NCBI GenBank assembly: GCA_017307505.1
Contig: JAFKEE010000048.1
Location: 1-64,000, forward strand
Length of the DNA: 64,000 bases
Direction: 5' to 3'
From: Acidobacteriota bacterium
GTDB lineage: Bacteria > Acidobacteriota > Terriglobia > Bryobacterales > Bryobacteraceae
Numbering within the stretch: the first letter of the stretch is position 1; each line of letters begins with the position of its first letter. Under the pieces are notes generated by a model. The model worked only from the letters and a program-made list of their open reading frames with translations. It ran no database searches and was not told where the DNA came from. A program made the translations under genes and the position numbers. Shown piece by piece: positions 1-64,000 of this stretch.

Positions 1-275
1 AAACAACATTTGATTATCAAAGAACCACCGGGGAAGCCGTCCACTGCGACGACACCCGAAACAGCTTTAGAACGTTCACGGCGAAAGCCCAGGGCTCGCA
101 AGAGAACAGATCCCGGCACCCTCGGAGATTAATTCACGAGGCAAAGATCATAGCCTCGAAGGATTGGACGCTTGGGGTGCGTCCTACCTCCGGGGTTGGG
201 TTCGTGAGTCCGGTTCTGGCCGGTGATTGGGCTGTCCCTGGATTGGGTGCAGAGGGGCGGCCGGGCTTTGCGCTG
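1..275. other. Left edge, no confident gene
   Basis: Nothing in this stretch can be called with confidence. On the plus strand the first reading frame is open from the window edge to a TAA at 130-132. It would encode a basic C-terminal tail rich in Arg, Lys and Pro, but only about half of its third codon positions are G or C, unlike the genes nearby. It could be the last 43 codons of a gene lying to the left, or chance. The rest is the downstream region of the minus-strand gene that ends at 276. Confidence 0.3.
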
Positions 276-1556
276 TTACGGACCGGGTGGGCCTCGGCCT
301 CGTGTGCTTGGCGCTGGGTGCGTGTGGGGTTCGGAGTGGACGGGTGGCCCGCCGGTGAGGCTCCGGAGCTGAGGTTTGCGGGTTGTTTGGGTTGGGTTTG
401 TTTGCTCGTGGGGGTTGGATTGGGCGGGCCGGCTCGGGGTGGTGGTCTGCTGGCTTCGTGTCTTCGTTGAGGACTCGGCGGCAGACGGTGGATTGCGATC
501 TGGGCGTGGTTTGGGCGCCGAAGTTGGGTTTGTTCGCTCGTGGAGAGTGGATTGGACGCGACGGTTTGGGGTGGTGCTGGGGCTGAGCTTTGGCTGGTGG
601 GGGGATTGCGCTGCCGGCGTTGGGTTTGATCCCTCCGGGAGAGTGGATTGGGGCTCCGTGGCCCACTCTGTGGAAGACGCGAGGGGGACAGGCGCCCGCT
701 TACTAACGTGCGCGGTTCGCAGTGCGGGGGAGGGGCCTGGTTTGCGGGACCGGTTTAGGAAACGGAGGCTGAGGCCGGGGACTGTGGGGGGACGGATTGC
801 CTTGACGGCCTGCGGGGCTGGGACGGGGCGGACCGGTCGGAAGCCGGCTCTCGTGCTGAATAGGGATGAGCAGCCTCCGGCCGGCGGGTGGTTTCCGTTC
901 GTGGAGACGGCGGATGAGGGTGAGCCGGCATCGTCCGGTTGGCTGGACGGGCTGGGGTTCCACGACCCGATGGATTCGGATTGGTTGTCCATGCTGAAGG
1001 ATGTGCCGGAATTGGCTGCCATTTCGATGGGGCGGCTGGAGCCGGCGGCGGAGGCCAGGAGAGCTTGGGTCCGAGCGGGGATGGCGGTCTGGTGCGCTTC
1101 GTCTCCGATGATGTAGGGGAAGATCGACTTCTGAATGGCGCGAATGCGGACGCAGATCCAGGCGTGATAGCGGCCAAAGGCCTGAATGACTTCGGCGTGG
1201 TTTTCCCGGATCCAGAGGGAAGCATAGGGGACAACTCCGCTGTTGACACGAAGGGCTTCGGCCCAGAGCTTGCCTTCCAGTTGGAGGAGCCGGCGTTCGT
1301 GGCCGCGGAGCATGAGGCGATGGACGAACAGGGCGCGGAAGCGCGGGTCAGCGATGTCCGCGGTTTCCTCCAGCGCTTTGCGATAGAGGAGGTCCTCGAT
1401 CTCCTCGGGCAGGCGGTGGAACTTCGAGTATAGGTTGTGACGGCGTGCGTTCTGAGAGACGCGGCGCTTGCCTTCAGGCGTGCGAGGGCCGGTCGATTTC
1501 TGGGCGTTGGCGCGATTGGCGGCCAGGCGGGGCTCGGAGATGGGTTGCTTCGTCAT
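276..1556 (-). CDS. Hypothetical protein with 'ANRANAQKSTGPRT' N-terminal motif and repeat-bearing tail
   Basis: The 426-residue product has no function I can name. Residues 13-40 carry ANRANAQKSTGPRTPEGK followed by SQNARRHNL. I recognise this signature from uncharacterised proteins that recur in acidobacterial and planctomycete genomes. Residues 45-150 look like a charged helical domain. From about residue 185 the protein becomes a low-complexity Pro/Ser/Thr/Arg tail with three copies of an 11-residue unit (QSTLPEGSNPT, QSTLHERTNPT, QSNPHEQTNPT at 303, 335 and 379). There is no signal peptide or membrane segment. The strand was chosen because the conserved N-terminal motif is only on the minus strand; the long plus-strand frames opposite it look like composition artefacts. 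The exact C-terminal frame is less certain than the N-terminus. Confidence 0.65.
   Translation of the reverse strand: MTKQPISEPRLAANRANAQKSTGPRTPEGKRRVSQNARRHNLYSKFHRLPEEIEDLLYRKALEETADIADPRFRALFVHRLMLRGHERRLLQLEGKLWAEALRVNSGVVPYASLWIRENHAEVIQAFGRYHAWICVRIRAIQKSIFPYIIGDEAHQTAIPARTQALLASAAGSSRPIEMAANSGTSFSMDNQSESIGSWNPSPSSQPDDAGSPSSAVSTNGNHPPAGGCSSLFSTRAGFRPVRPVPAPQAVKAIRPPTVPGLSLRFLNRSRKPGPSPALRTAHVSKRAPVPLASSTEWATEPQSTLPEGSNPTPAAQSPHQPKLSPSTTPNRRVQSTLHERTNPTSAPKPRPDRNPPSAAESSTKTRSQQTTTPSRPAQSNPHEQTNPTQTTRKPQLRSLTGGPPVHSEPHTHPAPSTRGRGPPGP
390..650 (-). repeat. Three degenerate 33-bp repeats in the gene tail
   Basis: Similar units lie at 390-422, 522-554 and 618-650. On the plus strand each begins GTTGGGTTTG and ends near GGATTGG, or a close variant. 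The spacings are 132 and 96 bases. Similarity is visible at the nucleotide level, and the +1-shifted frame also reads as a repeat (for example PIHSPRANKPN), which points to duplication of DNA rather than protein-level convergence. A weaker, partial match at about 195-230 lies beyond the stop codon of the gene. Confidence 0.6.
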
Positions 1557-2139
1557 GACAGTAGTTCCCGGCGCTGGGCATCAGCGTGGTTTGCTCCTGA
1601 GGGTCTGAACGGGCAACACGACCGCTACACCTTGCGTGTTGTCCTCTGGCGTGGAAGTTCGATGGGCGATCGCTCCATCCATTCCCGCCTGATCCAGCTC
1701 TGTTCTTCTCTTCATAAATCTCCTTGGCCGGGATTATATTGGTCGAAACCCAAATCAGCCGCCATTGAGGCATGAGGTAGCTGTTCGCAAGTTATTTCCA
1801 GTCATATGGTTATGGGAAATTTGGCTTTATTTTGAAAGCGTGTGACCGCGCTGGGGGCGAGGCTGAATTCCGGGAAAACCGGGGCTCGAGGGTTGATAAA
1901 TGACGGTTTGGAGATCGTACCGGGCGAGGGGGCGGCGGCCCGACAGAGGTTCCCACGGCAGCAACGAAACCAGGAGCTTCCTTTGGCGCCGGGATCACGG
2001 CGAAGGAGGGAAAACCACGATGCGCATTGAAGGGGTTCGAGGACAGAGTTTGCGGCGGCTTGGCGCTCCGGATTGGCTGTGTGCGTCAAACCAGATCCAA
2101 CGGACTGCCTGGCAGGGCGGCTCCGTGGGGGCCCGCGGG
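1557..2139. other. Intergenic region, no gene seen
   Basis: This 583-base gap lies upstream of the gene ending at 276 and downstream of the winged-helix regulator. It is AT-richer around 1720-1830 than the surrounding DNA and presumably holds the promoter of the leftward hypothetical gene. The short frames on either strand lack a ribosome-binding site and recognisable protein character. Confidence 0.5.
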
Positions 2140-3873
2140 TCAGCAGTGGTTGCGGGTGGGTATTCCAACTTTTGCGATCATCTCTAAAAACTGAGGATGG
2201 TCCCGTAAGGGCGTGAACAGATCCAGGGGCCGAAGGGAGAAGTCCGAGAGCCAGGGCATCCAACTGAAGCGCGACCGATAAGCGGTCTCAAGCCAGTGGA
2301 ATGCGAGGTCGTTTTCGCCGAGTGCCGAATAGACCACGGCCAAGCCCCAGTGCTCCATTGGGCCGGGTGAGTCCTGCAACTGCGCCGCGATCTTTTTTGC
2401 TTCGTCCGGTTGACCCATCAGCGCGAGAGTACGCCCCAGGGGCCATTTCCAGGAGGGATCCGCGGCGGCTCTCCGGTGAAAGGGGAGAGCTTCCTCGATT
2501 CTGCCTTGTTCCGTCAACACCCAGCCGGCAACGGCCAGTCCCTCGGCGAAATCAGGATCCAGCTCGATGGACTTTGCAGCCTCCAGCAGGGCTTCCTCCC
2601 ACTCTCCTTCTTCGTAGCACTGCCAGGCCAGATCAGCAGAGAACAGCGGCACGAGCGGCTCCAGTTGTTGTGCCTGCCGCATTACCGACAGAGCTTCCCG
2701 CGGCCGGCCGCGCAGGCGCAGATACCACGAGTAGTTCCTGAGCACCTCGGCAAAATTGGGCTTGAGTTCGAGTGCCCGCTCCAGGTCGCGGCCTGCGGCG
2801 TCCAAATCCCAGTCCCAATACAGTTCGGCCATACCCAACGCAGCCACTGCTTCCGCAACAGGGCCGCCCAGGGTCAAGGACCGCAGGGCCGCGGCCTTTG
2901 CTTTTAGCGAAGCGTCAGGAAACCTCTCGTGGCCCATGATGGCGAAGCCCAGGGCCAAACTGGCGTGGGCAAAGGGGTCAGAAGGATCGTCCGCCACTGC
3001 CTGTTCGAGATAAGCGAGGCCCAACCGGAAGCCTTCGGGCGTCGATTTGTTCAGGTGAAAGGTTCCCTTCAGATATGCCTCGTAAGCCTGCGACCTGATG
3101 CGTGGCCCGTACGTCAAACGGGCCTTCTCCTCCGGGGTGACCACCACGCTGACATTCCTGACGATGGCCTCGGCGAGTTCGGCCTGAAGACTCAGAACGT
3201 CCTCCCAATTCCTGTCGAACGTCTCCGTCCACAAGTGGGTGTCGGTGGCTGCGTCGATGAGTTGGGCCACGATGCGGACGCGCCGGCCGGAGCGCACGAC
3301 AGAGCCCTCGACCACCAGTTCCACGTTCAGTTCTCCGGCGATTTCCCGCAGTTGTTTCGGGGAGCCCTTGTAGGTCATGGCGGAGGTTCGCGAAATGACT
3401 CGAAGACTTCCGACCTTGGACAGGTTCGAGGTGAGGATCTCCGTCATCCCGTCGGAGAAGTATTCCTGTCCCGGATCGCCGGAAAGATTGAGAAGAGGGA
3501 GAACCACCATCGAGCGGGCGCGAGCAGAGCTGCCGCCCCATTGCGGGGCAAGGGTATTGGCAGGCTCGGGCGTGACCGCCGGCGCGATGCGATAGCCCCG
3601 TTTGGCGACGGTGACAAGGATTGACGCCTGCTGACCGGTCTCCCCAAACACGCGGCGCAACTCCCCGATGCAGCGGGTTAAGGCATCATCGGTTACGAAC
3701 GCGCCTCTCCAAACGACCTCGAAGATTTCCCGCTTCGAGCACACCTCGCCATGGCGGTTCGCCAGGAAGACCAGGACATCCATCGATCTTGGGGTAACGC
3801 TATGTACACGGCCATCCCGCACGATGCAGTTCAGGGAGGAACGGACAAGCCAGGGTCCAATTCTGAAATCCAT
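2140..3873 (-). CDS. Winged-helix DNA-binding protein with TolB-like and TPR domains (CadC-like regulator)
   Basis: This is a predicted cytoplasmic transcription regulator of 577 residues. Residues 1-100 form an OmpR/PhoB-type winged helix (SVTPRSMDVLVFLANRHGEV, then the recognition helix region DDALTRCIGELRRVFGE and the wing VAKRGYRIA). Residues 118-240 match the TolB-like FlgO/adenylate-cyclase-associated domain (VVLPLLNLSGDPGQEYFSDG). The remainder is a series of TPR-type helices (for example AEVLRNYSWYLRLRGRPREA). There is no receiver domain and no clear membrane span, unlike E. coli CadC. The frame is open further upstream, but the ATG at 3873 begins the winged-helix domain and has a GGAG upstream, so I chose it. 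It is divergent from a small secreted protein across 173 bases and may control it. Such regulators are abundant in Acidobacteriota; their ligands are generally unknown. Confidence 0.85.
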   Translation of the reverse strand: MDFRIGPWLVRSSLNCIVRDGRVHSVTPRSMDVLVFLANRHGEVCSKREIFEVVWRGAFVTDDALTRCIGELRRVFGETGQQASILVTVAKRGYRIAPAVTPEPANTLAPQWGGSSARARSMVVLPLLNLSGDPGQEYFSDGMTEILTSNLSKVGSLRVISRTSAMTYKGSPKQLREIAGELNVELVVEGSVVRSGRRVRIVAQLIDAATDTHLWTETFDRNWEDVLSLQAELAEAIVRNVSVVVTPEEKARLTYGPRIRSQAYEAYLKGTFHLNKSTPEGFRLGLAYLEQAVADDPSDPFAHASLALGFAIMGHERFPDASLKAKAAALRSLTLGGPVAEAVAALGMAELYWDWDLDAAGRDLERALELKPNFAEVLRNYSWYLRLRGRPREALSVMRQAQQLEPLVPLFSADLAWQCYEEGEWEEALLEAAKSIELDPDFAEGLAVAGWVLTEQGRIEEALPFHRRAAADPSWKWPLGRTLALMGQPDEAKKIAAQLQDSPGPMEHWGLAVVYSALGENDLAFHWLETAYRSRFSWMPWLSDFSLRPLDLFTPLRDHPQFLEMIAKVGIPTRNHC

Positions 3874-4046
3874 CCGACGCGCTCCGCACCAAACGTACCA
3901 GCGCGGCCGGCGTGCCGCAAGGGATCTGGGGGCCGGGCAGCGTGAGGAGGCTCCCGACTCGCAATATCGGCGAAATATCGGCCGGACATCAACGCCGGCT
4001 GGGATCGCCGGCGTAATGATGGGTCTGCCCACGGAGGCAAGACACC

Positions 4047-4652
4047 ATGAGACAACAAAGTACATATACGACCCCGGCTGCAGGGGCAATCAGAAGTTCA
4101 GCGAGGAAGGCGATAGCCATCCTGGCCACGATCGGGGCGGCCGCCCTGTTGGTGCTGGGACAAGGCGCCGCGGCGCAGATGCGCACCAATGCGACGGCAA
4201 CGCAACTCGCGCGCGCTACGCAGATCTCGGCCACCATCTACGGTGCGTACGATTACGGCTTTGAAGGCACTGGCGCATGGGTAGGGTTCGCCCTGGTCAA
4301 ACTTGGAGAGGCACCGGCCAAGACCGCTACCTTCGTTGACCGGAACACTTCCTTTGATCAGAGGCAAAACGGAGCGATCTACGGCACGGAGGTGATCACC
4401 TTCACCTTTACCGATGGCAGCGGCACGTTTGAGGTTCAGGCCCGCTTTGAAGGCACGCCAGCAGCCACGCCCGGCCTTTACAACCTGCATGAGACCGGCA
4501 CGATTGCCAATGGGACGGGGTTGTACTCCGGAGCGTCCGGGTCCGTTTCCGTGGAAGGCCCGTTCCTATTCCCAGACCCCAGTATTACGTCAGGCAGCGC
4601 GCCCTGGATCGCCGCCATGCATGGGGCAGTACTTGGCATCAATGCACGCTGA
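4047..4652 (+). CDS. Secreted hypothetical protein
   Basis: The 201-residue product has a long signal-peptide-like N-terminus: a basic start, a hydrophobic stretch IAILATIGAAALLVLG and a likely cleavage site after QGAAA near residue 43. The mature part is rich in Gly, Thr and Phe and reads as an all-beta protein. It contains GTGLYSGASGSVSVEG, which resembles the turn motif of allene-oxide-cyclase/dirigent-like barrels; this is only a pattern resemblance. A GGAGG lies 9 bases before the ATG. It is divergent from the winged-helix/TPR regulator, which makes it a possible target of that protein. Function unknown. Confidence 0.75.
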   Translation: MRQQSTYTTPAAGAIRSSARKAIAILATIGAAALLVLGQGAAAQMRTNATATQLARATQISATIYGAYDYGFEGTGAWVGFALVKLGEAPAKTATFVDRNTSFDQRQNGAIYGTEVITFTFTDGSGTFEVQARFEGTPAATPGLYNLHETGTIANGTGLYSGASGSVSVEGPFLFPDPSITSGSAPWIAAMHGAVLGINAR

Positions 4653-4789
4653 GGGCCGGGTTGCCGCGCAGTAGAGGCCCACTCCAGCCAAGCGGTCCTG
4701 ATGAAAGAACCGGGCTGACGCCGTCTGTGGATGGAGGGAGGCAGGCGGACGGCTGCGAGCAAGACGCAGAGGGGCTGTTGCCACGTCTG

Positions 4790-7700
4790 CTAGGGAACAG
4801 TCCACAAACCCGCAGCCTGCCACCCCGTATCCCGGCTGAGGGGATCAAACATTCGCAAGTATGTCGTCCTGGCGCCTTTCATTGGCGCCTTAAAGGTCAC
4901 GGGCAAAGTCACGACCAACTGTTGGGCGCTGCTTTGGACGGTGGTGGCCGCGGGGTTGAGCGTGCAGGCCGAACTCGTCAACATACCGGACGACACGCCG
5001 GGTGAGATCGGGCCCAGAAAGAATCCGAAGTCCGATGAGTACATCCATAAGCCGTTACCCGCTCTGTCGTAGTGGGCGAAGCAGAACGGTTGCCCGCCGC
5101 CATCGGCCGCCGCCGCGACCAGAAACTGCACCCACCCCAAGGAGGTCCCTCCAAAGCCGGGAGGATCCGGAAAGGTCAGCACGAAGGACGCGGCTGCAGC
5201 AGTGCCGTTCAGTGGACTGACCGACAGGTTGGGGAGAGGCGCCGAGGACTGCGTCCATGTGCCTCGTTGAAGCCACCTGGTGTCTGCTTCGGAGATATCC
5301 ATGGCTCTCATGTAGATATTGCGGTCGGAGGCTGTCTTGAAGACCAATGCGAGGTTCAGCGAAAGAGTGGAACCGAGGCCGGCGGCAGAACTGGCTGCGG
5401 TATTCAAGGCGCAAGACGAGCCCTGCAAGGCGATGGAAGCGAGACCGGGCGCGATGGGGCCCCGAAAAAACCCCTCCAAGTCGGAGTAGAGCCAGAACCC
5501 GTTGCCGCGGACGTCGTAGTGAACGAAACAAAATGGCTGTCCGCCTCCATTCTGAGCGGCGGCGATCAGGAACTGGACCCACAAGAACTGTCCATAGCCC
5601 TGCGTGTGACTGTAGGATGCCTGGAACGCCTGCTGAGAACCGGCGCCCGAGGCCGGAGCCACGGCCAGAGCGACAGACTGAATGGAAGACAGCTTCGCGG
5701 TGAAGTTCAGGATCTCATTCGAATGCAGGTTGGCGAAGGTGATGCTGGGTGGCTCAAAACTGTAATTGGGCAGAGATGGGGTAACGGTATAGGTCCCACC
5801 CGCGGCCAGGCTGGCGAAAGAATAGTCGCCATTGCCTGCCGACGTCGCGGAAGCGGCGAACGATCCCGTCAGAGCCAGATGGGCTCCGGCAATCCCTGCG
5901 TTGCCGCTGATGGAGAAGACCGCCTGGATGGTTAATGGGATGCTGATGCTGTTGTTGGATGGGTCCGCATCGGAGTCCGGCCCGGTCACGGAAGCTGCAA
6001 CGGAGAACAATCCAGCGATATTTGCGGCCGCCTGGATCGTGATGGTGGCCGAGGCTGCAGGAGCCAGACCGCCCACGCTGCACATCACCTGGTGATTGGC
6101 CACGCTACACACACCCCGGGTGGTTGAAAACGAGAGGATGCTGGTGGCAGCGGGAAACGTAATCGTGGCAGAAGCGCCGGCGGCGGCAGCAATACCGGCG
6201 TTCGATACGACGATGGCCGCGGTAAACCCGGAGCCTTGCTGAACAGAACCCGGCGACAGAGTGCCGGCCATCGCAAGGTCCGAATTGGCGGAGGCAATGA
6301 AGTTTGCGGTCTGATTGCCGCTGGTGATGACCAGACTGGCCGCAGGAGGAGTAAATACAAAGTTTGGGTAAGCCGGCGTCAAGGTCACGTTGCCGGAGGC
6401 AGGCAGATTGTAAAAGGAGTACCGTCCATCCGGAGCCGTTGAAGCAGTGCCGAGGTTGGGATCGGCGATCGCGACGCCGGCGAGTGGATGAGCCGCTGAA
6501 TCCAGCACGGTTCCGCTGATCGAGTTCGGCGTCCTCTGGATCTGCAGATGATCCACCGAGGCTGAGAACAGGGTATCGGGCAGGGTTCCGCCGCCCGCCA
6601 TCTGAGGGGGTGTGAAGTTGGAGGGTATGAGGAAGGCGGCTATTTCAGTGGCCTGTGCATCAGAACCGCCCGTGACCACATCCCCGGACCAGGTGCCATC
6701 GCCCAGGATGAGCGTCACCGGCTGCGCGAAGGTCGGTTTGGTCCACCACCCCCCCGCGACTTTGATGTAAACAGCCACGCCGTATGATGCGGGACTGACA
6801 TGGGAGACCCGGCCCTGCAGCGGGAGATCGAAACCGTAGGGGGGCACGAAGACAAAACTGAGGGCTGGGGTGCCGGGGCCATCGATGGTCCCATCGCAAG
6901 CGAGCGGGGCCGTCTGTCCGGCGAAGACAGCGTCCATGCCAGGCTTCATCCCGCCGGCGGAATCCCAGATTCCCCAGTGCGCACCCTGAGGGCCCTCGTA
7001 CGCGCTCTTCCAATCCTCATTGAAGGCTTCGAAGTAAAAGTAAGGGACCTTGCTGGAAGTGGCCCAAGTCACAAACTGCAGGAAGAACAGGGCCGCGTTG
7101 GCCATTGATGGAATGGCCGCGCCGATTGCGTTTCCGGCGCTTGGCCAGCCCGTCTCAGAGACAATGACTGGCTTGCCTCCGGCTGCGGCCACCAGTTGCC
7201 GGTATTGTTTGTCGATGGCGCAGACTGCGTTGGTCACGGAGATCCCCTCCCAGTAGGGGTAGAAGTTTGCGAAGACGACGTCGCTCGCAGCAATCACGGA
7301 TGGGTGGTCCAGCAGTGTCCGGTACGTGTCTGCTGTAGTTACCGGGATGGATGGCGGTATCGCCTGCCGGACCTGGTTCATATAGGCGATCAATTGGCTC
7401 TCGCTCAGGTCGTTCCGCAGCAGCGCCTCACTGCCGACAATCGCGATGTCGATCTGGCCTGCGTTGGCTGCGGCAATCAGCGCCTGGATCTCCAGGTTGT
7501 TCTGCGCGGTATTGTTGCCGATCCATGCATTGGCCGCGACTTTCAACCCATACTGCCTGGCAACCGGCGGAATGTTCTCCAGACCGTGCGTGGTGCTGAA
7601 CGACCGAATCCACTGCGTATACGGAGCGATCAACTGGATCCGGTCGGTGATCTGGGCCGTAGTGACTTGAGACCCCAAGTTTGGATTCTGCCCCGTCAAG

Positions 7701-7804
7701 TACGGGCTGAAGTCGACGCCATACAGGACATGCGCGGGACTTTGCGCATCTGCCTTGGCTCCCGCTAAGAAAAGGCAAGCGATGAGAACAATGACTCTCA
7801 ACAT
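4790..7804 (-). CDS. Secreted GH17-like beta-1,3-glucanase with CnaB-like, DUF11-like and duplicated C-terminal domains
   Basis: This is a large exported enzyme of 1004 residues. Residues 1-20 are a signal peptide ending KADA. Residues 25-300 form a glycoside hydrolase family 17 TIM barrel, with the probable acid/base Glu126 in IAIVGSEALLR and the nucleophile Glu217 in VIVSETGWPSAG. The later YFYFEAFNEDWKSAYEGPQG segment is also typical of GH17. After this come a linker domain, a carboxypeptidase-regulatory/CnaB-like fold (SGTVLDSAAHPLAGVAI), a DUF11-like beta-sandwich (VSNAGIAAAAGASATITFP) and a second CnaB-like fold. The last 294 residues are two copies of one domain. GH17 enzymes act on beta-1,3-glucans, so a fungal or plant wall polysaccharide is the likely substrate. 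The start has TAGAGG about 9 bases upstream. The acid/base motif is VGSE rather than the commoner VGNE, so activity is likely but not proved. Confidence 0.88.
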   Translation of the reverse strand: MLRVIVLIACLFLAGAKADAQSPAHVLYGVDFSPYLTGQNPNLGSQVTTAQITDRIQLIAPYTQWIRSFSTTHGLENIPPVARQYGLKVAANAWIGNNTAQNNLEIQALIAAANAGQIDIAIVGSEALLRNDLSESQLIAYMNQVRQAIPPSIPVTTADTYRTLLDHPSVIAASDVVFANFYPYWEGISVTNAVCAIDKQYRQLVAAAGGKPVIVSETGWPSAGNAIGAAIPSMANAALFFLQFVTWATSSKVPYFYFEAFNEDWKSAYEGPQGAHWGIWDSAGGMKPGMDAVFAGQTAPLACDGTIDGPGTPALSFVFVPPYGFDLPLQGRVSHVSPASYGVAVYIKVAGGWWTKPTFAQPVTLILGDGTWSGDVVTGGSDAQATEIAAFLIPSNFTPPQMAGGGTLPDTLFSASVDHLQIQRTPNSISGTVLDSAAHPLAGVAIADPNLGTASTAPDGRYSFYNLPASGNVTLTPAYPNFVFTPPAASLVITSGNQTANFIASANSDLAMAGTLSPGSVQQGSGFTAAIVVSNAGIAAAAGASATITFPAATSILSFSTTRGVCSVANHQVMCSVGGLAPAASATITIQAAANIAGLFSVAASVTGPDSDADPSNNSISIPLTIQAVFSISGNAGIAGAHLALTGSFAASATSAGNGDYSFASLAAGGTYTVTPSLPNYSFEPPSITFANLHSNEILNFTAKLSSIQSVALAVAPASGAGSQQAFQASYSHTQGYGQFLWVQFLIAAAQNGGGQPFCFVHYDVRGNGFWLYSDLEGFFRGPIAPGLASIALQGSSCALNTAASSAAGLGSTLSLNLALVFKTASDRNIYMRAMDISEADTRWLQRGTWTQSSAPLPNLSVSPLNGTAAAASFVLTFPDPPGFGGTSLGWVQFLVAAAADGGGQPFCFAHYDRAGNGLWMYSSDFGFFLGPISPGVSSGMLTSSACTLNPAATTVQSSAQQLVVTLPVTFKAPMKGARTTYLRMFDPLSRDTGWQAAGLWTVP
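4793..5674 (-). repeat. Tandem duplication of a ~146-residue C-terminal domain in the GH17 protein
   Basis: Residues 711-858 and 859-1004 align along their length. Both contain WVQFLIAAA or WVQFLVAAA, then GGGQPFCF, HYD with NG(F/L)W(L/M)YS, GP(I)(A/S)PG, a second Cys in SSCAL or SACTL, and a closing W(L)QRGTW or WQAAGLW. The two invariant cysteines in each copy could pair. The two copies are clearly diverged, so the duplication is old. Confidence 0.85.
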
Positions 7805-8503
7805 GGAGAGATGCCTCTACCGGTCAGACTCCGGCACCCAAGCGTTGATAAGCTCAACTTCCCTCGCCCTGCGCCCGCGCAGGCACTTGGAATGAGGAGA
7901 GACGACTCCGCATGCTCCCTTCGCGGAGATCGATTTGCGCTCATTCTGGCCAGGAGCCCCTTCCGAGTCAAGCGTCCCGGCGGGCAACTTGCCGGGTTCG
8001 CGATTCGCGCTGGAATGGCACTTATTGCAGTGGGTTGGGGTTCCCTCGAAGTTGGCCGGTGCGTGGGTGGTGGACGCGCGGGTTGCGGGCGACGGCCTGG
8101 TCCAGCCTTAGCCCGTCACTTACGTTCCGGGGGGTGGGGGCCGGGCACCAATCCCCCATCGCAAACCTACTATGGGGTATCGCTGCACGCCCCGTAGGGG
8201 TTACGAGCAAACCACTGCATATTGGGGCGCATCCAGGCACGGTGATCCCGCAAAGTAGCAAGTGGGCAACTTGCACGGTTGGGGCAACAGTAACCCGTGT
8301 CTGCAGAGCCTTTGAAAGATTCATTCACCAAAGCAGGTGCAACCATGCCTGCAACAGCGCTCAGCCGCGATGGCTAGCTTTTGACGCAGCTGTTGGCTCC
8401 GGGCTCGGCAATCTGAATGACTCCGGTGGGAACTGACTACTTTCATCGTCCAAGCCCGATGATGTGAACCGGCCCCGCCGGAAAAGAAGTCCAGGAGAAC
8501 ACG
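7805..8503. other. Long intergenic region upstream of the transhydrogenase
   Basis: I see no convincing gene in these 699 bases between two divergent genes. The stretch presumably holds both promoters. One small hairpin is visible: GCAAGT at 8258-8263 and ACTTGC at 8269-8274 around a five-base loop. The short frames on both strands have no plausible protein character or ribosome-binding site. Confidence 0.45.
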
Positions 8504-9907
8504 ATGAGCATACCCTATGACGTGGTGGTGATCGGCGGAGGACCGGCGGGGATCGTCGGAGCGGCTACCGCGGCGGGATTCGGCGCCAAGGTTGCCTTGG
8601 TGGACAAGAGCCCGGATCTCGGCGGGGCCGGTGCGAATACCGGCACCGTTCCCAGTAAAACGCTGCGGGAAACCGCTCTGGCCCTCTCCGGGACCAGGTC
8701 TCGCGAGCTGTACGGTGTCGACCTCTCCCTCAGAAGGGCCACGACGGTCTCCGACTTCCTGCGCCACGAAAGACGTGTCAAAGACGGGCTTAACGCCAGC
8801 GTTCTGCACCGCCTGTCGGCGGTCAAGGCCGATGTCTACGTCGGAACTGGTTCGTTCGTGGATGCCGGCACCGTCGCCGTTCATCCGCGACAGGAAAGCG
8901 AAGCGGTGCTCTTGCGCGCAAAGTACATCCTGATTGCGACCGGCTCATCGCCCTTTCGCCCACCATCCTTTCCTTTTGAGCTGCCAGGTGTCTATGACTC
9001 AGACACCATCCTGGACCTCCATCGAATGCCGGAGAGCCTCGCGGTGGCCGGAGCCGGTGTCATCGGCAGCGAATATGCATGCACATTTGCGGCCCTTGGG
9101 GTTCAGGTGCACCTCATTGAGGGACGGGAGAAACTGCTGCCCTACCTCGATTCCGAGATCTCACAAACGCTCGAGAAGGCCATGCAGCGATCGGGCATCC
9201 GGTTCCTCTGGAAGACCCGGGTCGTGGCTTGCGCCCGAGACGGTCATCAGTTGAGCCTCGACCTTTCCTCCGGCGACCAGCTCAAGGTCGATGCGATCCT
9301 CGTCGCCGCGGGGCGAAGAAGCAACGTGGAGAAGCTGAATCTCGCCGCGGCCGGCGTCACCGCCAGCGACCGCGGGCTCGTCCAGGTGGATGACCAATTC
9401 CGCACGCAGGTGCCGAACATCTATGCGGCGGGTGACGTGATCGGCTTTCCGGCCCTGGCCTCGACCAGTATGCAGCAGGCTCGAATTGCCATGCGACACG
9501 CCGTCGGTTCGACGGTCACGCCCGATTCCTTCCGCCTCCTGCCCACAGGCATCTACACGATTCCCGAGGTGGGGACGATCGGCGAAACAGAAGATTCGCT
9601 GAAGGCCAAGGGCGTCGATTATATCGTGGGCCGCGGAGCCTACCAGGACAATGCGCGCGGGCGCATCATTGGTGACCGCCACGGCTTTCTCAAACTGCTC
9701 TTCCGGCGCGAGGATATGAAGCTATTGGGCGTGCACGCGATCGGAGAGCAGGCGACCGACCTGGTCCATATCGGGATGATGGCGATGTTGACGGATTCCG
9801 CTGGAACGATCTTCGACGAAGCCTGCTTCAACGTGCCCACCCTCGGTGAACTCTACAAGCTGGCAACTCTGGATGCCCTGTCGACCCTTCGGGCGTACAT
9901 GCTGTAA
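8504..9907 (+). CDS. sthA: Soluble pyridine nucleotide transhydrogenase-like FAD protein
   Basis: This 467-residue protein belongs to the class I pyridine nucleotide-disulfide oxidoreductases. It has the FAD-binding GGGPAG at residues 11-16, a second Rossmann motif (VAGAGVIGSEYA), the FAD-contacting IYAAGDVIG and the C-terminal dimerisation domain. The redox-active CxxxxC of lipoamide dehydrogenase is replaced here: the two cysteine positions are Gly43 and Thr48 in GGAGANTGTVPSKTLRE. The NTGT(V/I)PSKTLRE pattern is that of soluble (Si-specific) transhydrogenases, which move hydride between NADPH and NAD+ through FAD without a disulfide. E. coli SthA keeps the first cysteine; this one has neither. 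A purine-rich site with GGAGAA lies upstream of the ATG. The gene is monocistronic here. It could instead be a different flavin oxidoreductase with the same scaffold. Confidence 0.85.
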   Translation: MSIPYDVVVIGGGPAGIVGAATAAGFGAKVALVDKSPDLGGAGANTGTVPSKTLRETALALSGTRSRELYGVDLSLRRATTVSDFLRHERRVKDGLNASVLHRLSAVKADVYVGTGSFVDAGTVAVHPRQESEAVLLRAKYILIATGSSPFRPPSFPFELPGVYDSDTILDLHRMPESLAVAGAGVIGSEYACTFAALGVQVHLIEGREKLLPYLDSEISQTLEKAMQRSGIRFLWKTRVVACARDGHQLSLDLSSGDQLKVDAILVAAGRRSNVEKLNLAAAGVTASDRGLVQVDDQFRTQVPNIYAAGDVIGFPALASTSMQQARIAMRHAVGSTVTPDSFRLLPTGIYTIPEVGTIGETEDSLKAKGVDYIVGRGAYQDNARGRIIGDRHGFLKLLFRREDMKLLGVHAIGEQATDLVHIGMMAMLTDSAGTIFDEACFNVPTLGELYKLATLDALSTLRAYML

Positions 9908-10408
9908 GCCGGCATGGGGCCCCGGGGCCCTGGAGCCCGTGTGCCTCCAGCACGAAAACGGCCGAGGCGATCCCCTGGCATTTCTGGCGGAGGTTCTTCG
10001 GGGCTGAGATGGAGTGTCACAACTTTGCGATCCACCGAGCCGCCTCAGCTCGCGTCACTGGTGATGGCCCAGCGGGAGTGGTGGGGACGCCTCGGGTGAC
10101 GGGCTTCGCTGGAGTCTGTCGCCCCGGCTGTCTCGCTTGGACTGGAGTTAGGCCGGGGCCGGTGGGTGGCTGGGGAGTTCCGGCAAGGACGTAGATTGCT
10201 GTCTGCCCCGGCGATCGGTCGGGAGGGTTCGGGCCGACTGGGCAGGGGTGGGGCTGGTTGCGTCGTTCCGGCTGGAAGAGGAGGGCTGAAGCCCTCTGCA
10301 GGCTGAAGCCCACCCCACAAGCGGATGGGGTTCACCTCGCTTGGTGGAGCTGACCATTGGGCTTTGGAGGGTGCCCGTGCGGATGAGGACTTAGTGCTGC
10401 GGCCTGGC
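9908..10408. other. Intergenic region with hairpin-forming repeats, no gene
   Basis: This 501-base convergent gap lies between the transhydrogenase and the terminase nuclease gene. A perfect 14-base GC palindrome, GGGCCCCGGGGCCC, lies at 9917-9930, ten bases after the transhydrogenase stop codon, and may act in termination. A tandem hairpin repeat lies at 10284-10311 and is listed separately. No protein-coding frame is credible. Confidence 0.5.
10284..10311. repeat. Two direct copies of a palindromic GGCTGAAGCCC unit
   Basis: GGCTGAAGCCC occurs at 10284-10294 and again at 10301-10311. The first copy is preceded by G, giving the 12-base near-palindrome GGGCT-GA-AGCCC. Tandem small hairpins between convergent genes resemble dispersed intergenic repeats or a weak terminator; genome copy number cannot be judged from this window. 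Confidence 0.45.
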
Positions 10409-11071
10409 TCAGTACAGCCTGGGTCTGGGGCCTCCCAAATGAACGGGCAGGGCCTGGTTGCGCTCGCCGACGTAGGGCTGGGGACGGGCGCTCCAGGCGG
10501 CTAAGGCCAGGGCGAAGGCCATGTCGTCCGGGGTGGTGGATTTGGGATCACCTAAGCCACCCAATTCCGCGTAGAGGTCCTGGAGGTTGGGAAGGCCGGC
10601 CGGGATGCGCAGGGTTTGGGTTTCCAACAACACTCGCAGATTGTGGAGGAGCGCACTTCGGGGCACCGACACTGCGTGGCCCAGTTGGCCTACGGATTCT
10701 CCGCTTGTGATCACTATGGGCTCCAGGCGGACGGGCAGGGCCGCACGCTGGAGGTGGTCCACTACCGGCAGACCTACGCCCGTGGCGTCGATGGCCAGAT
10801 GCTTGACCGAGCGGTAGTGCGGCGTTCGGGCGTCCAGCCGCTCCAGATAGTTCGCCAGGAAGGGTGGGATGTTTGCATACGGCGTGCGCAAGGGCAGGCG
10901 GAAGATCGCTCGGAGGATCAACACCGTCTCTGTCTTCTGCACACGGTAGATGTGGTCGAACTCCCCCGTGGGCCTCGTGAGGTCCTCCAGACAGGCCAGA
11001 GCCGAGGGGTTGCGGCTGAAGCCGAGATCGAGCCCGAGATGGTAGGTGGAATGGGGGCTTGGTTTTCGCAT
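10409..11071 (-). CDS. Terminase-type nuclease domain protein
   Basis: The 220-residue product resembles the RNase H-fold nuclease half of phage terminase large subunits. It has an N-terminal acidic strand (YHLGLDLGFSRNPSALACLE), a second acidic motif (KHLAIDATGVGLPVVDHL) and a late acidic segment (TTPDDMAFALALAAW), which fit the three metal-binding positions of that fold. It lies 32 bases downstream of the ATPase half on the same strand, in a different frame. The nuclease frame stays open upstream of its ATG to about 11263, overlapping the end of the ATPase gene, so a single -1 shift would fuse the two. No other phage gene is nearby. The alternative is an unrelated RNase H-like nuclease. Confidence 0.7.
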   Translation of the reverse strand: MRKPSPHSTYHLGLDLGFSRNPSALACLEDLTRPTGEFDHIYRVQKTETVLILRAIFRLPLRTPYANIPPFLANYLERLDARTPHYRSVKHLAIDATGVGLPVVDHLQRAALPVRLEPIVITSGESVGQLGHAVSVPRSALLHNLRVLLETQTLRIPAGLPNLQDLYAELGGLGDPKSTTPDDMAFALALAAWSARPQPYVGERNQALPVHLGGPRPRLY

Positions 11072-11103
11072 GGGGTTACCTTTGGCACGCGTGAGCCTGG
11101 GCT

Positions 11104-12012
11104 TCAGGCGGCCGGCTCCTCCCGTTCGGCGGCTTCGGGTTCGGCGTCTGGGCCCGGGCCAGCCAGTAGAGCGTCGTCCTCTGCTCCGAAGAATGTCTCT
11201 CCGGGAAGAACTGCCTGATCGATGAGGTCGCGCGGGATGAGCTGGTATTCGGAAGGGCGGAATTCACAAAGGTATTCCTGAGCGAAGTCGTGCTCGCCGA
11301 GAGCGCGGCGCTCGGCGGCGAGGAAGTCCGGGCTGATGCGGGGGCAGGCGGTGGCCTTGACGGTAAAGCGGGCCCAGCCGGCGGAGGGGTCGTGCCATTC
11401 GCGGAAGAAGAAGCCGGACTGGCCAGCGGGCGTGGAGAGGATCCAGAGGCGGCCGTCGGAGATGGCGCGGGTGGGCCGGATGGCGGCATAGACCTTGTCC
11501 GGAATTTTGGCCGCTTCGTCGAGGATGAGGAACGAGACGTTGTCGAAGCCGCGGATGTTGGCTTCGCGGGCCGGAAGGCCGATGAGGGCGGAGCCGTTGG
11601 GGAGGAGGAGCGAGAGCGGATCGCGAGGATCGCGAGTGTAAGGCACTCCGGCGCGGCGCAGAAAGCGGGCGGCCTTCTGAAGGAAGATGCGGCTCTGGCG
11701 GAGGGACGGGCTCACGCAGAGCGTGAGGGTTTCCGGGGCGTTGAAGGCGTGGTAGAGGGCCATGAGGACCGTGACGGTGGACTTGCCCCACTGGCGCGTG
11801 CAGCAGAGGAGGACGCGGCGGGCGGGGGTGTCGAGGACCGCGGCCTGGGCGGGGTCCGGTGTGAACTGAAAGGTCTCGCGGACCCATTGCGAAGGCAGAA
11901 TAAGGGCGTCCGCCTGGGACGCGGCCTGCGTAGGGCCACCGGGTTCTTCGCCGGCGGGCGGGCAGTAGCGAAAGCGTGCCGCTGTCCTGTCATTCCATCT
12001 CACGATCGTCAT
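11104..12012 (-). CDS. Terminase large-subunit ATPase domain protein
   Basis: This 302-residue protein carries the packaging-ATPase half of a large terminase. A hydrophobic strand leads into the Walker A-like CCTRQWGKST. Walker B with its catalytic Glu is VSFLILDEAAKIPD, and the coupling motif is LWILSTPAG followed by FFREW. Terminases usually carry ATPase and nuclease in one chain of about 450-600 residues; here the chain ends after the ATPase part in an Ala/Glu/Pro-rich tail, and the nuclease is a separate downstream gene. The frame continues well upstream, but the ATG at 12012 follows a purine-rich GGAAGGAAG and starts the conserved part. No capsid, portal or small terminase genes are present, so this is a remnant or a domesticated pair, not an active prophage. 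Confidence 0.75.
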   Translation of the reverse strand: MTIVRWNDRTAARFRYCPPAGEEPGGPTQAASQADALILPSQWVRETFQFTPDPAQAAVLDTPARRVLLCCTRQWGKSTVTVLMALYHAFNAPETLTLCVSPSLRQSRIFLQKAARFLRRAGVPYTRDPRDPLSLLLPNGSALIGLPAREANIRGFDNVSFLILDEAAKIPDKVYAAIRPTRAISDGRLWILSTPAGQSGFFFREWHDPSAGWARFTVKATACPRISPDFLAAERRALGEHDFAQEYLCEFRPSEYQLIPRDLIDQAVLPGETFFGAEDDALLAGPGPDAEPEAAEREEPAA

Positions 12013-13264
12013 TGTCTTTCTCTTCCTTCCTTGCGGGTTCTCACCATGCCCGGGCCAGCGCCGCGAGGCAATTGGCCCGGTTGTCCGAGCCGCGCTCGAG
12101 ACCGGGTGAGTTCCCTGCTCCAGTGATCGCCGGACCACGGTGTGTCCGGGTCCGGCGAGCCACAGTGCGATCGCAAATCCTCCCTGTTGTTGCCTGCACG
12201 AAAAGTTATCGAGGAGCGGACCAAGCGATTTCCAGGAATCCGCTCGCAACTTTCTGATTCGAAAGCGAAGATAAATCTCGAAGTTGTGAACTGATTTCCG
12301 GAAAGGGGCCAAAACCGGGCAGAAACTGAGCGGGCGGAGGAACAAGGGAGGTTCGAAGGAGAGTGGGCGGCTGCAGGAGTTTAAGGCGACGGCCTAACAG
12401 GAAATGATCTGCGTGACCATTCAGTTCCACCTTCCAAGCCAAAGGCAGGTAACAATTACTACCCCAACGGGTGGGGCCGGCAGCGCGCAAGGCAGGTTTC
12501 GCCAATTGGAAGGCTCGAACTGCAAACACAGGAAGTTCAACCCTGGCCGGAGGGCAAACAACAGAGAAAGCTGACTCGCGCTGGGGATCCTTTCCGCGAA
12601 GGAAAGGCAACGCATTATTCATTTTCCGGAAGGACATTTCGTCCTGTGGCAGGTAACGGACCGCATTGCCACGCCCGTGCCAATGGGCTCCGGCTTGGCC
12701 CTGTGCGTGCATTGTATTTTGCGTGGAGCGATTTTTGCGGAATACTTGCCCGAAATTATCGGATGACCAAACGGTCGAAGAATTCCGGCGACTCGGAACA
12801 AAGCAGCACAAGCCTCCAACGCTGGTCCCGGAACAGAGTGCCGGAGACCGGGCGCAGGACAGGTGGCCGGACCAAACAGAAGCTCCGTGCGGCCGCCCAC
12901 GGGCCGCGTGAGAGTTCGGCGCGCGTCCTTTTCGCAGCCGCGCTGCCGGGCGTTGGCAGGTCCGATGGGCGGCCGGCCTGAGGGCTGACCAGTAAGCAGC
13001 CGGACTGGGCGCTTTGCTGCCTCCGGTTGGAGATCCCAGCATTCCGACGAAGCCCTGTGGTCCCGGAATGCCATCGACAAGGATTCCGGCATGGCGATCG
13101 CCATGCGTTCTTTTCCAGATCAACCACGCGATTCCAATCGCAACAGGCAGGAGAGGGTGCGCCTGAAAACGCGTCTTTTCCGGGCGGAACTGCCGGAAGA
13201 GCGGCGAGAGTGCCGGTGTAGGATAGCAGCAGCCTTAGAGACTTTGGGCAAGGAATCAAACGAT
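12013..13264. other. 1.25-kb region without a convincing gene
   Basis: This stretch lies between the terminase ATPase gene and the divergent stress cluster. Long frames exist, notably 12206-13123 on the minus strand, but the translations are rich in Cys, Trp, Arg and Pro with no domain-like pattern and no ribosome-binding site. It holds the promoters of both flanking units and an 18-base perfect palindrome at 13089-13106. It could also be decayed former coding sequence. Confidence 0.5.
13089..13106. promoter_or_regulatory. 18-bp perfect palindrome upstream of the stress cluster
   Basis: GCATGGCGATCGCCATGC is an uninterrupted palindrome about 160 bases before the YciF-like start codon. It is a candidate binding site for a dimeric regulator of the stress cluster. 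Palindromes with nine-base arms and no spacer are uncommon by chance, but the function is inferred from position only. Confidence 0.35.
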
Positions 13265-13804
13265 ATGAACCAACTAAAAGAACTGCTCGTCGACGAATTA
13301 CGCGACCTTCTCCATGCGGAGGGCCAGCTGTTAACGGCCCTGCCGAAGATGGCGGAGGCGGCGCATCATCCGAAGCTGAAGGAAGCCTTCCTGAATCACC
13401 TGCAGCAGACGGAGGGTCAGGTGGGAAGGTTGAAATCCGCGTTTGGCCTGTTAGGCGAGAAGGCCGTGCCGAAGCCCTGCAAGGCGATGACGGGGCTGGT
13501 GGAGGAGGGCGCAGAGACGATCAAGGAGGGAACGGACAGGGAGCGTATTGCCGCCGACCTGGCCCTGATCGCGGCCGCCCAGAGAGTGGAGCACTACGAG
13601 ATCTCAGGGTATGGGACAGCGCGCAGCCTCGCCCGGCAGATCGGCGAACCGGATGTCGCCAAGCTGCTCACGCAAACGTTAGGAGAAGAGGAAAGCGCTG
13701 ATTTTCTTCTCACCGAATTAAGCAAGCCCCTGATGCAGGAGGCCTGTTCAGAGAGCAATCTGGCGGAGAGCAAGTCTAAAAAGACAAGAAAGCAGACGGC
13801 CTGA
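13265..13804 (+). CDS. DUF892/YciF-like ferritin-like protein
   Basis: This 179-residue helical protein belongs to the YciE/YciF (DUF892) family, a ferritin-like four-helix bundle linked to general stress responses. Recognisable stretches are LLVDELRDLLHAEGQLLTAL at the N-terminus, the ELRDLLHAE metal-ligand region, AAAQRVEHYEISGYGTA, and the C-terminal LGEEESADFLLTEL. The tail is Lys-rich (SKSKKTRKQTA). Longer upstream starts exist, but the ATG at 13265 begins the family's conserved N-terminus and follows AAGGAA. It leads the cluster containing manganese catalase (24 bases downstream), which fits an oxidative or osmotic stress role. Exact biochemical function is not known for the family. Confidence 0.9.
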   Translation: MNQLKELLVDELRDLLHAEGQLLTALPKMAEAAHHPKLKEAFLNHLQQTEGQVGRLKSAFGLLGEKAVPKPCKAMTGLVEEGAETIKEGTDRERIAADLALIAAAQRVEHYEISGYGTARSLARQIGEPDVAKLLTQTLGEEESADFLLTELSKPLMQEACSESNLAESKSKKTRKQTA

Positions 13805-13828
13805 AGACGGTTCCGGCCAACACCACCT

Positions 13829-14626
13829 ATGTACCACCACGTTAAGCAATTGATGTATACGGTTCACATCGGTACGCCGGACCCGCGTTTCGGGAATATG
13901 CTGCTCGAACAGTTTGGCGGGGCGAATGGCGAACTGGCAGCGGCGATGCAGTACTCCATCCAGGGGTTGAATTGCGACGATCCTGAGCGCAAGGACCTGC
14001 TGATGGATATCGGCACAGAAGAACTGAGCCATCTCGAGATTGTGGGCACGCTCGCCCGCATGCACTTGCGACCGTTGAAGAACAACCGTACCGCAGCGGA
14101 AGCCGATCCTCTGATCGCGATTGCGGGCGGCGGCGGTGTGGCGCTGCAGAATTCGATGGGCGACGCCTGGACGGCCGATTACCTGAAGATCACGGGCGAA
14201 CTGGACGTCGATCTGCGAAGCAACATCGCAGCCGAGGCCCGGGCAAAAATCGTCTACGAACGCCTGATCCACTTCAGCGACGATGCGGGCACGATCGACG
14301 CCCTGCAGTTCCTGATGACGCGGGAGATTACGCACATGAAGGCGTTCAGCGCGGCGCTGGAGAGCCTGGGAAAGGACCGCTTCTCCATCGGAAGCATTCC
14401 GCCCACGCCGGGCCTGGTGGACCAGTACTTCGACTGCTCGACTGGAACCGGCGACCGGGGCGAGCCAAACGCGCGCGGCCCCTGGAACGAGGGCGGCGAT
14501 TGGGAACTGGTTTCGGCGCCGGCCTTTCAGGAGCTGGAGCAGGTGGAAGAGGGAACGCGGAGCGCCGGCAACGGCTCAGCCGGACATAACAAGCGCTCGT
14601 CGCCAGCGGCGGCGGGTGCCCGATAG
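13829..14626 (+). CDS. Manganese catalase
   Basis: This 265-residue dimanganese catalase converts hydrogen peroxide to water and oxygen. The ligand residues can be placed: Glu35 (GANGELAAAMQY), Glu65 and His68 (GTEELSHLE), Glu144 (AKIVYERLIHF) and His169 (REITHMKAF). These correspond to the ligand set and spacing known for Lactobacillus plantarum and Thermus enzymes. The region after residue 195 (PPTPGLVDQYFDCSTGTGD, then GPWNEGG) is the usual C-terminal extension contacting neighbouring subunits. It sits 24 bases after the DUF892 gene, probably in one transcript. The last 30 residues are a Ser/Ala-rich tail of no clear function. This non-haem catalase is insensitive to haem or iron limitation. 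Confidence 0.95.
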   Translation: MYHHVKQLMYTVHIGTPDPRFGNMLLEQFGGANGELAAAMQYSIQGLNCDDPERKDLLMDIGTEELSHLEIVGTLARMHLRPLKNNRTAAEADPLIAIAGGGGVALQNSMGDAWTADYLKITGELDVDLRSNIAAEARAKIVYERLIHFSDDAGTIDALQFLMTREITHMKAFSAALESLGKDRFSIGSIPPTPGLVDQYFDCSTGTGDRGEPNARGPWNEGGDWELVSAPAFQELEQVEEGTRSAGNGSAGHNKRSSPAAAGAR

Positions 14627-14900
14627 CCATCAGGCCGCGCAGGCGGTTGCACGGAGGATGTGCCCGAGCAACCAGCGGGGCCGAGGGATGTTTGGATCTG
14701 TCCACGCGAGACGCATAGCGAGAGGCCGGCGATGATTCGTTTCCGGCATGGTTTCGTTCGCGTGGGGTGGAGCAGGTAAGACTACTCCACACCAAAGAAA
14801 CGCCCAGCGCCGGCTGCAATGTACTTTTTCCGGACGCGGCGCTGAGGGCAAAAGAAAGGCTCTTCTTTCAGCAGGCTGAAGAGAGCGGAAAGGAACACCC

Positions 14901-14972
14901 ATGAAATATTTAGCTGCCTGGGCGCTTGGAGTTCCCGGGATTCTGATTATTCTCTGGATTCTGATGAGATAG
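14901..14972 (+). CDS. Small membrane peptide, 23 residues
   Basis: A 24-codon gene encodes MKYLAAWALGVPGILIILWI followed by LMR. AAAGGAAC lies four bases before the ATG, and the body is a single hydrophobic helix with a Gly-Val-Pro kink and aromatic ends, like a designed membrane span. It lies 274 bases after the manganese catalase and 117 before the BON gene, inside the stress cluster. I recall similar 'K(Y/W)..WxLGVPxxLIxLW' peptides in other stress-associated loci but cannot confirm homology here. It may be a stress-induced membrane peptide; a chance frame is the alternative. Confidence 0.6.
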   Translation: MKYLAAWALGVPGILIILWILMR

Positions 14973-15089
14973 CGCCTTCCGAGGCTGTTTCAACACCATT
15001 GCCAGGTTCCAAGACGATTGGTAAGCGAAATTACAGAGAAAGGGATATGGCTTCGGAATGCCCGAGGGATTCCGGGCTGTGCACACTCG

Positions 15090-15473
15090 ATGAAATATCA
15101 AAAAGCAGTTATCACAGTTCTCTTCTGTGCCGTGACCGCCGCCGGCTACGGGCAGACGCCACCTGCCAGCGATCCGAAGGCGGACAACACGAAGGTCAAC
15201 AAACGGGACCGAAGCTCGGGCGCAGCAACCGCCGATCAACAGAAGGGCAATGCCAGCGACCGGGAACTGACCAAGAAGATCCGGCAGGCGGTCATGGCGG
15301 ACAAATCGCTTTCGACCTACGCGCACAACGTCAAGATCATCAGCCAGCACGGCATGGTGACCCTGAAGGGTCCGGTCAAGTCCGAAGAAGAGAAGAAAAC
15401 CATCGTGGCCCTGGCCGTCGACGCCACGGGAGATGCAAGCAAAGTGACAGACCAGATTTCGGTGAAGCAGTAA
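15090..15473 (+). CDS. Secreted BON-domain protein
   Basis: This 127-residue exported protein has a signal peptide (MKYQKAVITVLFCAVTAAGYGQ), a charged Lys/Asp/Ser linker (residues 25-55) and one BON domain from about residue 58 (DRELTKKIRQAVMADKSLST, then VKIISQHGMVTLKGPVKSEE). BON domains are thought to bind phospholipid or act in envelope stress, as in OsmY. An upstream in-frame start at 15018 exists, but the ATG at 15090 begins the signal peptide. It lies 30 bases before the general-stress-like gene, likely co-transcribed. Confidence 0.88.
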   Translation: MKYQKAVITVLFCAVTAAGYGQTPPASDPKADNTKVNKRDRSSGAATADQQKGNASDRELTKKIRQAVMADKSLSTYAHNVKIISQHGMVTLKGPVKSEEEKKTIVALAVDATGDASKVTDQISVKQ

Positions 15474-15503
15474 CGTTCGAGTCCACAGAAAGAGGAAGAA
15501 CCA

Positions 15504-16037
15504 ATGGGAAGCAAGAATACAGCAGTTTTTGGCATCTACAAGACCAGCGTTCAGGCCGAGAACGCGGTGGATCGACTGATCGCGGCGGGATTCTCGAACA
15601 ACGACATCTCGGTATTGCTGCCGGACGTGCAGAGCTCGAAAGAGTTTGCGCACGAGAAGAGCACCAAGGCGCCTGAAGGCGCGACGACGGGCGTCGCCAC
15701 GGGCGGCGCACTGGGCGGCACACTGGGCCTGCTGGCGGGGATTGGGGCCCTGGCCATTCCTGGTGTGGGCCCATTCATCGCAGCCGGCCCGATTATGGGC
15801 GCGCTGGCAGGCCTCGGGGTCGGCGGGGCCGTAGGCGGCCTGATTGGTGCGCTGGTGGGCATGGGGATTCCGGAGTACGAGGCCAGACGGTATGAAGGCC
15901 GAGTCAAGGACGGAGGTGTGCTGCTCTCGGTTCATTGCGATACGTCGCAGCAGGTATCGAGGGCGAAGGACCTGCTGGAGCATTCGGGCGCAGAGGATAT
16001 CTCCTCTACCGGTGAAGCGGCAGCCCAGGGGGCGTGA
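15504..16037 (+). CDS. General stress protein 17M-like protein with Gly-rich hydrophobic core
   Basis: This 177-residue protein opens with a YflT/general-stress-protein-17M-like domain (AVFGIYKTSVQAENAVDRL, then AAGFSNNDISVLLPD). A very Gly/Ala-rich hydrophobic centre follows (residues 60-120, two glycine-zipper-like segments such as GGALGGTLGLLAGIGALAIP). The C-terminal part (GIPEYEARRYEGRVKDGG, then VLLSVHC) resembles the second half of such proteins. The glycine-zipper centre suggests membrane insertion or oligomer packing. The gene closes the stress cluster; AGAAAGAGGAAGAACC before the ATG is a good ribosome-binding site. Confidence 0.85.
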   Translation: MGSKNTAVFGIYKTSVQAENAVDRLIAAGFSNNDISVLLPDVQSSKEFAHEKSTKAPEGATTGVATGGALGGTLGLLAGIGALAIPGVGPFIAAGPIMGALAGLGVGGAVGGLIGALVGMGIPEYEARRYEGRVKDGGVLLSVHCDTSQQVSRAKDLLEHSGAEDISSTGEAAAQGA

Positions 16038-16142
16038 CCGCTCCGACCAGCAGGCGATAGCCGCCGGCTCCGGCCGCCGGGAAGGCGAACCAGTTTCCCA
16101 GGGAAGGCCATTCCCTGAGAGAGCAGCCCGGCTATTGCCGCT

Positions 16143-16179
16143 GCCCGGCCTAAACCAGCCACCGTGGTTTAGGCCGGGC
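16143..16179. terminator. Perfect 15-bp inverted repeat after the stress cluster
   Basis: GCCCGGCCTAAACCA at 16143-16157 is mirrored exactly by TGGTTTAGGCCGGGC at 16165-16179 around a seven-base loop. It stands 105 bases past the stop of the last stress gene. No T-run follows in the plus direction, so it is either a factor-dependent terminator hairpin, a transcript-stabilising hairpin or a dispersed palindromic element. Confidence 0.55.
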
Positions 16180-16330
16180 AGATCCTGTTTGTATGGGCTT
16201 TGCCAGAGAGTGATGCGGTGTGGCAGCTGCACCGCACAGCGCGACCCGGCGCGCGGTGTCGCTGACGGTGAGGCGATGCACGGTCCAGCGGCCTGGGGCG
16301 ACAGAGCGGGCGTCAAGCTCTCCTGTTGAC

Positions 16331-16366
16331 GCTCTGCAGGAGTGAGTGTTAGGCTTCCTGCAGAGC
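16331..16366. promoter_or_regulatory. 11-bp inverted repeat directly before padR
   Basis: GCTCTGCAGGA at 16331-16341 pairs exactly with TCCTGCAGAGC at 16356-16366, with a 14-base spacer. It ends six bases before the PadR ATG at 16373 and contains the only Shine-Dalgarno-like AGGAG in the leader. It may be the operator through which the PadR protein represses its own operon, or an RNA hairpin that hides the ribosome-binding site. Confidence 0.5.
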
Positions 16367-16372
16367 CTCTAC

Positions 16373-16699
16373 ATGACGGATATCCCCCTTGGAACCCTGG
16401 ACGTGATGGTGCTGCAGTGCCTGCATTCGATGGGGCGGCTGCATGGATATGGAATCGCGCGGCGGCTGGAACAGGTGAGCGAAGAGGCCCTGAAGTTGAA
16501 GCAGGGCACGATTTATCCGGCGCTGGTCCGGCTGCAGGAGAAGGGCTGGATCGCGGCGGAATGGGGGCTTTCGGAGAACAATCGAAAGGCGAAGTTCTAT
16601 TCGATCACGCGCACGGGGCGCAAACAGCTGGCGGTGGAGACCGCGCAGTGGAATGTGCTGGCGGGCACGATGGCGCGGCTCCTGAAGGGCTCTGAATGA
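16373..16699 (+). CDS. PadR-family transcription regulator (acidobacterial type)
   Basis: This 108-residue winged-helix repressor of the PadR family shows the family's IPLGTLDVMVLQCLHSMGRL, LHGYGIARRLEQ, LKLKQGTIYPALVRLQEKGW and YSITRTGRKQL. The WGLSENNRKAKFYSIT segment is typical of the acidobacterial PadR subgroup that sits next to duplicated permeases. Its stop codon overlaps the start of the ADOP gene by four bases (ATGA), so the two are translationally coupled. A GTG at 16346 in the same frame has AGGAG only three bases upstream; I prefer the ATG at 16373 because the family's conserved N-terminus begins there. An inverted repeat directly upstream suggests autoregulation. Confidence 0.9.
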   Translation: MTDIPLGTLDVMVLQCLHSMGRLHGYGIARRLEQVSEEALKLKQGTIYPALVRLQEKGWIAAEWGLSENNRKAKFYSITRTGRKQLAVETAQWNVLAGTMARLLKGSE

Positions 16700-19335
16700 T
16701 GCCGGACCTGCTCAGAGCGCTGCTGTTCCGGCTGGGCCGGTTGGTGCGCCGGAACCGGATCGACCGCGAGATCGACGATGAACTCGAGTTCCACCTCGAG
16801 GCGCTGATCGAGGAGAACCGGGCCCGGGGCATGACAGAGGACGAGTCGCGGCGGGAGGCGGCGCGCTCGCTTGGGGGCGCGACGCGCACGAAGGAAGAGT
16901 ACCGCGACGGGATGACATTCCCGCTGATCGAGTCGATTGGGAAGGATGCGTGGTACGGGCTGCGCGGGCTGCGGAGGGCTCCGGCATTTACGGTGACCGC
17001 CATCGCCGTGCTCGGTTTGGGGATTGGACTGAATGTCGGCCTGGTGTCGATCGTGCGGGCGTTGTGCTACCGCCCGCTACCCCTGCCGGGCGCGGAGCGG
17101 ATTGCCGGGATTACGCGGGGGCACCGCGTGTTGCCGTACAACCTGTTCGAGGCATTGCGGGACCAGGGCAAGGAGCACATCGACGTCGCGGCTTATGATC
17201 CCTATGCGACGGTGCAGGTGGGCAGTACGGCGGAAGCCACCGGCGGGAAGGCCCGGGCGGCGCTGGTGTCGGAGAATTTCTTCCGGGTGCTGAACGCCCG
17301 CGCTTCGATGGGCTCAGTATTCCAGCCCGGCGGCGCGGCGCCCGCGGCTGCAGCTGTTCTGAGCCAGCGTATGGCGGCGCGCTACTTCGGAGCCGCAGCG
17401 AATCCGGTTGGCGGCACGCTCCGATTGAATCAGCAGTTGTTCACGGTGATGGGTGTGATGCCGGCGGAGTTCCGGGGGCCCGACGTGATGCTGCCGGACG
17501 TTTGGATCCGGCTCAGCGACGAGGGGCTACTGCGGCCCGGGTATGACATCCGGAAGGATGCGGAGAACCGGCGGCTGATTCTCGTGGGCCGGCTGGCTCC
17601 GGCTGTCACCCGGCGGCAAGTGCAGGAGGAGTTGTCCGCGATCGCGGCGCGGGTGCCGGAGCGACGGGCCGAGGAGGAAGGTGTCTTTCCGATCGAGCTG
17701 CGGCCGGCGGTTCTCTTCCCGCTCAATTCCGAGATGCTGCCGTTCCTGTTCCTGCTGATGGCGCCCACAGGAATGGTGCTGTTGATTGCGTGTGCGAACC
17801 TGGCGAATCTCCTGCTGGCGCGGGCTTCGCGGCGCGGCAAGGAGATGGCGACGCGCCTGGCGCTGGGCGCAGGGCGCGGGCGCCTGGTACGGCAACTGAT
17901 GACGGAGAGTGTGCTGCTGGCGCTGCTTGGGGGCTTGGCGGGCACGCTGGTGGCCGCGCAACTGCTGCGGAGCGCGTCGCAGTTTCTGGGGGCACAGGCG
18001 TCGGGCATGGGCCTGGTGCTGCCTGAACTCCAACTGGATGCGGGCGTGTGGGCGTTCATGCTGGGGATTTCGCTGGTAGCGGCGGTGGCCTGCGGGATCA
18101 CGCCCGCGCTGAACGCGACGCGGCTGGACCTGGCGGCGGCGGTGAGGCAGGAGGGCGGGGGGACGCGCGGGTCGCGGACCCGGAACGCCCTGATGGTGGC
18201 GCAGGTGGCGGTGTGTTCAGTGCTGCTGTGCGCCGCCGGGTTGATGATTCGCAGCTTCCAGCAATCGCTAGCGACGGATCCGGGTTTCACGACGGACCGG
18301 GTGCTGGCCGTTCATTACGATCTGGCCAGCGCGGGTTATACCCCCGAGCGTGCGGCGGCATTTCAACAGCGAGTGGGCATGAGAGTGCGCTCTTCGCGGG
18401 CCGTGCGCAGCCTGGCCCTGGCCTCGTCGCCTCCGTTGTCCGACCGGCCGATGATTTCCATGCTGGTTTCCGGCGACGCCCGGGGCGACCGGCGCGCGAG
18501 CAGTCCGTATAACCGGGTGTCCCCGGAGTTCTTCCGGCTGTTCGGGATTGCGATCAGGGAGGGCCGGGTGTTCACAGAGCAGGAGATTGCAGCGGGGGCG
18601 CCGGTGGCGATTGTCAGCCAGGCGACAGCGCGGCGGCTGTGGCCGGGCGAGCCGGCTGTGGGAAAACGCTTTCGCATTCAGGACGACACGCCGCAGCCCT
18701 GGCGGGAGGTGGTGGGCGTGGCCGAGGATACTCGGAGCGTGTGGCTTTCGCGGGTAGATGAAAACTATGTGTACCTGCCGTTCGAGCCGAGCAAGCCGGA
18801 GTCGAATGCCCTGCTGGTGCAGTTGGATGGAGACACGCCCGCGGCCCGCACCGAGTTGACGGACAGCTTCCGGGCCATTGATCCGGAACTGCCGGTTTCG
18901 ATCGAGTCGATGAGCGAAGTGCTGAACCGTTGGCGGCTGCTGCCCCTGGCAGGTTCGGCGCTGGCGATGTGCCTGGGCGTGATGGCGCTGTGCCTGGCCG
19001 GAGTCGGGATGTACGGCGTCATGACTTACCTGGTCAGCCAGCGGAGGCGGGAGTTTGGGATTCGCGTGGCGCTGGGCGCGAGTAAGCCTGTCATCCTGAG
19101 GATGGTGTTCCGCCAGGGGTTCCGGATTGTGGCAGTGGGACTGGGGCTGGGCATGCTTGGCGCGGCGACGCTGGCGCGATTTCTGATGGGGTCGTTCTAC
19201 GGCCTGAGTCCTTATGATCCGCCGGCCTTCCTGTTCGTGCTGTGCTTCGTCGGCGCAGCGGCGATGGCGTCGATGTACGGGCCGGCGAAGCGAGCGGCGG
19301 AAGTGGATCCGGCGGCCTACCTGCGCGAGGAGTAG
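16696..19335 (+). CDS. ADOP-family duplicated MacB/FtsX-type permease
   Basis: This 879-residue membrane protein has an N-terminal cytoplasmic segment of about 80 residues (RIDREIDDELEFHLEALIEE, ARSLGG), a first transmembrane helix near residue 95 (FTVTAIAVLGLGIGLNVGLV), a large MacB-type periplasmic domain, a three-helix FtsX domain (MAPTGMVLLIACANLANLLL, RGKEMATRLALGAGRGRLVR) and a second periplasmic plus FtsX copy ending in RREFGIRVALGASKPVILRM. Two permease copies in one chain and the N-terminal extension match the acidobacterial duplicated orphan permease (TIGR03434) family. No ABC ATPase is adjacent, as described for the family. It is coupled to padR, which probably represses it. Substrate unknown; relatives work in mechanotransmission or export (MacB, LolC). 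Confidence 0.92.
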   Translation: MMPDLLRALLFRLGRLVRRNRIDREIDDELEFHLEALIEENRARGMTEDESRREAARSLGGATRTKEEYRDGMTFPLIESIGKDAWYGLRGLRRAPAFTVTAIAVLGLGIGLNVGLVSIVRALCYRPLPLPGAERIAGITRGHRVLPYNLFEALRDQGKEHIDVAAYDPYATVQVGSTAEATGGKARAALVSENFFRVLNARASMGSVFQPGGAAPAAAAVLSQRMAARYFGAAANPVGGTLRLNQQLFTVMGVMPAEFRGPDVMLPDVWIRLSDEGLLRPGYDIRKDAENRRLILVGRLAPAVTRRQVQEELSAIAARVPERRAEEEGVFPIELRPAVLFPLNSEMLPFLFLLMAPTGMVLLIACANLANLLLARASRRGKEMATRLALGAGRGRLVRQLMTESVLLALLGGLAGTLVAAQLLRSASQFLGAQASGMGLVLPELQLDAGVWAFMLGISLVAAVACGITPALNATRLDLAAAVRQEGGGTRGSRTRNALMVAQVAVCSVLLCAAGLMIRSFQQSLATDPGFTTDRVLAVHYDLASAGYTPERAAAFQQRVGMRVRSSRAVRSLALASSPPLSDRPMISMLVSGDARGDRRASSPYNRVSPEFFRLFGIAIREGRVFTEQEIAAGAPVAIVSQATARRLWPGEPAVGKRFRIQDDTPQPWREVVGVAEDTRSVWLSRVDENYVYLPFEPSKPESNALLVQLDGDTPAARTELTDSFRAIDPELPVSIESMSEVLNRWRLLPLAGSALAMCLGVMALCLAGVGMYGVMTYLVSQRRREFGIRVALGASKPVILRMVFRQGFRIVAVGLGLGMLGAATLARFLMGSFYGLSPYDPPAFLFVLCFVGAAAMASMYGPAKRAAEVDPAAYLREE

Positions 19336-19361
19336 CGTAGCGCGGGGCGGCGGTTTGAGGA

Positions 19362-20018
19362 TCAGTGACCGGCGCAGACGGACGAAGCGCGAGTAGAAGA
19401 GGCATCCAGGTAAGCGCAGGCGAGGAAGATGAGTTCGAGCTTCATCGCCTCGAACTGCTGCTCGGAAGCACCGGCCTCCAGGAGCCGGCGGGTCACTCCA
19501 GTCAGCGCACCCTGGAGCGTATCGGCGATGAGTTGGAGGTTGGCACCGGGCGCGTCACAGGCGGTGGAGAGCATGTGGACGATGGCCTTGTCGATCCGCG
19601 CCTGCATTTGCAGCGCGACGCTGGCTCCATCGATGTCGGAGCTGACGGCGTAGAAGGCTACACTCGTTTTCACCTTCCGTATTTTGACGTTGAGGAAGGC
19701 GGTGATGAGCGCGGTCACCATCTCGCGCGCGGTCTTCCCCTGCTGTTCCCTACAAACATGCTCGACCGCGGCCACTACTTCGGCGAGGTGGCGCTTCAAG
19801 GCCGCCTGCAGGAGGGCAGTTTTGTTGGGGAAGTATTGGTATAGGGTGCCGATGGAGACGCCCGCACGATCGGCTACGCGGGTGGTGGTGAGACGTTCCT
19901 TGCCGACCTGGAGCAAAACCTGAATAGTGGCCTGCAGAATCGCGTCCACACTAGCGGTGGAACGTGCCTGAACCGGTGTTTTACGGGGCTCCAGGACAGT
20001 GGGCGGACGTTGGGGCAA
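19362..20018 (-). CDS. TetR-family transcription repressor
   Basis: This 218-residue regulator has a TetR DNA-binding domain at residues 12-65 (RSTASVDAILQATIQVLLQV, TTTRVADRAGVSIGTLYQYF, PNKTALLQAAL). The C-terminal ligand and dimer domain is helical and not assignable. It starts with TTG at 20018, supported by AAGGAG seven bases upstream. It is divergent from the aldo-keto reductase gene across 85 bases that contain an 18-bp inverted repeat, so it most likely represses that gene and itself in response to a small aldehyde or related compound (inference). Confidence 0.9.
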   Translation of the reverse strand: MPQRPPTVLEPRKTPVQARSTASVDAILQATIQVLLQVGKERLTTTRVADRAGVSIGTLYQYFPNKTALLQAALKRHLAEVVAAVEHVCREQQGKTAREMVTALITAFLNVKIRKVKTSVAFYAVSSDIDGASVALQMQARIDKAIVHMLSTACDAPGANLQLIADTLQGALTGVTRRLLEAGASEQQFEAMKLELIFLACAYLDASSTRASSVCAGH

Positions 20019-20044
20019 ATGCGAACTCCTTTTGGGCGCGAAGC

Positions 20045-20062
20045 CACATCCAATCTGATGTG
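20045..20062. promoter_or_regulatory. Candidate TetR operator
   Basis: CACATC at 20045-20050 and GATGTG at 20057-20062 form a perfect inverted repeat with a six-base centre, in the middle of the TetR/reductase divergent region. TetR-family operators are usually palindromes of about this size in exactly this position. Confidence 0.5.
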
Positions 20063-20103
20063 CTCGCTGAACTTCAGGTAACAGGAGACCGAGGAAAACG
20101 ATT

Positions 20104-20988
20104 ATGACGACGCAGATTTTACCCGGCGGCCAATTTCCCCTTGCCGCGGCCGCGTTGACGGTGAACCGGATGGGCTATGGCGCGATGCAACTGGCGGGTC
20201 CAGGCGTGTGGGGACCGCCGCGCGATGTGGAGGAGGCGGTTGCCGTGCTGCGCGAGGCAGTGGCCAGCGGCGTGAATCATGTCGATACAAGCGATTTCTA
20301 TGGCCCGCATGTGACGAATCAGATCATCCGGCAGGCGCTTCATCCCTATCCGGAGAAGCTGGTGATCGTGACCAAGGTTGGTGCGCGGCGGGGGGATGAC
20401 AAGTCCTGGATTCCTGCGCTCTCCGCGGAGGAACTGACGAGCGGCGTTCATGACAACCTGCGCAACCTGGGAGTCGACGCGTTGGATGTCGTGAATCTCC
20501 GGGTAGGCGCGGTGATGGGGCCGGCGGAAGGATCCATTGAAGCGCCGCTGACGGTGCTGGCCGAGTTGAAGAGCAAAGGGCTGATCCGCCACCTTGGATT
20601 GAGCAATGTGACGCCCACGCAACTGGCGGAGGCCCAGAAGATCACTGAGATCGTGTGCGTTCAGAACCTGTACAACCTGGCGCACCGGACGGATGAAGCG
20701 TTCATCGATGCACTGGATGAGCAAGGGATCGCGTACGTGCCGTTTTTCCCGCTGGGCGGGTTCAGTCCGCTGCAGTCGGCCCGATTGGATGAGGCCGCGA
20801 AGACGCTGGGGGCTACGCCGATGCAGGTGGCGCTGGCCTGGCTGCTGCAACGGGCTCCGAATGTGCTGCTGATTCCGGGCACGTCCTCCCGCGGGCATCT
20901 CCGGGAGAATCTGGCGGCGGCCGGGTTGGAGATTCCAGCGGCGGTTCTGGCGGAACTGGAGCTGATTGGGGGCGGCGCCGGGCAGTAG
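20104..20988 (+). CDS. Aldo/keto reductase family oxidoreductase
   Basis: This 294-residue (alpha/beta)8-barrel NADPH-dependent reductase shows Asp and Tyr of the active site in HVDTSDFYGPHVTNQ, the catalytic Lys in VIVTKVGAR, and the cofactor region LLIPGTSSRGHLRENLAAAG near the C-terminus. The usual catalytic His position reads Arg in DVVNLRVGAVMGP. This NLR variant is known in the subgroup that includes E. coli YdbC-type enzymes and is not by itself a sign of inactivity. It probably reduces a small aldehyde or ketone. It stands alone, divergent from the TetR gene, with CAGGAGACCGAGGAAAA before the ATG. Confidence 0.9.
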   Translation: MTTQILPGGQFPLAAAALTVNRMGYGAMQLAGPGVWGPPRDVEEAVAVLREAVASGVNHVDTSDFYGPHVTNQIIRQALHPYPEKLVIVTKVGARRGDDKSWIPALSAEELTSGVHDNLRNLGVDALDVVNLRVGAVMGPAEGSIEAPLTVLAELKSKGLIRHLGLSNVTPTQLAEAQKITEIVCVQNLYNLAHRTDEAFIDALDEQGIAYVPFFPLGGFSPLQSARLDEAAKTLGATPMQVALAWLLQRAPNVLLIPGTSSRGHLRENLAAAGLEIPAAVLAELELIGGGAGQ

Positions 20989-21283
20989 ATTCCGGGGCGG
21001 GATTGAACCGTGCCGCCGGTAGAGTCTGCTCGGCTCCGCAGGTACACTTGCGGCCGTCGAGCTTTGCATGGGTTCCATGCGCGAGCGCCTTCAATCCCGC
21101 CTCTGCGAAGCCGCCATGGAGCAGGCAAGCTCTGAATTCAGTGTGAGTGCGGCCACATTCAGCCTGATCAAAACTGTTTATTTTGCTGGTATCGAATACG
21201 GCGAACCCGGGCGATACTGATAGGAATCCGCTTCGCCACTCGTCCTGGCGACTCTGGGTCGAAGATCTCCAAGGGAAGTTGTT

Positions 21284-23629
21284 ATGTCCTTCGGTGTCGA
21301 ATGTGCCCGGCGCTCTGCCGCGGCAGCGGCTGTATTCGCGTTGTTTTCCTCTTTCACGCTCACTGCGCAGACGTTGCCCAGCGGCACGGAGATACAGATC
21401 CGGTTGCGGCAGACTCTGTCCTCGTTTGGATCCCGCCAGGGGGATGAGATTCGAGCCGTAGTTATTGCCCCGGTGATGGCCGAGGGCGCGGTGGTCATCC
21501 CCCTGGGTGCCGAGATCCTCGGGACGGTGTCGGATACACGGCGCGTCGGCCTGGGCTTTGCGCGGGAGGCGGCGTGGATCCGGGTAGAGTTCAATGCCTT
21601 GCGGCTGCCGGGCGAACGAGATGCGGCCCTTGCCGGGAGGATCGCAAAGATCGACAACTCCAGGGAAGCGGTGGACGCGCAGGGGCGTATCAAGGGGATT
21701 CGTGCGACAGCAAGCCTGTCGAGTGTTCTGTCGGGGGTTGCCCTGTCCGCGGCGGCCTTGGATCCGATGTTGCTGGCCTTTGGATTTGCGTCGTCACTCT
21801 CGATGTTTCGAATCCCCGAGTCGGAGATTGTGCTGCCGACTGGGACGGAACTGCGCTTCCAGACGACGGAGCCCGTATCGCTGACAAAGACATTTCCCCC
21901 GGCGGCGCCGCCACTGGCCCGCTCCGACGAGCAGCGCGAGAGGTTGCAGGCTGTGATCAAGGGGCTGCCTTTCCGCACAACCACGGAGGGCGCCAACATT
22001 CCATCGGACCTGACCAACCTTGCCTTCCTGGGCTCGGAGAAGGCGGTGAAAGCCGCGTTCGATGCGGCGGGATGGGTGATCACCGACGTTCGTGACGCAC
22101 GTTCCTCCATTGGCGCCATGCGCTCGATTGTTGAGAACCAGGGCTACAAGGAAGCACCAATGTCGACCCTGCTGCTGGACGGGAAACCGCCGGCGGTCAC
22201 GTATTCCAAAACGTTGAATACCTTCTTTGAGCGGCACCACCTGCGGGTGTTTGCGCAGGAACCGGTGTTTGAAGGGCAGCCCGTATGGAGTTCCTCCTCG
22301 ACCCACGATTCCGGCATCGGCTTTTCGGTGGGGCAGAAGACATTCATCCACCTGATTGATGAGAATATCGACGAGGAACGGGACAAGGTTGTCAACGACA
22401 TGATTCTGACGGGGTGCGTCTCCGGGGTGGAAATTGTTGCGAGACCCTGGGTTCCGCTGGACGCATCCAACTCGACGGGCGACAAACTGGTGACGGACGG
22501 CCGCATTGCCGTGATCCGCTTGAACGAGTGCACGAATCCCATCCGTGCGGATGCGCCAGCACCCGGCGCCGAGTCGGTGGGCACACGGCCTAATCTGCCG
22601 GGCCGGGCCACCCGCAACACCATGTTGACCCTGCGGAACGACATACTGCGCGGGAACATTGTCTATCAAGGGTATGAGGGGATCCGGTCCAGCGTCCATG
22701 TCATAAAGGCGAGGAATACGAAGAAGAATCCAGCCGCCGAGCCGCCGGCGTTCAACTATGCCGGACAGTCGTGGAAGATCGTGGCGGGAGCGCAGAAGCT
22801 GGCGCCAGCGCATGGGGCTCCGCGAGAACCCGGGATGCGTGGATCGACATTCCAGACAACCCGGGCACAACCGGAGAACTGGGCCACGTTTCTGGAGTTC
22901 AGCGCCAGCGGCGGCTACTCCCGCTTCGGCAATTCGCGCTTTTCGACGCAACCGATTGTCCTGAATCTCGTTCTGCCTGAAGGATTCCTGGCGCAGGCGG
23001 GCGCGGAAGGTGTCTCCGCGCTGCGTCCGGGTTGGAACATCGCAGGCAGCACCACGTTCAACGCCCATAGGCGGTTCTCCCATGAGTTGGGTTTCGCCTT
23101 GAACGCGACAAAGTTCGCGATCACATTTCAGGTTCCTGTAATCAACTCCCGCAGTGTTCTGAAGCAGGATGCGCAGATCCGTCAGTTCCACTACGCGCTG
23201 CTGATCCATGCGAGGCCGAATGGAGCCAGGCTGAGGCCCTACCTGGCGGTGGGTGGAGGCATGCAGTCGGTCCGGTTGACGGAGGCGGCCGAGGAGGGCA
23301 ATCCATATCTGAAGTTCTTTTTCAAAGACGCGAATATTATCTACAGTGCGTTCCGATTCGGCAGTCTCCCCCCGCTGGAAGGCGGGGGGATTTTTCAACC
23401 GACGGCGCACTATGGGGTGGGGGTGAAGTATCACGCGTCACGGCGGCTGGTGCTGCGCGCGGACTACCGGGAGACCCTATCGGCGCAGCCCGACTTCTGG
23501 ACCAAATCATATCCATCCCTGCTGTCCCTGCAATTCAGCGGCGGCGGCTACCTGGGGTTACCTCCGCTGGTGAAGGAGGGAGTGATGCGCCACCAGCGGA
23601 TTTCACTCGGTGTGGGGATTACTTTCTAG
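21284..23629 (+). CDS. LssY C-terminal-domain protein fused to an outer-membrane-barrel-like region
   Basis: The 781-residue exported protein begins with a signal peptide (residues 1-29, ending LTAQ). Residues 30-200 form a domain common in acidobacterial secreted proteins (PSGTEIQIRLRQTLSSFGSR, GAEILGTVSD). Residues 235-400 match the LssY C-terminal domain (LTNLAFLGSEKAVKAAFDAA, GWVITD, YSKTLNTFFERHHLRVFAQE, HDSGIGFS, HLIDENIDEERD). After a charged linker, residues 545-781 read as an eight-strand-type beta-barrel with alternating pattern and a terminal aromatic (ISLGVGITF, ending in Phe). LssY in Legionella was named from a type I secretion locus, but the domain's role is unsettled. The barrel suggests the LssY part is displayed at the outer membrane. 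Monocistronic as far as seen. Confidence 0.8.
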   Translation: MSFGVECARRSAAAAAVFALFSSFTLTAQTLPSGTEIQIRLRQTLSSFGSRQGDEIRAVVIAPVMAEGAVVIPLGAEILGTVSDTRRVGLGFAREAAWIRVEFNALRLPGERDAALAGRIAKIDNSREAVDAQGRIKGIRATASLSSVLSGVALSAAALDPMLLAFGFASSLSMFRIPESEIVLPTGTELRFQTTEPVSLTKTFPPAAPPLARSDEQRERLQAVIKGLPFRTTTEGANIPSDLTNLAFLGSEKAVKAAFDAAGWVITDVRDARSSIGAMRSIVENQGYKEAPMSTLLLDGKPPAVTYSKTLNTFFERHHLRVFAQEPVFEGQPVWSSSSTHDSGIGFSVGQKTFIHLIDENIDEERDKVVNDMILTGCVSGVEIVARPWVPLDASNSTGDKLVTDGRIAVIRLNECTNPIRADAPAPGAESVGTRPNLPGRATRNTMLTLRNDILRGNIVYQGYEGIRSSVHVIKARNTKKNPAAEPPAFNYAGQSWKIVAGAQKLAPAHGAPREPGMRGSTFQTTRAQPENWATFLEFSASGGYSRFGNSRFSTQPIVLNLVLPEGFLAQAGAEGVSALRPGWNIAGSTTFNAHRRFSHELGFALNATKFAITFQVPVINSRSVLKQDAQIRQFHYALLIHARPNGARLRPYLAVGGGMQSVRLTEAAEEGNPYLKFFFKDANIIYSAFRFGSLPPLEGGGIFQPTAHYGVGVKYHASRRLVLRADYRETLSAQPDFWTKSYPSLLSLQFSGGGYLGLPPLVKEGVMRHQRISLGVGITF

Positions 23630-23774
23630 GCGGCCCGTCCGGCCGGCGAGGCGGGCCGTCAGTGTCGACGGCCACGAGGAAAACGGCGGTGATGGCAGGG
23701 TCCGCGGCGGGATGAGGCAACATCAAGCAGGACGCGGGTCCCCCGGGGGCTGGGGCCTCCTCCATAATGACTGA

Positions 23775-26240
23775 ATGACAAAGGTAGGCCGAGCTGGCGC
23801 AATCAGGATCGCAGCAGGGTTGATTCTGTGCCTTCCGGGGGCGGTTCTTCCGGTCCATGCCTGGGCGGGGCCGGACACGGTGCTGTTCTACACGCATCCG
23901 GCGGACAAGTGGGAGAATGCCTTTCCCGCTGGAAACGGGCGGCTGGGCGCCATGGTATTCGGTGGGACAGCGGAGGAGCAGATCCAGCTCAACGAGTCCA
24001 CCTACTGGTCCGGCGGGCCCTATTCGACGGTGGTGAAAGGCGGACGGGAGGCCCTGCCGGAGATCCAGCGGCTCCTGTTTGAAGGGCAGTATAAGCAGGC
24101 TCATGTGCTTTTCGGGCGGCGCATGATGGGCTACCCGGTGGAGCAACAAAAGTATCAGGCACTGGCGAACCTGGTGCTGTCGTTCGGCGGTGGGGGCGAG
24201 ATTTCGGAGTACCGGCACGAACTCGACCTGGACACCGCCGTCATCAGGACGAGCTATGCGCAGGGTGGAGTGCGATTCGCCCGCGAGGTACTGGTGAGTC
24301 CGGTGCACCAAGTGGTGGCGGTGCGGCTGAGCGCGGACCAACCAGGGCGGATTTCGTTCACCGCCCAGTTGCGCGGGTACCGGAATACGGCCCATTCGAA
24401 TTACGCTACGGACTATTTCCAGATGAGCAGCCACGGGACTGACGGACTGGTGCTGCGCGGAAAGTCGGCGGATTACCTGGGGGTGGCAGGGAAAATCCGC
24501 TATGAGGCACGGCTGCGGGCGATGGCGAAGGGCGGGACGGTTCGGGTGGAGGACGACGTACTCAGCGTGACCAGAGCCGATGAGGTGACGCTGGTGATCG
24601 GTGCGGCGACGAACTTCGTCAACTACAAGGATGTGAGTGGGGATCCGGCGGCGCGCGTCGATGCGGCGATGAACGCAGCGTCGGGGCTGAGCTTCCAGGC
24701 CATGAAGCAGGCTCACATCCGGGAGCACCAACGGCTGTTCCGGCGGGCGTCCCTCACACTGCCAGCGACGGAGAATTCGAAGTTGCCAACCGACGAGCGG
24801 CTGAAGGCGTTTGACGGGTCTAACGATCCTGCGCTCGCGGGCCTGCTGTTCCAGTTTGGGCGCTACCTTCTGATTTCGTCGTCGCGGCCGGGCGGTCAAC
24901 CGGCCAATCTGCAGGGTTTGTGGAACAAGGACATGAATCCCATGTGGGATTCGAAGTACACCACGAATATCAACACGCAGATGAACTACTGGATGGCGGA
25001 GGCCGCCAACCTGAGCGAGTGCAGCGAGCCGCTGTTCCGCATGATCCGGGAACTGACCGACCAGGGGACGGAGACGGCCCGGGCGTTCTATGGAGCGCGC
25101 GGCTGGGTGCAGCACCAGAACACTGATCTGTGGCGGGTGACAGCTCCGATGGACGGGCCGAGTTGGGGCGCATTTACCACCGGCGGAGGATGGCTGGTGA
25201 CGCATCTATGGGAGCACTACCGCTACACGGGGGACGAGGCATTTCTGCGGGCATACTATCCCGTGATGAAAGGGAGCGCGGAGTTCTATCTGGATTTTCT
25301 GCGGCCGGAACCGAAACGGGGGTGGCTGGTCACCAACCCATCCACTTCGCCGGAGAACTTCCCGGCGGGCCCAGCGAATGTGAAGTTCTTTGATGAGGTG
25401 ACGACCATGAAGACCGGCACGAGCCTCACGGTGGGGTCGACGATTGACATGGAGATCCTGCGAGAACTTTTCGACGAAGTGGCCGAGGCTTCGAGCATTC
25501 TGGGTGTCGACGAGGCGTTGCGAGGGCGCCTGCTGGCGGCTCGCGCCAAGCTTGCGCCGCTGCAGGTGGGCAGGAAAGGGAACCTGCAGGAGTGGCTGGA
25601 AGACTGGGATGAGACGGAGAAGAGCCACCGCCATATCTCGGGGTTGTGGGGTTTGTATCCGGGACACGAGATTTCTCCACGCGGGACTCCGGAGTTCGCA
25701 AAGGCGAGCCAGGTAGTGCTGGAGCAGCGCGGACTGCCGGGGAATGGGTGGTCCTCGGCCTGGAAAGCGGCGTGCTGGGCCAGGCTGGGCAATGGAGCCA
25801 AGGCGATGGAGAACGTGCATTATGCGGTAGGCCACTATACGACCACCAGCTTGTTCTCCCTCTGCTCAAATGCGATGCAGGTGGACGGATCGTTCGGCGT
25901 GAGCGCGGCGATTCTGGAAATGCTGCTGCAGTCCGATGGCGGAGAGATCCGGTTTCTACCGGCGCTGACGCAGGCGCTCAGCTCCGGAACAGCGACGGGC
26001 CTGCGCGCCAGGGGTGGGTTCGAGGTGGAGTTCCAGTGGAAGCCGGGGGGACTGGAGAGGGCGACCCTTGTGTCGCATCTCGGCAAGACCTGCCGGATCC
26101 GTACGCCGGGTTCCTACTCGGTTTCCAGCGGAGGAAGGCCCGTGGTGGTCCAGCGACCGGAACCCGGCTTGATTGAGTTCGCTACAAAACCGGGCGAGAG
26201 TTACCTGCTGGTGCGAGCCGATGCCGGCAGTGGCCGGTAG
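23775..26240 (+). CDS. GH95-family alpha-L-fucosidase/galactosidase
   Basis: This 821-residue secreted glycoside hydrolase of family 95 has a signal peptide at residues 1-31 (ending VHAWA). The N-terminal beta-domain has PAGNGRLGAMVFGGTAEEQI and LNESTYWSGGPY, both hallmark GH95 stretches. The (alpha/alpha)6 barrel includes NLQGLWNKDMNPMWDSKY with the following TNIN, HQNTDLWR, NPSTSPENFP, HISGLWGLYPGHEIS, GWSSAWKAACWARL and NAMQVDGSFGVSAAILEMLL. The TNIN asparagines and the Asp in QVDGSFG correspond to residues that activate the water in the inverting mechanism. The family releases alpha-1,2-L-fucose or L-galactose from plant and animal glycans. With the GH29 enzyme at 46.9 kb it suggests use of fucosylated polysaccharide. 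Gene stands alone. Confidence 0.93.
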   Translation: MTKVGRAGAIRIAAGLILCLPGAVLPVHAWAGPDTVLFYTHPADKWENAFPAGNGRLGAMVFGGTAEEQIQLNESTYWSGGPYSTVVKGGREALPEIQRLLFEGQYKQAHVLFGRRMMGYPVEQQKYQALANLVLSFGGGGEISEYRHELDLDTAVIRTSYAQGGVRFAREVLVSPVHQVVAVRLSADQPGRISFTAQLRGYRNTAHSNYATDYFQMSSHGTDGLVLRGKSADYLGVAGKIRYEARLRAMAKGGTVRVEDDVLSVTRADEVTLVIGAATNFVNYKDVSGDPAARVDAAMNAASGLSFQAMKQAHIREHQRLFRRASLTLPATENSKLPTDERLKAFDGSNDPALAGLLFQFGRYLLISSSRPGGQPANLQGLWNKDMNPMWDSKYTTNINTQMNYWMAEAANLSECSEPLFRMIRELTDQGTETARAFYGARGWVQHQNTDLWRVTAPMDGPSWGAFTTGGGWLVTHLWEHYRYTGDEAFLRAYYPVMKGSAEFYLDFLRPEPKRGWLVTNPSTSPENFPAGPANVKFFDEVTTMKTGTSLTVGSTIDMEILRELFDEVAEASSILGVDEALRGRLLAARAKLAPLQVGRKGNLQEWLEDWDETEKSHRHISGLWGLYPGHEISPRGTPEFAKASQVVLEQRGLPGNGWSSAWKAACWARLGNGAKAMENVHYAVGHYTTTSLFSLCSNAMQVDGSFGVSAAILEMLLQSDGGEIRFLPALTQALSSGTATGLRARGGFEVEFQWKPGGLERATLVSHLGKTCRIRTPGSYSVSSGGRPVVVQRPEPGLIEFATKPGESYLLVRADAGSGR

Positions 26241-26258
26241 CCGCGCCCAGGGCAGCGG

Positions 26259-29200
26259 TTAGACGAGATCGGCAGGTTCTTCCGGCAGCTTTGCGTGTTC
26301 GAAGTGCTGGTAGAGGGTGGGCAGCACGACCAGGGTGAGAAGCGTCGAAGTGATCAGGCCGCCGATGACGACAATAGCCAACGGCCGCTGGACTTCGGAG
26401 CCGGGTCCGGTTGCGAAGAGGAACGGCACCAGGCCAAGCGCGGCGACGGTCGCGGTCATCATCACGGGCCGGAAGCGGAGGCGCGCGCCCTGCAGGATTG
26501 CCTGCCGCTGCTCCATGCGCCCCTCCCTCAGGTTCCGGATGTAGGAGACAAGGACCACTCCGTTCAGGACGGCGATGCCCCACAGTGCGATGAAGCCGAC
26601 GGATGCAGGTACAGAGAGGTATTCGCCACTGAAGTAGAGCGCGAACACGCCGCCAATGGATGCGAACGGCAGCACGAGAATAATGAGGGCAGCGTAGCGG
26701 AGAGAGCGGAAGAGGAGAAACAGCAGGAAGAAGATCATGCCGATGGTCACCGGGACGATCACCAGCAGGTGTTTGAGCGCCCGCTCCATGTTCTGAAACT
26801 GGCCGCCCCAGGTGATGTAGTAGCCGGCAGGGAGATTCACTCTCCTGACCTTCTGCTGAAGCTCGGCAACGAAGCCGCCGAGGTCGCGATCCTGGACGTT
26901 GAGACCGACCACGATGCGGCGTTTGGCCATTTCCCGGTTGATCATGGCCGGCCCTTCGGCCAGTTCCACGTGCGCTACGTCCTTGAGCAGGACTTTGCCG
27001 CCAGCGGGGGTATTTACCTCCAACTGGCGGATCTCGCTCACGCTATCGCGCAGATTGGCGGGAAAGCGGACGGCCGCCTGGAAGCGGCGCTCGCCCTCAT
27101 AGATCTGGGTGACGGCCCGGCCGCCCACGGCGGTTTCGATGACATCGTGGACCTCTTCCGCGTTGAGTCCGTGCCTTGCGATGGCCTGGCGATCGATCGT
27201 GATGTTCAGATACTGCTGACCGCCCAGCTTTTCGATTTTCGAGTCACGCAGGCCGCGGACTGTGCCGGCGACGCGGGCAATCTCGTTCGCCTTCTCGATG
27301 AGCACATCCACATCGTCGCCGAACAACTTGACGGCCACGTCAGCCCGGACGCCGGTCACCATTTCGTCGACGCGATCCGAGATGGGCTGCGCCACGACGA
27401 GATTGACGCCGGGAATGTGTTGCAGGCGGCGCCGAACCTCTTCCGCGATCGTCTCCTGTGTCCACCCTTTCTGCCATTGATCGCGGGGGGCGAGTGTCGC
27501 GATGACCTCTGCTTCGTCGGGTGTCACCGGATCTGCTGGAGAGCCGCCCCGGCCGATGCGGGATACTACACGGGTGACGCCCGGCACGGCGCTGACAATC
27601 TTCATGGCCTGCATCTCGATCCGGATCGACTCGTCCAGGGAGATATTGGGCACGCGGTGGATGTTCGGCGAAATGGAGCCTTCCTTGAGTTCAGGGATAA
27701 AGGAAGTGCCGAGGTAAGGAAACAGGAGCACCGCTCCGGCAAAGAGAGCGAGGGCCGCGGCGATCGTCGTTTTCGAATGAGTGAGCGTCCAATCGAGTAC
27801 AGCCAGGTAGGGGCGTTTGATGACAGCGACGAACCAGGTATCGTGTTCGCGTCCACCCTTCAGCATGTAGGACGCCAGCACGGGCGAGAGAGTGAGGGAA
27901 AGCACGAGAGAGATGGCCAGGGCGATGGCGATGGTGTAAGCGAGCGGCGCAAACATCTTTCCTTCCATGCCCTGCAGCGTCATCAAGGGCAGAAAGACGA
28001 TGATGATGACGCTGATGCCGAAGACAACCGGCACGCCGACCTCCATGACGGCCTCGTGGACGGTCCTGACGCGGCTCTCATGCTTCGTGCGCCCCAAGCG
28101 GGCGAAGGCGTTCTCCACCACCACGACGGAGCCATCGACGATGAGCCCCACGGCGATGGCGAGGCCGCCGAGCGACATGAGATTTGCTGACATGCCGTAG
28201 CGATTCATCACCATGAAAGTCATCGCAGGGGTCAGCAGGAGAGTCGCGATGACAATCAGGCTGGAGCGGAGGTCCCCGAGAAACAGGAAGAGGACCACGA
28301 CAACGAGGATGATGCCTTCAATGAGCACCTTGCTTACGGTGTTGAGGGCCGCATCAACGAGTTCAGAGCGGTCGTAGTAAGGCACGAGCCGCAGCCCGTC
28401 GGGCAGCATGGCCCGCTGATTGATCTCGTTGACGCGTTCCTTGACGCGTGTGACGACCTGCTTGGCATTGCCGGCCGCCACCATGAAGACGGTGCCGCCG
28501 ACGGCCTCAGTGTAGCCGCCCTTGATCATGGCACCGTAGCGTACTTCCGCACCCAGTTGAATGGCGGCCACGTCGCGCAGATAGACCGGGGTTCCGCCTG
28601 TTTCCTTCAGGATAATCATCCCGATGTCATCGAGGGTCCGGATGAGGCCGACGCCGCGCACAAGAAACTGTTCCGCGTGGTTGGGCAGAATGCCGCCGCC
28701 GGAATTTGCATTGTTGCGGGAGAGGGCGTCGCACACCTGCTGCAACGTGACTCCAAAGTGGCGCAGTTTAGCCGGATCCGCGAGGACCTGGTACTGACGG
28801 ATGAAGCCACCGGTGGAATTGATGTCGGCCACGCCCGGGATGGAGCGCAGCAGCGGGCGCACGACCCAATCCTGAATGGTCCGGCGCTTGACGAGCTCTT
28901 CATCAGAAAGCCGTTTCTGCCCATCGGACGGTTTTTCGAGGGTGTAGTGGTAGACCTCGCTCATGGCGGTGGCGACGGGACCAAGGACAGGGCTCACCCC
29001 TTCCGGCAGAGCATCGCGGACCTCGGCGAGACGCTCCATCACCACCTGCCTGGCAAAGTAGACGTTCGTCTCGTCGGTGAAGACGAGAGTGATGAGGGAT
29101 AAGCCAGGCTTGTTGAGAGAGCGCATCTCCGTCATGCCCGGCAACCCTGTCATGGAGATCTCGACGGGGACGGTAACAAAGCGCTCCACCTCTTCGGGCG

Positions 29201-29369
29201 AGCGCCCGGGCGCGACCGTAGCTACCTGCACCTGCACGTTGGTGACATCAGGAAACGCGTCGACGGAGAGATTCCTGGTCGCGTCGATTCCGAAGAGAAG
29301 CAGGATGAGTGCGCCCACGGCGATAACCAGGCGCTGGCGCAACGCGGCGTGAACCAGGTGATGCAGCAT
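26259..29369 (-). CDS. czcA: CzcA-type heavy-metal RND efflux pump
   Basis: This 1036-residue inner-membrane RND transporter is the proton-driven pump of a tripartite metal efflux system. It has twelve predicted membrane helices with two large periplasmic loops. Typical stretches are NLSVDAFPDVTNVQVQVATV near the N-terminus and LPLMTLQGMEGKMFAPLAYT. The fourth-helix motif is VGLIVDGSVVVVENAF; its DG(S/A)xxxxEN pattern resembles CzcA-like divalent-cation pumps more than the DAAxxMxE pattern of the Cu/Ag pumps. It is last in the operon, three bases after the czcB stop. The substrate is probably Zn, Co, Ni or Cd; which one cannot be read from sequence alone. The +AT-poor frames opposite it are shadows. 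Confidence 0.93.
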   Translation of the reverse strand: MLHHLVHAALRQRLVIAVGALILLLFGIDATRNLSVDAFPDVTNVQVQVATVAPGRSPEEVERFVTVPVEISMTGLPGMTEMRSLNKPGLSLITLVFTDETNVYFARQVVMERLAEVRDALPEGVSPVLGPVATAMSEVYHYTLEKPSDGQKRLSDEELVKRRTIQDWVVRPLLRSIPGVADINSTGGFIRQYQVLADPAKLRHFGVTLQQVCDALSRNNANSGGGILPNHAEQFLVRGVGLIRTLDDIGMIILKETGGTPVYLRDVAAIQLGAEVRYGAMIKGGYTEAVGGTVFMVAAGNAKQVVTRVKERVNEINQRAMLPDGLRLVPYYDRSELVDAALNTVSKVLIEGIILVVVVLFLFLGDLRSSLIVIATLLLTPAMTFMVMNRYGMSANLMSLGGLAIAVGLIVDGSVVVVENAFARLGRTKHESRVRTVHEAVMEVGVPVVFGISVIIIVFLPLMTLQGMEGKMFAPLAYTIAIALAISLVLSLTLSPVLASYMLKGGREHDTWFVAVIKRPYLAVLDWTLTHSKTTIAAALALFAGAVLLFPYLGTSFIPELKEGSISPNIHRVPNISLDESIRIEMQAMKIVSAVPGVTRVVSRIGRGGSPADPVTPDEAEVIATLAPRDQWQKGWTQETIAEEVRRRLQHIPGVNLVVAQPISDRVDEMVTGVRADVAVKLFGDDVDVLIEKANEIARVAGTVRGLRDSKIEKLGGQQYLNITIDRQAIARHGLNAEEVHDVIETAVGGRAVTQIYEGERRFQAAVRFPANLRDSVSEIRQLEVNTPAGGKVLLKDVAHVELAEGPAMINREMAKRRIVVGLNVQDRDLGGFVAELQQKVRRVNLPAGYYITWGGQFQNMERALKHLLVIVPVTIGMIFFLLFLLFRSLRYAALIILVLPFASIGGVFALYFSGEYLSVPASVGFIALWGIAVLNGVVLVSYIRNLREGRMEQRQAILQGARLRFRPVMMTATVAALGLVPFLFATGPGSEVQRPLAIVVIGGLITSTLLTLVVLPTLYQHFEHAKLPEEPADLV

Positions 29370-29372
29370 CGA

Positions 29373-30554
29373 TTATTCCCCGTGGAGGCTCGCCCGCTTG
29401 CGTTCGTTGTTCAGATGGAACGCGCCATCGAGGACGATGCGCTGAGCAGGCCCAACCCCTTCCGTAACCACCCGCTTGTCCTGGAACTCGTCTGTCAGGA
29501 CTACGGGTTTCATCAGGAACTCGTCCGCTTTCGTTTCGAGAAAGACGTGATCCTGATTCCCTTCGCGGACCACGGCCGTGGCAGGAATCACCAGCTTGCG
29601 CTCCGGCCGGTCCTGCAGGCGGATGTTGGCGAGCATGGCGGGCTTGTACAGCAGACCCGGATTCGGCAGATCCATGCGAACGCGGACCGTGCGTGTCTCC
29701 GGGCTGACCAGGGCTGAAACGAAGGAAAGGCGGCCATGAATGGTTCTTCCGGGCAAGGCAGGGATCTCCCCTTCCAACACCTTGCCGGCCTGAATCAGGC
29801 CAGCGGCCTGTTCGGGCACATCGGCGACCAACCAGACCTGCGAGAGATCGGCGATGACAAAGAGGGTGTCGGCGGGTTGGATGATCTGGCCTGTGGTGAC
29901 CTTCCGTTCGAGAATGACTCCGTCGATGTTGGCGACCACCTGCGAAAGCGAGTTCACGGTGTGTGTCCGTTCAAGGCGGGCGACCTCTTCGGGCGGCATG
30001 CCCATCACGCGCAGGCGGTCGCGCCAGGTGGCGAGCTCGGCGGTGTATTGACCGTGTTCCGCCTCGCGGCGCTGCAGCTCTGCGACACCGATCACGCCCG
30101 CGTCGACCAGTTGCCTGGCGCGCACCAAGGCTCGTTGCGCCAGTTGTTCCTGGGACTGCGCCCGCAGGAAGCCAAACTGCCCGTCCGCCAAGTCGGTACT
30201 GTTCAACGTCGCCAGAACCTGCCCGCGGGTCACCTTCTGGCCTTCCACCGCCTCCAACGAGGCAACCCGGCCAGCCACGGGAGAGCCGGCGCGAGACAGA
30301 CGGGTTTCGTCCGCCTCCACGCGTCCGGCCACATTCAGATTCCCGCTGACGATTTCCCAGGACGGCAGGCCTACCTGAATCTGGCCACGCAAGGCAGGAG
30401 AGACCTTGATGGACAGCGGGTCCTGGGGTACCGGCGATTGCTGCCCGGCGGCCTCCCGGGCGGCGCCCGAGCCGGCGGCATTGCAGCCCGACAGGGCCCA
30501 GGCGAAGGCGAGAGCCGCCGCACAGGAGAGTTGAACTGAGGTCTTGCTATTCAT
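29373..30554 (-). CDS. czcB: CzcB-type periplasmic adaptor lipoprotein
   Basis: This 393-residue membrane-fusion protein links the RND pump to the outer-membrane channel. A lipoprotein signal ends at LSGC (Cys24). The barrel-sandwich/lipoyl half is recognisable in SPVAGRVASLEAVEGQKVTR and NIDGVILERKVTTGQIIQPA, with a helical hairpin between (residues 125-200) and the beta-barrel in VWLVADVPEQAAGLIQAGKV. There is no His-rich N-terminal metal-binding segment, which some CzcB proteins have. Its ATG overlaps the czcC stop by four bases, and czcA follows after three, so the three genes are tightly coupled. Confidence 0.92.
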   Translation of the reverse strand: MNSKTSVQLSCAAALAFAWALSGCNAAGSGAAREAAGQQSPVPQDPLSIKVSPALRGQIQVGLPSWEIVSGNLNVAGRVEADETRLSRAGSPVAGRVASLEAVEGQKVTRGQVLATLNSTDLADGQFGFLRAQSQEQLAQRALVRARQLVDAGVIGVAELQRREAEHGQYTAELATWRDRLRVMGMPPEEVARLERTHTVNSLSQVVANIDGVILERKVTTGQIIQPADTLFVIADLSQVWLVADVPEQAAGLIQAGKVLEGEIPALPGRTIHGRLSFVSALVSPETRTVRVRMDLPNPGLLYKPAMLANIRLQDRPERKLVIPATAVVREGNQDHVFLETKADEFLMKPVVLTDEFQDKRVVTEGVGPAQRIVLDGAFHLNNERKRASLHGE

Positions 30555-31792
30555 GGCCGTGTATCCCGTAAATCCGCGGCGCGCAGCTGCTGTAAGTCGA
30601 TCAGCGCCGCCTGGCGATCGTACTGTGCGTTGAGGAAGTCGAGACGCGCTCCCCGCAAAACGCGCTGTGCATCCAAAACCTCGATTACGCCCCGTTCTCC
30701 GAAGCGGTAAGCCGCTTCCGCCGCCTGAAGCGCCGCCTCCGCCTGCTTCAGGACGCCCTCTTCGTAGATGGCCAGCTGCTGGCTGGCTACCAGATAGCGG
30801 CCGTAGGCGCTTTCCAACTGGGCGAAGAGCTCCAACCTGCGGAGACGCAGCGTGGAATTCGCCAACCGGAGAGCCGCGGCGGCTTCCCCAACAGGCCCCT
30901 GCCGTTTGTTCCAGAGCGGTACGGGCAACGAGACGCCCACCCGGTAGGTGGCGACATCGGGCTGGTGCTCGTACTCGCTGCGCAGGGTGGGCTGTGGCGT
31001 CCGCAGGGCCAGTTCGTTCTGCAGCCGGAGGTCAGCGCGGCGTATCTCGGACTCAGACTGCCGCAGGGCCGGATAGTTTTGCTCCAGCTCCGTGCGCAGG
31101 GCGCTCAAGGGAGGCAGGCTTGCCGCGGGGTCCAGCTGGCCGCCGGGATCGATCTCTTCATCCTGTGGAATATTGATTGCGGCGCGAAGCGCGGCCAGGG
31201 CGGTGACCAGGCGCAGTTGTGCGCTCTTGGTGGAGGTCCTGGCGATTGCAGCCTCCGCTTCGGCCCGGGTCAATTCCAGGCGGGCGGCCTCACCCACAGA
31301 CACCTGGACTTCGATACGCCGCTTCAAGTCCTCCACCAGCTTCTGATTGCCGGCGGCCAGTTCCAGCTCCGACTTGCGGCGGAGCGCGAGGAAGAATGCC
31401 TGCCGGACCAGGGAACGAACCATGATCCGCGCTTCTGCCTGAGCGAATTCACTGGCCGACTTCCCAAGTTCGGCGGCGAGAATACGAGTCTCGCGAACTT
31501 TGCGTGTCTCCAGGGGCTGGGAGAAGCTGTAGACCTGAACGGGGCCGGGCACGGTTCCTGGGACCCTGGCCCGCTGGTGGCCGGCGAGGATCCCAGCCTC
31601 GGGATTCGGGTATGCCCTGGCCGTGGTGATGCCCGCCTGCGCGGCTTCCAACATTGCCGCGGCGACCTGGAACTGCGGGTGGTTCTTTTCCGCAAGCTCC
31701 AACGCCTGGTCGAGGGTCAGGGGGCCGGCCGCGGGCGAAGCCAGCGCCAGCGTCATGCCGGCGAATGCCGCCCATGTCACACTTCGTCTCAC
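30551..31792 (-). CDS. czcC: CzcC-type outer-membrane efflux channel (TolC family)
   Basis: This 413-residue outer-membrane factor has a signal peptide (residues 1-22, ending ASPAAG) and two repeated coiled-coil/strand halves. The first opens with LTLDQALELAEKNHPQFQVA; the second contains LRQSESEIRRADLRLQNELA and VGVSLPVPLWNKRQGPVGEA. This is the usual order for the TolC superfamily. The start is GTG at 31792: the first ATG, at 31756, would remove most of the signal peptide. No strong ribosome-binding site is visible. It is the first gene of the efflux operon and divergent from the sensor kinase. Confidence 0.9.
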   Translation of the reverse strand: MRRSVTWAAFAGMTLALASPAAGPLTLDQALELAEKNHPQFQVAAAMLEAAQAGITTARAYPNPEAGILAGHQRARVPGTVPGPVQVYSFSQPLETRKVRETRILAAELGKSASEFAQAEARIMVRSLVRQAFFLALRRKSELELAAGNQKLVEDLKRRIEVQVSVGEAARLELTRAEAEAAIARTSTKSAQLRLVTALAALRAAINIPQDEEIDPGGQLDPAASLPPLSALRTELEQNYPALRQSESEIRRADLRLQNELALRTPQPTLRSEYEHQPDVATYRVGVSLPVPLWNKRQGPVGEAAAALRLANSTLRLRRLELFAQLESAYGRYLVASQQLAIYEEGVLKQAEAALQAAEAAYRFGERGVIEVLDAQRVLRGARLDFLNAQYDRQAALIDLQQLRAADLRDTRP

Positions 31793-31804
31793 GACCGGAA
31801 CCGT

Positions 31805-31820
31805 AGCAATCGAAAGACCG
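31805..31820 (-). promoter_or_regulatory. Weak sigma54-type promoter candidate before czcC
   Basis: On the minus strand the sequence reads CGGTCTTTCGATTGCT. It has the invariant GG and GC ten bases apart and a perfect TTGCT -12 box, but a poor -24 box. Transcription would start about two bases before the GTG of czcC, giving an almost leaderless message. The call rests mainly on the neighbouring sigma54 activator gene. Confidence 0.3.
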
Positions 31821-31894
31821 TCTCAGTATGTCCCTGTTTCGGGAGGCTTACGTGAATTCACCTGTTCGCTATACCACAGCCTTGCAGAGCCGAT

Positions 31895-31910
31895 TGTCTG
31901 AAAACAGACA
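31895..31910. promoter_or_regulatory. Palindrome, candidate binding site of the sigma54 activator
   Basis: TGTCTG-AAAA-CAGACA is a perfect inverted repeat in the shared upstream region of czcCBA and the sensor/regulator genes. NtrC-type activators bind such palindromes upstream of sigma54 promoters. It lies about 80-100 bases from the czcC-side candidate and about 40 from the kinase-side one. Confidence 0.45.
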
Positions 31911-31941
31911 GTTCGCACCCGCCAGGGCTGGCGGCAGGCGG

Positions 31942-31957
31942 AGGCCCGCGAATTGCA
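31942..31957 (+). promoter_or_regulatory. Sigma54-type promoter candidate before the sensor kinase gene
   Basis: AGGCCCGCGAATTGCA compares with the sigma54 consensus TGGCACG-N4-TTGCA: GGC, the following C and G and TTGCA match, the GG-GC spacing is the required ten bases, and two -24 positions differ. The predicted transcription start is near 31968, which would favour a kinase start codon at 32054 or 32075 over 31973. Confidence 0.45.
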
Positions 31958-31972
31958 GGGGGAGCCTCAGCC

Positions 31973-33157
31973 ATGAGTGCCGCCCCACCAGCCTCCGCGC
32001 TCTCACGCCTGGAACAGCGAGCCGAAGCACTGGCGTGCCAGAATGTGAATTCGATGAGGGAGCGGTCCAGCAGTATGACGGATCCACGCAGGCAGGTGCT
32101 GGGCGTTGGAGCCGTTATTGCGGGTCTGGCGGCTCTCCATTGGGCCGTCCCCAACTCTTTCCTTTATTTCCATAGCTTCCTGCAGCATCTGAACTTCCTG
32201 CCGATCGTGCTGGCGGGCCTCCTGTTTGGATGGCAGGGCGCCGTCCTGTCCACTCTGGCGGCCTTGGCCGCGCAGGCGCCGCACATATGGCTGAGCTCTG
32301 GTCAATTCTCGTTCTACACCACGGATGTCCTGCTGGAGTTGCCGGTATTCGGACTGGCCGGCGTGATTACCGGCCATCTTGCAGAGAGGGAGCGGAAGCA
32401 GAAGACAAACCTTGAGACAACCAAGCGGGAACTGGAGCAGGTTTACAGGGAGCTGCAGCAGAACTTCGAGCGACTGAAGAGGGCGGAAAGGCTCTACGCC
32501 GCTGGACAGCTCTCCGCCGGCATGGCTCACGAGATCAGGAATCCGCTGGCCAGCATCACCGGTGCGGTCGGCATCCTGAAGCGCGGGCACGGCTCGATTG
32601 AGAATTGCCGGGAGTGCCTCGACATCATCGAGAAGGAGACACAGCGGCTGAACCGGCTGCTGACAAGCTTCCTGGACTTTGCCCGGCCGCGCGCGCCAAA
32701 GTTTCAGATGGTGCGATTGGAGGATGTATTTGAATCGGTGATCTCGCTGGCCCATCACGCGGCTGGAGCGACCACGATGGAATTGCGCCAGGTGATCGAT
32801 GAGCCACTGCCGGAGGTGCGGTGTGACGCGGAGCAGATCAAGCAGGTGCTGCTCAATCTGATCATCAACTCCATACAGGCTACGAGCGGACCGGGCGCAG
32901 TGGAACTGGGGGCGCGGCAGGCGGACGGGTTCATCCGAATCAGCGTGCACGACGAGGGATGCGGCATTCCCCAGCAGGAGCTCGACCGCATGTTCGATCC
33001 CTTCTTCACCACGAAGGAGAATGGAACCGGCCTCGGCCTGGCGGTGGCGGCCAAGATCATCGAGCAACACGGAGGAAACCTTACCGGCGCCAATAACCCA
33101 GACCGGGGGATGACATTTACCATCGACCTGCCGCTGAAAGCAGCTTCAACGCAATGA
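31973..33157 (+). CDS. Membrane histidine kinase of the metal-efflux locus
   Basis: This 394-residue sensor kinase pairs with the sigma54 activator that follows. An N-terminal membrane part of three to four hydrophobic helices (from VLGVGAVIAGLAALHWAV to LELPVFGLAGVITGHL, about residues 42-135) is followed by a coiled coil (RKQKTNLETTKRELEQVYRE). The HisKA phospho-His is in AGMAHEIRNPLASITGAVGI, and the ATP domain has NLIINSIQ, HDEGCGI and NGTGLGLAV. It has hardly any periplasmic domain, so sensing is probably within the membrane. The start is unsure: 31973 has GGGGGAG eight bases upstream, but a sigma54-type promoter there would favour 32075 (MTDPRRQV). Its stop overlaps the regulator start by four bases. 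Confidence 0.88.
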   Translation: MSAAPPASALSRLEQRAEALACQNVNSMRERSSSMTDPRRQVLGVGAVIAGLAALHWAVPNSFLYFHSFLQHLNFLPIVLAGLLFGWQGAVLSTLAALAAQAPHIWLSSGQFSFYTTDVLLELPVFGLAGVITGHLAERERKQKTNLETTKRELEQVYRELQQNFERLKRAERLYAAGQLSAGMAHEIRNPLASITGAVGILKRGHGSIENCRECLDIIEKETQRLNRLLTSFLDFARPRAPKFQMVRLEDVFESVISLAHHAAGATTMELRQVIDEPLPEVRCDAEQIKQVLLNLIINSIQATSGPGAVELGARQADGFIRISVHDEGCGIPQQELDRMFDPFFTTKENGTGLGLAVAAKIIEQHGGNLTGANNPDRGMTFTIDLPLKAASTQ

Positions 33158-34521
33158 ACCGCAATCTCATCCTGGTCGTAGACGACGATGCGAGCCTGCG
33201 CCGCATCATGAAGCTCCAATTGGAGGAGGCCGGCTACGAAGTCACACTGGCAGCCAATGGCGAAGAAGCGCTGGGGGTGATGGAGCGAAGGAATCCGAAG
33301 CTCGTCATCACAGACCTGCGGATGGCCGGAACGAGCGGCCTGGAACTACTGCGCCACATCCGCAACGAGCACAGTGAGACCACCGTGATCATGATCACCG
33401 CATACGGCAGTGTCGAAACCGCGGTGGAGGCCATGAAGGCAGGCGCCTACGATTACGTCACGAAGCCGATAGATTACGACGCCCTGGTGCTGGTCGTGCA
33501 TCGTGCGATGGAGCGGCAGAACCTGATTGAGGAGGTCAGGAAGCTGCGCGCCGCCCTGGATGAGCGGTATGGGTTTGAAAGCATCATCGGGCGATCGAAG
33601 GCGCTGCTGCGGGTCCTGGAGATGGCTTCGCGGGTCGCCAACCGCGATTCCACCGTGTTGATTCAGGGGGAAACGGGTACAGGCAAAGAGCTGCTGGCCC
33701 GGGCGATTCACCACAACAGCCGGCGCAAGGATCAGGCCTTCGTCACCATCAACTGCGGCGCGATCCCACGAGACCTGCTGGAGTCCGAGCTGTTCGGCTT
33801 TACACGGGGCGCGTTCACGGGCGCGGCGGCCGCCAAGGCCGGCAAAGTGGAACTGGCTGACGGCGGCACCCTGTTTCTGGATGAGATTGGTGAGCTGCCG
33901 ATTGAGCTGCAGGTAAAATTGCTGCGGCTCATCCAGCAAGGCGAAGTGGAGAAGATCGGTTCGGCCGGGGGCTCCATCGTCGATGTCCGGGTGATTGCGG
34001 CCACGCATCGCAACCTGCCGGCGATGATCGAAGACGGGGCATTCCGGGAAGACCTGTACTATCGACTCGCGGTTGTTCCACTTCACTTACCGCCGCTGCG
34101 CGAGCGGAAGGAAGACATACCGGAGATCACCCAGCATCTCTTCCGGAAGCTGAAGGCCCGGCACAACCTGCCTGCTCTGCGCCTGACGCCTCCGGTCCTT
34201 TCCGCTTTTCAGGCCTATCGCTGGCCTGGCAATGTAAGGGAGCTCGAGAACGCGATCGAGCGGATGGTGGTCCTCTCCACAACGGACGAGATCACGGAGA
34301 GCGACCTGCCGGAGTCGATCCAGCCGGCCGCGCCGCAGCGTGAATCGCTGCTGCTGGAACTTCCAGAGCACGGCATCAGCCTGGAAGGAGTGGAGCGGGA
34401 ACTCCTGTTACGGGCGCTGGAAAAGTTCCAGTGGAACCAATCCCGAGCCGCGAGGTTCCTCGATATTTCGCGCAGCACCCTGATCTACCGCATGGAAAAA
34501 CACGGTCTCCACAAGGAGTGA
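33154..34521 (+). CDS. Sigma54-dependent NtrC-family response regulator
   Basis: This 455-residue activator has a receiver domain (Asp10-12, phospho-acceptor Asp54 in [11 protein letters not shown], Lys104), an AAA+ domain with Walker A GETGTGKE at 172-179, the sigma54-contacting GAFTGA loop at 219-224, Walker [14 protein letters not shown] and the arginine-finger region, and a C-terminal Fis-type helix-turn-helix ([20 protein letters not shown]). It is translationally coupled to the kinase and divergent from czcCBA, so it most likely turns on metal efflux, as ZraR does in enteric bacteria. The shared intergenic region carries a matching palindrome. Confidence 0.95.
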
Positions 34522-34622
34522 CGGGCCCGCGGGAAGCGGAGCGCAACCGGGCCAGCGGCTGCCAGAGAGAGCAGCGGTTCACACGGTCCTCTCCCCCGAC
34601 TATCCGGCCACCTGGCTAGCGA

Positions 34623-35009
34623 CTAAAGGGAAGGATCCGGACGGGGCAGGTCCGTACTGGCGACCAGTTCCTTCACGGGGCGGACCTCGATTCCGCCCAA
34701 CTGAATCGCGGGGATGCGCGAGGCCACCTCGATGGCTTCGTCGCGGTTCCTGGCCTCGATGAGGATGAAGCCGCCCACGTGCTCGCGCGCCTCGGCAAAT
34801 GGTCCGTCCGTGACTTTCACCTTACCGTCGCAGATGCGCACCACGGCAGCGGTGCGGACGGATTGCAGCGCCTGGGCGGCCAGGAAATGTCCCTGCTGAC
34901 GGAGGGTGAAGTCGTAGGCCAGGCTGATGTCATCCAAAGCCTGGGACTCCTGGGGGGACAAGGCGTCCAGTTTCGCTTCGTCGACGAATACCATGCACAG
35001 AAATTTCAT
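34623..35009 (-). CDS. YCII-related/DGPF-domain protein
   Basis: This 128-residue protein is of the YCII-related ferredoxin-like fold. It starts MKFLCMVFVDEAKLDALSPQ and contains the hallmark VTDGPFAEAREHVGGFILIE followed by ARNRDEAIEVASRIP. Such proteins often occur next to ECF sigma factors; none is seen here. The biochemical role is unknown for the DGPF group. A GAGGAGAACAGAGC stretch precedes the ATG. It lies convergent to the sigma54 regulator, 101 bases away. Confidence 0.88.
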   Translation of the reverse strand: MKFLCMVFVDEAKLDALSPQESQALDDISLAYDFTLRQQGHFLAAQALQSVRTAAVVRICDGKVKVTDGPFAEAREHVGGFILIEARNRDEAIEVASRIPAIQLGGIEVRPVKELVASTDLPRPDPSL

Positions 35010-35117
35010 GCTCTGTTCTCCTCGTTTTGAGTTGCGCTGTCACTTTGTAGTCGATTGAAGGGCGCGGAAATCGACACGGAGGAGGATAGAAAGTGAAACC
35101 TGGATTCCGGCAGCGGC

Positions 35118-35522
35118 TCAACCGCGATCGGCGTCCGGGAAGAGGATGCGGCGATAGAGACTCTCGCGGATGGAGTCGCGCAGGTCCCAGGCCCGCATCT
35201 TCCGGAGGTGGCACTGGGAGCTGATAGCCCGGGCCAGTTCCTTCAGCGCACCAGCGAGGCGTTCCTCATCTTCATTGCGAAACTTGCGGCCAAATAGAGC
35301 CACGGGGCGAGGTTCTTCAATATGGGCCACTTCGTCCCCCCGGGAGAAGCTGAGGCACAGGCCGGACCAGCCCATGGTGCGGGCGTGGAAGAGGCTGAGC
35401 CGCACTCCATTCAGATGGGCGGAATAGACTCCGCCGTCCTCCAACTGCCACTCGAGAGGCGGCTGGGCGGCTTGCGTCGCATCAAGAAGGAACTGCGCAA
35501 CGTATAGATCAGAGACTGCCAT
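35118..35522 (-). CDS. Hypothetical protein downstream of the antiporter
   Basis: The 134-residue product is not recognised. It looks like a soluble mixed alpha/beta protein: a beta-rich centre (WQLEDGGVYSAHLNGVRLSL, GWSGLCLSFSRGDE) and a basic helical C-terminus (CHLRKMRAWDLRDSIRESLY). It starts seven bases after the antiporter stop; the frame is open further upstream through the antiporter gene but that part is a shadow. The tight spacing suggests co-expression with the antiporter. Confidence 0.65.
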   Translation of the reverse strand: MAVSDLYVAQFLLDATQAAQPPLEWQLEDGGVYSAHLNGVRLSLFHARTMGWSGLCLSFSRGDEVAHIEEPRPVALFGRKFRNEDEERLAGALKELARAISSQCHLRKMRAWDLRDSIRESLYRRILFPDADRG

Positions 35523-35529
35523 TGCAACC

Positions 35530-36699
35530 TCAATCGCCCACCGCGGGCGTCTGTCTATAGGCGAGATTGAGCAGCGGCGGCGCCACCAGCGTCGTGGCGA
35601 GGGCCGTAAATACGACAACTCCGTAGATTGGCCTGGAGACGGCGCCCATGGCCAAGCCCAGCTGAGCCACGACCATGCCGACCTCCCCGCGCGGCACCAT
35701 GCCGAAGCCGATGCGTACAGCGTCACGAAGCCCAAGACGGATGGCGCCGGCCCCACAGCCAAGAAGCTTGGAGACGACAGCGGCCAGCAGGACGATGACG
35801 GTGAGCAGAATCATGGACGAGTCCTTGAAGACCGAGAGGTCGATCTTCAGGCCGATACCCACGAGGAAGAACGGCACCAGGAGTTCAGTGGTGCCGTGGA
35901 CGAGGGTATGAACCCGTTTGCTGACGCTTTCCCCGAGGCTCATGCCGGCCAGGAAGGCGCCAACAATGGCCGCAACGCCCGTATACATGGAGACGACGGA
36001 GAGCGCAAAGAGGAGAATGATCGCCAGGTGGAACTGAGCCTCGCTGGCGCGGAGTCTCGCCTGCAAGGCAGGTACAGCCTTGCTGACCGTATGCGAACCC
36101 CATTTCGCCATGACGACCATGAAGACGATGGGCAGAACCGCGGTGAGACCGATATCGACGACCTTGATCTCTCCACGAGCCATGCTGCTGACCACCGCGA
36201 GGACAATCAAGCCCAGGACGTCGTCGATGACAGCGGCGGCGAGGATGATCTGGCTGGATTTCTCGTGCAGTTTGTTCCTGGCGCTCAGCACCTGGGCGGT
36301 GATGCCGACACTGGTGGCGACCAGGGCAGCTCCGACAAAGATCGATTCGATCTGACCGTACCCCCACGCTCGCAGAATCACCCAGCCCATGCCTAACGGT
36401 ACGAGGACGCCGATGATGGCCACGAGAAAGGCGGTGCCGCCTACCTTGAGCAGTTCGGAGGATTTCACCTCCAGCCCGACGTTGAAGAGGAGGAAGAGGA
36501 CTCCCAGTTCCGAGAGGTCCTGCAGGACAGGCACCGGGGCCACCCAGTGCAGCAGGCTCGGGCCAATGACGACGCCGGCGAGAATTTCTCCGACAAGGCC
36601 AGGCATGCCGAGGCGCTCGAAGATCTCAGAGAAGAGCTTCGCGGACGCAAAGACCACGAGCATCAGGACGGGGAGGGTCAACTCCGGTGGATGCGTCAT
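35530..36699 (-). CDS. CPA2-family cation:proton antiporter
   Basis: This 389-residue integral membrane transporter is of the monovalent cation:proton antiporter-2 group. It has about twelve to thirteen helices, including LGMPGLVGEILAGVVIGPSL, LSELGVLFLLFNVGLEVKSS, and AAAVIDDVLGLIVLAVVSSM with the paired Asp-Asp of the ion site. MVPRGEVGMVVAQLGLAMG lies in a late helix typical of KefB/NapA relatives. The protein ends after the membrane domain; there is no KTN/RCK regulatory domain as in KefB. Sodium or potassium/proton exchange is likely; the ion cannot be told from sequence. It is preceded by a small membrane protein gene and followed by a hypothetical gene on the same strand. Confidence 0.92.
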   Translation of the reverse strand: MTHPPELTLPVLMLVVFASAKLFSEIFERLGMPGLVGEILAGVVIGPSLLHWVAPVPVLQDLSELGVLFLLFNVGLEVKSSELLKVGGTAFLVAIIGVLVPLGMGWVILRAWGYGQIESIFVGAALVATSVGITAQVLSARNKLHEKSSQIILAAAVIDDVLGLIVLAVVSSMARGEIKVVDIGLTAVLPIVFMVVMAKWGSHTVSKAVPALQARLRASEAQFHLAIILLFALSVVSMYTGVAAIVGAFLAGMSLGESVSKRVHTLVHGTTELLVPFFLVGIGLKIDLSVFKDSSMILLTVIVLLAAVVSKLLGCGAGAIRLGLRDAVRIGFGMVPRGEVGMVVAQLGLAMGAVSRPIYGVVVFTALATTLVAPPLLNLAYRQTPAVGD

Positions 36700-36703
36700 T
36701 CGA

Positions 36704-36850
36704 CTAGGCGATGCGAGCTTTGCGCTTCTTCTGAAGATTCAGCAGCGCAGCGCCGGCGATGCCGATGAGAACGGGCAGAAAGGGCGCCCCGTGCATCACC
36801 AGAGCGAAGAAGGCGATGCAGGCCGCGATGTTGAACCAGAGCCAATTCAT
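36704..36850 (-). CDS. Small membrane protein, 48 residues
   Basis: The gene encodes 48 residues beginning MNWLWFNIAACIAFFALVMH, with a second hydrophobic stretch PFLPVLIGIAGAALLNL and a basic end KKRKARIA, so two short membrane spans with a cytoplasmic tail. GGAG lies six bases before the ATG. It is four bases upstream of the antiporter ATG and sixteen bases after the TPR-like gene, so it is probably part of the same transcript. Function unknown. Confidence 0.7.
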   Translation of the reverse strand: MNWLWFNIAACIAFFALVMHGAPFLPVLIGIAGAALLNLQKKRKARIA

Positions 36851-36866
36851 GGGAGTCTCCAGCAAC

Positions 36867-37397
36867 TCAATGGAATATCTTAACGGCGAGCATCAAGGCG
36901 GCTGCCATAAGCACCAACCAGGAGGCGGGCCGATCCAGTGGTTTCGTCCAGGCCGGTTTCTGTGTGCCTTCCCGGATGAGGCGCCGGATTTCCTGAAGCT
37001 GTTTGCGCGCCATCGCGATCTGGTAGCCATCTTCGGCGAGTTGGAGTGCCCGGGCGGTTTCCTCTTCGGCCCGCGGCAGCGCCCGAAGGCGATAGAGCAG
37101 TTCAGCAAACTTATACTGTGCCCAGAAGTAGTTGGGAGCTATGGCCCGTGCTTCTTCAAAGGCGTCCATGGAGCGGTACGCATCGTAGTTAACGGCATGG
37201 GCCATGCCGAGACACGTGCGGAGGTCGGGCGAATCCGGGTAGGCGGCGCAGGCCTCCTGCAAGCGCTGGATGATGGCTTTGATCTCCTCGGCAGGCACGG
37301 TATGAGGGTCGCGCCAGAGCTTAGGCAGCAAGGCAGGCAGGGGAGCGGGCGCCAATGGCGCCCGCTCGCTGCTCGACGGAATGACCGCGGTATTCAT
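36867..37397 (-). CDS. TPR-like protein with C-terminal membrane anchor
   Basis: The 176-residue product has a Pro/Ala-rich N-terminus (residues 1-25), a helical repeat region (IIQRLQEACAAYPDSPDLRT, MDAFEEARAIAPNYFWAQYK, AELLYRLRALPRAEEETARA) resembling two to three TPR units, a basic helix (ARKQLQEIRRLIREG) and a final hydrophobic stretch (WLVLMAAALMLAVKIFH). It is a tail-anchored protein with its soluble part probably in the cytoplasm. The start chosen, ATG 37397, is right after the amt stop at 37399. Upstream frame is a shadow of amt. The tight junction with amt suggests a role linked to ammonium uptake, but no function is known. Confidence 0.72.
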   Translation of the reverse strand: MNTAVIPSSSERAPLAPAPLPALLPKLWRDPHTVPAEEIKAIIQRLQEACAAYPDSPDLRTCLGMAHAVNYDAYRSMDAFEEARAIAPNYFWAQYKFAELLYRLRALPRAEEETARALQLAEDGYQIAMARKQLQEIRRLIREGTQKPAWTKPLDRPASWLVLMAAALMLAVKIFH

Positions 37398-37398
37398 G

Positions 37399-39054
37399 TT
37401 AGTGTGCACTCGCTTTGAGCTCGAACTCCGGATAACCAACTGCACCGACTTCCGGCAGGTCCAGCCCTTCCACTTCAGCTTTGGCCGAAACGCGCTGGCC
37501 CACCAGAACTTCGATGACCAGATTGGCCACGAAGGCGACGGTGAAGACAACCCCGAGCAGGGCGGAGACTCCCATCAACTGCGCGACCAGTTGTCCCGGA
37601 TCGCCATAAAACAGGCCGGTGACCGAGCCAGTGACGCCATTCCAGGAGCCGCCGTAATTGGATTTGCCGTCGGCGAACAGCCCGACGGAAATCACACCCC
37701 AGATCCCGTTGACACCGTGCACCGAAATGGCGCCCACCGGGTCGTCGATCTTCATCACCCGCTCGACGAACTCGACCGAGAGACACACAAGGACGCCGCC
37801 AATGAGCCCGATGATCACACTGCAGACCGGGTTGACGAATCCGGAGGGCGCCGTGATGGCGACCAACCCCGCGAGCAAGCCGTTGCCGGACATCGAGGAG
37901 TCGGGCTTGCCGTAGCGCATCCACATATAGAACATGGCGCCGAAGGAGCCGGCCATGCCTGCCAGCATGGTATTGACCGCCACGCTGCTGATGCGAAGAT
38001 TGCCGCTGCCCGAAGCACCCAGCGAAGATCCTGGGTTAAAGCCGAACCAGCCGAAGGCGAGGATGAAACAGCCGGTGAGAACCAGTACGATGTCATGCCC
38101 CGGCATGGCGTGCGGCCGGCCGTCGCGGTCGAATTTGCCGATGCGCGGTCCGACGATGATGGCAAGGACAAGCGCCGTGAGTCCGCCGACTGAATGAACT
38201 ACACCAGATCCGGCGAAGTCAGCATAGCCCTTACCGAGTCCGAAGTTGGTGCCGAGAGTCGCCAGCCAGCCGCCGCCCCAGGCCCAGTTCGCGAACACGG
38301 GGTAGATGAAAGCGCCCAACACAAACGAGGAAACCAGGAATGCGACATACTTCCAGCGTTCCGCGGCGGAGCCGGTGACGATCGTGAGGGCAGTGTCCAT
38401 GAAGACCATCTGGAACAGGAAGATCACCATAACGGCAACGTCGTAGCTGCCGTTGTGCATCAGAAAGAAGCCGTTTTGCCCAAAGAGGCCAAAGCTCTTG
38501 CCAAAGAGGGTGATGCTGAATTCGGAGTTCAGGACGGGCGAGCCCCCGAGGTTGCCGACGGCGCCGACACCGCCCATCTGCAGGGCGAAACCGATGAGCC
38601 AGTACGCCAACATACCGACACCGTAGACCATGAAGTTCATCATCATGGTGTGGTTCGCATTCTTGGCGCGGCAAAGCCCGGTTTCCACAATCGCGAATCC
38701 GGCCTGCATGAACATGACCATGAACCCGGCGACGAGCGTCCAGACGAAGTTGATGCCGATTTTGTTCTGGCCCACCTGGTTCACCAGGTCTGAAATGGTG
38801 AGGCCTTTCTTGGCGTCGGACACTGCCACGTCTGCGACCGTGCCGGTTATATTGCCATCGGGATCTCCCTTGGCACGGAGTTCTGCCTTGGGCGCTTCCA
38901 CTCCTTTCAGATCGGCATCGGTAATGGGGACCGCTGCGGGTGCGGCTGATGCAGCCGCGGCGGGAGGCGCGGCCGCGGGGGCAGCCGGAGTCTGCGCTGC
39001 GGCGGTGAGGGCAACGAGTAGCGTTGCGGCAAGGGTGAGCAGGCTTCTCTTCAT
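37399..39054 (-). CDS. amt: Ammonium transporter with a long periplasmic N-terminal extension
   Basis: This 551-residue Amt/Mep/Rh channel moves ammonium across the inner membrane. The pore histidines are in DFAGSGVVHSVGGLTALVLA and AISVHGVNGIWGVISVGLF, and the vestibule and membrane segments are as expected (NFVWTLVAGFMVMFMQAGFA, FGWFGFNPGSSLGASGSGN). The N-terminus is unusual: a signal peptide (residues 1-21), an Ala/Pro-rich linker to about residue 42 and some 65 more polar residues before the first helix, against about 20-30 in typical AmtB. No glnK gene follows; a TPR-like gene does. The ATG at 39054 has AAGAGGT upstream; an earlier ATG at 39081 is in frame but less well placed. Two small membrane protein genes precede it. 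Confidence 0.94.
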   Translation of the reverse strand: MKRSLLTLAATLLVALTAAAQTPAAPAAAPPAAAASAAPAAVPITDADLKGVEAPKAELRAKGDPDGNITGTVADVAVSDAKKGLTISDLVNQVGQNKIGINFVWTLVAGFMVMFMQAGFAIVETGLCRAKNANHTMMMNFMVYGVGMLAYWLIGFALQMGGVGAVGNLGGSPVLNSEFSITLFGKSFGLFGQNGFFLMHNGSYDVAVMVIFLFQMVFMDTALTIVTGSAAERWKYVAFLVSSFVLGAFIYPVFANWAWGGGWLATLGTNFGLGKGYADFAGSGVVHSVGGLTALVLAIIVGPRIGKFDRDGRPHAMPGHDIVLVLTGCFILAFGWFGFNPGSSLGASGSGNLRISSVAVNTMLAGMAGSFGAMFYMWMRYGKPDSSMSGNGLLAGLVAITAPSGFVNPVCSVIIGLIGGVLVCLSVEFVERVMKIDDPVGAISVHGVNGIWGVISVGLFADGKSNYGGSWNGVTGSVTGLFYGDPGQLVAQLMGVSALLGVVFTVAFVANLVIEVLVGQRVSAKAEVEGLDLPEVGAVGYPEFELKASAH

Positions 39055-39061
39055 TCCGCGG

Positions 39062-39244
39062 TTACCTCTTCCAGATCGCATTCTTCACGTAGGCCTGATT
39101 GATGACGCCGATAATGCCCACCAGACTGATGGCGATTCCGGCGAGGACCATGCCCATCCTGGCGCCCGTGGAGGATGCCAATGAGAGACTGAGAAGGCTC
39201 AGCACGAAGCCGGCCAAAGTGATGAGAAGACCAACGTAAACCAT
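39062..39244 (-). CDS. Small membrane protein, 60 residues
   Basis: This 60-residue protein has two hydrophobic helices (VYVGLLITLAGFVLSLLSLS and MGMVLAGIAISLVGIIGVIN) joined by a short polar turn, with a basic C-terminus (KNAIWKR). AAAGGAA lies seven bases before the ATG. It lies just upstream of amt on the same strand; its stop is seven bases before the amt ATG. Not recognised, but the spacing and ribosome-binding site make it a real gene and probably co-expressed with amt. Confidence 0.75.
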   Translation of the reverse strand: MVYVGLLITLAGFVLSLLSLSLASSTGARMGMVLAGIAISLVGIIGVINQAYVKNAIWKR

Positions 39245-39277
39245 GTGGGATTCCTTTGTGTCCTTTCCGCCGACCGG

Positions 39278-39457
39278 CTAGCCTTCGAGGTGTTCGAGGG
39301 GTTTGGCTTTCAGGAAAACAGCGACCGAGGCGCCAAGCAGCACCAGACCGATCAGCATGAACAACACACTGCCTCCACTGAAGAGGCCAGCGCCAATGAA
39401 GACAAAGGCGACGAGAAATAGAAGGAACGCGAGCGCCTGGGTTGGGTTGGCACCCAT
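39278..39457 (-). CDS. Small membrane protein, 59 residues
   Basis: The product starts MGANPTQALAFLLFLVAFVF, continues through IGAGLFSGGSVLFMLIGLVL and ends in KAKPLEHLEG, giving two membrane helices with a charged tail. GGAGG lies six bases before the ATG, a near-perfect ribosome-binding site. It leads the amt operon, 33 bases before the next small gene. No function is known to me; together with the 60-residue protein it may form a small membrane pair associated with ammonium transport. Confidence 0.72.
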   Translation of the reverse strand: MGANPTQALAFLLFLVAFVFIGAGLFSGGSVLFMLIGLVLLGASVAVFLKAKPLEHLEG

Positions 39458-39595
39458 GAGAGACCTCCAATGAGCAACTGGGATTTCGCGAGCGTGACGG
39501 GAGACCCGGCGTTGGGGTCAACAAGCGCTACGTGGCTTGTGCTGGATGAACTGGCCAGCTTGGTTTCTCAGTTTAGGTAAGGAAAGTAGGGAGTG

Positions 39596-39616
39596 CCAAT
39601 CAATAATTTTGATTGG
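39596..39616. promoter_or_regulatory. 8-bp AT-centred inverted repeat upstream of the amt operon
   Basis: CCAATCAA at 39596-39603 and TTGATTGG at 39609-39616 are exact inverted repeats around TAATT. The site is 139 bases before the first small gene of the amt operon and 48 bases after the HD-domain stop. It could be an operator for the amt operon or a hairpin at the end of the HD-domain transcript; no T-run follows. Confidence 0.35.
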
Positions 39617-39664
39617 TTTGATCGTAGGGAACAGGGACTAAACGATAGCTATCTTATTGACAGA

Positions 39665-40246
39665 TCAGGGGGCTACGCGAGCGAGTCCAAGCTCGTCCGC
39701 CCTCGCCTGCATAGCCTGGATGCAGAACTCAATGTGGGCATCGAGATCTACATTCATCCCCGCGGCACCGTTGATAATATCCTCACGATTCACGGCCCGG
39801 GCGAAAGCTTTGTCCTTCATCTTCTTGCGGACGCCTTTGACTTCCACGTCAAGAATCGACCGGGTGGGTTTGACGTAGGAGATGGCCGTGAGGAATCCGG
39901 CCAGTTCGTCGCAGGCGAAGAGGGTCTTCTCGAGCAGGGATTCGCGAGGTACGCCGGTGAAATCGGCGTGGGAGAGGATGGCGCGGCGGATCTCGTCGTT
40001 GACTCCGCGTTCCTTGAGGATCGCCTCCCCTTTGACCGGGTGGTCTGGGAGTTGAGGGTGGATCTCCCAGTCGAAATCGTGCAGCAGGGCGGTGACGGAC
40101 CAGGTCTCGAGGTCGACGTTGTGTCCTTCGGCCGCGAACTTGTGGGCGTAGGCAAGTACGCAGGCTTCGACGGCGAGGGAGTGGCGGCGGAGGGCGTCGT
40201 TCTGGATGAACTCGCAAACGATGGACCAAGCTTGATCGCGATTCAT
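39665..40246 (-). CDS. HD-domain hydrolase
   Basis: This 193-residue metal-dependent phosphohydrolase has the HD superfamily pattern: His22 in LRRHSLAVEACVLAYAHKF, the HD pair at 56-57 in ALLHDFDWEIHP, His92 in AILSHADFTGVP and a later Asp in FACDELAGFLTA. The LHDFDWEIHP form is typical of a small group of HDIG-type hydrolases found near nucleotide or tRNA genes. The substrate is unknown. Transcribed leftward away from tRNA-Ala, with no clear operon partner. Confidence 0.88.
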   Translation of the reverse strand: MNRDQAWSIVCEFIQNDALRRHSLAVEACVLAYAHKFAAEGHNVDLETWSVTALLHDFDWEIHPQLPDHPVKGEAILKERGVNDEIRRAILSHADFTGVPRESLLEKTLFACDELAGFLTAISYVKPTRSILDVEVKGVRKKMKDKAFARAVNREDIINGAAGMNVDLDAHIEFCIQAMQARADELGLARVAP

Positions 40247-40311
40247 GAGATCTTGAGTCCATAGTAGCGAACAGCCGATGGGCGATGTTATATTGGGGAA
40301 GTCGAGTCTGT

Positions 40312-40387
40312 GGGCCTGTGGCGCAGTTGGGAGCGCGCTTCCATGGCATGGAAGAGGTCGTGAGTTCGAATCTCACCAGGTCCACCA
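40312..40387 (+). tRNA. tRNA-Ala (GGC)
   Basis: The 76-base cloverleaf can be folded by eye. The acceptor stem is GGGCCTG with CAGGTCC (one G-U pair), the D stem GCGC/GCGC around AGTTGGGA, the anticodon stem CTTCC/GGAAG around ATGGCAT with anticodon GGC, the variable loop AGGTC, and the T stem GTGAG/CTCAC around TTCGAAT. The CCA end is encoded. It reads GCC alanine codons. No integrase or attachment-site duplication was seen next to it. Confidence 0.95.
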
Positions 40388-40476
40388 ATCCCCTTACAAT
40401 TCAATTCGTTCTGACGCCGAAGAGCCTTAGTGTTTTCGGGTTACGACCCACAACGGGATCGCTTCGCCGCGGGGCC

Positions 40477-41271
40477 TTACCTCTTCCGTGAAGAACACGT
40501 GGGCGACGGATCCTTGCCTGCTCTGTGTGCAGAAATCGACCCTGCGCCCAGGTTGTCGACAAGGAGCCTGGATCCGGTATACCGGGCGTTGCCGCAGCGG
40601 CTATCCGACTTATTTGGGACGGAGATTGCGGCGCCATTCACGGCTTCCAGGTAGAGGTGCCCACCCGACTCTACCAACCGCAAGTCGACTCCGCTGTCCT
40701 TTAGCCAGTTGCGCCCCTCACCAGGTTCCGGGCAGGCGAGTTGGGCCTCCTTGTCGAAATCCACACCGCACTGGCGCTGCACTAGAACGGAGCCGCGGTG
40801 GTCTCCGACCTCGAGGCGCCAGTCGATCTGCTGAGTGCTGCTTCCGTAGTAAGAACAACTCATTCCGGGCGCGTCGCAACCAGAAAAGTCCATTGGGAAT
40901 GAGCCCAAATGGACCACCTTGCCGGCTTTCACCCTCACTGGGCGAAGATCCACCCGGCGAAAGCCGGGAGCCTTCGCGATCAACCGGTAGCTTCCCGGCT
41001 TCAATGCGGAGGCAAGGAGAGTCCCCGCGGGCTCAGTGTTGCCGTGGAACACTTCGGCGCCGTCTTTGAGATCGAGAACCCTAACTTCCGCGACGACGGC
41101 TGCTCCTGCCCGATCAGTGAAACGGGCCTCGATCGACCCACCCGTCTGGGCGAAGACGCTCGCCGAGATAAGCAGGGCCATCATTGGCCAAAACATAGAC
41201 GGAATCCGCCTGTCAGCGACTCGAACGATTTGCCAGGGCAGGAACGGCCTAGCAGCCAGGCGCAGCATCAT
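40477..41271 (-). CDS. Secreted carboxypeptidase-regulatory-like domain protein
   Basis: The product, up to 264 residues, has a basic N-terminus, a hydrophobic signal segment (FWPMMALLISASVFAQ) and then a CnaB/carboxypeptidase-regulatory-like beta-sandwich (SIEARFTDRAGAAVVAEVRV, GSYRLIAKAPGFRRVDLRPV). The C-terminal half contains six or so cysteines (GCDAPGMSCSYYGSS, RQCGVDFD, LACPEPGEG) that could form disulfides outside the cell. The start is ambiguous: 41271 or 41268 has GAGGG upstream, while 41196 would give a shorter signal peptide. No enzymatic motif is visible. Confidence 0.72.
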   Translation of the reverse strand: MMLRLAARPFLPWQIVRVADRRIPSMFWPMMALLISASVFAQTGGSIEARFTDRAGAAVVAEVRVLDLKDGAEVFHGNTEPAGTLLASALKPGSYRLIAKAPGFRRVDLRPVRVKAGKVVHLGSFPMDFSGCDAPGMSCSYYGSSTQQIDWRLEVGDHRGSVLVQRQCGVDFDKEAQLACPEPGEGRNWLKDSGVDLRLVESGGHLYLEAVNGAAISVPNKSDSRCGNARYTGSRLLVDNLGAGSISAHRAGKDPSPTCSSRKR

Positions 41272-41323
41272 CGACCCTCAGACGCGAACACCCGCGTTCT
41301 GCGTTCCAACTTCCTGACGCACC

Positions 41324-42382
41324 TCAGCAGATGCGCGGCAACTGCTCGCCCAAGGGCAGCGGAATCGCGCGGATGGCGCCCATGGTCGTTCGGGCCGCCA
41401 CCAGGCCCGGCCGCGCCGAGGTCACTTCCCCGACGATCGCGGCCTGCCGGCCTAACGGATGGGCTCGCAGGCGAGCCAGCACCTCCGGCGCTCTTTCGCC
41501 CTCCACGATCGCCACCAGTTTGCCTTCGTTAGCCACCTGGAGCGGATCGAGCCCGAGCAGTTCGCTGGCGGCCTGGACCTGACGATCCACCGGAATGGCG
41601 GACTCGTCCAGCATCACCCCGACCCGCGAGGCGCGGGCAATCTCGTTCAGGGTGGCGGCCAGGCCGCCGCGCGTGGGATCGCGCATCACGTGCACCGCGC
41701 CCTCCACTTGCAGGATCTCCGCCACTAGACCATGCAGGGCAGCGCAATCACTCTGGATCGTCGTCTCGAATTCCAGGCCCGCTCGGACACTCATGACGGC
41801 GACCCCGTGATCGCCCAGGGTTCCGCTGACCATCACCCGGTCGCCCGGGCGCGCACAGGCAGGACCCAGGACCAGGCCCGGCGGGACAAGGCCCACCCCG
41901 GCCGTGTTGATAAAGACGCCGTCGCCGTGCCCCTTCTCCACCACCTTCGTATCGCCGGCCACGATCTGGACGCCCGCCGTCTGCGCCGCCGCAGCCATCC
42001 GGCCCACCAACCGGGCCAGCAGCGAGAGTTCCAGTCCTTCCTCCAGGATGAAGCCGGCCGTGAGGTAGAGAGGCCGCGCTCCGCACATGGCCAAGTCGTT
42101 CACCGTTCCATTCACGGCAAGTTCGCCGATGCTGCCGCCCGGGAAGATCAGCGGCCGGACCACGAAGGAATCCGTCGTGAGCGCCACGCGGCCGGGCGGA
42201 AGGCCGACGACGCTGGCGTCGCCTAAACTCTCCAGCGCCGGATTGCGAAATGCAGGGAGAAAGAGGTTCTCGATGAGCTCTTCCGAGAGCTTGCCACCGC
42301 CCCCATGGCCGAGCACGATGCGCGGATAGTTCCTGAGCGGGAGAGGACAAGACCAGTCTTCAAAATGCAATGTATCGGCCAT
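41324..42382 (-). CDS. hypE: Hydrogenase maturation protein HypE
   Basis: HypE is a PurM-like ATPase of 352 residues that turns the carbamoyl group delivered by HypF into the cyanide ligand of [NiFe]-hydrogenase iron. Family marks are IVLGHGGGGKLSEELIENLF at the N-terminus, ALTTDSFVVRPLIFPGGSIG, VNGTVNDLAMCGARP, MRDPTRGGLAATLNEIA and the C-terminal PRIC, whose last Cys352 carries the group. It lies nine bases after hypD and is presumably co-transcribed. No hydrogenase structural gene or hypABCF is in the window, so the partner set must be elsewhere. Confidence 0.96.
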   Translation of the reverse strand: MADTLHFEDWSCPLPLRNYPRIVLGHGGGGKLSEELIENLFLPAFRNPALESLGDASVVGLPPGRVALTTDSFVVRPLIFPGGSIGELAVNGTVNDLAMCGARPLYLTAGFILEEGLELSLLARLVGRMAAAAQTAGVQIVAGDTKVVEKGHGDGVFINTAGVGLVPPGLVLGPACARPGDRVMVSGTLGDHGVAVMSVRAGLEFETTIQSDCAALHGLVAEILQVEGAVHVMRDPTRGGLAATLNEIARASRVGVMLDESAIPVDRQVQAASELLGLDPLQVANEGKLVAIVEGERAPEVLARLRAHPLGRQAAIVGEVTSARPGLVAARTTMGAIRAIPLPLGEQLPRIC

Positions 42383-42391
42383 GCGGGCGCC

Positions 42392-43504
42392 CTAATGGGA
42401 CGCCAGGGCCTCATCGTCGAGGAAGCGTCCATAGTGATAGTACGCCGCGCAGGCGCCTTCGGTGGAGACCATCGTTGCGCCCAGCGGAGTGCGCGGAGTG
42501 CACTCGCGTCCAAAGGCAGGACACTGGTGAGGCCGGATCGCACCCTGAAGGACTTCGCCGGCGTGACAAAGCGGCGATTCCGATGCCTGAATCCCGGAAA
42601 CCGAGAAGCGCTGCTCGGCATCGAAGGCGCGATAGGCAGGAGACAGGCGCCAGCCGCTGCGCGGGATCAGGCCAATGCCGCGCCAGGTGCGATCGGTCAC
42701 CTCGAAGACCTCGTCGAGCATCCTGCGCGCGGCGGCGTTGCCTTCCTGGGTGACAGCCCGCTCGTACGCGTTCTCCGCCCGGGCCTCGCCGGCTTCCAAC
42801 TGAACCACCGCCCGGCGGATGCCTTCCAGGATGTCGAGCGGCTCGAAGCCGGTGGCGACGATGGGGACTCGGTAGCGCTCCGCCAACGGCGGGTACTGCC
42901 AGAGGCCCATCACGCTGCAGACGTGGCCCGCGGCGAGGAAGGCCTGGACACGACAGGCCGGAGCGCTGAGGATGGCCTCGATGGCCGGAGGCACCAGCAC
43001 GTGAGAAACGAGCAGCGAGAAGTTTTCCAACCCCAGCCGTTTGGCCTGATGCACGGCCATCGCATTGGCCGGCGCCGTGGTTTCGAAGCCGATGGCGAAG
43101 AAGACGACTTCGCGCCCGGGGTTCTGACGGGCCAGGGCGACGGCATCCAGAGGGGAGTAGACGACCCGCACATCGCCGCCCTCGCTCTTCACCTGGAACA
43201 GGTCGCGCGCGCTACCCGGAACGCGCAACATATCGCCGAAGGAGCAGAAGATGACCTCAGGCCGGGCCGCGATGGCAAGGGCCTTGTCGATGATCTCCAG
43301 GGGAGTGACGCAGACGGGACAGCCGGGCCCGTGGATGAGTTCCACCTCAGCAGGCAGCATCTGGTCGATGCCGTTGCGAATAATGGAGTGGGTCTGGCCG
43401 CCGCAGACCTCCATGATGGCCCAGCGCCGGGTCGCCCGGCGGCGGATTTCGCCGGCAATCCGGCGGGCGGCTTCGCCATTGCGGAACTCGTTCAGGTACT
43501 TCAT
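42392..43504 (-). CDS. hypD: Hydrogenase maturation protein HypD
   Basis: HypD is a 370-residue iron-sulfur protein that, with HypC, assembles the Fe(CN)2CO centre of [NiFe]-hydrogenases. Conserved cysteine motifs are present: [37 protein letters not shown] and [22 protein letters not shown] near the C-terminus, which includes 4Fe-4S ligands. The start at 43504 ([11 protein letters not shown]) is the usual HypD N-terminus; an in-frame start 45 bases earlier is less likely. hypC, which normally precedes hypD, is not found in the 85 bases upstream or anywhere near. Confidence 0.96.
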
Positions 43505-43589
43505 CGGCGGACGGCCGCGGGGGCGTTGATGCGGCTCCCGGCGGCCCACCCTGATTGTGACCTGAATCCGAATGAGGCGGAAGGGCGGT

Positions 43590-44132
43590 CTACCAGTTCA
43601 CCGCGGCGGCCTGACGAATGAGCGAGTCGACCACATCAGACCCATCCTGGGCAGGTTTCGCCTTGAAAGTGCGGCGGACAACGGACTCGCCCAATGTGAG
43701 AGGTGTGGCGCGGATATCGAGACGGACCTCCTCGTTTGCCCGGCACTGCGTCCGCCGCTGCGCCGAATCGGAGCCGTTGCCGGACCGCGGAGCGCGTGTG
43801 TAAGTGGAGGCTCCCGGTTCCGGCCCTGCAGGGGGTATCGCGGATCGCAGAATGCTGCCCAGGCCCGGTTTGTCCTTGCGTTTCAGGGTGAGGGTAAGCG
43901 CGACGTTACAACCCATTTCGCGGGCTTCCTGGATGCCAGGAGCGAGTGCAGCGTCGACGCCTCGGGCCGCAAGTTCAGTCCGCAGCAACTGGCGGGCGGT
44001 CTCGAAGTCCGCGCCGGCAGCGGCCGGCGAATCGGCCGGCAGGATGGCGATGCAGGGGGCGTTCGGGTTCTGCCCGAAAGCGGGCAGACTCAACACGATC
44101 AACCCTAATGTCCATAGTGATTTACTGATCAC
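43590..44132 (-). CDS. Secreted hypothetical protein
   Basis: The 180-residue product begins at GTG 44132, which follows GGAGAAG nine bases upstream; it then has a clear signal peptide ([19 protein letters not shown]). The mature part contains [20 protein letters not shown] and [20 protein letters not shown], and ends [20 protein letters not shown] and [12 protein letters not shown]. The ordering of a short first strand, a helix with RxxL and a closing helix recalls TolB-like lipoproteins, but this is only an impression. An in-frame ATG at 44213 exists but would bury the signal peptide. It precedes hypD by 85 bases with no evident functional link. Confidence 0.7.
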
Positions 44133-44327
44133 GGCTAACTTCTCCGGTGCAGACGCGCACCAGTCCGGGCGGCCGTTTGCGGCCGGTGCAGTGGAAATAT
44201 CGCCGGCGGCCACATCGGACCGCCGGCAGTTCAGGTGTAGGCGATGGTCTACCTAAACTCGCGCAGACGGCTGCGGAAAGAGATCAGTGGGAAGAAAAAA
44301 ACACTACCGTCCCAGCGGAATAAGCCG

Positions 44328-45851
44328 TCAGGCGGGCGGCCGCCGCAGCCTGCTGCCGAGCCGGGTGGAGGCGCCGCTGCTCAGTCCCTTCTCCATCAGC
44401 ACGGCCTTGACGTCTCCGAAGGAGCCCAGTTGCCGTGCGGTCCAGCCTTGCAATTCGTGCTGCCGGGCAAACCAGCTCTGCCAAAACTCGACATTGCGAT
44501 CGCCCCCGTAGATGACAAACCGGCCGGCAGCGGGCAGCCGCACGGAGGACAGGCTTGCGGCATATCGCAAACCCTCAGCGGAGGGCGTATAGGGCAGCAG
44601 GAAGGGCCGGCCCACTACCGGATAAGTGGCCAGGTGAGCATAGAGGAAGCCAGGCAGGGGATAATCCGGGCTCCAGGCGGGCGGCTTTGCCTCGACAAAC
44701 GGGCTGGGGCAGAGGACCGGCAGATCCGGATCATGGAGCGCCGCAATGGCCTCGGTCGCGCCCCGCCAGTCGGAGACGTGCGCAGGCCCGTTGGACGGGT
44801 GCCCGATGGACTGGGCCAACGCCCAAACGCCAACCAGCACGGCTAGGGGGCGCCAGAAGGCGGCCGGGAGATAGCGCTTCAGCAGGAAGGCTGAGCCCAG
44901 CAGGATGCCCGGCCAGGCCAGCGACAGGTAGCGAGGCAGAAACACGCTATTCCCGGTGCCCACCGAGTAGGCGAACAGCGCGATCGGGTGGACGAACCAC
45001 CAGCCGAGCAGCAGCACCCCAGTGGCCGAACAAAGCGAAGCCGGCCTGAGCTTCTTTACCCGGCTGAACATCCATGCCGCCGGCAGCGTGCCAAGGAGGA
45101 ACCCGAACTTCAGTGCATACTTCAGCTGGCGCAAGCCGGGCGGCGCCTGGATCACGTGCGCCTGCGCCTCCCGAGCCAATGCCACGGCACTCCACGCCAC
45201 AGGCAGCAGCAACAAAGCAAGCACGAGGAAGAGACCGGAAGCTGGGATCCATCCCACCGGGGTATCCCTGCGCCAGAGCCGTGCGGCCGTGTAGGACACG
45301 AAGACGAGATAGAACGGCCAGTAGACGAGATGAGTCCGCCAGAGCAAGGCTCCGAAGAGCAGGAACAAGGATGCATCCAGCCAGGCGGCGCGATCCAGCC
45401 AGCGGATCAGGGCCCAAACGCTCAGAGACGCGACACACAGTCCAAATGCGTACGGCCGTGCGTCGGTCGCAGCGTCGCTGAACCCGCGGAGCAAAAAACT
45501 GCTTAGAACGATCAGCCAGCCGCAATCCGGATGGATGAGCCGCATGCCGATGCGGGCACAGAGGAAGAGAGCCAGCGCCATCGCCAGCACCGAGGGCAGG
45601 CGGTAGCCCGCTTCAGAGAAGCCCGCCTCCGACTGCACGGCGGCCGGCAAGGCGTAGTAGATGGACTGCGGCACCTGCGGCGCGACCGTGAGGGAAGGAT
45701 GGTCGCCACCCTGGCGCACCACGAACGCCGTCACCGTCTCATCGACCCAGAAGCTGGTGTTGAGGGGCAGCAGCCAGAACCTGACGATACACAACGCCAG
45801 CAGCGCGCCCAGGGGCCAGTTGAGCCAGCGGCGCCTGCCCTCCAGCGTCAT
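44328..45851 (-). CDS. GT39/ArnT-like membrane glycosyltransferase
   Basis: This 507-residue protein has about ten to twelve membrane helices and resembles the dolichol/undecaprenyl-phosphate-sugar-dependent glycosyltransferases (PMT/ArnT type, GT-C fold). The first periplasmic loop carries the catalytic-type Asp-Glu in LNTSFWVDETVTAFVVRQGG, followed by hydrophobic helices, and the C-terminal part (residues 390-507) is a soluble periplasmic domain. Its ATG overlaps the stop of the GT2 gene by four bases, so the two make a coupled pair: the GT2 enzyme would charge the lipid phosphate and this enzyme would transfer the sugar. The acceptor is unknown. Confidence 0.85.
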   Translation of the reverse strand: MTLEGRRRWLNWPLGALLALCIVRFWLLPLNTSFWVDETVTAFVVRQGGDHPSLTVAPQVPQSIYYALPAAVQSEAGFSEAGYRLPSVLAMALALFLCARIGMRLIHPDCGWLIVLSSFLLRGFSDAATDARPYAFGLCVASLSVWALIRWLDRAAWLDASLFLLFGALLWRTHLVYWPFYLVFVSYTAARLWRRDTPVGWIPASGLFLVLALLLLPVAWSAVALAREAQAHVIQAPPGLRQLKYALKFGFLLGTLPAAWMFSRVKKLRPASLCSATGVLLLGWWFVHPIALFAYSVGTGNSVFLPRYLSLAWPGILLGSAFLLKRYLPAAFWRPLAVLVGVWALAQSIGHPSNGPAHVSDWRGATEAIAALHDPDLPVLCPSPFVEAKPPAWSPDYPLPGFLYAHLATYPVVGRPFLLPYTPSAEGLRYAASLSSVRLPAAGRFVIYGGDRNVEFWQSWFARQHELQGWTARQLGSFGDVKAVLMEKGLSSGASTRLGSRLRRPPA

Positions 45852-46639
45852 TCTTCCGTCTCGGCCCAGGGCAGGAACACAGGCGGCCGCATGGGCCAGC
45901 GGGACGAGGGAAAGACCGCCGCGCGCAACAGGCCCCATTTCGCCAGCCGCGCCTGCAGCGTGGTTCGGACGACACCGAGCCCATAGGTCACACTGCGGCG
46001 GAAGCTGATGGATGAAGCCTGCGGGAAGTAGCGTGTGGGGCAGGACACTTCCCCGATGCGCGCGCCAAGCACGATGCTCTGCGCAATCAACTGGTTGTCA
46101 AAGACGAAGTCTTCCGAGTTGCTCTCGAGGGGCAGGGCTTCCAGCAGTTCGCGTGTGTAGGCGCGGAAGCCGGTGTGATACTCGGAGAGTTTGGCGCCCA
46201 GAACGAGATTCTGGAACAGCGTCAGCACCCGGTTTGAGGCGTATTTGTAGAGCGGCATGCCGCCGCTGAGCGCGTCGCCACCGAGGATCCGGGATCCCAG
46301 CACCAGATCATAAACTCCGTAGGCCGCCATGCTGGCCATGGCCGACACCAGCAGCGGCGAATACTGGTAGTCAGGATGGATCATGACGACGATGTCGGCG
46401 CCACGGCTGAGCGCAAGCGCGTAGCAGGTCTTCTGGTTGCCGCCGTAGCCCCGGTTGCGGTCGTGCACAGCGACGTGGAGCCCCAGCTTGCGCGCCACTT
46501 CGACGGTATCGTCGGTGCTGTGGTCGTCCACCAGGATCCGGTCGTCCACGATGTCCGGCAGCTCCTGCACGGTGGCCCTGAGGGTCCTGGCAGCATTGTA
46601 GGCAGGGAGAACCACGGCGATTCGTTTCTGATTGATCAT
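45848..46639 (-). CDS. GT2 family glycosyltransferase (polyprenyl-phosphate sugar synthase-like)
   Basis: This 263-residue GT-A enzyme has KRIAVVLPAYNAARTLRATV at the N-terminus, the nucleotide-binding ILVDDHSTDDTVEVARK, NRGYGGNQKTCYALALSRGA, the metal-binding MIHPDYQYSP, and SEYHTGFRAYTRELLEALPL. It has no membrane span, like dolichol-phosphate mannose synthase-type enzymes, and probably makes a lipid-phosphate sugar from a nucleotide sugar. It is translationally coupled to the GT-C transferase downstream and divergent from the GH29 gene. Confidence 0.92.
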   Translation of the reverse strand: MINQKRIAVVLPAYNAARTLRATVQELPDIVDDRILVDDHSTDDTVEVARKLGLHVAVHDRNRGYGGNQKTCYALALSRGADIVVMIHPDYQYSPLLVSAMASMAAYGVYDLVLGSRILGGDALSGGMPLYKYASNRVLTLFQNLVLGAKLSEYHTGFRAYTRELLEALPLESNSEDFVFDNQLIAQSIVLGARIGEVSCPTRYFPQASSISFRRSVTYGLGVVRTTLQARLAKWGLLRAAVFPSSRWPMRPPVFLPWAETEE

Positions 46640-46851
46640 TGGTCCTCACGAATCCAGTTCCGTTCGGGCATACGAGGTGGACGCGCCGCGGTGAGCCGCA
46701 GCGTACAATCCTACGGACACAAAGGCGTTAACTAATGTAAAGGTTGTGCAGGGAAGGTAAAGCGGCACCCGGTCAGGATCTCGATACAATGAAACCGCCC
46801 AGACGGCAGCCTATGTGCCGCAAGGGCTTACGGCCTGAATTCGGAGTACTC

Positions 46852-48252
46852 ATGAATCGCCGAGCCTTCCTTTCCACTTTGTCCGCCGCCGGCTCCTGCC
46901 TGCCCGTGGCCTTCGCGCAAAAATATTCACCTGACTGGACTTCGCTGAAGACGCACACCGTCCCCAACTGGTATGACGACGCTAAATTCGGCATCTTCAT
47001 CCACTGGGGCCTCTATTCCGTACCCGCCTGGGCTCCGCCGTCCGGCGAACTGGGCAAGGTCGACATGAGCCGCTGGTTCTATGAGAACGCCTATGCCGAG
47101 TGGTATTTGAATTCCATTCGCCTTAAGGATTCACCCAGCTACCGGCATCACGCCGAGAAGTACGGAGCGGACTTCGACTACTACCGCTTTGGCCCGATGT
47201 TCGAACAGCAAAACCGCGCGTGGAAGCCGCAGAACTGGGCATCGCTCTTCAAAAACGCCGGAGCGCAGTATGTTGTTCTCACCACCAAGCACCATGACGG
47301 CTACACGCTGTGGCCCAGCAAGGTGCCAAACCCCAAGCGGCCCCAAGGTGGCATCAACTCGCCCCGCGATCTCGTCGGCGACCTGACCAAAGCAGTGCGC
47401 GGCGCCGGGTTGCACATGGGCCTTTACTATTCCGGCGGGCTGGACTGGACCTTCGAATCCCGCCCCATCGCCAAGATGGCGGATCTCCGGACGACTGCTC
47501 CGCAGACCGAGGAGTACGCCCAATACGCCAATGCCCATTGGCGGGAGCTCATCCGGCTGTATCAGCCCTCCGTGCTCTGGAACGACATCGGCTATCCAAA
47601 GCTGGGCAAGCCCGAAGCGCTCTTTGCGGATTACTACAACGCCGTGCCCGAGGGCGTGATCAATAACCGCTTCAGCGTGGAGTATGCGGATTTCACTACG
47701 CCTGAATACGCCAAGTACGACAAGATCACACCGAAAAAGTGGGAGTCCTGTCGCGGGCTCGGCTTCAGCTTCGGCTACAACCAGGTGGAAGGGCCCGAGC
47801 ATGTGCTGGCATCGGTCGCCTTGATCGAACTCCTGGTGGACATCGTCAGCAAGAATGGCAACCTGCTGCTGAATATCGGACCGAAGGCGGACGGGAGCAT
47901 CTCAGAGATCCAGCTCAACCGCCTGAACGCGCTGGGCGCATGGCTCAAAACAAACGGCGAAGGAATCTACGACACCCGGCCGTGGATCCGGCCTTCCGCC
48001 AAGACCGCCTCGGGTGGCGATGTCCGCTTCACCAGAAAGGGCGACACACTCTATGCGTTCCTGCTCGGGCAGAGTTCCGGGGTGTCGACGGTAACCGGAT
48101 TGACGCTCTCCTCGGGCACCAAGGTTCACCTGCTGGGCGGCGGCGCCGTTGCGTGGAAGCAGCAGGGCGAAGGCACGTCCTTCGAACTGCCCGCTAACCT
48201 GCCGCCGGCGGGCCCGGCAACGCTCAGCATCACTCCAGCCCCTTCCGCCTAA
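46852..48252 (+). CDS. GH29 alpha-L-fucosidase
   Basis: This 466-residue exported retaining alpha-L-fucosidase starts MNRRAFLSTLSAAGSCLPVA, a twin-arginine-like signal (NRRAFL), and cleavage probably follows AFAQ. Family stretches include NWYDDAKFGIFIHWGLYSVP, RFGPMFEQQNRAWKPQNWA, YVVLTTKHHDGYTLWPSK, and VLWNDIGYP with nucleophile Asp245. KNGNLLLNIGPKADGSI and the C-terminal beta-domain complete the fold. An earlier in-frame start exists, but the ATG at 46852 follows CGGAG and begins the signal. With the GH95 enzyme it points to degradation of fucosylated glycans. A terminator-like hairpin lies downstream. Confidence 0.95.
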   Translation: MNRRAFLSTLSAAGSCLPVAFAQKYSPDWTSLKTHTVPNWYDDAKFGIFIHWGLYSVPAWAPPSGELGKVDMSRWFYENAYAEWYLNSIRLKDSPSYRHHAEKYGADFDYYRFGPMFEQQNRAWKPQNWASLFKNAGAQYVVLTTKHHDGYTLWPSKVPNPKRPQGGINSPRDLVGDLTKAVRGAGLHMGLYYSGGLDWTFESRPIAKMADLRTTAPQTEEYAQYANAHWRELIRLYQPSVLWNDIGYPKLGKPEALFADYYNAVPEGVINNRFSVEYADFTTPEYAKYDKITPKKWESCRGLGFSFGYNQVEGPEHVLASVALIELLVDIVSKNGNLLLNIGPKADGSISEIQLNRLNALGAWLKTNGEGIYDTRPWIRPSAKTASGGDVRFTRKGDTLYAFLLGQSSGVSTVTGLTLSSGTKVHLLGGGAVAWKQQGEGTSFELPANLPPAGPATLSITPAPSA

Positions 48253-48281
48253 GAAGCGCCTTATCAAGCATGATACGAGTG

Positions 48282-48306
48282 GGGGCCTGCTCCGGAAGCG
48301 GGCCCC
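48282..48306 (+). terminator. Terminator-like hairpin after the GH29 gene
   Basis: GGGGCCTGCT at 48282-48291 pairs with AGCGGGCCCC at 48297-48306, ten pairs with one G-U, loop CCGGA. It is 29 bases after the fucosidase stop and 26 before the next start. No U-run follows, so termination strength is doubtful; it may instead influence translation of the decarboxylase gene. Confidence 0.4.
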
Positions 48307-48332
48307 TCAGAGAAAGTGGAGGAAGCCGACAG

Positions 48333-49691
48333 ATGGCATTGGAGAAACTCGCGCCTGGCGCGCTGAAGGCGGCGCTGGAGGAGTTGGACCGTCTCTTCGC
48401 CCATCTGCCGGAGTTTCAGGCTGCAGTGCCGGGTGAGGATCGCATGCAGGCAGTCCTGTGCGAGACGGCCACCCGGCTGGGCGATAACTTCCCTTACTTC
48501 CACCCACTGTATGCCGGCCAGATGTTGAAACCGCCGCATCCGCTGGCGCGCGCGGCCTATGCGCTGGCCACCTGGATCAATCCGAATAATCACGCGCTGG
48601 ACGGCGGCCGCGCCAGCTCCGCGATGGAGAAGGAAGCCGTGGCCGAACTGGCGGCGATGTTCGGCTGGAGCCGGCACCTGGGCCACCTCACCAGCGGCGG
48701 CACGATGGCCAACCTGGAAGCCTTGTGGGTGGCGGGCCAGTTGCAGCCAGGCAAGACGATCGTCGCTTCCAGCCAGGCGCACTACACGCATGAACGGATC
48801 AGCGGTGTGCTGCGGCTGCCGTTCGCCAAGGTGGACGCGGACGACCATGGAAGGCTGGACTGCCAATCGCTGGAGCGGCAACTGGACCAGGGCGGCATAG
48901 GCTGTGTCGTTGCGACTCTCGGCACTACCGGTGTAGGCGCGGTCGATCCCCTGCCGGAGATCCTGAAACTGCGGGATCGCCATGGATTCCGCCTGCACGT
49001 CGATTCCGCGTACGGCGGCTACTTCCGATTGGCCGGCAATCTGGCGCCGGCAGCCCGCGCCGCCTATGACCTAATTGGGGAGGCCGACTCGATCGTGATC
49101 GATCCCCACAAGCACGGACTGCAACCCTATGGCTGCGGCTGCGTTTTGTTTCGCGATCCTGCCGTCGGACGGTTGTACAAGCACGAATCCCCGTACACAT
49201 ATTTCTCTTCGCATGAGCTGCATCTGGGGGAGATCAGCCTGGAATGTTCGAGGCCCGGCGCATCGGCCGTTGCGTTGTGGGCCACGCAGCGCCTGCTGCC
49301 GCCGGTGCCGGGCGGAGAATTTGCGCAGGGACTGGAGGCGTCACGGCGGGCCGCACTGACTTTCGCGGGCCGGCTGAAAGCGGACTCACGCTTCGTTGTT
49401 CCCTTCGACCCCGAGCTCGACATTGTCGTGTGGGCTCCGCGCGCGGCTTCCGCCTCGAAGGTTTCGGCACTGTCCCAGCGAATCTTCGACCTTGCGGCCG
49501 AACAGCAGCTTCACCTGGCGTTGATTCGTCTGCCGGCCTCAATCTTCCGGGCCGCCTGGCCGGATCTTGACGCCGATCAGCCGACAATCGTCTGCCTGCG
49601 CTCCGTGCTGATGAAGCCGGAGCATGAGACTTGGCTCGACCGCATCTACGCAATTCTCTCCGCGGCAACTGACGCGGCCACGTCTTCCTAA
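48333..49691 (+). CDS. PLP-dependent group II amino-acid decarboxylase-like protein
   Basis: This 452-residue pyridoxal-phosphate enzyme of the aspartate-aminotransferase fold is decarboxylase-like. The pyrophosphate/PLP region is HLTSGGTMANLEALWVAGQL, the PLP-ring His region SSQAHYTHERISGVL, the PLP Asp in LHVDSAYGGYF, and the Schiff-base Lys in SIVIDPHKHGLQPYGCGCV. It resembles glutamate/aromatic/diaminobutyrate decarboxylases; the exact substrate cannot be named. The start is ATG 48333 with GGAGGAAG nine bases upstream, 80 bases after the GH29 stop. Its stop overlaps that of the convergent gene by four bases. Confidence 0.9.
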   Translation: MALEKLAPGALKAALEELDRLFAHLPEFQAAVPGEDRMQAVLCETATRLGDNFPYFHPLYAGQMLKPPHPLARAAYALATWINPNNHALDGGRASSAMEKEAVAELAAMFGWSRHLGHLTSGGTMANLEALWVAGQLQPGKTIVASSQAHYTHERISGVLRLPFAKVDADDHGRLDCQSLERQLDQGGIGCVVATLGTTGVGAVDPLPEILKLRDRHGFRLHVDSAYGGYFRLAGNLAPAARAAYDLIGEADSIVIDPHKHGLQPYGCGCVLFRDPAVGRLYKHESPYTYFSSHELHLGEISLECSRPGASAVALWATQRLLPPVPGGEFAQGLEASRRAALTFAGRLKADSRFVVPFDPELDIVVWAPRAASASKVSALSQRIFDLAAEQQLHLALIRLPASIFRAAWPDLDADQPTIVCLRSVLMKPEHETWLDRIYAILSAATDAATSS

Positions 49692-50119
49692 CGCTTCGCC
49701 GGAGCAGGGGCCAGGCGAGTGTAGACCGTCTCGAAATCGGGTTTCGAGCCAAAGGCAACCGAACTGGAAGTGGAACTGGAAGGACCTCCATCCCGATTCG
49801 GTTTCGGGCTGGCCGCATCCCGCGGCGCTGTCCCGGTGTTGCCGGTTTTCGTCTCCTTGGTCACGCGGCTACCGGTCTGGAGCGGCCTGGCGTCGATACG
49901 TTCGATTTCCTCTTTCGGAATCGCAACCTGTTCGTTTTTGACGATCACCAGGAGGCTGTTCTCCGTCAGCTCATCCATCTTTGCCAGCAGCGGCTGCCGG
50001 GCATCCTTCTTCAGGATGCGCAGCTCAGTACCACTCTTCACCGCGCGCACCTTGGTCCACGGGTCGTCGGCCGCAAATACCGCGAGGGCCGTCAGGAGGA
50101 AAGCGAGGGACTTCAGCAT
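49688..50119 (-). CDS. Secreted hypothetical protein
   Basis: The 143-residue product has a signal peptide (MLKSLAFLLTALAVFAADDP). A short soluble domain follows (WTKVRAVKSGTELRILKKDA, LTENSLLVIVKNEQVAIPKE, EIERIDARP), which reads as a small beta-barrel like those found at the N-terminus of Sm-like or SH3-like envelope proteins. A low-complexity Ser/Thr/Gly tail ends the protein (GGPSSSTSSSVAFGSKPDFE). The frame extends upstream through the divergent asparaginase gene but that part is a shadow. Function unknown. The stop codons of this gene and the decarboxylase overlap. Confidence 0.72.
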   Translation of the reverse strand: MLKSLAFLLTALAVFAADDPWTKVRAVKSGTELRILKKDARQPLLAKMDELTENSLLVIVKNEQVAIPKEEIERIDARPLQTGSRVTKETKTGNTGTAPRDAASPKPNRDGGPSSSTSSSVAFGSKPDFETVYTRLAPAPAKR

Positions 50120-50222
50120 AAGTTGAGGCGAATGTACCACGCCGGGGCCGGGATTTGAAGCTGGAAACCGGATGGGGCGGCCCAGGCCAGCAACGGCCGG
50201 CGCATTGCTCCACAATGAAGCC

Positions 50223-50732
50223 ATGGCCACATCCGCTGACGCCGGTCCGATCCGCATCCTGATCACCGGCGGAACGTTCGACAAGGAATATGACGAACTC
50301 ACCGGCCGGCTTTTTTTCCAGGAGTCGCACCTGCCTGAGATGCTGAAACTCGGCCGCTGCGGACTACCACTGCAGATTCGCACCCTGATGATGATCGACA
50401 GCCTGGAGATGTCCGATGCGGACCGGCGATTGATCGTGGAACAATGCCGCTCCGCCGCCGAGCATCGGATCGTGATTACGCATGGGACGGACACGATGAC
50501 CGAAACCGCCCAATTGCTGGCGGGCGAGATCCAGGACAAGACCGTCGTGCTGACGGGCGCCATGGTGCCATACAAGTTTGGGAGCTCCGATGGGTTGTTC
50601 AATCTGGGCAGCGCACTCGCCTTCGCCCAGACCCTGCCGCCCGGCGTATACGTCGCGATGAACGGCCGCTTCTTCCAAGCCGGCAAAGTGCGAAAGAACC
50701 GCCAGACCGGAATGTTCGAGGAGCTGGCCTGA
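50223..50732 (+). CDS. Single-domain asparaginase-like protein
   Basis: The 169-residue protein matches only the N-terminal (catalytic) domain of L-asparaginases. It has the nucleophile Thr region LITGGTFDKEYDELTGRLFF and the second conserved Thr-Asp-Thr region IVITHGTDTMTETAQLLAGE, then VVLTGAMVPYKFGSSDGLFN and PPGVYVAMNGRFFQAGKV. Bacterial asparaginases are normally about 330 residues with a second domain that completes the dimer. Single-domain homologues exist and some may not hydrolyse asparagine. The ATG at 50223 precedes MATSADAGP; a longer start exists upstream but is less likely. Divergent from the small secreted protein across 103 bases. Confidence 0.82.
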   Translation: MATSADAGPIRILITGGTFDKEYDELTGRLFFQESHLPEMLKLGRCGLPLQIRTLMMIDSLEMSDADRRLIVEQCRSAAEHRIVITHGTDTMTETAQLLAGEIQDKTVVLTGAMVPYKFGSSDGLFNLGSALAFAQTLPPGVYVAMNGRFFQAGKVRKNRQTGMFEELA

Positions 50733-50955
50733 CCGGAGCGGAAAAAAATAGTTCCAGACGCGCCTGCCCGCTGTCATACTCCCTGTCCCAGGCTGCAGTT
50801 CCTTTCCGGGATGCGCGCCAGGGAGATTGTCCGGCGGCGGGCTGGCCTACAACTCTGAAGTTCCGCCTGCCGGGCCACCGCGGGGGGGGTCTCGAGCAGA
50901 TCACCTGTCTTGCTTCAGGGGGCGAGGCCTTCCCGCGGGCTGATGCGGAGCAGCT

Positions 50956-53367
50956 TCAATCTCCGCGAAGAGCGTTCCCCGGATCCACCTTCGAGGCCCG
51001 CAATGCCGGCAGGATGCAGGCAGCCAGCGAAGCGGCCAGGACGAGCAAGGCCACAGCAGCAAAAGTGATCGGATCCAGTGGCTGTACGCCGTAGAGCATC
51101 TGACGCATGACCTGGCTCGCCAAAGGCGCGGCGAGCAGGCCGGCGAAAATACCAGCCGTGGTGAGGCCCATGCCCTGCGTCAATACCAGGCGCAAAATGT
51201 CGGGGCGGCTCGCGCCGAGCGCCATCCGGATGCCCAGTTCCCGGCTGCGCTGCGCCACGGCGACGGCCAGGACCCCGAACAATCCCACAGCCGCCAGCAC
51301 AACGGCCAAGCCGGCAAACACGATCAGCAGCACCAGGGCCAGGCGCTGCTGGGCCAGCACCTTGTCCATAAGGGCGCTCATGGGCTGTACTTTCTCCACC
51401 GGTAACTCGGAATCGACCTCGAAGAAGGCACGCCGCACAGCCCCTTCCAGGGACATCGGCTCGGCGCTGGTCCGGATGGCAAAGGCCAGGAACGGCCAGG
51501 AGCGCTGCGCATGCGGCTGATAGATCACCGGACGCGGCTTCTCATCCGGCTTGGCATAAGCGATATCGTGAACCACCCCCACGATCTGGACATGCGTCTT
51601 GAAGCGGCCCACGCGCATGTTGATGAACTTCCCCACGGCGTCCTCACCCGGGAACACACGCCTCACCAGCGCTTCGGAGACGAGCACTACCGGAGGGGCC
51701 GTTTCGTTGTCAGTCTCGGAGATCATGCGACCCTTCACCAGACGGGCGCCGATCGTATCCAGAAACCGTGGAGTCACCGCCGTATAGGTTGCCGACTCCT
51801 TCTGGGCCGATTGTGCTGGCCGACCGTCCACCGAGAAATCGGTCAGCCAGTTCACCTGCATCATCGGCAGCGCGGTGCTCACCCCAGCCGAAACCACTCC
51901 GGGCACCCTTTCCAGCCGTTCGATGATGCGCCGCACATAGGATGCTTTGGCGGCGTCCGTCGCGTACGCGGTCTCGGCCAGCGTAGTACGCAGGGTCAGC
52001 ACGTGGTCCGATTTAAAGCCGAGGTCGAGGCGGCTGAGTTCGATGAAGGTGCGCAGCAGCAGGCCCGCGCCGACCAGCAGGATAACGGAAAGGGCGACTT
52101 CAGATACAACCAGCAGCGAGCGCGTCAGGCCTTTCCTGGCGCCGCCCGAACTGCCGCGGGTCTCGTCGCGCAAAGTGTCCGCCAGGTTCAGCCTCAACAC
52201 CTGCCACGCGGGCAGCCCGCCGAAAAGGATGCCGGCCGCCGCGGAGATCAGGAAAGTGTAGCCGACGACCAGCCAGTCCACCTTCGCTTGAGCCAGGTTT
52301 GGCATGGTGGTGGAGCCCCACTGCCCGATGATCCGGACGCCCCACCAGGCAATGAACAACCCGACGGTCCCGCCCATCAGGGCCAGCGTCAGGCTTTCCG
52401 TGATCATCTGGCGGAAGACGCGGCTCTGCGACGCGCCCATGGCGCTGCGGATGGCGGCTTCCTTGTGGCGGGCGGCGGCGCGGACCAGCAACAGATTCGC
52501 CACATTGGAGCAGGTGACCAGCAGAACGAGACCGACCGCCGCCGACAGCACCACCAGGGGCTGGCGCGCATCACCCTGCGCTTCCCGTTCCGCCTGAACA
52601 AGATAGGGCTCCGTGCCGACGTTGGTCTCCGGATGCTCCGCGGAAATGGCTGCCCCGATCGACTTTAGCTCCGCCGAGGCCTGTTCGCTGGTGACCCCGT
52701 CATTCAATCGACCCGTGACATAGAGAAAACGGGAGTCCCAGGACGCCGCGGCATCCGGAGAAAGCGCGAGCGGAAGATACATGTCGACTTGGCGATTTTC
52801 GCCTTTTGTCCTCGGCAATATCCCAGCGACAACATGAAGTTCGTTGTCCAACCGCAATACCTTGCCGACGATGCCAGGATCGGCGCCAAAGCGCTCTCTC
52901 CAGTATTGTTCGGTCAGCAGCGCAACCTGGTTTCTGCCAACCTGGTATTCCTCAGCGGCAAAACCCCGGCCCAGGAAAGGCGAGATGCCCAGCATCTCAA
53001 GATATCCGGCGCTCACCAGGGCGGTGGCCACCCGGGCAGGCTCACCCCGTCCAGTGAGAGTGGCAGGATAGTGCATATAGGCGGCAAACTGGGAGAAACT
53101 TCGTTGCCGCCCGGCATATTCCTGGAACTCAGGGGCCGCGAAAGCGCCCTGCATCTTGTTTCGAATCTGGTTTTTCGTCCAGATCACGTAAAGACGCTCG
53201 GGTTCTTTGTAGGAGAGCGGGTGCAGCAGAACACTGTCGACAATGCTGAAAATAGCGCTGTTTACGCCAATGCCCAGTGCCAGTAAAAGCACCGCGGCCG
53301 CAGTAAATCCAGGCTGGCGAAATAGCAGCCTGATAGCGTACCGCACATCTTCAAACAGACTTCGCAC
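50956..53367 (-). CDS. ADOP-like duplicated MacB/FtsX-type permease
   Basis: This 803-residue membrane protein begins MRSLFEDVRYAIRLLFRQPG, then the first helix FTAAAVLLLALGIGVNSAIF, a MacB-like periplasmic domain, the first FtsX domain (VLLVTCSNVANLLLVRAAAR, HKEAAIRSAMGASQSRVFRQ), a second periplasmic domain and the final FtsX domain (AVAQRSRELGIRMALGASRP). It lacks the 80-residue cytoplasmic extension of the PadR-linked copy at 16.7 kb. It is the last gene of the eight-gene locus, 53 bases after the NtrY-type kinase, so it is likely under the control of that two-component system. It probably works with the ABC ATPases encoded upstream. Confidence 0.92.
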   Translation of the reverse strand: MRSLFEDVRYAIRLLFRQPGFTAAAVLLLALGIGVNSAIFSIVDSVLLHPLSYKEPERLYVIWTKNQIRNKMQGAFAAPEFQEYAGRQRSFSQFAAYMHYPATLTGRGEPARVATALVSAGYLEMLGISPFLGRGFAAEEYQVGRNQVALLTEQYWRERFGADPGIVGKVLRLDNELHVVAGILPRTKGENRQVDMYLPLALSPDAAASWDSRFLYVTGRLNDGVTSEQASAELKSIGAAISAEHPETNVGTEPYLVQAEREAQGDARQPLVVLSAAVGLVLLVTCSNVANLLLVRAAARHKEAAIRSAMGASQSRVFRQMITESLTLALMGGTVGLFIAWWGVRIIGQWGSTTMPNLAQAKVDWLVVGYTFLISAAAGILFGGLPAWQVLRLNLADTLRDETRGSSGGARKGLTRSLLVVSEVALSVILLVGAGLLLRTFIELSRLDLGFKSDHVLTLRTTLAETAYATDAAKASYVRRIIERLERVPGVVSAGVSTALPMMQVNWLTDFSVDGRPAQSAQKESATYTAVTPRFLDTIGARLVKGRMISETDNETAPPVVLVSEALVRRVFPGEDAVGKFINMRVGRFKTHVQIVGVVHDIAYAKPDEKPRPVIYQPHAQRSWPFLAFAIRTSAEPMSLEGAVRRAFFEVDSELPVEKVQPMSALMDKVLAQQRLALVLLIVFAGLAVVLAAVGLFGVLAVAVAQRSRELGIRMALGASRPDILRLVLTQGMGLTTAGIFAGLLAAPLASQVMRQMLYGVQPLDPITFAAVALLVLAASLAACILPALRASKVDPGNALRGD

Positions 53368-53420
53368 ACTCCACTCCCTGTTCTGTGAATATCCTACCTG
53401 AAATTAGGGGAATTCGCAGG

Positions 53421-54779
53421 TTATGGCTGGTAGCTCTGGGAAAGCGGCAATTGGAGCCGCGCCTGGCAGCCGCGCACATCCGTCCGGTTGGCCAGCGTCA
53501 ACGTGCCGCCGTGCGCCTCGGCAATCTGGCGGGAAAGCACCAGGCCGATGCCCGATCCGCCTGGCTTCGTGGTGAAGAAGGGGACGAACAGATTGGCCGT
53601 GTTCGACAGCCCCAACCCCTCGTCCAGGACCAGAATCGTGGCCATCGGCCCTTCCTGCTCCCAGGTGACGGAGACGCCTCCGCCGGTCTCCTTCGAGGCG
53701 TCCACCGCGTTCCGCACCAGGTTGATGAGCATCTGCTCCAATTGATCCGCGTCGGCCTGCAGTGTGATGGCCGGGCCATTCAGAACTTTGACGGGAGCGC
53801 GCGTCTCGAGATTCGCGACTCGATGGATCAGCCGGTAGAGTTCCACCGGCGCCAGCACGGGCCGCGGCAATTTAGCCAGGCGGGAGTAAGCGCCAATGAA
53901 GCGGCTGAGCGATTCCGAACGCGAGGCGATGACGTTGAGCCCATCTTTCATGTCGTCTTCCCAATCCTCCGGCCTGGGATGGCGATTGAGAAGTTGTGCC
54001 AGACTGCCGGCGATCGACTTGATGGGCGTGAGCGAATTGTTCAGCTCGTGACCCAGCACACGCACCAGCCGCTGCCAGGCCTGGAGTTCCTCCTCGCGCA
54101 GGGCGCGCGTCAGGTCGGCCACGACGAGCAAGGTGTGCGGCAACCCGCTCTCGCGAAAAGACGTGCGCCGGATGCCCCACCGGCCCGCGCTGCCCGGAAA
54201 CGAGCGGGCGATGGTTTCCGATGCTTCCGAGTGCAGGAATTCGTCCAGCCCCAGCTCAGTCGCGGTACGGCCCAGCAACCGGGCGGCCGGCAGGGCGAGC
54301 AGGCGCTCGGCGGCGCGATTGACGAGTTTCAGGCGCTCCTGGTCATCAAAAGTAAAGAGCGCGACTTCAATCTCCTCCATCACCTTGGTGAGCAGGGCGG
54401 TCGCTTCCACGGCGCCCAATCGCTGTGCGCGGAGCGTGGTGCCGATGGCGTTCAACTGGATCATCACCTCGCCGAGGGCGTCGTCCTGGCGCGCGCCCCG
54501 GCCGCGGATGGAGTAGTCGCCCTCGTGCATGGCTTCCAACAGGTTGGCGAGCGTGCGCAGCGGCGACACCACGCGCTCACGAGCCGAGAAAGCGAAACCG
54601 AGCCAGAAACCCACAATCAGGACCGTCATGGTCCAGCGGACCTTGGCCGAGAACGTATCGCCCGACCACAACACCACCATGGAGAAAATCACCGCCACCG
54701 AACCGGCCATCAACGAGGCGTACAGGACGCGATTCTCGTGAGAGGCAAACCAGTAGGAGATGCGGCGGAATGGGTTCAT
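53421..54779 (-). CDS. NtrY-type histidine kinase
   Basis: This 452-residue sensor kinase has two N-terminal membrane helices (VLYASLMAGSVAVIFSMVVL and TMTVLIVGFWLGFAFS) with almost no periplasmic loop, a HAMP-like segment (RVVSPLRTLANLLEAMHEGD), a PAS domain (ALFTFDDQERLKLVNRAAER), the HisKA phospho-His in RVLGHELNNSLTPIKSIAGS and the ATPase domain (NLVRNAVDAS, LDEGLGL, GSGIGLVLSRQIAEAHGG). The HELNNSLTPI motif marks NtrY-like kinases. Its start overlaps the regulator stop by four bases. Its location inside the export locus suggests it senses envelope or substrate stress relieved by the transporter. Confidence 0.93.
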   Translation of the reverse strand: MNPFRRISYWFASHENRVLYASLMAGSVAVIFSMVVLWSGDTFSAKVRWTMTVLIVGFWLGFAFSARERVVSPLRTLANLLEAMHEGDYSIRGRGARQDDALGEVMIQLNAIGTTLRAQRLGAVEATALLTKVMEEIEVALFTFDDQERLKLVNRAAERLLALPAARLLGRTATELGLDEFLHSEASETIARSFPGSAGRWGIRRTSFRESGLPHTLLVVADLTRALREEELQAWQRLVRVLGHELNNSLTPIKSIAGSLAQLLNRHPRPEDWEDDMKDGLNVIASRSESLSRFIGAYSRLAKLPRPVLAPVELYRLIHRVANLETRAPVKVLNGPAITLQADADQLEQMLINLVRNAVDASKETGGGVSVTWEQEGPMATILVLDEGLGLSNTANLFVPFFTTKPGGSGIGLVLSRQIAEAHGGTLTLANRTDVRGCQARLQLPLSQSYQP

Positions 54780-56143
54780 AGACCGTAACGCTGGATGCGC
54801 CGGTACAACGCGCTACGGCTCAACCCCAGGGCGCCGGCGGCCTGGCTCACGTTGCCGCCGTAACGGGCCAGGGCCTTCTTGATGAGGAATGCCTCGACCT
54901 CTTCCAGGCTCATATCTTCCAGCCGGCCGCCGGTTTCGCGGGATGGGCGGAGAGCCAGGTCACTGCTGCGGATCACATGATCCTGCGCCATGAGAACGGC
55001 GCGCTCGATCACATGGTTCAGTTCGCGGACGTTGCCCTGCCAGGGATGCTCCAGCATCGCTTGCAGCGCCGGCGGATCGAAGCCGCTGACCGGTTTGCGG
55101 TAGCGCCGGGCCATCAGCGACAGGTGATGCGCCGCCAGCAGGGGGATGTCTTCCTTCCGCTCCCTCAGCGGAGGAAGGTGGATTTCGATCGTATTCAACC
55201 GGAACAGCAGGTCCTGGCGGAACCGGTTCTCGGCGGCCTCCTGATGAAGGTTGGCGTTCGTCGCCGAGATGACACGCACGTTCACCCGCTTGGTCTTCGA
55301 CGAACCCACGCGCTCCATTTCACCGGTCTCCAGCACGCGCAGCAGTTTGGCTTGAAGGTTGAAGGGCAGGTTGGCAATTTCGTCCAGGAAAATGGTCCCG
55401 CCGTCGGCCAGTTCAAAGCGGCCAACGCGGTCGGTTTTCGCGTCGGTGAACGCACCTTTCACGTGGCCGAAGAGTTCGCTTTCGAAGATGCCCTCAGCCA
55501 GTCCACCCATGTTCACGGTGACCATTGGCTGGGCGGACCGCTCGCTGATCGCGAAGATCGTGCGGGCTACCACCTCTTTACCGGTACCAGGCTCTCCGGT
55601 AATCAATACGTTGGCGTCAGAGGGCCCCACCCGGGAGACCAGTTGCAGGACCGGCTGCATAGAGGGCGCCTCGGCAATCATCACCGGCCGGCCATCCGCC
55701 TGCAGCAGGCGGTTTTCCGCTTCCAGCCGTGCCCCGCGGCGCAGCGCGGCGGATAACTCGAGTTGGGTTTTGACGATCGCCAGCAGCCTGGCATTGTCCC
55801 AGGGCTTCTGGATGAAGTCCTTCGCGCCCCGCCGCATGGCCTCCACCGCCACTTCGACGCTACCCCAGGCAGTCATGACGACAATGGGCAGCATGGAGTC
55901 TACCTGCTGCACCTTGCTCATCAGCTCGAACCCTTCCTGGCCCGACGTGGTGTCGCGGGTGTAGTTCAGGTCCATCAGCAGCAGGTCGTATTCCTTCTGG
56001 TCGAGCGCCGACAACACCGCATGGGGCGAGGTAACGCAATCGAGCGCAAGGCCTTCCGGCTTCAGCAGGAGTCTGAGTGCGGCCAGGACGTCTTCCTGGT
56101 CATCGGCCACCAGAAGCCGGGTTTGGGTTCGATAGGATGACAT
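54776..56143 (-). CDS. NtrC-family sigma54 response regulator
   Basis: This 455-residue activator has a receiver domain (Asp14-15, phospho-acceptor Asp58 in DLLLMDLNYTRD), an AAA+ domain (Walker A GEPGTGKE, Walker B GGTIFLDEIANLP) and a Fis-type helix-turn-helix (NVSQAAGALGLSRSALYRRI). The sigma54-contact loop reads GAFTDA instead of GAFTGA (FGHVKGAFTDAKTDRVG), a natural variant seen in many active members. It is transcribed with the ABC genes before it and the kinase after it. It probably activates the efflux operon from a sigma54 promoter upstream of the membrane-fusion gene; the best GG-N10-GC match there (minus strand, about 61658-61671) is only moderate. Confidence 0.94.
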   Translation of the reverse strand: MSSYRTQTRLLVADDQEDVLAALRLLLKPEGLALDCVTSPHAVLSALDQKEYDLLLMDLNYTRDTTSGQEGFELMSKVQQVDSMLPIVVMTAWGSVEVAVEAMRRGAKDFIQKPWDNARLLAIVKTQLELSAALRRGARLEAENRLLQADGRPVMIAEAPSMQPVLQLVSRVGPSDANVLITGEPGTGKEVVARTIFAISERSAQPMVTVNMGGLAEGIFESELFGHVKGAFTDAKTDRVGRFELADGGTIFLDEIANLPFNLQAKLLRVLETGEMERVGSSKTKRVNVRVISATNANLHQEAAENRFRQDLLFRLNTIEIHLPPLRERKEDIPLLAAHHLSLMARRYRKPVSGFDPPALQAMLEHPWQGNVRELNHVIERAVLMAQDHVIRSSDLALRPSRETGGRLEDMSLEEVEAFLIKKALARYGGNVSQAAGALGLSRSALYRRIQRYGL

Positions 56144-56214
56144 TGCGGAACTACTATTCGTAGCGCAAAGCAGGGGCCGGGTCCACTCCGGCGAACCCGG
56201 TTCCGTGCCTGTGC

Positions 56215-56889
56215 CTAACTCCTCGGGTCGCCTTCAATCCAGCCGTCCACAATGCGGACGATCTTGTGGGCATAGGCGGCATTCGTCTCAGAGTGCGTGA
56301 CCATCACGATCGTGGCGCCGCCCTCGTTCAGCTTCTTGAACATCTCCATGATCTCGATGCCCTGGGAGGAGTGGAGGTTGCCCGTTGGTTCGTCGGCGAG
56401 AATCACCTTGGGATTGGCGATGATGGCGCGCGCGACACCCACCAACTGCTGCTGGCCGCCGGAAAGCTGGCTGGGGAACAGGTCCTTCTTGCCCACCATC
56501 TGGAACCGGTCGAGGGTGTCGGCCACAATCGCCTGCCGCTCCGTCTTCTTGATATTGCGGTAAGAGAGCGGAACATCGAGGTTCTCGGCCACGGTCAGGT
56601 CGTCCAGCAGGTGGTAGCTTTGGAAAACGAACCCAAAGTACTTCTTGTAGACCTCCAGCCGCTGCTTCCGATCCATGCGGTGGATGCTGTGGTCGAAGAG
56701 CGTATACTCGCCCGTCCAGGATGTGTCGTGCATCCCCAGCACGTGGAGCAGCGTCGACTTGCCCGCGCCTGACGGCCCCATCACGGCGATGAAATCGCCT
56801 TCCTTGATTTCAAGGTTGATGCGCCGCAGTACATAAAAGCGGTCTGGGCCCTGCTGATAGAACTTCTCGATATTTCGTAAGGAGATCAT
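56215..56889 (-). CDS. ABC transporter ATPase (MacB/LolD type)
   Basis: This 224-residue nucleotide-binding subunit has Walker [18 protein letters not shown]-loop [20 protein letters not shown], signature [11 protein letters not shown], Walker [14 protein letters not shown] and the H-loop His in VMVTHSE. The size and [20 protein letters not shown] pattern are those of the MacB/LolD/FtsE-like group, which work with FtsX-type permeases. It lies seven bases after the duplicated permease gene and is the second ATPase of the locus. The signature is [15 protein letters not shown] rather than the usual QQRVAIARA, a minor variation. Confidence 0.95.
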
Positions 56890-56896
56890 GTTGTTT

Positions 56897-59305
56897 CTAC
56901 TCGTGTCGCAATGCCGTGAGCGGGTCTGTGCGGGTGGCCCGCCGCGCCGGCACCAGACAGGCTGCCGTCAGCGCAAGTGCGAGAACCAGTGGCATGCCGA
57001 TGAATGCCAGGATATCCAATGCGGAGACGCCGAAGAGCAACTGGCTCAGCAACCGGGCGAGGGCGACCGCTCCGGCGATTCCGATGGGCAGGCTCAAGCT
57101 GGCGATCCAGGCGCCTTTTTTCAATATCATCCGGAGAATCTGGCCGCGTTGGGCGCCAAGCGCGACGCGCACGCCAATCTCCCGGGTCCGTTCGCGCACA
57201 GACCAAGCCATGAGGCTGTAGATCCCGAGCACCGCCAGGAATAAAGCCACGGCTGACAGTACCGTCAGCATTGCAGCCATGTGGCCGATGCCCAGAATCG
57301 CGTCGTTGATCAACTTCCGGAACGATCGGATCAGCGCCAGCGGTTGTGCCGGGTCAATGGCCCGGACAGCCGCCCGCACGGCCGGCAGGATCGCCATGGG
57401 CTCACCGGCGGTCTGGATGGCCAGATCAAATGTCCCCCACCCCGATTGGGTATAAGGCAGGTAGACCAGGGGTTGCGGCGTCCGCTCAGTAAAGTTGTGC
57501 GCCACATCGCCGGCTATACCCTTAATAGTCCACCACTTGCCATCGCCCAGATGGAAACGGCGGCCCATCGGGTTCTGACCGGGAAAGTACTGGTGGACGA
57601 ACGCCGAGGTGACGATCGCCACTTTCTGCGAATCGTCCGCTTCGGACCCGTCAAAGGCCCGCCCGTCCTGAATGGGAATGCCGAGCGTCCCGAAGAAGCC
57701 CCCCGAGACATTCTGGATCTGGGCGACAGCCTTCGGCCGGCCATCATCGGCCCGGCTCTCGAACGTCACGTAAGACCGGTTCATGAGATCGGAGTAAGGC
57801 AGGTTTGAGGTGACCGCTGCGTTGGAGACACCGGGGGTGCCGGCGAGGCGATCGAGCAGATCCCGCTGAAAACGCGCCACGGCTGCATGGTCCGGGTAGC
57901 GTTGTTGGGGCAGGTTCACACGCAACGTGAGGATCCGCGAGGGGTCGACAGACAACGGCAACTGGCCAATGGAATGAAAGCCCTTGACGACCAACACCGC
58001 GCCGGCAAGCAGAACGGTCGCCAGGGCGATCTCGCCGCCCACCAACAGGTTCCGCAGCCTCTGGCGGGCTGCCGAACCGGTGGAACTCCGCCCTGCATCG
58101 TGCAGGTTTCCGAGGATCGGGGTGCGGCTCAGCCACAATGCCGGCCCCAGGCCCGACAGGAGCCCCGCCGCCATCGCGGTCACGGTTGTGCAGGCCAAAA
58201 CAAACCCATTCAAGCCCAACTTCTGCCAGCCGGGAAGCCAGCGCTCCACTTCGGCGGGCATGTTTGCCTTTATCAGATCGAGAGACCAGACCGCCACCAG
58301 CAGTCCGAGCACGGCACCGGCCAGCGCGACCAGGACGCTTTCGGTGAGAACCTGGCGCACCAGACGCAGGCGAGGCGCACCCAGGGCGCCGCGTATGGCC
58401 ATTTCACGGGTACGGGAGACGACATGAGCAAACTGGAGGCTGGCGACATTCAGGCAGGCGATGAGCAGGAGAAACAGAGTGGCCACCACCGTCACCCGGG
58501 TATAGCTGGCGGTGAGATCGCCCGAAACCCGCTCGCGCAACGACTCGACCCGGGCACCCAGTTTGCGGTGATTCACGGGGTACTGAGCCGTCATTCGCTG
58601 GGCAATGCCCTGTAGTTCCGCGCGCGCAGCTTCCAGGGTTACTCCAGGGCGCAGCCGGGCCACCGCCTTCAGGTAGAAGCTGCCGGCCTCGTTCCAGTCT
58701 TCCGATTTCATTGGCAGCGGCACCCAGAATTCGCTGGGCTGTGGGAAAGTAATGCCTTTCGGCATGACGCCAATCACGGTGAACTTGCGCCCGCTCAACT
58801 CTATGGAACGGTTGAGGATGGCCGGATCGGAACCGAACTGGCGTTGCCAGAGGTTGTAGCTCAAAAGGACAGAGCGGTCCTTGCCCGGCTCTTCCTCCTC
58901 AGCCAGGAATGTCCGGCCTATTAGGGGCTGAACCTTGAGCACATCGAACAGGCTGGCTGTGACTTGAGAACCTTCCAAGGGGACCGGATCGCCAGCCCCT
59001 GTCAGGTTGGCCGACCACCCATGCGAGACCGCAAGGCTCTGAAAAGATTGAGCCGAGGTACGCCATTCCCGATAGTCGGCGGGGGAAATGGAGCGGAAGC
59101 TGCGGGGATCGCCCTCGTTCTGGCCCGCCGGCATGACGACGCGATCGATTTCCGGAACTGGCAGCGGTCTTAAGAGCAGTGCATCCGCCACGGAGTAGAT
59201 GGCGGTATTGAAACCGATCCCGATGCCCAAGGCGAGCACCGCGGCAGCGCTCGCACCCGGGTTCTTCCACAGACGGCGGAGTGCGCCGCGCAGGTCGTCG
59301 AGCAT
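56897..59305 (-). CDS. ADOP-like duplicated MacB/FtsX-type permease beside ABC ATPases
   Basis: This 802-residue membrane protein starts MLDDLRGALRRLWKNPGASA with a first helix AVLALGIGIGFNTAIYSVAD. A MacB-like periplasmic domain follows, then the first FtsX domain (FLLLIACLNVASLQFAHVVS, TREMAIRGALGAPRLRLVRQ), a second periplasmic part and a final FtsX domain (SVRERTREIGVRVALGAQRG). It has the same architecture as the ADOP proteins, but genes for two ABC ATPases flank it (one seven bases after, the other upstream beyond a 94-residue gene). That contradicts the 'orphan' part of the family's name. With the membrane-fusion gene it should form a MacAB-like tripartite or mechanotransmission complex. 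Substrate unknown. Confidence 0.92.
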   Translation of the reverse strand: MLDDLRGALRRLWKNPGASAAAVLALGIGIGFNTAIYSVADALLLRPLPVPEIDRVVMPAGQNEGDPRSFRSISPADYREWRTSAQSFQSLAVSHGWSANLTGAGDPVPLEGSQVTASLFDVLKVQPLIGRTFLAEEEEPGKDRSVLLSYNLWQRQFGSDPAILNRSIELSGRKFTVIGVMPKGITFPQPSEFWVPLPMKSEDWNEAGSFYLKAVARLRPGVTLEAARAELQGIAQRMTAQYPVNHRKLGARVESLRERVSGDLTASYTRVTVVATLFLLLIACLNVASLQFAHVVSRTREMAIRGALGAPRLRLVRQVLTESVLVALAGAVLGLLVAVWSLDLIKANMPAEVERWLPGWQKLGLNGFVLACTTVTAMAAGLLSGLGPALWLSRTPILGNLHDAGRSSTGSAARQRLRNLLVGGEIALATVLLAGAVLVVKGFHSIGQLPLSVDPSRILTLRVNLPQQRYPDHAAVARFQRDLLDRLAGTPGVSNAAVTSNLPYSDLMNRSYVTFESRADDGRPKAVAQIQNVSGGFFGTLGIPIQDGRAFDGSEADDSQKVAIVTSAFVHQYFPGQNPMGRRFHLGDGKWWTIKGIAGDVAHNFTERTPQPLVYLPYTQSGWGTFDLAIQTAGEPMAILPAVRAAVRAIDPAQPLALIRSFRKLINDAILGIGHMAAMLTVLSAVALFLAVLGIYSLMAWSVRERTREIGVRVALGAQRGQILRMILKKGAWIASLSLPIGIAGAVALARLLSQLLFGVSALDILAFIGMPLVLALALTAACLVPARRATRTDPLTALRHE

Positions 59306-59322
59306 GTCAAACCTCTACTTTT

Positions 59323-59607
59323 TCAGTCTGACTCTACTCCATCACAGTAGGTGGACTTGGTACGCGGCATGGACATTTTGTCGAACTTCTCCTCCAAACG
59401 CCGCATGCGGTCTTCGAGGCGCTGCCAGACACGCTGACCCCGTTCTTCCAGCTTGTTCAGAGTACGCTCATGCTGCTGGTCGGACGCGAAGGTCAGATGG
59501 AGTTTCGGCCGGGCGACTGCCGACATAGGCAGACACACGGCGAGCAACAACGCCAGCGCAACGACGTCAGGGTTCGTGCGCAGGAATGAGGCGAACTTCA
59601 GTTTCAT
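59323..59607 (-). CDS. Small periplasmic hypothetical protein
   Basis: The 94-residue product has a hydrophobic signal segment (residues 10-32, VVALALLLAVCLPMSAVA) and a charged helical mature part (HERTLNKLEERGQRVWQRLE, DRMRRLEEKFDKM) that reads as an amphipathic coiled coil. Its ATG overlaps the stop of the ATPase gene by four bases, and the permease start lies 17 bases after its stop. This position between ATPase and permease suggests a small accessory subunit of the transporter. I know no family for it. Confidence 0.72.
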   Translation of the reverse strand: MKLKFASFLRTNPDVVALALLLAVCLPMSAVARPKLHLTFASDQQHERTLNKLEERGQRVWQRLEDRMRRLEEKFDKMSMPRTKSTYCDGVESD

Positions 59608-60308
59608 GACGCCATGCCCACACTTTCTTCGACTATGCGGCCATCAAACAGGCGAACCGTGCGCTGCGCGAGCAGGGCATAGCGAGGATCGTGCGTCACC
59701 ATGCAGATCGTCGCGCCGCCGCGGTGCAGCTCGGTCATGAGTTCCATCACGGATTCGCCGTTGGCGGAATCCAGGTTTCCGGTAGGCTCGTCAGCGAGCA
59801 GGATTGACGGGCTGCCCACCAGGGCACGAGCGACGGCAACACGCTGCTGCTGACCGCCCGAAAGCTGTGAGGGGTAATGCTTTACACGGTGCGACATGCC
59901 GACGCGCTCCAGCGCTTCATGCACGCGCTTCTTGCGTTCGGCCGAGCCCATTCCACGGTAGGTGAGCGGAAGCTCGACGTTTTCATACACCGTCAGGTCG
60001 CCGATGAGATTGAACGCCTGGAAGATGAAACCGATCTCCCGGTTGCGGATCCGCGCCCGGTCGCTGAGCTTCAGGCTTTGCACCGCCTGGTTATTGAGCG
60101 TATAGGTGCCGCCGCTGGGCGAGTCCAGCAGTCCCAAAATGGCGAGCAGCGTAGACTTACCGCAGCCAGACGGTCCCGCAATGGTGACGTATTCACCCTT
60201 CTTGATATCCAGGTGGATGCCAGAGAGGGCATGGGTTTCGACGTCCTCGGTGGTGAATACCTTGGTGACGCCGTCAAGTTTGATCATCGACTGGTCGCTC
60301 AGTTGCAC
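59604..60308 (-). CDS. ABC transporter ATPase (MacB/LolD type)
   Basis: This 234-residue ATPase has Walker A GPSGCGKSTLLAILGL, Q-loop IGFIFQAFNLIGDLTVYENV, signature [16 protein letters not shown], Walker [14 protein letters not shown] and the H-loop His in CMVTHD. It belongs to the MacB/LolD group. It starts with GTG at 60308, supported by AGGAG six bases upstream; ATG at 60287 is in frame but lacks a site. It lies 72 bases after the membrane-fusion gene and is coupled to the small periplasmic protein gene. It is similar to, but clearly distinct from, the second ATPase at 56.2 kb. Confidence 0.95.
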   Translation of the reverse strand: MQLSDQSMIKLDGVTKVFTTEDVETHALSGIHLDIKKGEYVTIAGPSGCGKSTLLAILGLLDSPSGGTYTLNNQAVQSLKLSDRARIRNREIGFIFQAFNLIGDLTVYENVELPLTYRGMGSAERKKRVHEALERVGMSHRVKHYPSQLSGGQQQRVAVARALVGSPSILLADEPTGNLDSANGESVMELMTELHRGGATICMVTHDPRYALLAQRTVRLFDGRIVEESVGMAS

Positions 60309-60380
60309 TGCAATCTCCTGTTTTGCTCGCGTTGGCTAGGATTGTCGTCTCATCATTTAACGGCCGGACGGATACTTTTG

Positions 60381-61634
60381 TTAATTCAGCCGCAGGCGGT
60401 CGTGGCCGTCCCAGGCGGCCATGTCTGAAAGCACCACTCGGTCGCCCACCTTTAGACCATCCAAAACCTCAACTGTTTGTACGGAAACGCGGCCGATTCT
60501 TACCTGGACTCGGGAGGCTTCCTTCCCGTCGGGAGATACCTTGAAGAGGCCGATGACGCTGTTGGGCTGACCGAATACCGGACGCATCACATACAATACG
60601 TCTGAGAGCCGCTCAAGTTCCACAGTTCCGTCAACACTTAAATCGGGACGGGCCCCGAGAGGCAATTCCCCCTCCAGCCGCAGGTCCACGGTCACATTGC
60701 CGTTGATCGCCGCTGGGTCGATGCGCGAAACCTTAGCCTGGATGATGCCGTTGTGCGTATCTACCTGAGCCAATTGGCCAATTGCAATGTCTTTCGCCTG
60801 TGTTTCCGGGATCTTGATTTCAGCTTTCAGGTGGGTGGGTTGAACTACTTTGGCCAGAATGGTGCCAGGCGCGACGCGCTGGCCTTCTTCCACGGCCATC
60901 TGCTGCAGCACCCCCGGGAAGCCGGCAACAACCCGCAAGCCGTCCACCTGCTGCTTTTTCAGGACGTAGGCGGCGCGCAACTTCTCGATATTCACCTGTT
61001 GCGCGGCAATCTGGGCTTCCGCAGACGCGCTGCTGATTTCCAACCGCTTTTTGTCGATGTCGAAACGCTTGCCGGCTTCATCGGCAGCGGCGCGGGAGAG
61101 ACGGATGGTCAGGTCGGGCGTCAGTCCCTCCTTGCCCAGGGCGTCATCGCGCTCGGCTTTCAACTTGGCCTGGACGAATTCACTCTCAACACGGGCGACG
61201 GCGGAACGCAGGTCCAGTTTGGCGGTTTCCAGTTTCACCTGCAGATCGCGCATCGTGGCTTCGGCCGCCTTGACCTGCCACTTCAAGTCCTCGGCAGCCA
61301 GTTCCAGTTCCGGATTGGCCAGAACGAGGATCACGGTGTCGGCCTTCACCAGCGCACCCGGCCGGAGGACGATTTTCTGTACGCGGCCTTCATTGATTGC
61401 CGGGATCAATAACGTGTCTTCCGGCACCAAGGTGCCGAGGCCACGGACCTGACGAATCATAGGCCCGCGTTTGACAGTGTCGGTCCAGAGCGTTCCGCCT
61501 TCGACAGAGGGAGCAGCCGGCTTCAGCCTCGACAACCCAAAGGTAATCAGCGGGATGGCAGCGACAATCACGGTGACTATAATGGCTCGGCGAATGATCT
61601 TTTTTCTTTTCGCGCCTTCGCGTGGAACGTCCAT
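60381..61634 (-). CDS. Membrane-fusion protein (HlyD/MacA-like)
   Basis: This 417-residue periplasmic adaptor has a cytoplasmic basic start (MDVPREGAKRKKIIRR), one membrane helix (AIIVTVIVAAIPLITFGLSR), a lipoyl/barrel-sandwich half (LVPEDTLLIPAINEGRVQKI, VLRPGALVKADT), a long helical hairpin (residues 130-240, for example VKAAEATMRDLQVKLETAKL) and a C-terminal beta-barrel (LKAEIKIPETQAKDIAIGQL). The helical hairpin is long, as in adaptors that reach an outer-membrane channel. The ATG at 61634 follows GAGGT. It leads the eight-gene locus and would connect the FtsX-type permease to an outer-membrane exit, which is not encoded here. Confidence 0.9.
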   Translation of the reverse strand: MDVPREGAKRKKIIRRAIIVTVIVAAIPLITFGLSRLKPAAPSVEGGTLWTDTVKRGPMIRQVRGLGTLVPEDTLLIPAINEGRVQKIVLRPGALVKADTVILVLANPELELAAEDLKWQVKAAEATMRDLQVKLETAKLDLRSAVARVESEFVQAKLKAERDDALGKEGLTPDLTIRLSRAAADEAGKRFDIDKKRLEISSASAEAQIAAQQVNIEKLRAAYVLKKQQVDGLRVVAGFPGVLQQMAVEEGQRVAPGTILAKVVQPTHLKAEIKIPETQAKDIAIGQLAQVDTHNGIIQAKVSRIDPAAINGNVTVDLRLEGELPLGARPDLSVDGTVELERLSDVLYVMRPVFGQPNSVIGLFKVSPDGKEASRVQVRIGRVSVQTVEVLDGLKVGDRVVLSDMAAWDGHDRLRLN

Positions 61635-61947
61635 GGGGAACCTCGCAGAGCATATTGGCATGTTGCATACCAAGCACCGGACCGCAGGGCATGTGGTGAA
61701 ACTAGAGACAGTTACGCTGCCAGCCGGTTTCCGGGAGAGCTTTCGGGTGTCCGCTTGTGGGACGGCGAGTGAGCGGAAACGGGGCGAAGGCGTAGGTTTC
61801 CCGGATTCCTCTGCATCGATTGGCAAAGCCCGAACCCGACCGTGCCTCTCGCGCTTCCCACATGATTCCCAGATTCCCTGTATAGACTCAAGACTAGCCT
61901 GCCGATACTGGAAACAGAGTCCACCCGTGCGGCTATTTGCAGTTCTT
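61635..61947. other. Divergent promoter region of the export locus and propeller sensor
   Basis: No gene is seen in these 313 bases. On the minus strand a moderate sigma54-type element (GG and GC ten bases apart, TGGTATGCAACATGCC) lies at about 61658-61671, close to the membrane-fusion start. The remaining sequence should hold the promoter of the rightward propeller gene. Nothing else was recognised. Confidence 0.4.
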
Positions 61948-64000
61948 ATGAAGTGGGTCCGACTTCCCTCTCTGATGAGCGTGTGGCTGACGTGCGCCTT
62001 CGCGCTGGATCCAGCGAAACCAGTCGACGAATACCGGTACGATGCCTGGGAAGAAGCGGAGGGACTGCCTCACTACAGCATCAATTCGATCGCGCAAAGC
62101 ACGGACGGCTATCTGTGGCTCGCCACCTATTACGGTCTTGTCCGGTTTGATGGCAAAAAGTTCGACGTATTTGACCACGCCAATACCCCACAACTCACAG
62201 AAAACCAGATCTGGCGTCTGGAGCGGGACGCTGACGGGACAATCTGGGTCGGCAGCGCGAGCGGTCTGTTGAGGCTGCGGAACGGGCAATTGGAACGGGT
62301 TTCCCTGCCTGAACTGGATCACGTATCCATCCGGTACCTGCTCGCCGCGCCAGGCGGTGAACTCTGGATTGGAACAGCCGGCAAAGGGGCGTTCCTGCTG
62401 AAAAACGGGAAGCTTCAACCCTTTGGCCCGGACAACCGCATTGTCAGGTCGTTGTTCAAGGACCGGTGGGGCAATGTGTGGATTGGCACAAACTCCGGGC
62501 TGTTTGTGTACGGCTCACAGAAACTCACCCAACTCACGCTCAAGGACGGATTACCCGACGAGCGGGCCCTTGCCTTCCATGAAGGAGAGGACGGCGTCCT
62601 GTGGATCGGCACGGCGTCCGGGTTGGTCTGCGCCCGTGAGGGCAAGCTGCTCAAGGAACTGCCGAAAGGCCTGGACGCGGGCAAGGTGCGCGGCCACGTA
62701 ATCTGGTCGTTTTTGAAGGACCGGGACGGAGCTTTGTGGATCGGCATGCTGGGCGGCGGGCTTATCCGCTATCTCCATGAGAATACACAGGCGTTCGAGA
62801 ATCCCCGAAAGGCGGCCAGCAAGGCTATCACGGCCCTGTATGAAGATCGCGAGGGTTCCATCTGGATTGGCGCCAGCGGTGGAGGACTCGGTCGGCTGCG
62901 TTCTGTACCTTTTCATACACTCACCACGGATGACGGCCTCGGCGGCAATCAGGTCCAGACGGTGCTGGCGGCGAGAGACGGCACAATGTGGGTGGGGCTG
63001 AATGGGGGCGGGATTTCCCATATGTCTCAACAGGGCCAAGTCCTGGAGACATTCAATCGCAAGGACGGGCTGAGTTCCGACGATGCCTGGGCTTTGGGTG
63101 AAGACCGGGAAGGCGGGATCTGGGCCGGCTTCTACGATGGGACGCTGGCGCATATTACGAAGAACGGGCGGCAGAGCTATGGCCGGAAGAACGGCCTGCC
63201 GGGGAATCCGGTCCTTTCCGTAAAGGAAGACAGACAGGGTACGGTGTGGGTCGCGACGATCAGCGGCGGACTGGCTGTGCTGCGTGGTGGCAGCGCGCGG
63301 GTTTACAAAACCTCCGACGGACTGCCGACAGACCATATCCGGATTGTTCATGAAGACCGGCAGGGCCGGATCTGGATTGGGACCCGCGAGGGATTGAGTC
63401 TCTGGGCGGATGGCAAATTCAAGACCTTTCACAAGAGCGACGGACTTTCCGGCGAGTTCATCTTTTCGATGCGGGATGACCCCGACGGCACGATGTGGAT
63501 TGGCACGTTCGACGGCGGGCTCACCCGCTTGCGCGACGGAAAGTTCGTGCCGGTCCCAGAATCAGCCGGCTTTCCGGCCAAGACTGTCTTTCAGATTCTC
63601 GAAGACCGCCAGGGCGGGCTCTGGGTCTCGTCCAGCACCGGAATCTTCCGGATGAACAAGAGCCAGTTGAACGAGGTCCTCGACGGGAGACGGGCTCAGA
63701 TCAAGTCGTTTTCGTATGGAATCGCGGACGGCCTGATCAGCCGCGAGTGCAACGGCGGACAACCCGCGGGCGACATGGCTAAAGACGGCCGGTTGTGGTT
63801 TCCCACCATGAAGGGCCTGGCGTTTGTTCAACCCAGCCTGATTGTGACCAACCCCCTGCCGCCCCCCGTGCAAGTAGAACGTTTCCAGGCGGATGGCAAG
63901 GAGTATGCGCCCCACGGCGTAGTGGACCTGCCGGCCGGCAGCCGGAATCTCGAGATCCAATACACGGCGTTGAGCCTGGTGGCGCCGGACAAGGTACGGT
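61948..64000 (+). CDS. Two-component-regulator propeller sensor protein, cut by the window end
   Basis: An open frame runs from ATG 61948 to the right edge, 684 complete codons without a stop. The product starts with a signal-like segment (VRLPSLMSVWLTCAFA) and then repeats a seven-bladed-propeller unit about every 40-45 residues: SINSIAQSTDGYLWLATYYG, IWRLERDADGTIWVGSASGL, SLFKDRWGNVWIGTNSGLFV, ALYEDREGSIWIGASGGGLG, IVHEDRQGRIWIGTREGLSL and others. The D(R/A)xGxxW(I/V)G pattern is the two-component regulator propeller. The last 60 or so residues (LPPPVQVERFQADGKEYAPH, RNLEIQYTALSLVAPDKVR) begin a Y_Y_Y-like domain. Such periplasmic sensors normally continue into a histidine kinase, GGDEF or LuxR-type output domain beyond the window. 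Confidence 0.88.
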   Translation, partial: MKWVRLPSLMSVWLTCAFALDPAKPVDEYRYDAWEEAEGLPHYSINSIAQSTDGYLWLATYYGLVRFDGKKFDVFDHANTPQLTENQIWRLERDADGTIWVGSASGLLRLRNGQLERVSLPELDHVSIRYLLAAPGGELWIGTAGKGAFLLKNGKLQPFGPDNRIVRSLFKDRWGNVWIGTNSGLFVYGSQKLTQLTLKDGLPDERALAFHEGEDGVLWIGTASGLVCAREGKLLKELPKGLDAGKVRGHVIWSFLKDRDGALWIGMLGGGLIRYLHENTQAFENPRKAASKAITALYEDREGSIWIGASGGGLGRLRSVPFHTLTTDDGLGGNQVQTVLAARDGTMWVGLNGGGISHMSQQGQVLETFNRKDGLSSDDAWALGEDREGGIWAGFYDGTLAHITKNGRQSYGRKNGLPGNPVLSVKEDRQGTVWVATISGGLAVLRGGSARVYKTSDGLPTDHIRIVHEDRQGRIWIGTREGLSLWADGKFKTFHKSDGLSGEFIFSMRDDPDGTMWIGTFDGGLTRLRDGKFVPVPESAGFPAKTVFQILEDRQGGLWVSSSTGIFRMNKSQLNEVLDGRRAQIKSFSYGIADGLISRECNGGQPAGDMAKDGRLWFPTMKGLAFVQPSLIVTNPLPPPVQVERFQADGKEYAPHGVVDLPAGSRNLEIQYTALSLVAPDKVR

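What the first reader, a model, noticed from the sequence alone, without database searches (positions are those of the whole stretch)
10409..12012. Isolated split terminase: ATPase and nuclease as separate genes without other phage genes
Walker A/B and coupling motifs are intact in one gene and the RNase H-like acidic motifs in the next. No portal, capsid, tail or integrase gene is nearby. The nuclease frame is open back to about 11263, so a -1 shift would join the halves. Either a domesticated DNA-handling pair or a decaying terminase.
Basis: partly seen in the sequence, partly recalled or inferred. Interest (0 to 1): 0.5.

Follow-up and report, generated by a model that had tools for sequence, protein, structure and literature searches.

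The report
Orphan split phage terminase, sometimes CRISPR-linked
A soil bacterium carries the two halves of a virus DNA-packing machine as separate, intact, well-preserved genes with no other virus genes found nearby, and some relatives of this pair sit at the head of CRISPR immune gene clusters, which suggests that bacteria reuse it, perhaps for defence.

Summary
In detail: a TerL ATPase (11104-12012, -) and a TerL RNase H-type nuclease (10409-11071, -), 32 bp apart, with no phage structural genes found around them. It is neither a broken gene nor a conserved frameshift. Among 103 non-identical cellular relatives, 81 are split, 15 fused, 7 lack a detected nuclease. All three frame offsets occur. 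Catalytic residues are kept; dN/dS to the closest copies is 0.05-0.14.

Copies are dispersed in Acidobacteriota, up to about 11 loci per genome (window genus: Paludibaculum, inferred). A tree puts them on the other side of one weakly supported branch from viral TerLs, whose contigs carry capsid genes. In 55 of 103 loci a helical protein family of unknown kind (S) lies upstream; the window lacks it.

The unexpected result: 10 of 103 modules are followed by CRISPR-Cas genes in line (9) or by an array (1), of type I and type III kinds, with 9 changes on the tree. All ten are in the divergent-S class. Three more have cas genes on the other side.

Best reading: a domesticated packaging motor, now a DNA-handling module, perhaps in host defence. 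Domestication is well supported; the defence role is inferred from neighbours. The window's own copy is not CRISPR-linked.

The parts
11104..12012 (-). TerL ATPase (packaging motor) gene, P0001, 302 aa
10409..11071 (-). TerL RNase H-type nuclease gene, P0002, 220 aa
11072..11103 (-). 32-bp gap between ATPase stop and nuclease ATG, with AAAGG (11079-11083) as a likely ribosome-binding site
11104..11263 (-). stretch where the nuclease (-1) frame is also open under the 3' end of the ATPase gene; no conserved frameshift
10266..10408 (.). noncoding stretch downstream that is still alike in the nearest relative (L037); 10266-10328 is repeated a second time in that relative
276..1556 (-). P0003: member of the S family (putative partner family), about 9-10 kb away; its link to this pair is not shown

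Best explanation
The pair is a phage-derived DNA-packaging motor and nuclease that has become a capsid-less chromosomal module of Bryobacterales, made as two separate proteins. Shown: both halves are intact and under purifying selection; the two-gene form is shared with related phages and with most cellular copies examined; no capsid or portal genes were found with it; 55 of 103 copies have an S gene upstream; ten copies are followed by CRISPR-Cas genes or an array. Inferred: the ATPase and nuclease act together on double-stranded DNA (ATP-driven translocation with cleavage). S serves in place of TerS, as a recognition or regulatory subunit. The module serves in defence against phages or other foreign DNA, either alone or as an accessory of CRISPR-Cas. 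For the window's copy, which has no adjacent S and no cas genes, the defence role is only by kinship.
For: Selection: dN/dS window vs L037 0.059 (ATPase) and 0.051 (nuclease); window vs L036 0.138 and 0.065; orthologues L035/L040 0.069 and 0.066. Catalytic residues: all seven ATPase sites in 100 of 103 (D or E allowed at 165) and all three nuclease sites in 85 of 85 cellular copies scored. Arrangement: 103 non-identical cellular loci, 81 split, 15 fused, 7 without a detected nuclease; of 62 viral loci 47 split, 14 one long frame, 1 none. Cellular and viral/phage TerLs are parted by 1 change on the tree against about 51 in shuffles. Capsid-less: 78 proteins around 6 viral split TerLs include head, head-tail adaptor, TerS and protease families (first 25 of 103 families shown). 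Of those 78 only 1 has a match (E 1e-5) in 115 cellular loci of 1.185 Mb. PF05065 is in 1 of 6 genomes (G005) and PF04860 in 0 of 6; the controls rang in 4 of 14 genomes each. S partner: within 2.5 kb in 55 of 103, upstream in 55 of 55. Per genome: G012 9 of 11 loci and G036 4 of 5 (chance about 6e-15 and 7e-8), G006 3 of 4, G005 2 of 4, G000 0 of 2. CRISPR: downstream of the nuclease, cas genes in line in 9 of 103 and an array in 1. The next ORF or array starts 87-327 bp after the nuclease stop in 8 of 10, 837 and 1908 bp in two. Whole loci: G036:C37 (Cas3-Cas8a-Cas7-Cas5a-Cas1-Cas2-Cas4, 62-repeat array), G036:C1 (Cas3g, array), G045:C229 (Cas10c, RT-Cas1, 26-repeat array), G028:C38 (Csm4/III-D model, RT-Cas1). 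The label needs 9 changes on the tree; all 10 have divergent S, in L045 a partial match only (10/27 vs 0/76, p 3.6e-7). 23 control stretches of 348 kb gave two RT matches and no other cas match.
Against: The window's own pair has neither an adjacent S gene nor cas genes. 93 of 103 relatives show no CRISPR link downstream, though many contigs end soon after the module. In L090, L107 and L139 cas-like genes lie 3-5 kb off on the other side and in the other direction, so 9 of 12 loci with cas genes, not all, have the in-line arrangement; the second PADLOC scan looked at in-line downstream ORFs only, and the reference set came partly from these loci. In L045 the next ORF is unnamed and the first recognised cas gene is 3.8 kb from the ATPase. 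Tree and Fisher values treat related loci as independent, and many tree branches are weak (64 of 164 open). In 23 of 26 genomes with Cas6 only one Cas6 lies by a module. Solibacter Ellin6076, listed with two terminases, is reported to have no CRISPR arrays, only three cas genes. P0001, P0002 and S match no known defence model at a useful level. S matches no TerS by profile, sequence or fold. Not all pairs are under strong constraint: 16 pairs range from 0.04 to 0.52 for the ATPase (L038/L062, fused, highest). Same-genome copies with unlike flanks also fit a mobile element. The cell/virus branch has low support (31). Nothing was tested experimentally.
Confidence: 0.5

Rival explanations
1. A selfish or satellite-like mobile element: the terminase genes let the element, or host DNA, be packed into capsids of infecting helper phages, so the module spreads between cells.
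For: Multicopy and dispersed, with same-genome duplicates at unlike flanks (L115/L126, 2.4 kb at 91.7%; L071/L075; L097/L099/L101). The closest pairs in G005, G006 and G000 lie at different flanks. Fragments and stops in some copies. S-family genes are themselves dispersed repeats.
Against: No further neighbour family in more than 4 of the 22 stretches compared, shadow frames apart (these clusters were not identified). No terminal repeats or target duplications seen by eye at the ends of three groups of copies. Some copies are stable at orthologous sites (L035/L040, L147/L069). In 9 of 12 loci with cas genes the genes lie downstream and in line, which random insertion would rarely give.
Confidence: 0.2
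2. A host DNA-maintenance function unrelated to phages, such as processing of replication or repair intermediates.
For: Purifying selection and vertical inheritance of some copies.
Against: Copy number varies from none to about 11 loci even inside one family, and many family members have no match.
Confidence: 0.12
3. A gene transfer agent or defective particle whose capsid genes lie elsewhere in the genome.
For: Terminases are GTA parts (established knowledge, recalled); G005 has one PF05065 capsid gene.
Against: No PF05065 in 5 of 6 genomes and no PF04860 in 6 of 6. Several divergent terminase copies per genome are not expected of a GTA. Other capsid or portal families were not excluded; phrog_332 gave nothing, but its control also failed.
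Confidence: 0.06
4. Remnant of a prophage: a terminase left over and decaying.
For: Fragmentary copies exist in several genomes, and L037 has a probable insertion sequence (by eye) between the two genes.
Against: dN/dS 0.05-0.14 and kept catalytic residues for this pair; no phage structural family among those shown for ORFs at 17 loci; a shared non-phage neighbour, S.
Confidence: 0.05
5. One full-length TerL made by programmed -1 frameshifting, or a sequencing frameshift.
For: The nuclease frame is open for 160 bp under the ATPase end, in the -1 frame.
Against: The offset differs between close relatives (window 2, L036 1, L035 0), with 29/23/18 over 70 loci; the nuclease has its own ATG and likely ribosome-binding site (SD-like in 42 of 70 loci); the split recurs in independent assemblies.
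Confidence: 0.03

Closest known systems
Terminase large subunit (TerL) of tailed phages, P74-26/G20c/SPP1/T4 type (phage names of the PDB entries partly recalled)
   Same: ATPase and RNase H-type nuclease domains with the same catalytic residues; profile matches to 4zni (1.8e-21), T4 Gp17 3ezk, 5m1q and 5tge; predicted nuclease fold like SPP1 G2P and HSV pUL15
   Different: Two separate proteins; chromosomal; no capsid or portal genes found; S instead of a recognisable TerS
TerL of Thermus phage Riverbug and Meiothermus phages MMP17/MMP7
   Same: Nearest annotated phage ATPases, 42-44% identity over 73-81% of P0001
   Different: Riverbug: one 417-aa gene, followed by TerS, portal and head genes; MMP17: one 415-aa gene upstream of head genes; MMP7 was not opened
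Split TerL genes of uncultivated phages in IMG/VR (L034, L157-L235)
   Same: Separate ATPase and nuclease genes in the same order, overlapping by 4 bp in 11 of 37 scored
   Different: Lie beside head and TerS families and, by eye, often an HTH-like gene upstream; no S match; other side of the tree from cellular copies
Accessory genes of CRISPR-Cas loci (types by best PADLOC model: I, I-G, III-C, III-D)
   Same: Ten modules are followed by cas genes in line or by an array
   Different: Not core cas genes and without a PADLOC match; most modules, the window's included, are not in CRISPR loci
Terminases counted as prophage marks in Acidobacteria (Eichorst et al. 2018, PMC5900883; passages and Table 1 seen)
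   Same: Table 1 gives Solibacter usitatus 2 and Bryobacter aggregatus 1 terminase with capsid and portal 'not detected'
   Different: Read there as marks of likely active prophages; not described as a separate module in the passages seen. A third strain of that subdivision, KBS 96, does have capsids (4) and portals (2)

Membership tests
TerL (terminase large subunit) | ATPase domain with Walker A, Walker B and coupling motif | tested here: met
TerL (terminase large subunit) | RNase H-fold nuclease domain with three metal-binding acids | tested here: met
TerL (terminase large subunit) | both domains in one polypeptide | tested here: not met
   separate genes here and in 81 of 103 cellular relatives; also 47 of 62 viral relatives, so this feature does not define the wider family
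TerL (terminase large subunit) | packages a phage genome into a capsid through a portal | not testable with these tools
   no portal or capsid genes seen near by, and none of families PF05065/PF04860 in G000
TerS for the S family | homology to phage TerS | tested here: inconclusive
   upstream of TerL in 55 of 55, but no profile match to 12 viral genes at that place and no clear fold match
Prophage | clustered head, tail and integration genes | tested here: not met
   (first 25 of 55 families)
Gene transfer agent | capsid and portal genes in the genome | tested here: inconclusive
   PF05065 and PF04860 absent in G000; other families not covered
Transposable element | terminal repeats, target duplication, own transposase | tested here: inconclusive
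   none seen by eye at the copy ends inspected; no empty site with clean joins found at the one locus tried
Known anti-phage defence system | match to a PADLOC model | tested here: not met
   6 proteins, best hit E 0.025
CRISPR-Cas accessory | in-line position with cas genes, recurring across types | tested here: inconclusive
   cas genes in line in 9 and an array in 1 of 103 relatives, 9 changes on the tree; 3 further loci with cas genes on the other side; not met for the window's own copy
Programmed -1 frameshift product | conserved frame relation of the two halves | tested here: not met
   29/23/18 over 70 cellular loci

The most novel reading that the evidence does not exclude
A viral genome-packaging motor has been turned by bacteria into a capsid-less immune module: a split terminase (motor plus nuclease) with a new recognition subunit, S, that works alone or as a plug-in at the head of several unrelated CRISPR-Cas types, moving along invading DNA and cutting it for destruction or for spacer capture.
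Probability: 0.3. Interest if true: 0.92.

Novelty: new variant of a known kind. Interest (0 to 1): 0.72.

Why it matters
Terminases are treated as hallmark genes of tailed viruses and are used to count prophages. A long-lived chromosomal lineage without capsids would mislead such counts and would show that a packaging motor can be reused by cells. Its repeated place at the head of type I and type III CRISPR loci makes a directly testable claim: that this motor and nuclease take part in interference or in spacer acquisition. It also gives two protein families without assigned function (phrog_27743 and S) a likely context.

Tried and rejected
Frameshift or sequencing error: rejected on frame offsets, close relatives and dN/dS. 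Decay: rejected for this copy. Shared neighbours other than S: no family in more than 4 of 22 stretches, shadow frames apart; not identified further. tRNA-linked insertion: tRNAs in 4 of 30 module loci, about 4-9 kb away. Empty site for the module of L053: the flank ends at the same place in three genomes, but each goes on with unrelated sequence, so no clean empty site. Terminal repeats at copy ends: none by eye. S as TerS homologue: no profile match; fold searches gave no match with E under 0.001; a phage TerS or two stood among the viral rows with E about 1, no better than unrelated rows. phrog_332 in whole genomes: nothing, but the control was silent too. Cas6 in 26 genomes: found in 23, and of the positions compared with the ATPase positions only G056:C397 lies by a module; that model rang in none of the 14 control genomes, and split contigs can hide neighbours. 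So most CRISPR loci have no module, which counts against a general role. Cas genes on the other side near L090, L107 and L139, and an RT near L063, were not counted among the ten. Literature: ten searches showed no report of a capsid-less chromosomal terminase module or of a CRISPR-linked terminase; only search listings were seen, apart from passages of PMC3174227, PMC5900883 and PMC7156551 (inteins in a cyanophage TerL, not the same thing). Most subscription papers are not in that library. Phage names for PDB entries 4zni, 5m1f, 5tge, the usual place of TerS, csb1/csb2 labels and general statements on GTAs are recalled. On rechecking I lowered the novel case from 0.33 to 0.30, because 9 of 12 rather than all loci with cas genes are in line.

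Limits of counts: 103 cellular rows are ATPase sequences that differ (193 rows down to 167 with the viral and phage ones); near-copies remain. 'Split' includes loci with wide gaps or with a broken nuclease (for example L048, L153). The genome-wide search kept the best 80 of 230 and the viral one the best 80 of 175. Many contigs end inside 4 kb, so absence of S or cas is often untestable: 70 of 103 have 2.6 kb on both sides, 42 of 103 have 4 kb downstream. The four Cas6 hits were assigned to loci by sequence comparison (L047 also). The neighbour scans show only the first 25 families (of 55, 103, 108 and 96). Of 117 neighbour ORFs listed I gave 114; of 93 downstream ORFs 90; of 168 viral ORFs 78 (6 of 12 loci).
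Full report
WHAT IS THERE. On the minus strand, 11104-12012 encodes a 302-aa protein with the motor part of a terminase large subunit, and 10409-11071 a 220-aa protein with its nuclease part. The first matches Terminase_6N and phrog_7579; a profile of its family matches the solved ATPase 4zni at 1.8e-21 and T4 Gp17. The second has no Pfam match, but its family profile matches solved TerL nucleases at 4e-16, and its model (pLDDT 89) matches the HSV pUL15 and SPP1 G2P nucleases. The two genes are 32 bp apart. The nuclease has its own ATG with AAAGG in front, and its frame, offset by -1, is open back to 11263.

IT IS NOT ONE BROKEN GENE. The closest relatives, in two genomes of the same genus, keep both genes (L036, L037), although in L037 a probable insertion sequence lies between them and shortens the ATPase end (by eye). 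dN/dS to them is 0.05-0.14 for either half. The frame offset is not kept: it is 2 in the window, 1 in L036, 0 in L035 and L040, and 29/23/18 over 70 cellular loci. Catalytic residues are kept in 100 of 103 ATPases (D or E at 165) and 85 of 85 nucleases scored. The genome has a second pair on C11 (L035), which sits in the same gene order in G006 (L040) at 80-83% DNA identity over about 11 kb. That pair has been inherited in place. Over 16 pairs of loci the ATPase ratio runs from 0.04 to 0.52, so constraint is not equally strong everywhere.

A FAMILY OF SUCH MODULES. The genus is Paludibaculum by inference: G007, of the same genus, is the MAG named Paludibaculum sp. (contig lengths agree). In 101 genomes, the own one and 100 relatives, 34 have a match; 26 of these are of the same family, and the other 8 have only weak matches (E 2e-5 to 7e-10) in longer frames. 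Copy number reaches about 11 loci in G012. Among 84,980 species genomes the best 80 of 230 matches are 78 Acidobacteriota (48 assigned to Bryobacterales, 28 without an order, 2 Terriglobales), one Verrucomicrobiales and one Nevskia record. Of 103 cellular ATPases that differ from each other, 81 are split from the nuclease, 15 fused, and 7 have no detected nuclease. Fused and split forms need 8 changes on the tree.

RELATION TO PHAGES. Related uncultivated phage contigs (IMG/VR) also have split TerLs (47 of 62; 14 have one long frame), and 78 ORFs around six of them include head, head-tail adaptor, protease and TerS families. So the split is probably of viral origin; it is not an accident of this genome. 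The nearest annotated phages, Thermus phage Riverbug and Meiothermus phage MMP17, have one full-length gene. On a tree of 167 ATPases all 103 cellular rows lie on one side of a branch and all 64 viral or phage rows on the other, 1 change against about 51 in shuffles; the branch itself has low support (31). Around the cellular copies phage structural genes were not found: none in the PHROG families shown (25 of 55) for 114 ORFs at 17 loci, 1 match for 78 viral neighbour proteins in 115 loci, capsid family PF05065 in 1 of 6 genomes, portal PF04860 in 0 of 6.

THE PARTNER S. A protein family with the N-terminal motif (R)ANGAxSRGPxTxEGKxRSSxNAxKHGL, followed by a long-helix domain (model pLDDT 86), lies within 2.5 kb in 55 of 103 loci and upstream of the ATPase in 55 of 55. 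Genomes hold 28-67 matches to S, yet a neighbouring S is found at 9 of 11 module loci in G012, 4 of 5 in G036, 3 of 4 in G006, 2 of 4 in G005 and 0 of 2 in G000 (chance for the first two about 6e-15 and 7e-8). S matches no Pfam, PHROG or solved structure and no viral gene at the same upstream place. Many phages keep TerS just upstream of TerL (recalled), though in Riverbug it is annotated downstream. S thus holds a TerS-like place without visible kinship. Its dN/dS is higher than the ATPase's in 6 of 7 pairs where both were measured (0.11-0.40 against 0.04-0.32). In 27 loci S is divergent, in 28 on the same strand; these are nearly two groups on the tree (2 changes). The window has no S within 2.5 kb, although a family member (276-1556) lies about 9-10 kb away.

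THE CRISPR LINK. In ten of 103 loci the nuclease is followed by cas genes in the same direction (L045, L046, L047, L071, L075, L084, L096, L097, L144) or by a CRISPR array (L094). The next ORF or array begins 87-327 bp after the nuclease stop in 8 of 10 (837 and 1908 bp in the others); in L045 that ORF is unnamed and the first recognised cas gene comes later. Larger stretches show whole systems. G036:C37: ATPase, nuclease, Cas3, Cas8a, Cas7, Cas5a, Cas1, Cas2, Cas4 and a 62-repeat array. G036:C1: ATPase, nuclease, Cas3g, further ORFs that look like type I-G genes, and an array. G045:C229: Cas10c, Cmr6-like, RT-Cas1 and a 26-repeat array. G028:C38: Csm4 of a III-D model and RT-Cas1. These are unlike CRISPR types, and the label needs 9 changes on the tree for 10 loci, so the association seems to have arisen repeatedly, as far as a weakly resolved tree can tell. 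All ten are in the divergent-S class, L045 by a partial S match (10 of 27 against 0 of 76, p 3.6e-7). 23 control stretches (348 kb, from these genomes but not drawn at random) gave two reverse-transcriptase matches and no other cas match.

AGAINST A SIMPLE CRISPR STORY. Three further loci (L090, L107, L139) have cas-like genes on the other side in the other direction, so 9 of 12 loci with cas genes are in line. The scan looked only at in-line downstream ORFs. Of the Cas6 positions found in 23 of 26 genomes only one lies by a module. Solibacter Ellin6076 is reported to have no CRISPR arrays and three cas genes and two terminases. CRISPR loci do not need the module, and most modules do without CRISPR.

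HOW IT PROBABLY WORKS. From the anatomy: a ring-forming ATPase that moves along double-stranded DNA and a nuclease that cuts it, without a capsid to fill. With S for targeting or control, the most likely use is to attack or process foreign DNA, in some lineages together with CRISPR-Cas. The motor and nuclease activities follow from family knowledge and kept residues; the defence role is inferred from neighbours. A selfish or satellite-like element is the main rival, since copies are dispersed and some are duplicated in one genome at unlike flanks.

WHAT WAS KNOWN. Eichorst et al. 2018 (PMC5900883, Table 1) list terminases in Solibacter usitatus (2) and Bryobacter aggregatus (1) with no capsid or portal detected; a third strain of that subdivision, KBS 96, has all three. 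The Solibacter genome paper (PMC3174227; passages) found no intact or degenerate prophages there but scattered phage-related genes. Both fit the present reading. Ten literature searches, seen as listings, showed no description of the module or of its CRISPR link.

Noticed in passing
L236-L239 (G006), L243-L245 (G005): S-family genes are dispersed repeats of their own: units of about 1.1 kb (G005, 90-96% identical) and 2.3-2.8 kb (G006, 88-95%) at unlike flanks; no terminase gene was seen in them.
   Followed up: partly
L037:10375-12114: A probable insertion sequence (by eye; transposase not tested) lies between ATPase and nuclease in the G005 copy, truncating the ATPase end; short inverted ends and a probable short target duplication are visible.
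   Followed up: partly
phrog_27743: This 'unknown function' family matches P0002 at 6e-20 and is probably a TerL nuclease half.
   Followed up: partly
L063:5606-8089, L138, L043: A homologous large gene, perhaps of a STAND/effector-associated conflict system (recalled resemblance), lies near three modules.
   Followed up: no
L068:6722-7324 and 8176-8898; L177; L193: Two nuclease genes follow one ATPase gene.
   Followed up: no
window 35122-40390 (ends just past tRNA-Ala at 40312-40387): This stretch is syntenic with the flank of a different terminase module in G005 (L041:11662-16911), so the neighbourhood may be a variable hot spot.
   Followed up: partly
G005:C3:3420800-3439400 (L059, L060): Scattered fragments of ATPase and nuclease genes, with S genes near by: perhaps a graveyard of module copies.
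   Followed up: no
L140:6027-8746, L082:5270-5695: ORFs downstream of other modules look like a helicase/PLD-type pair and a HEPN-like protein (by eye), again defence-like.
   Followed up: no
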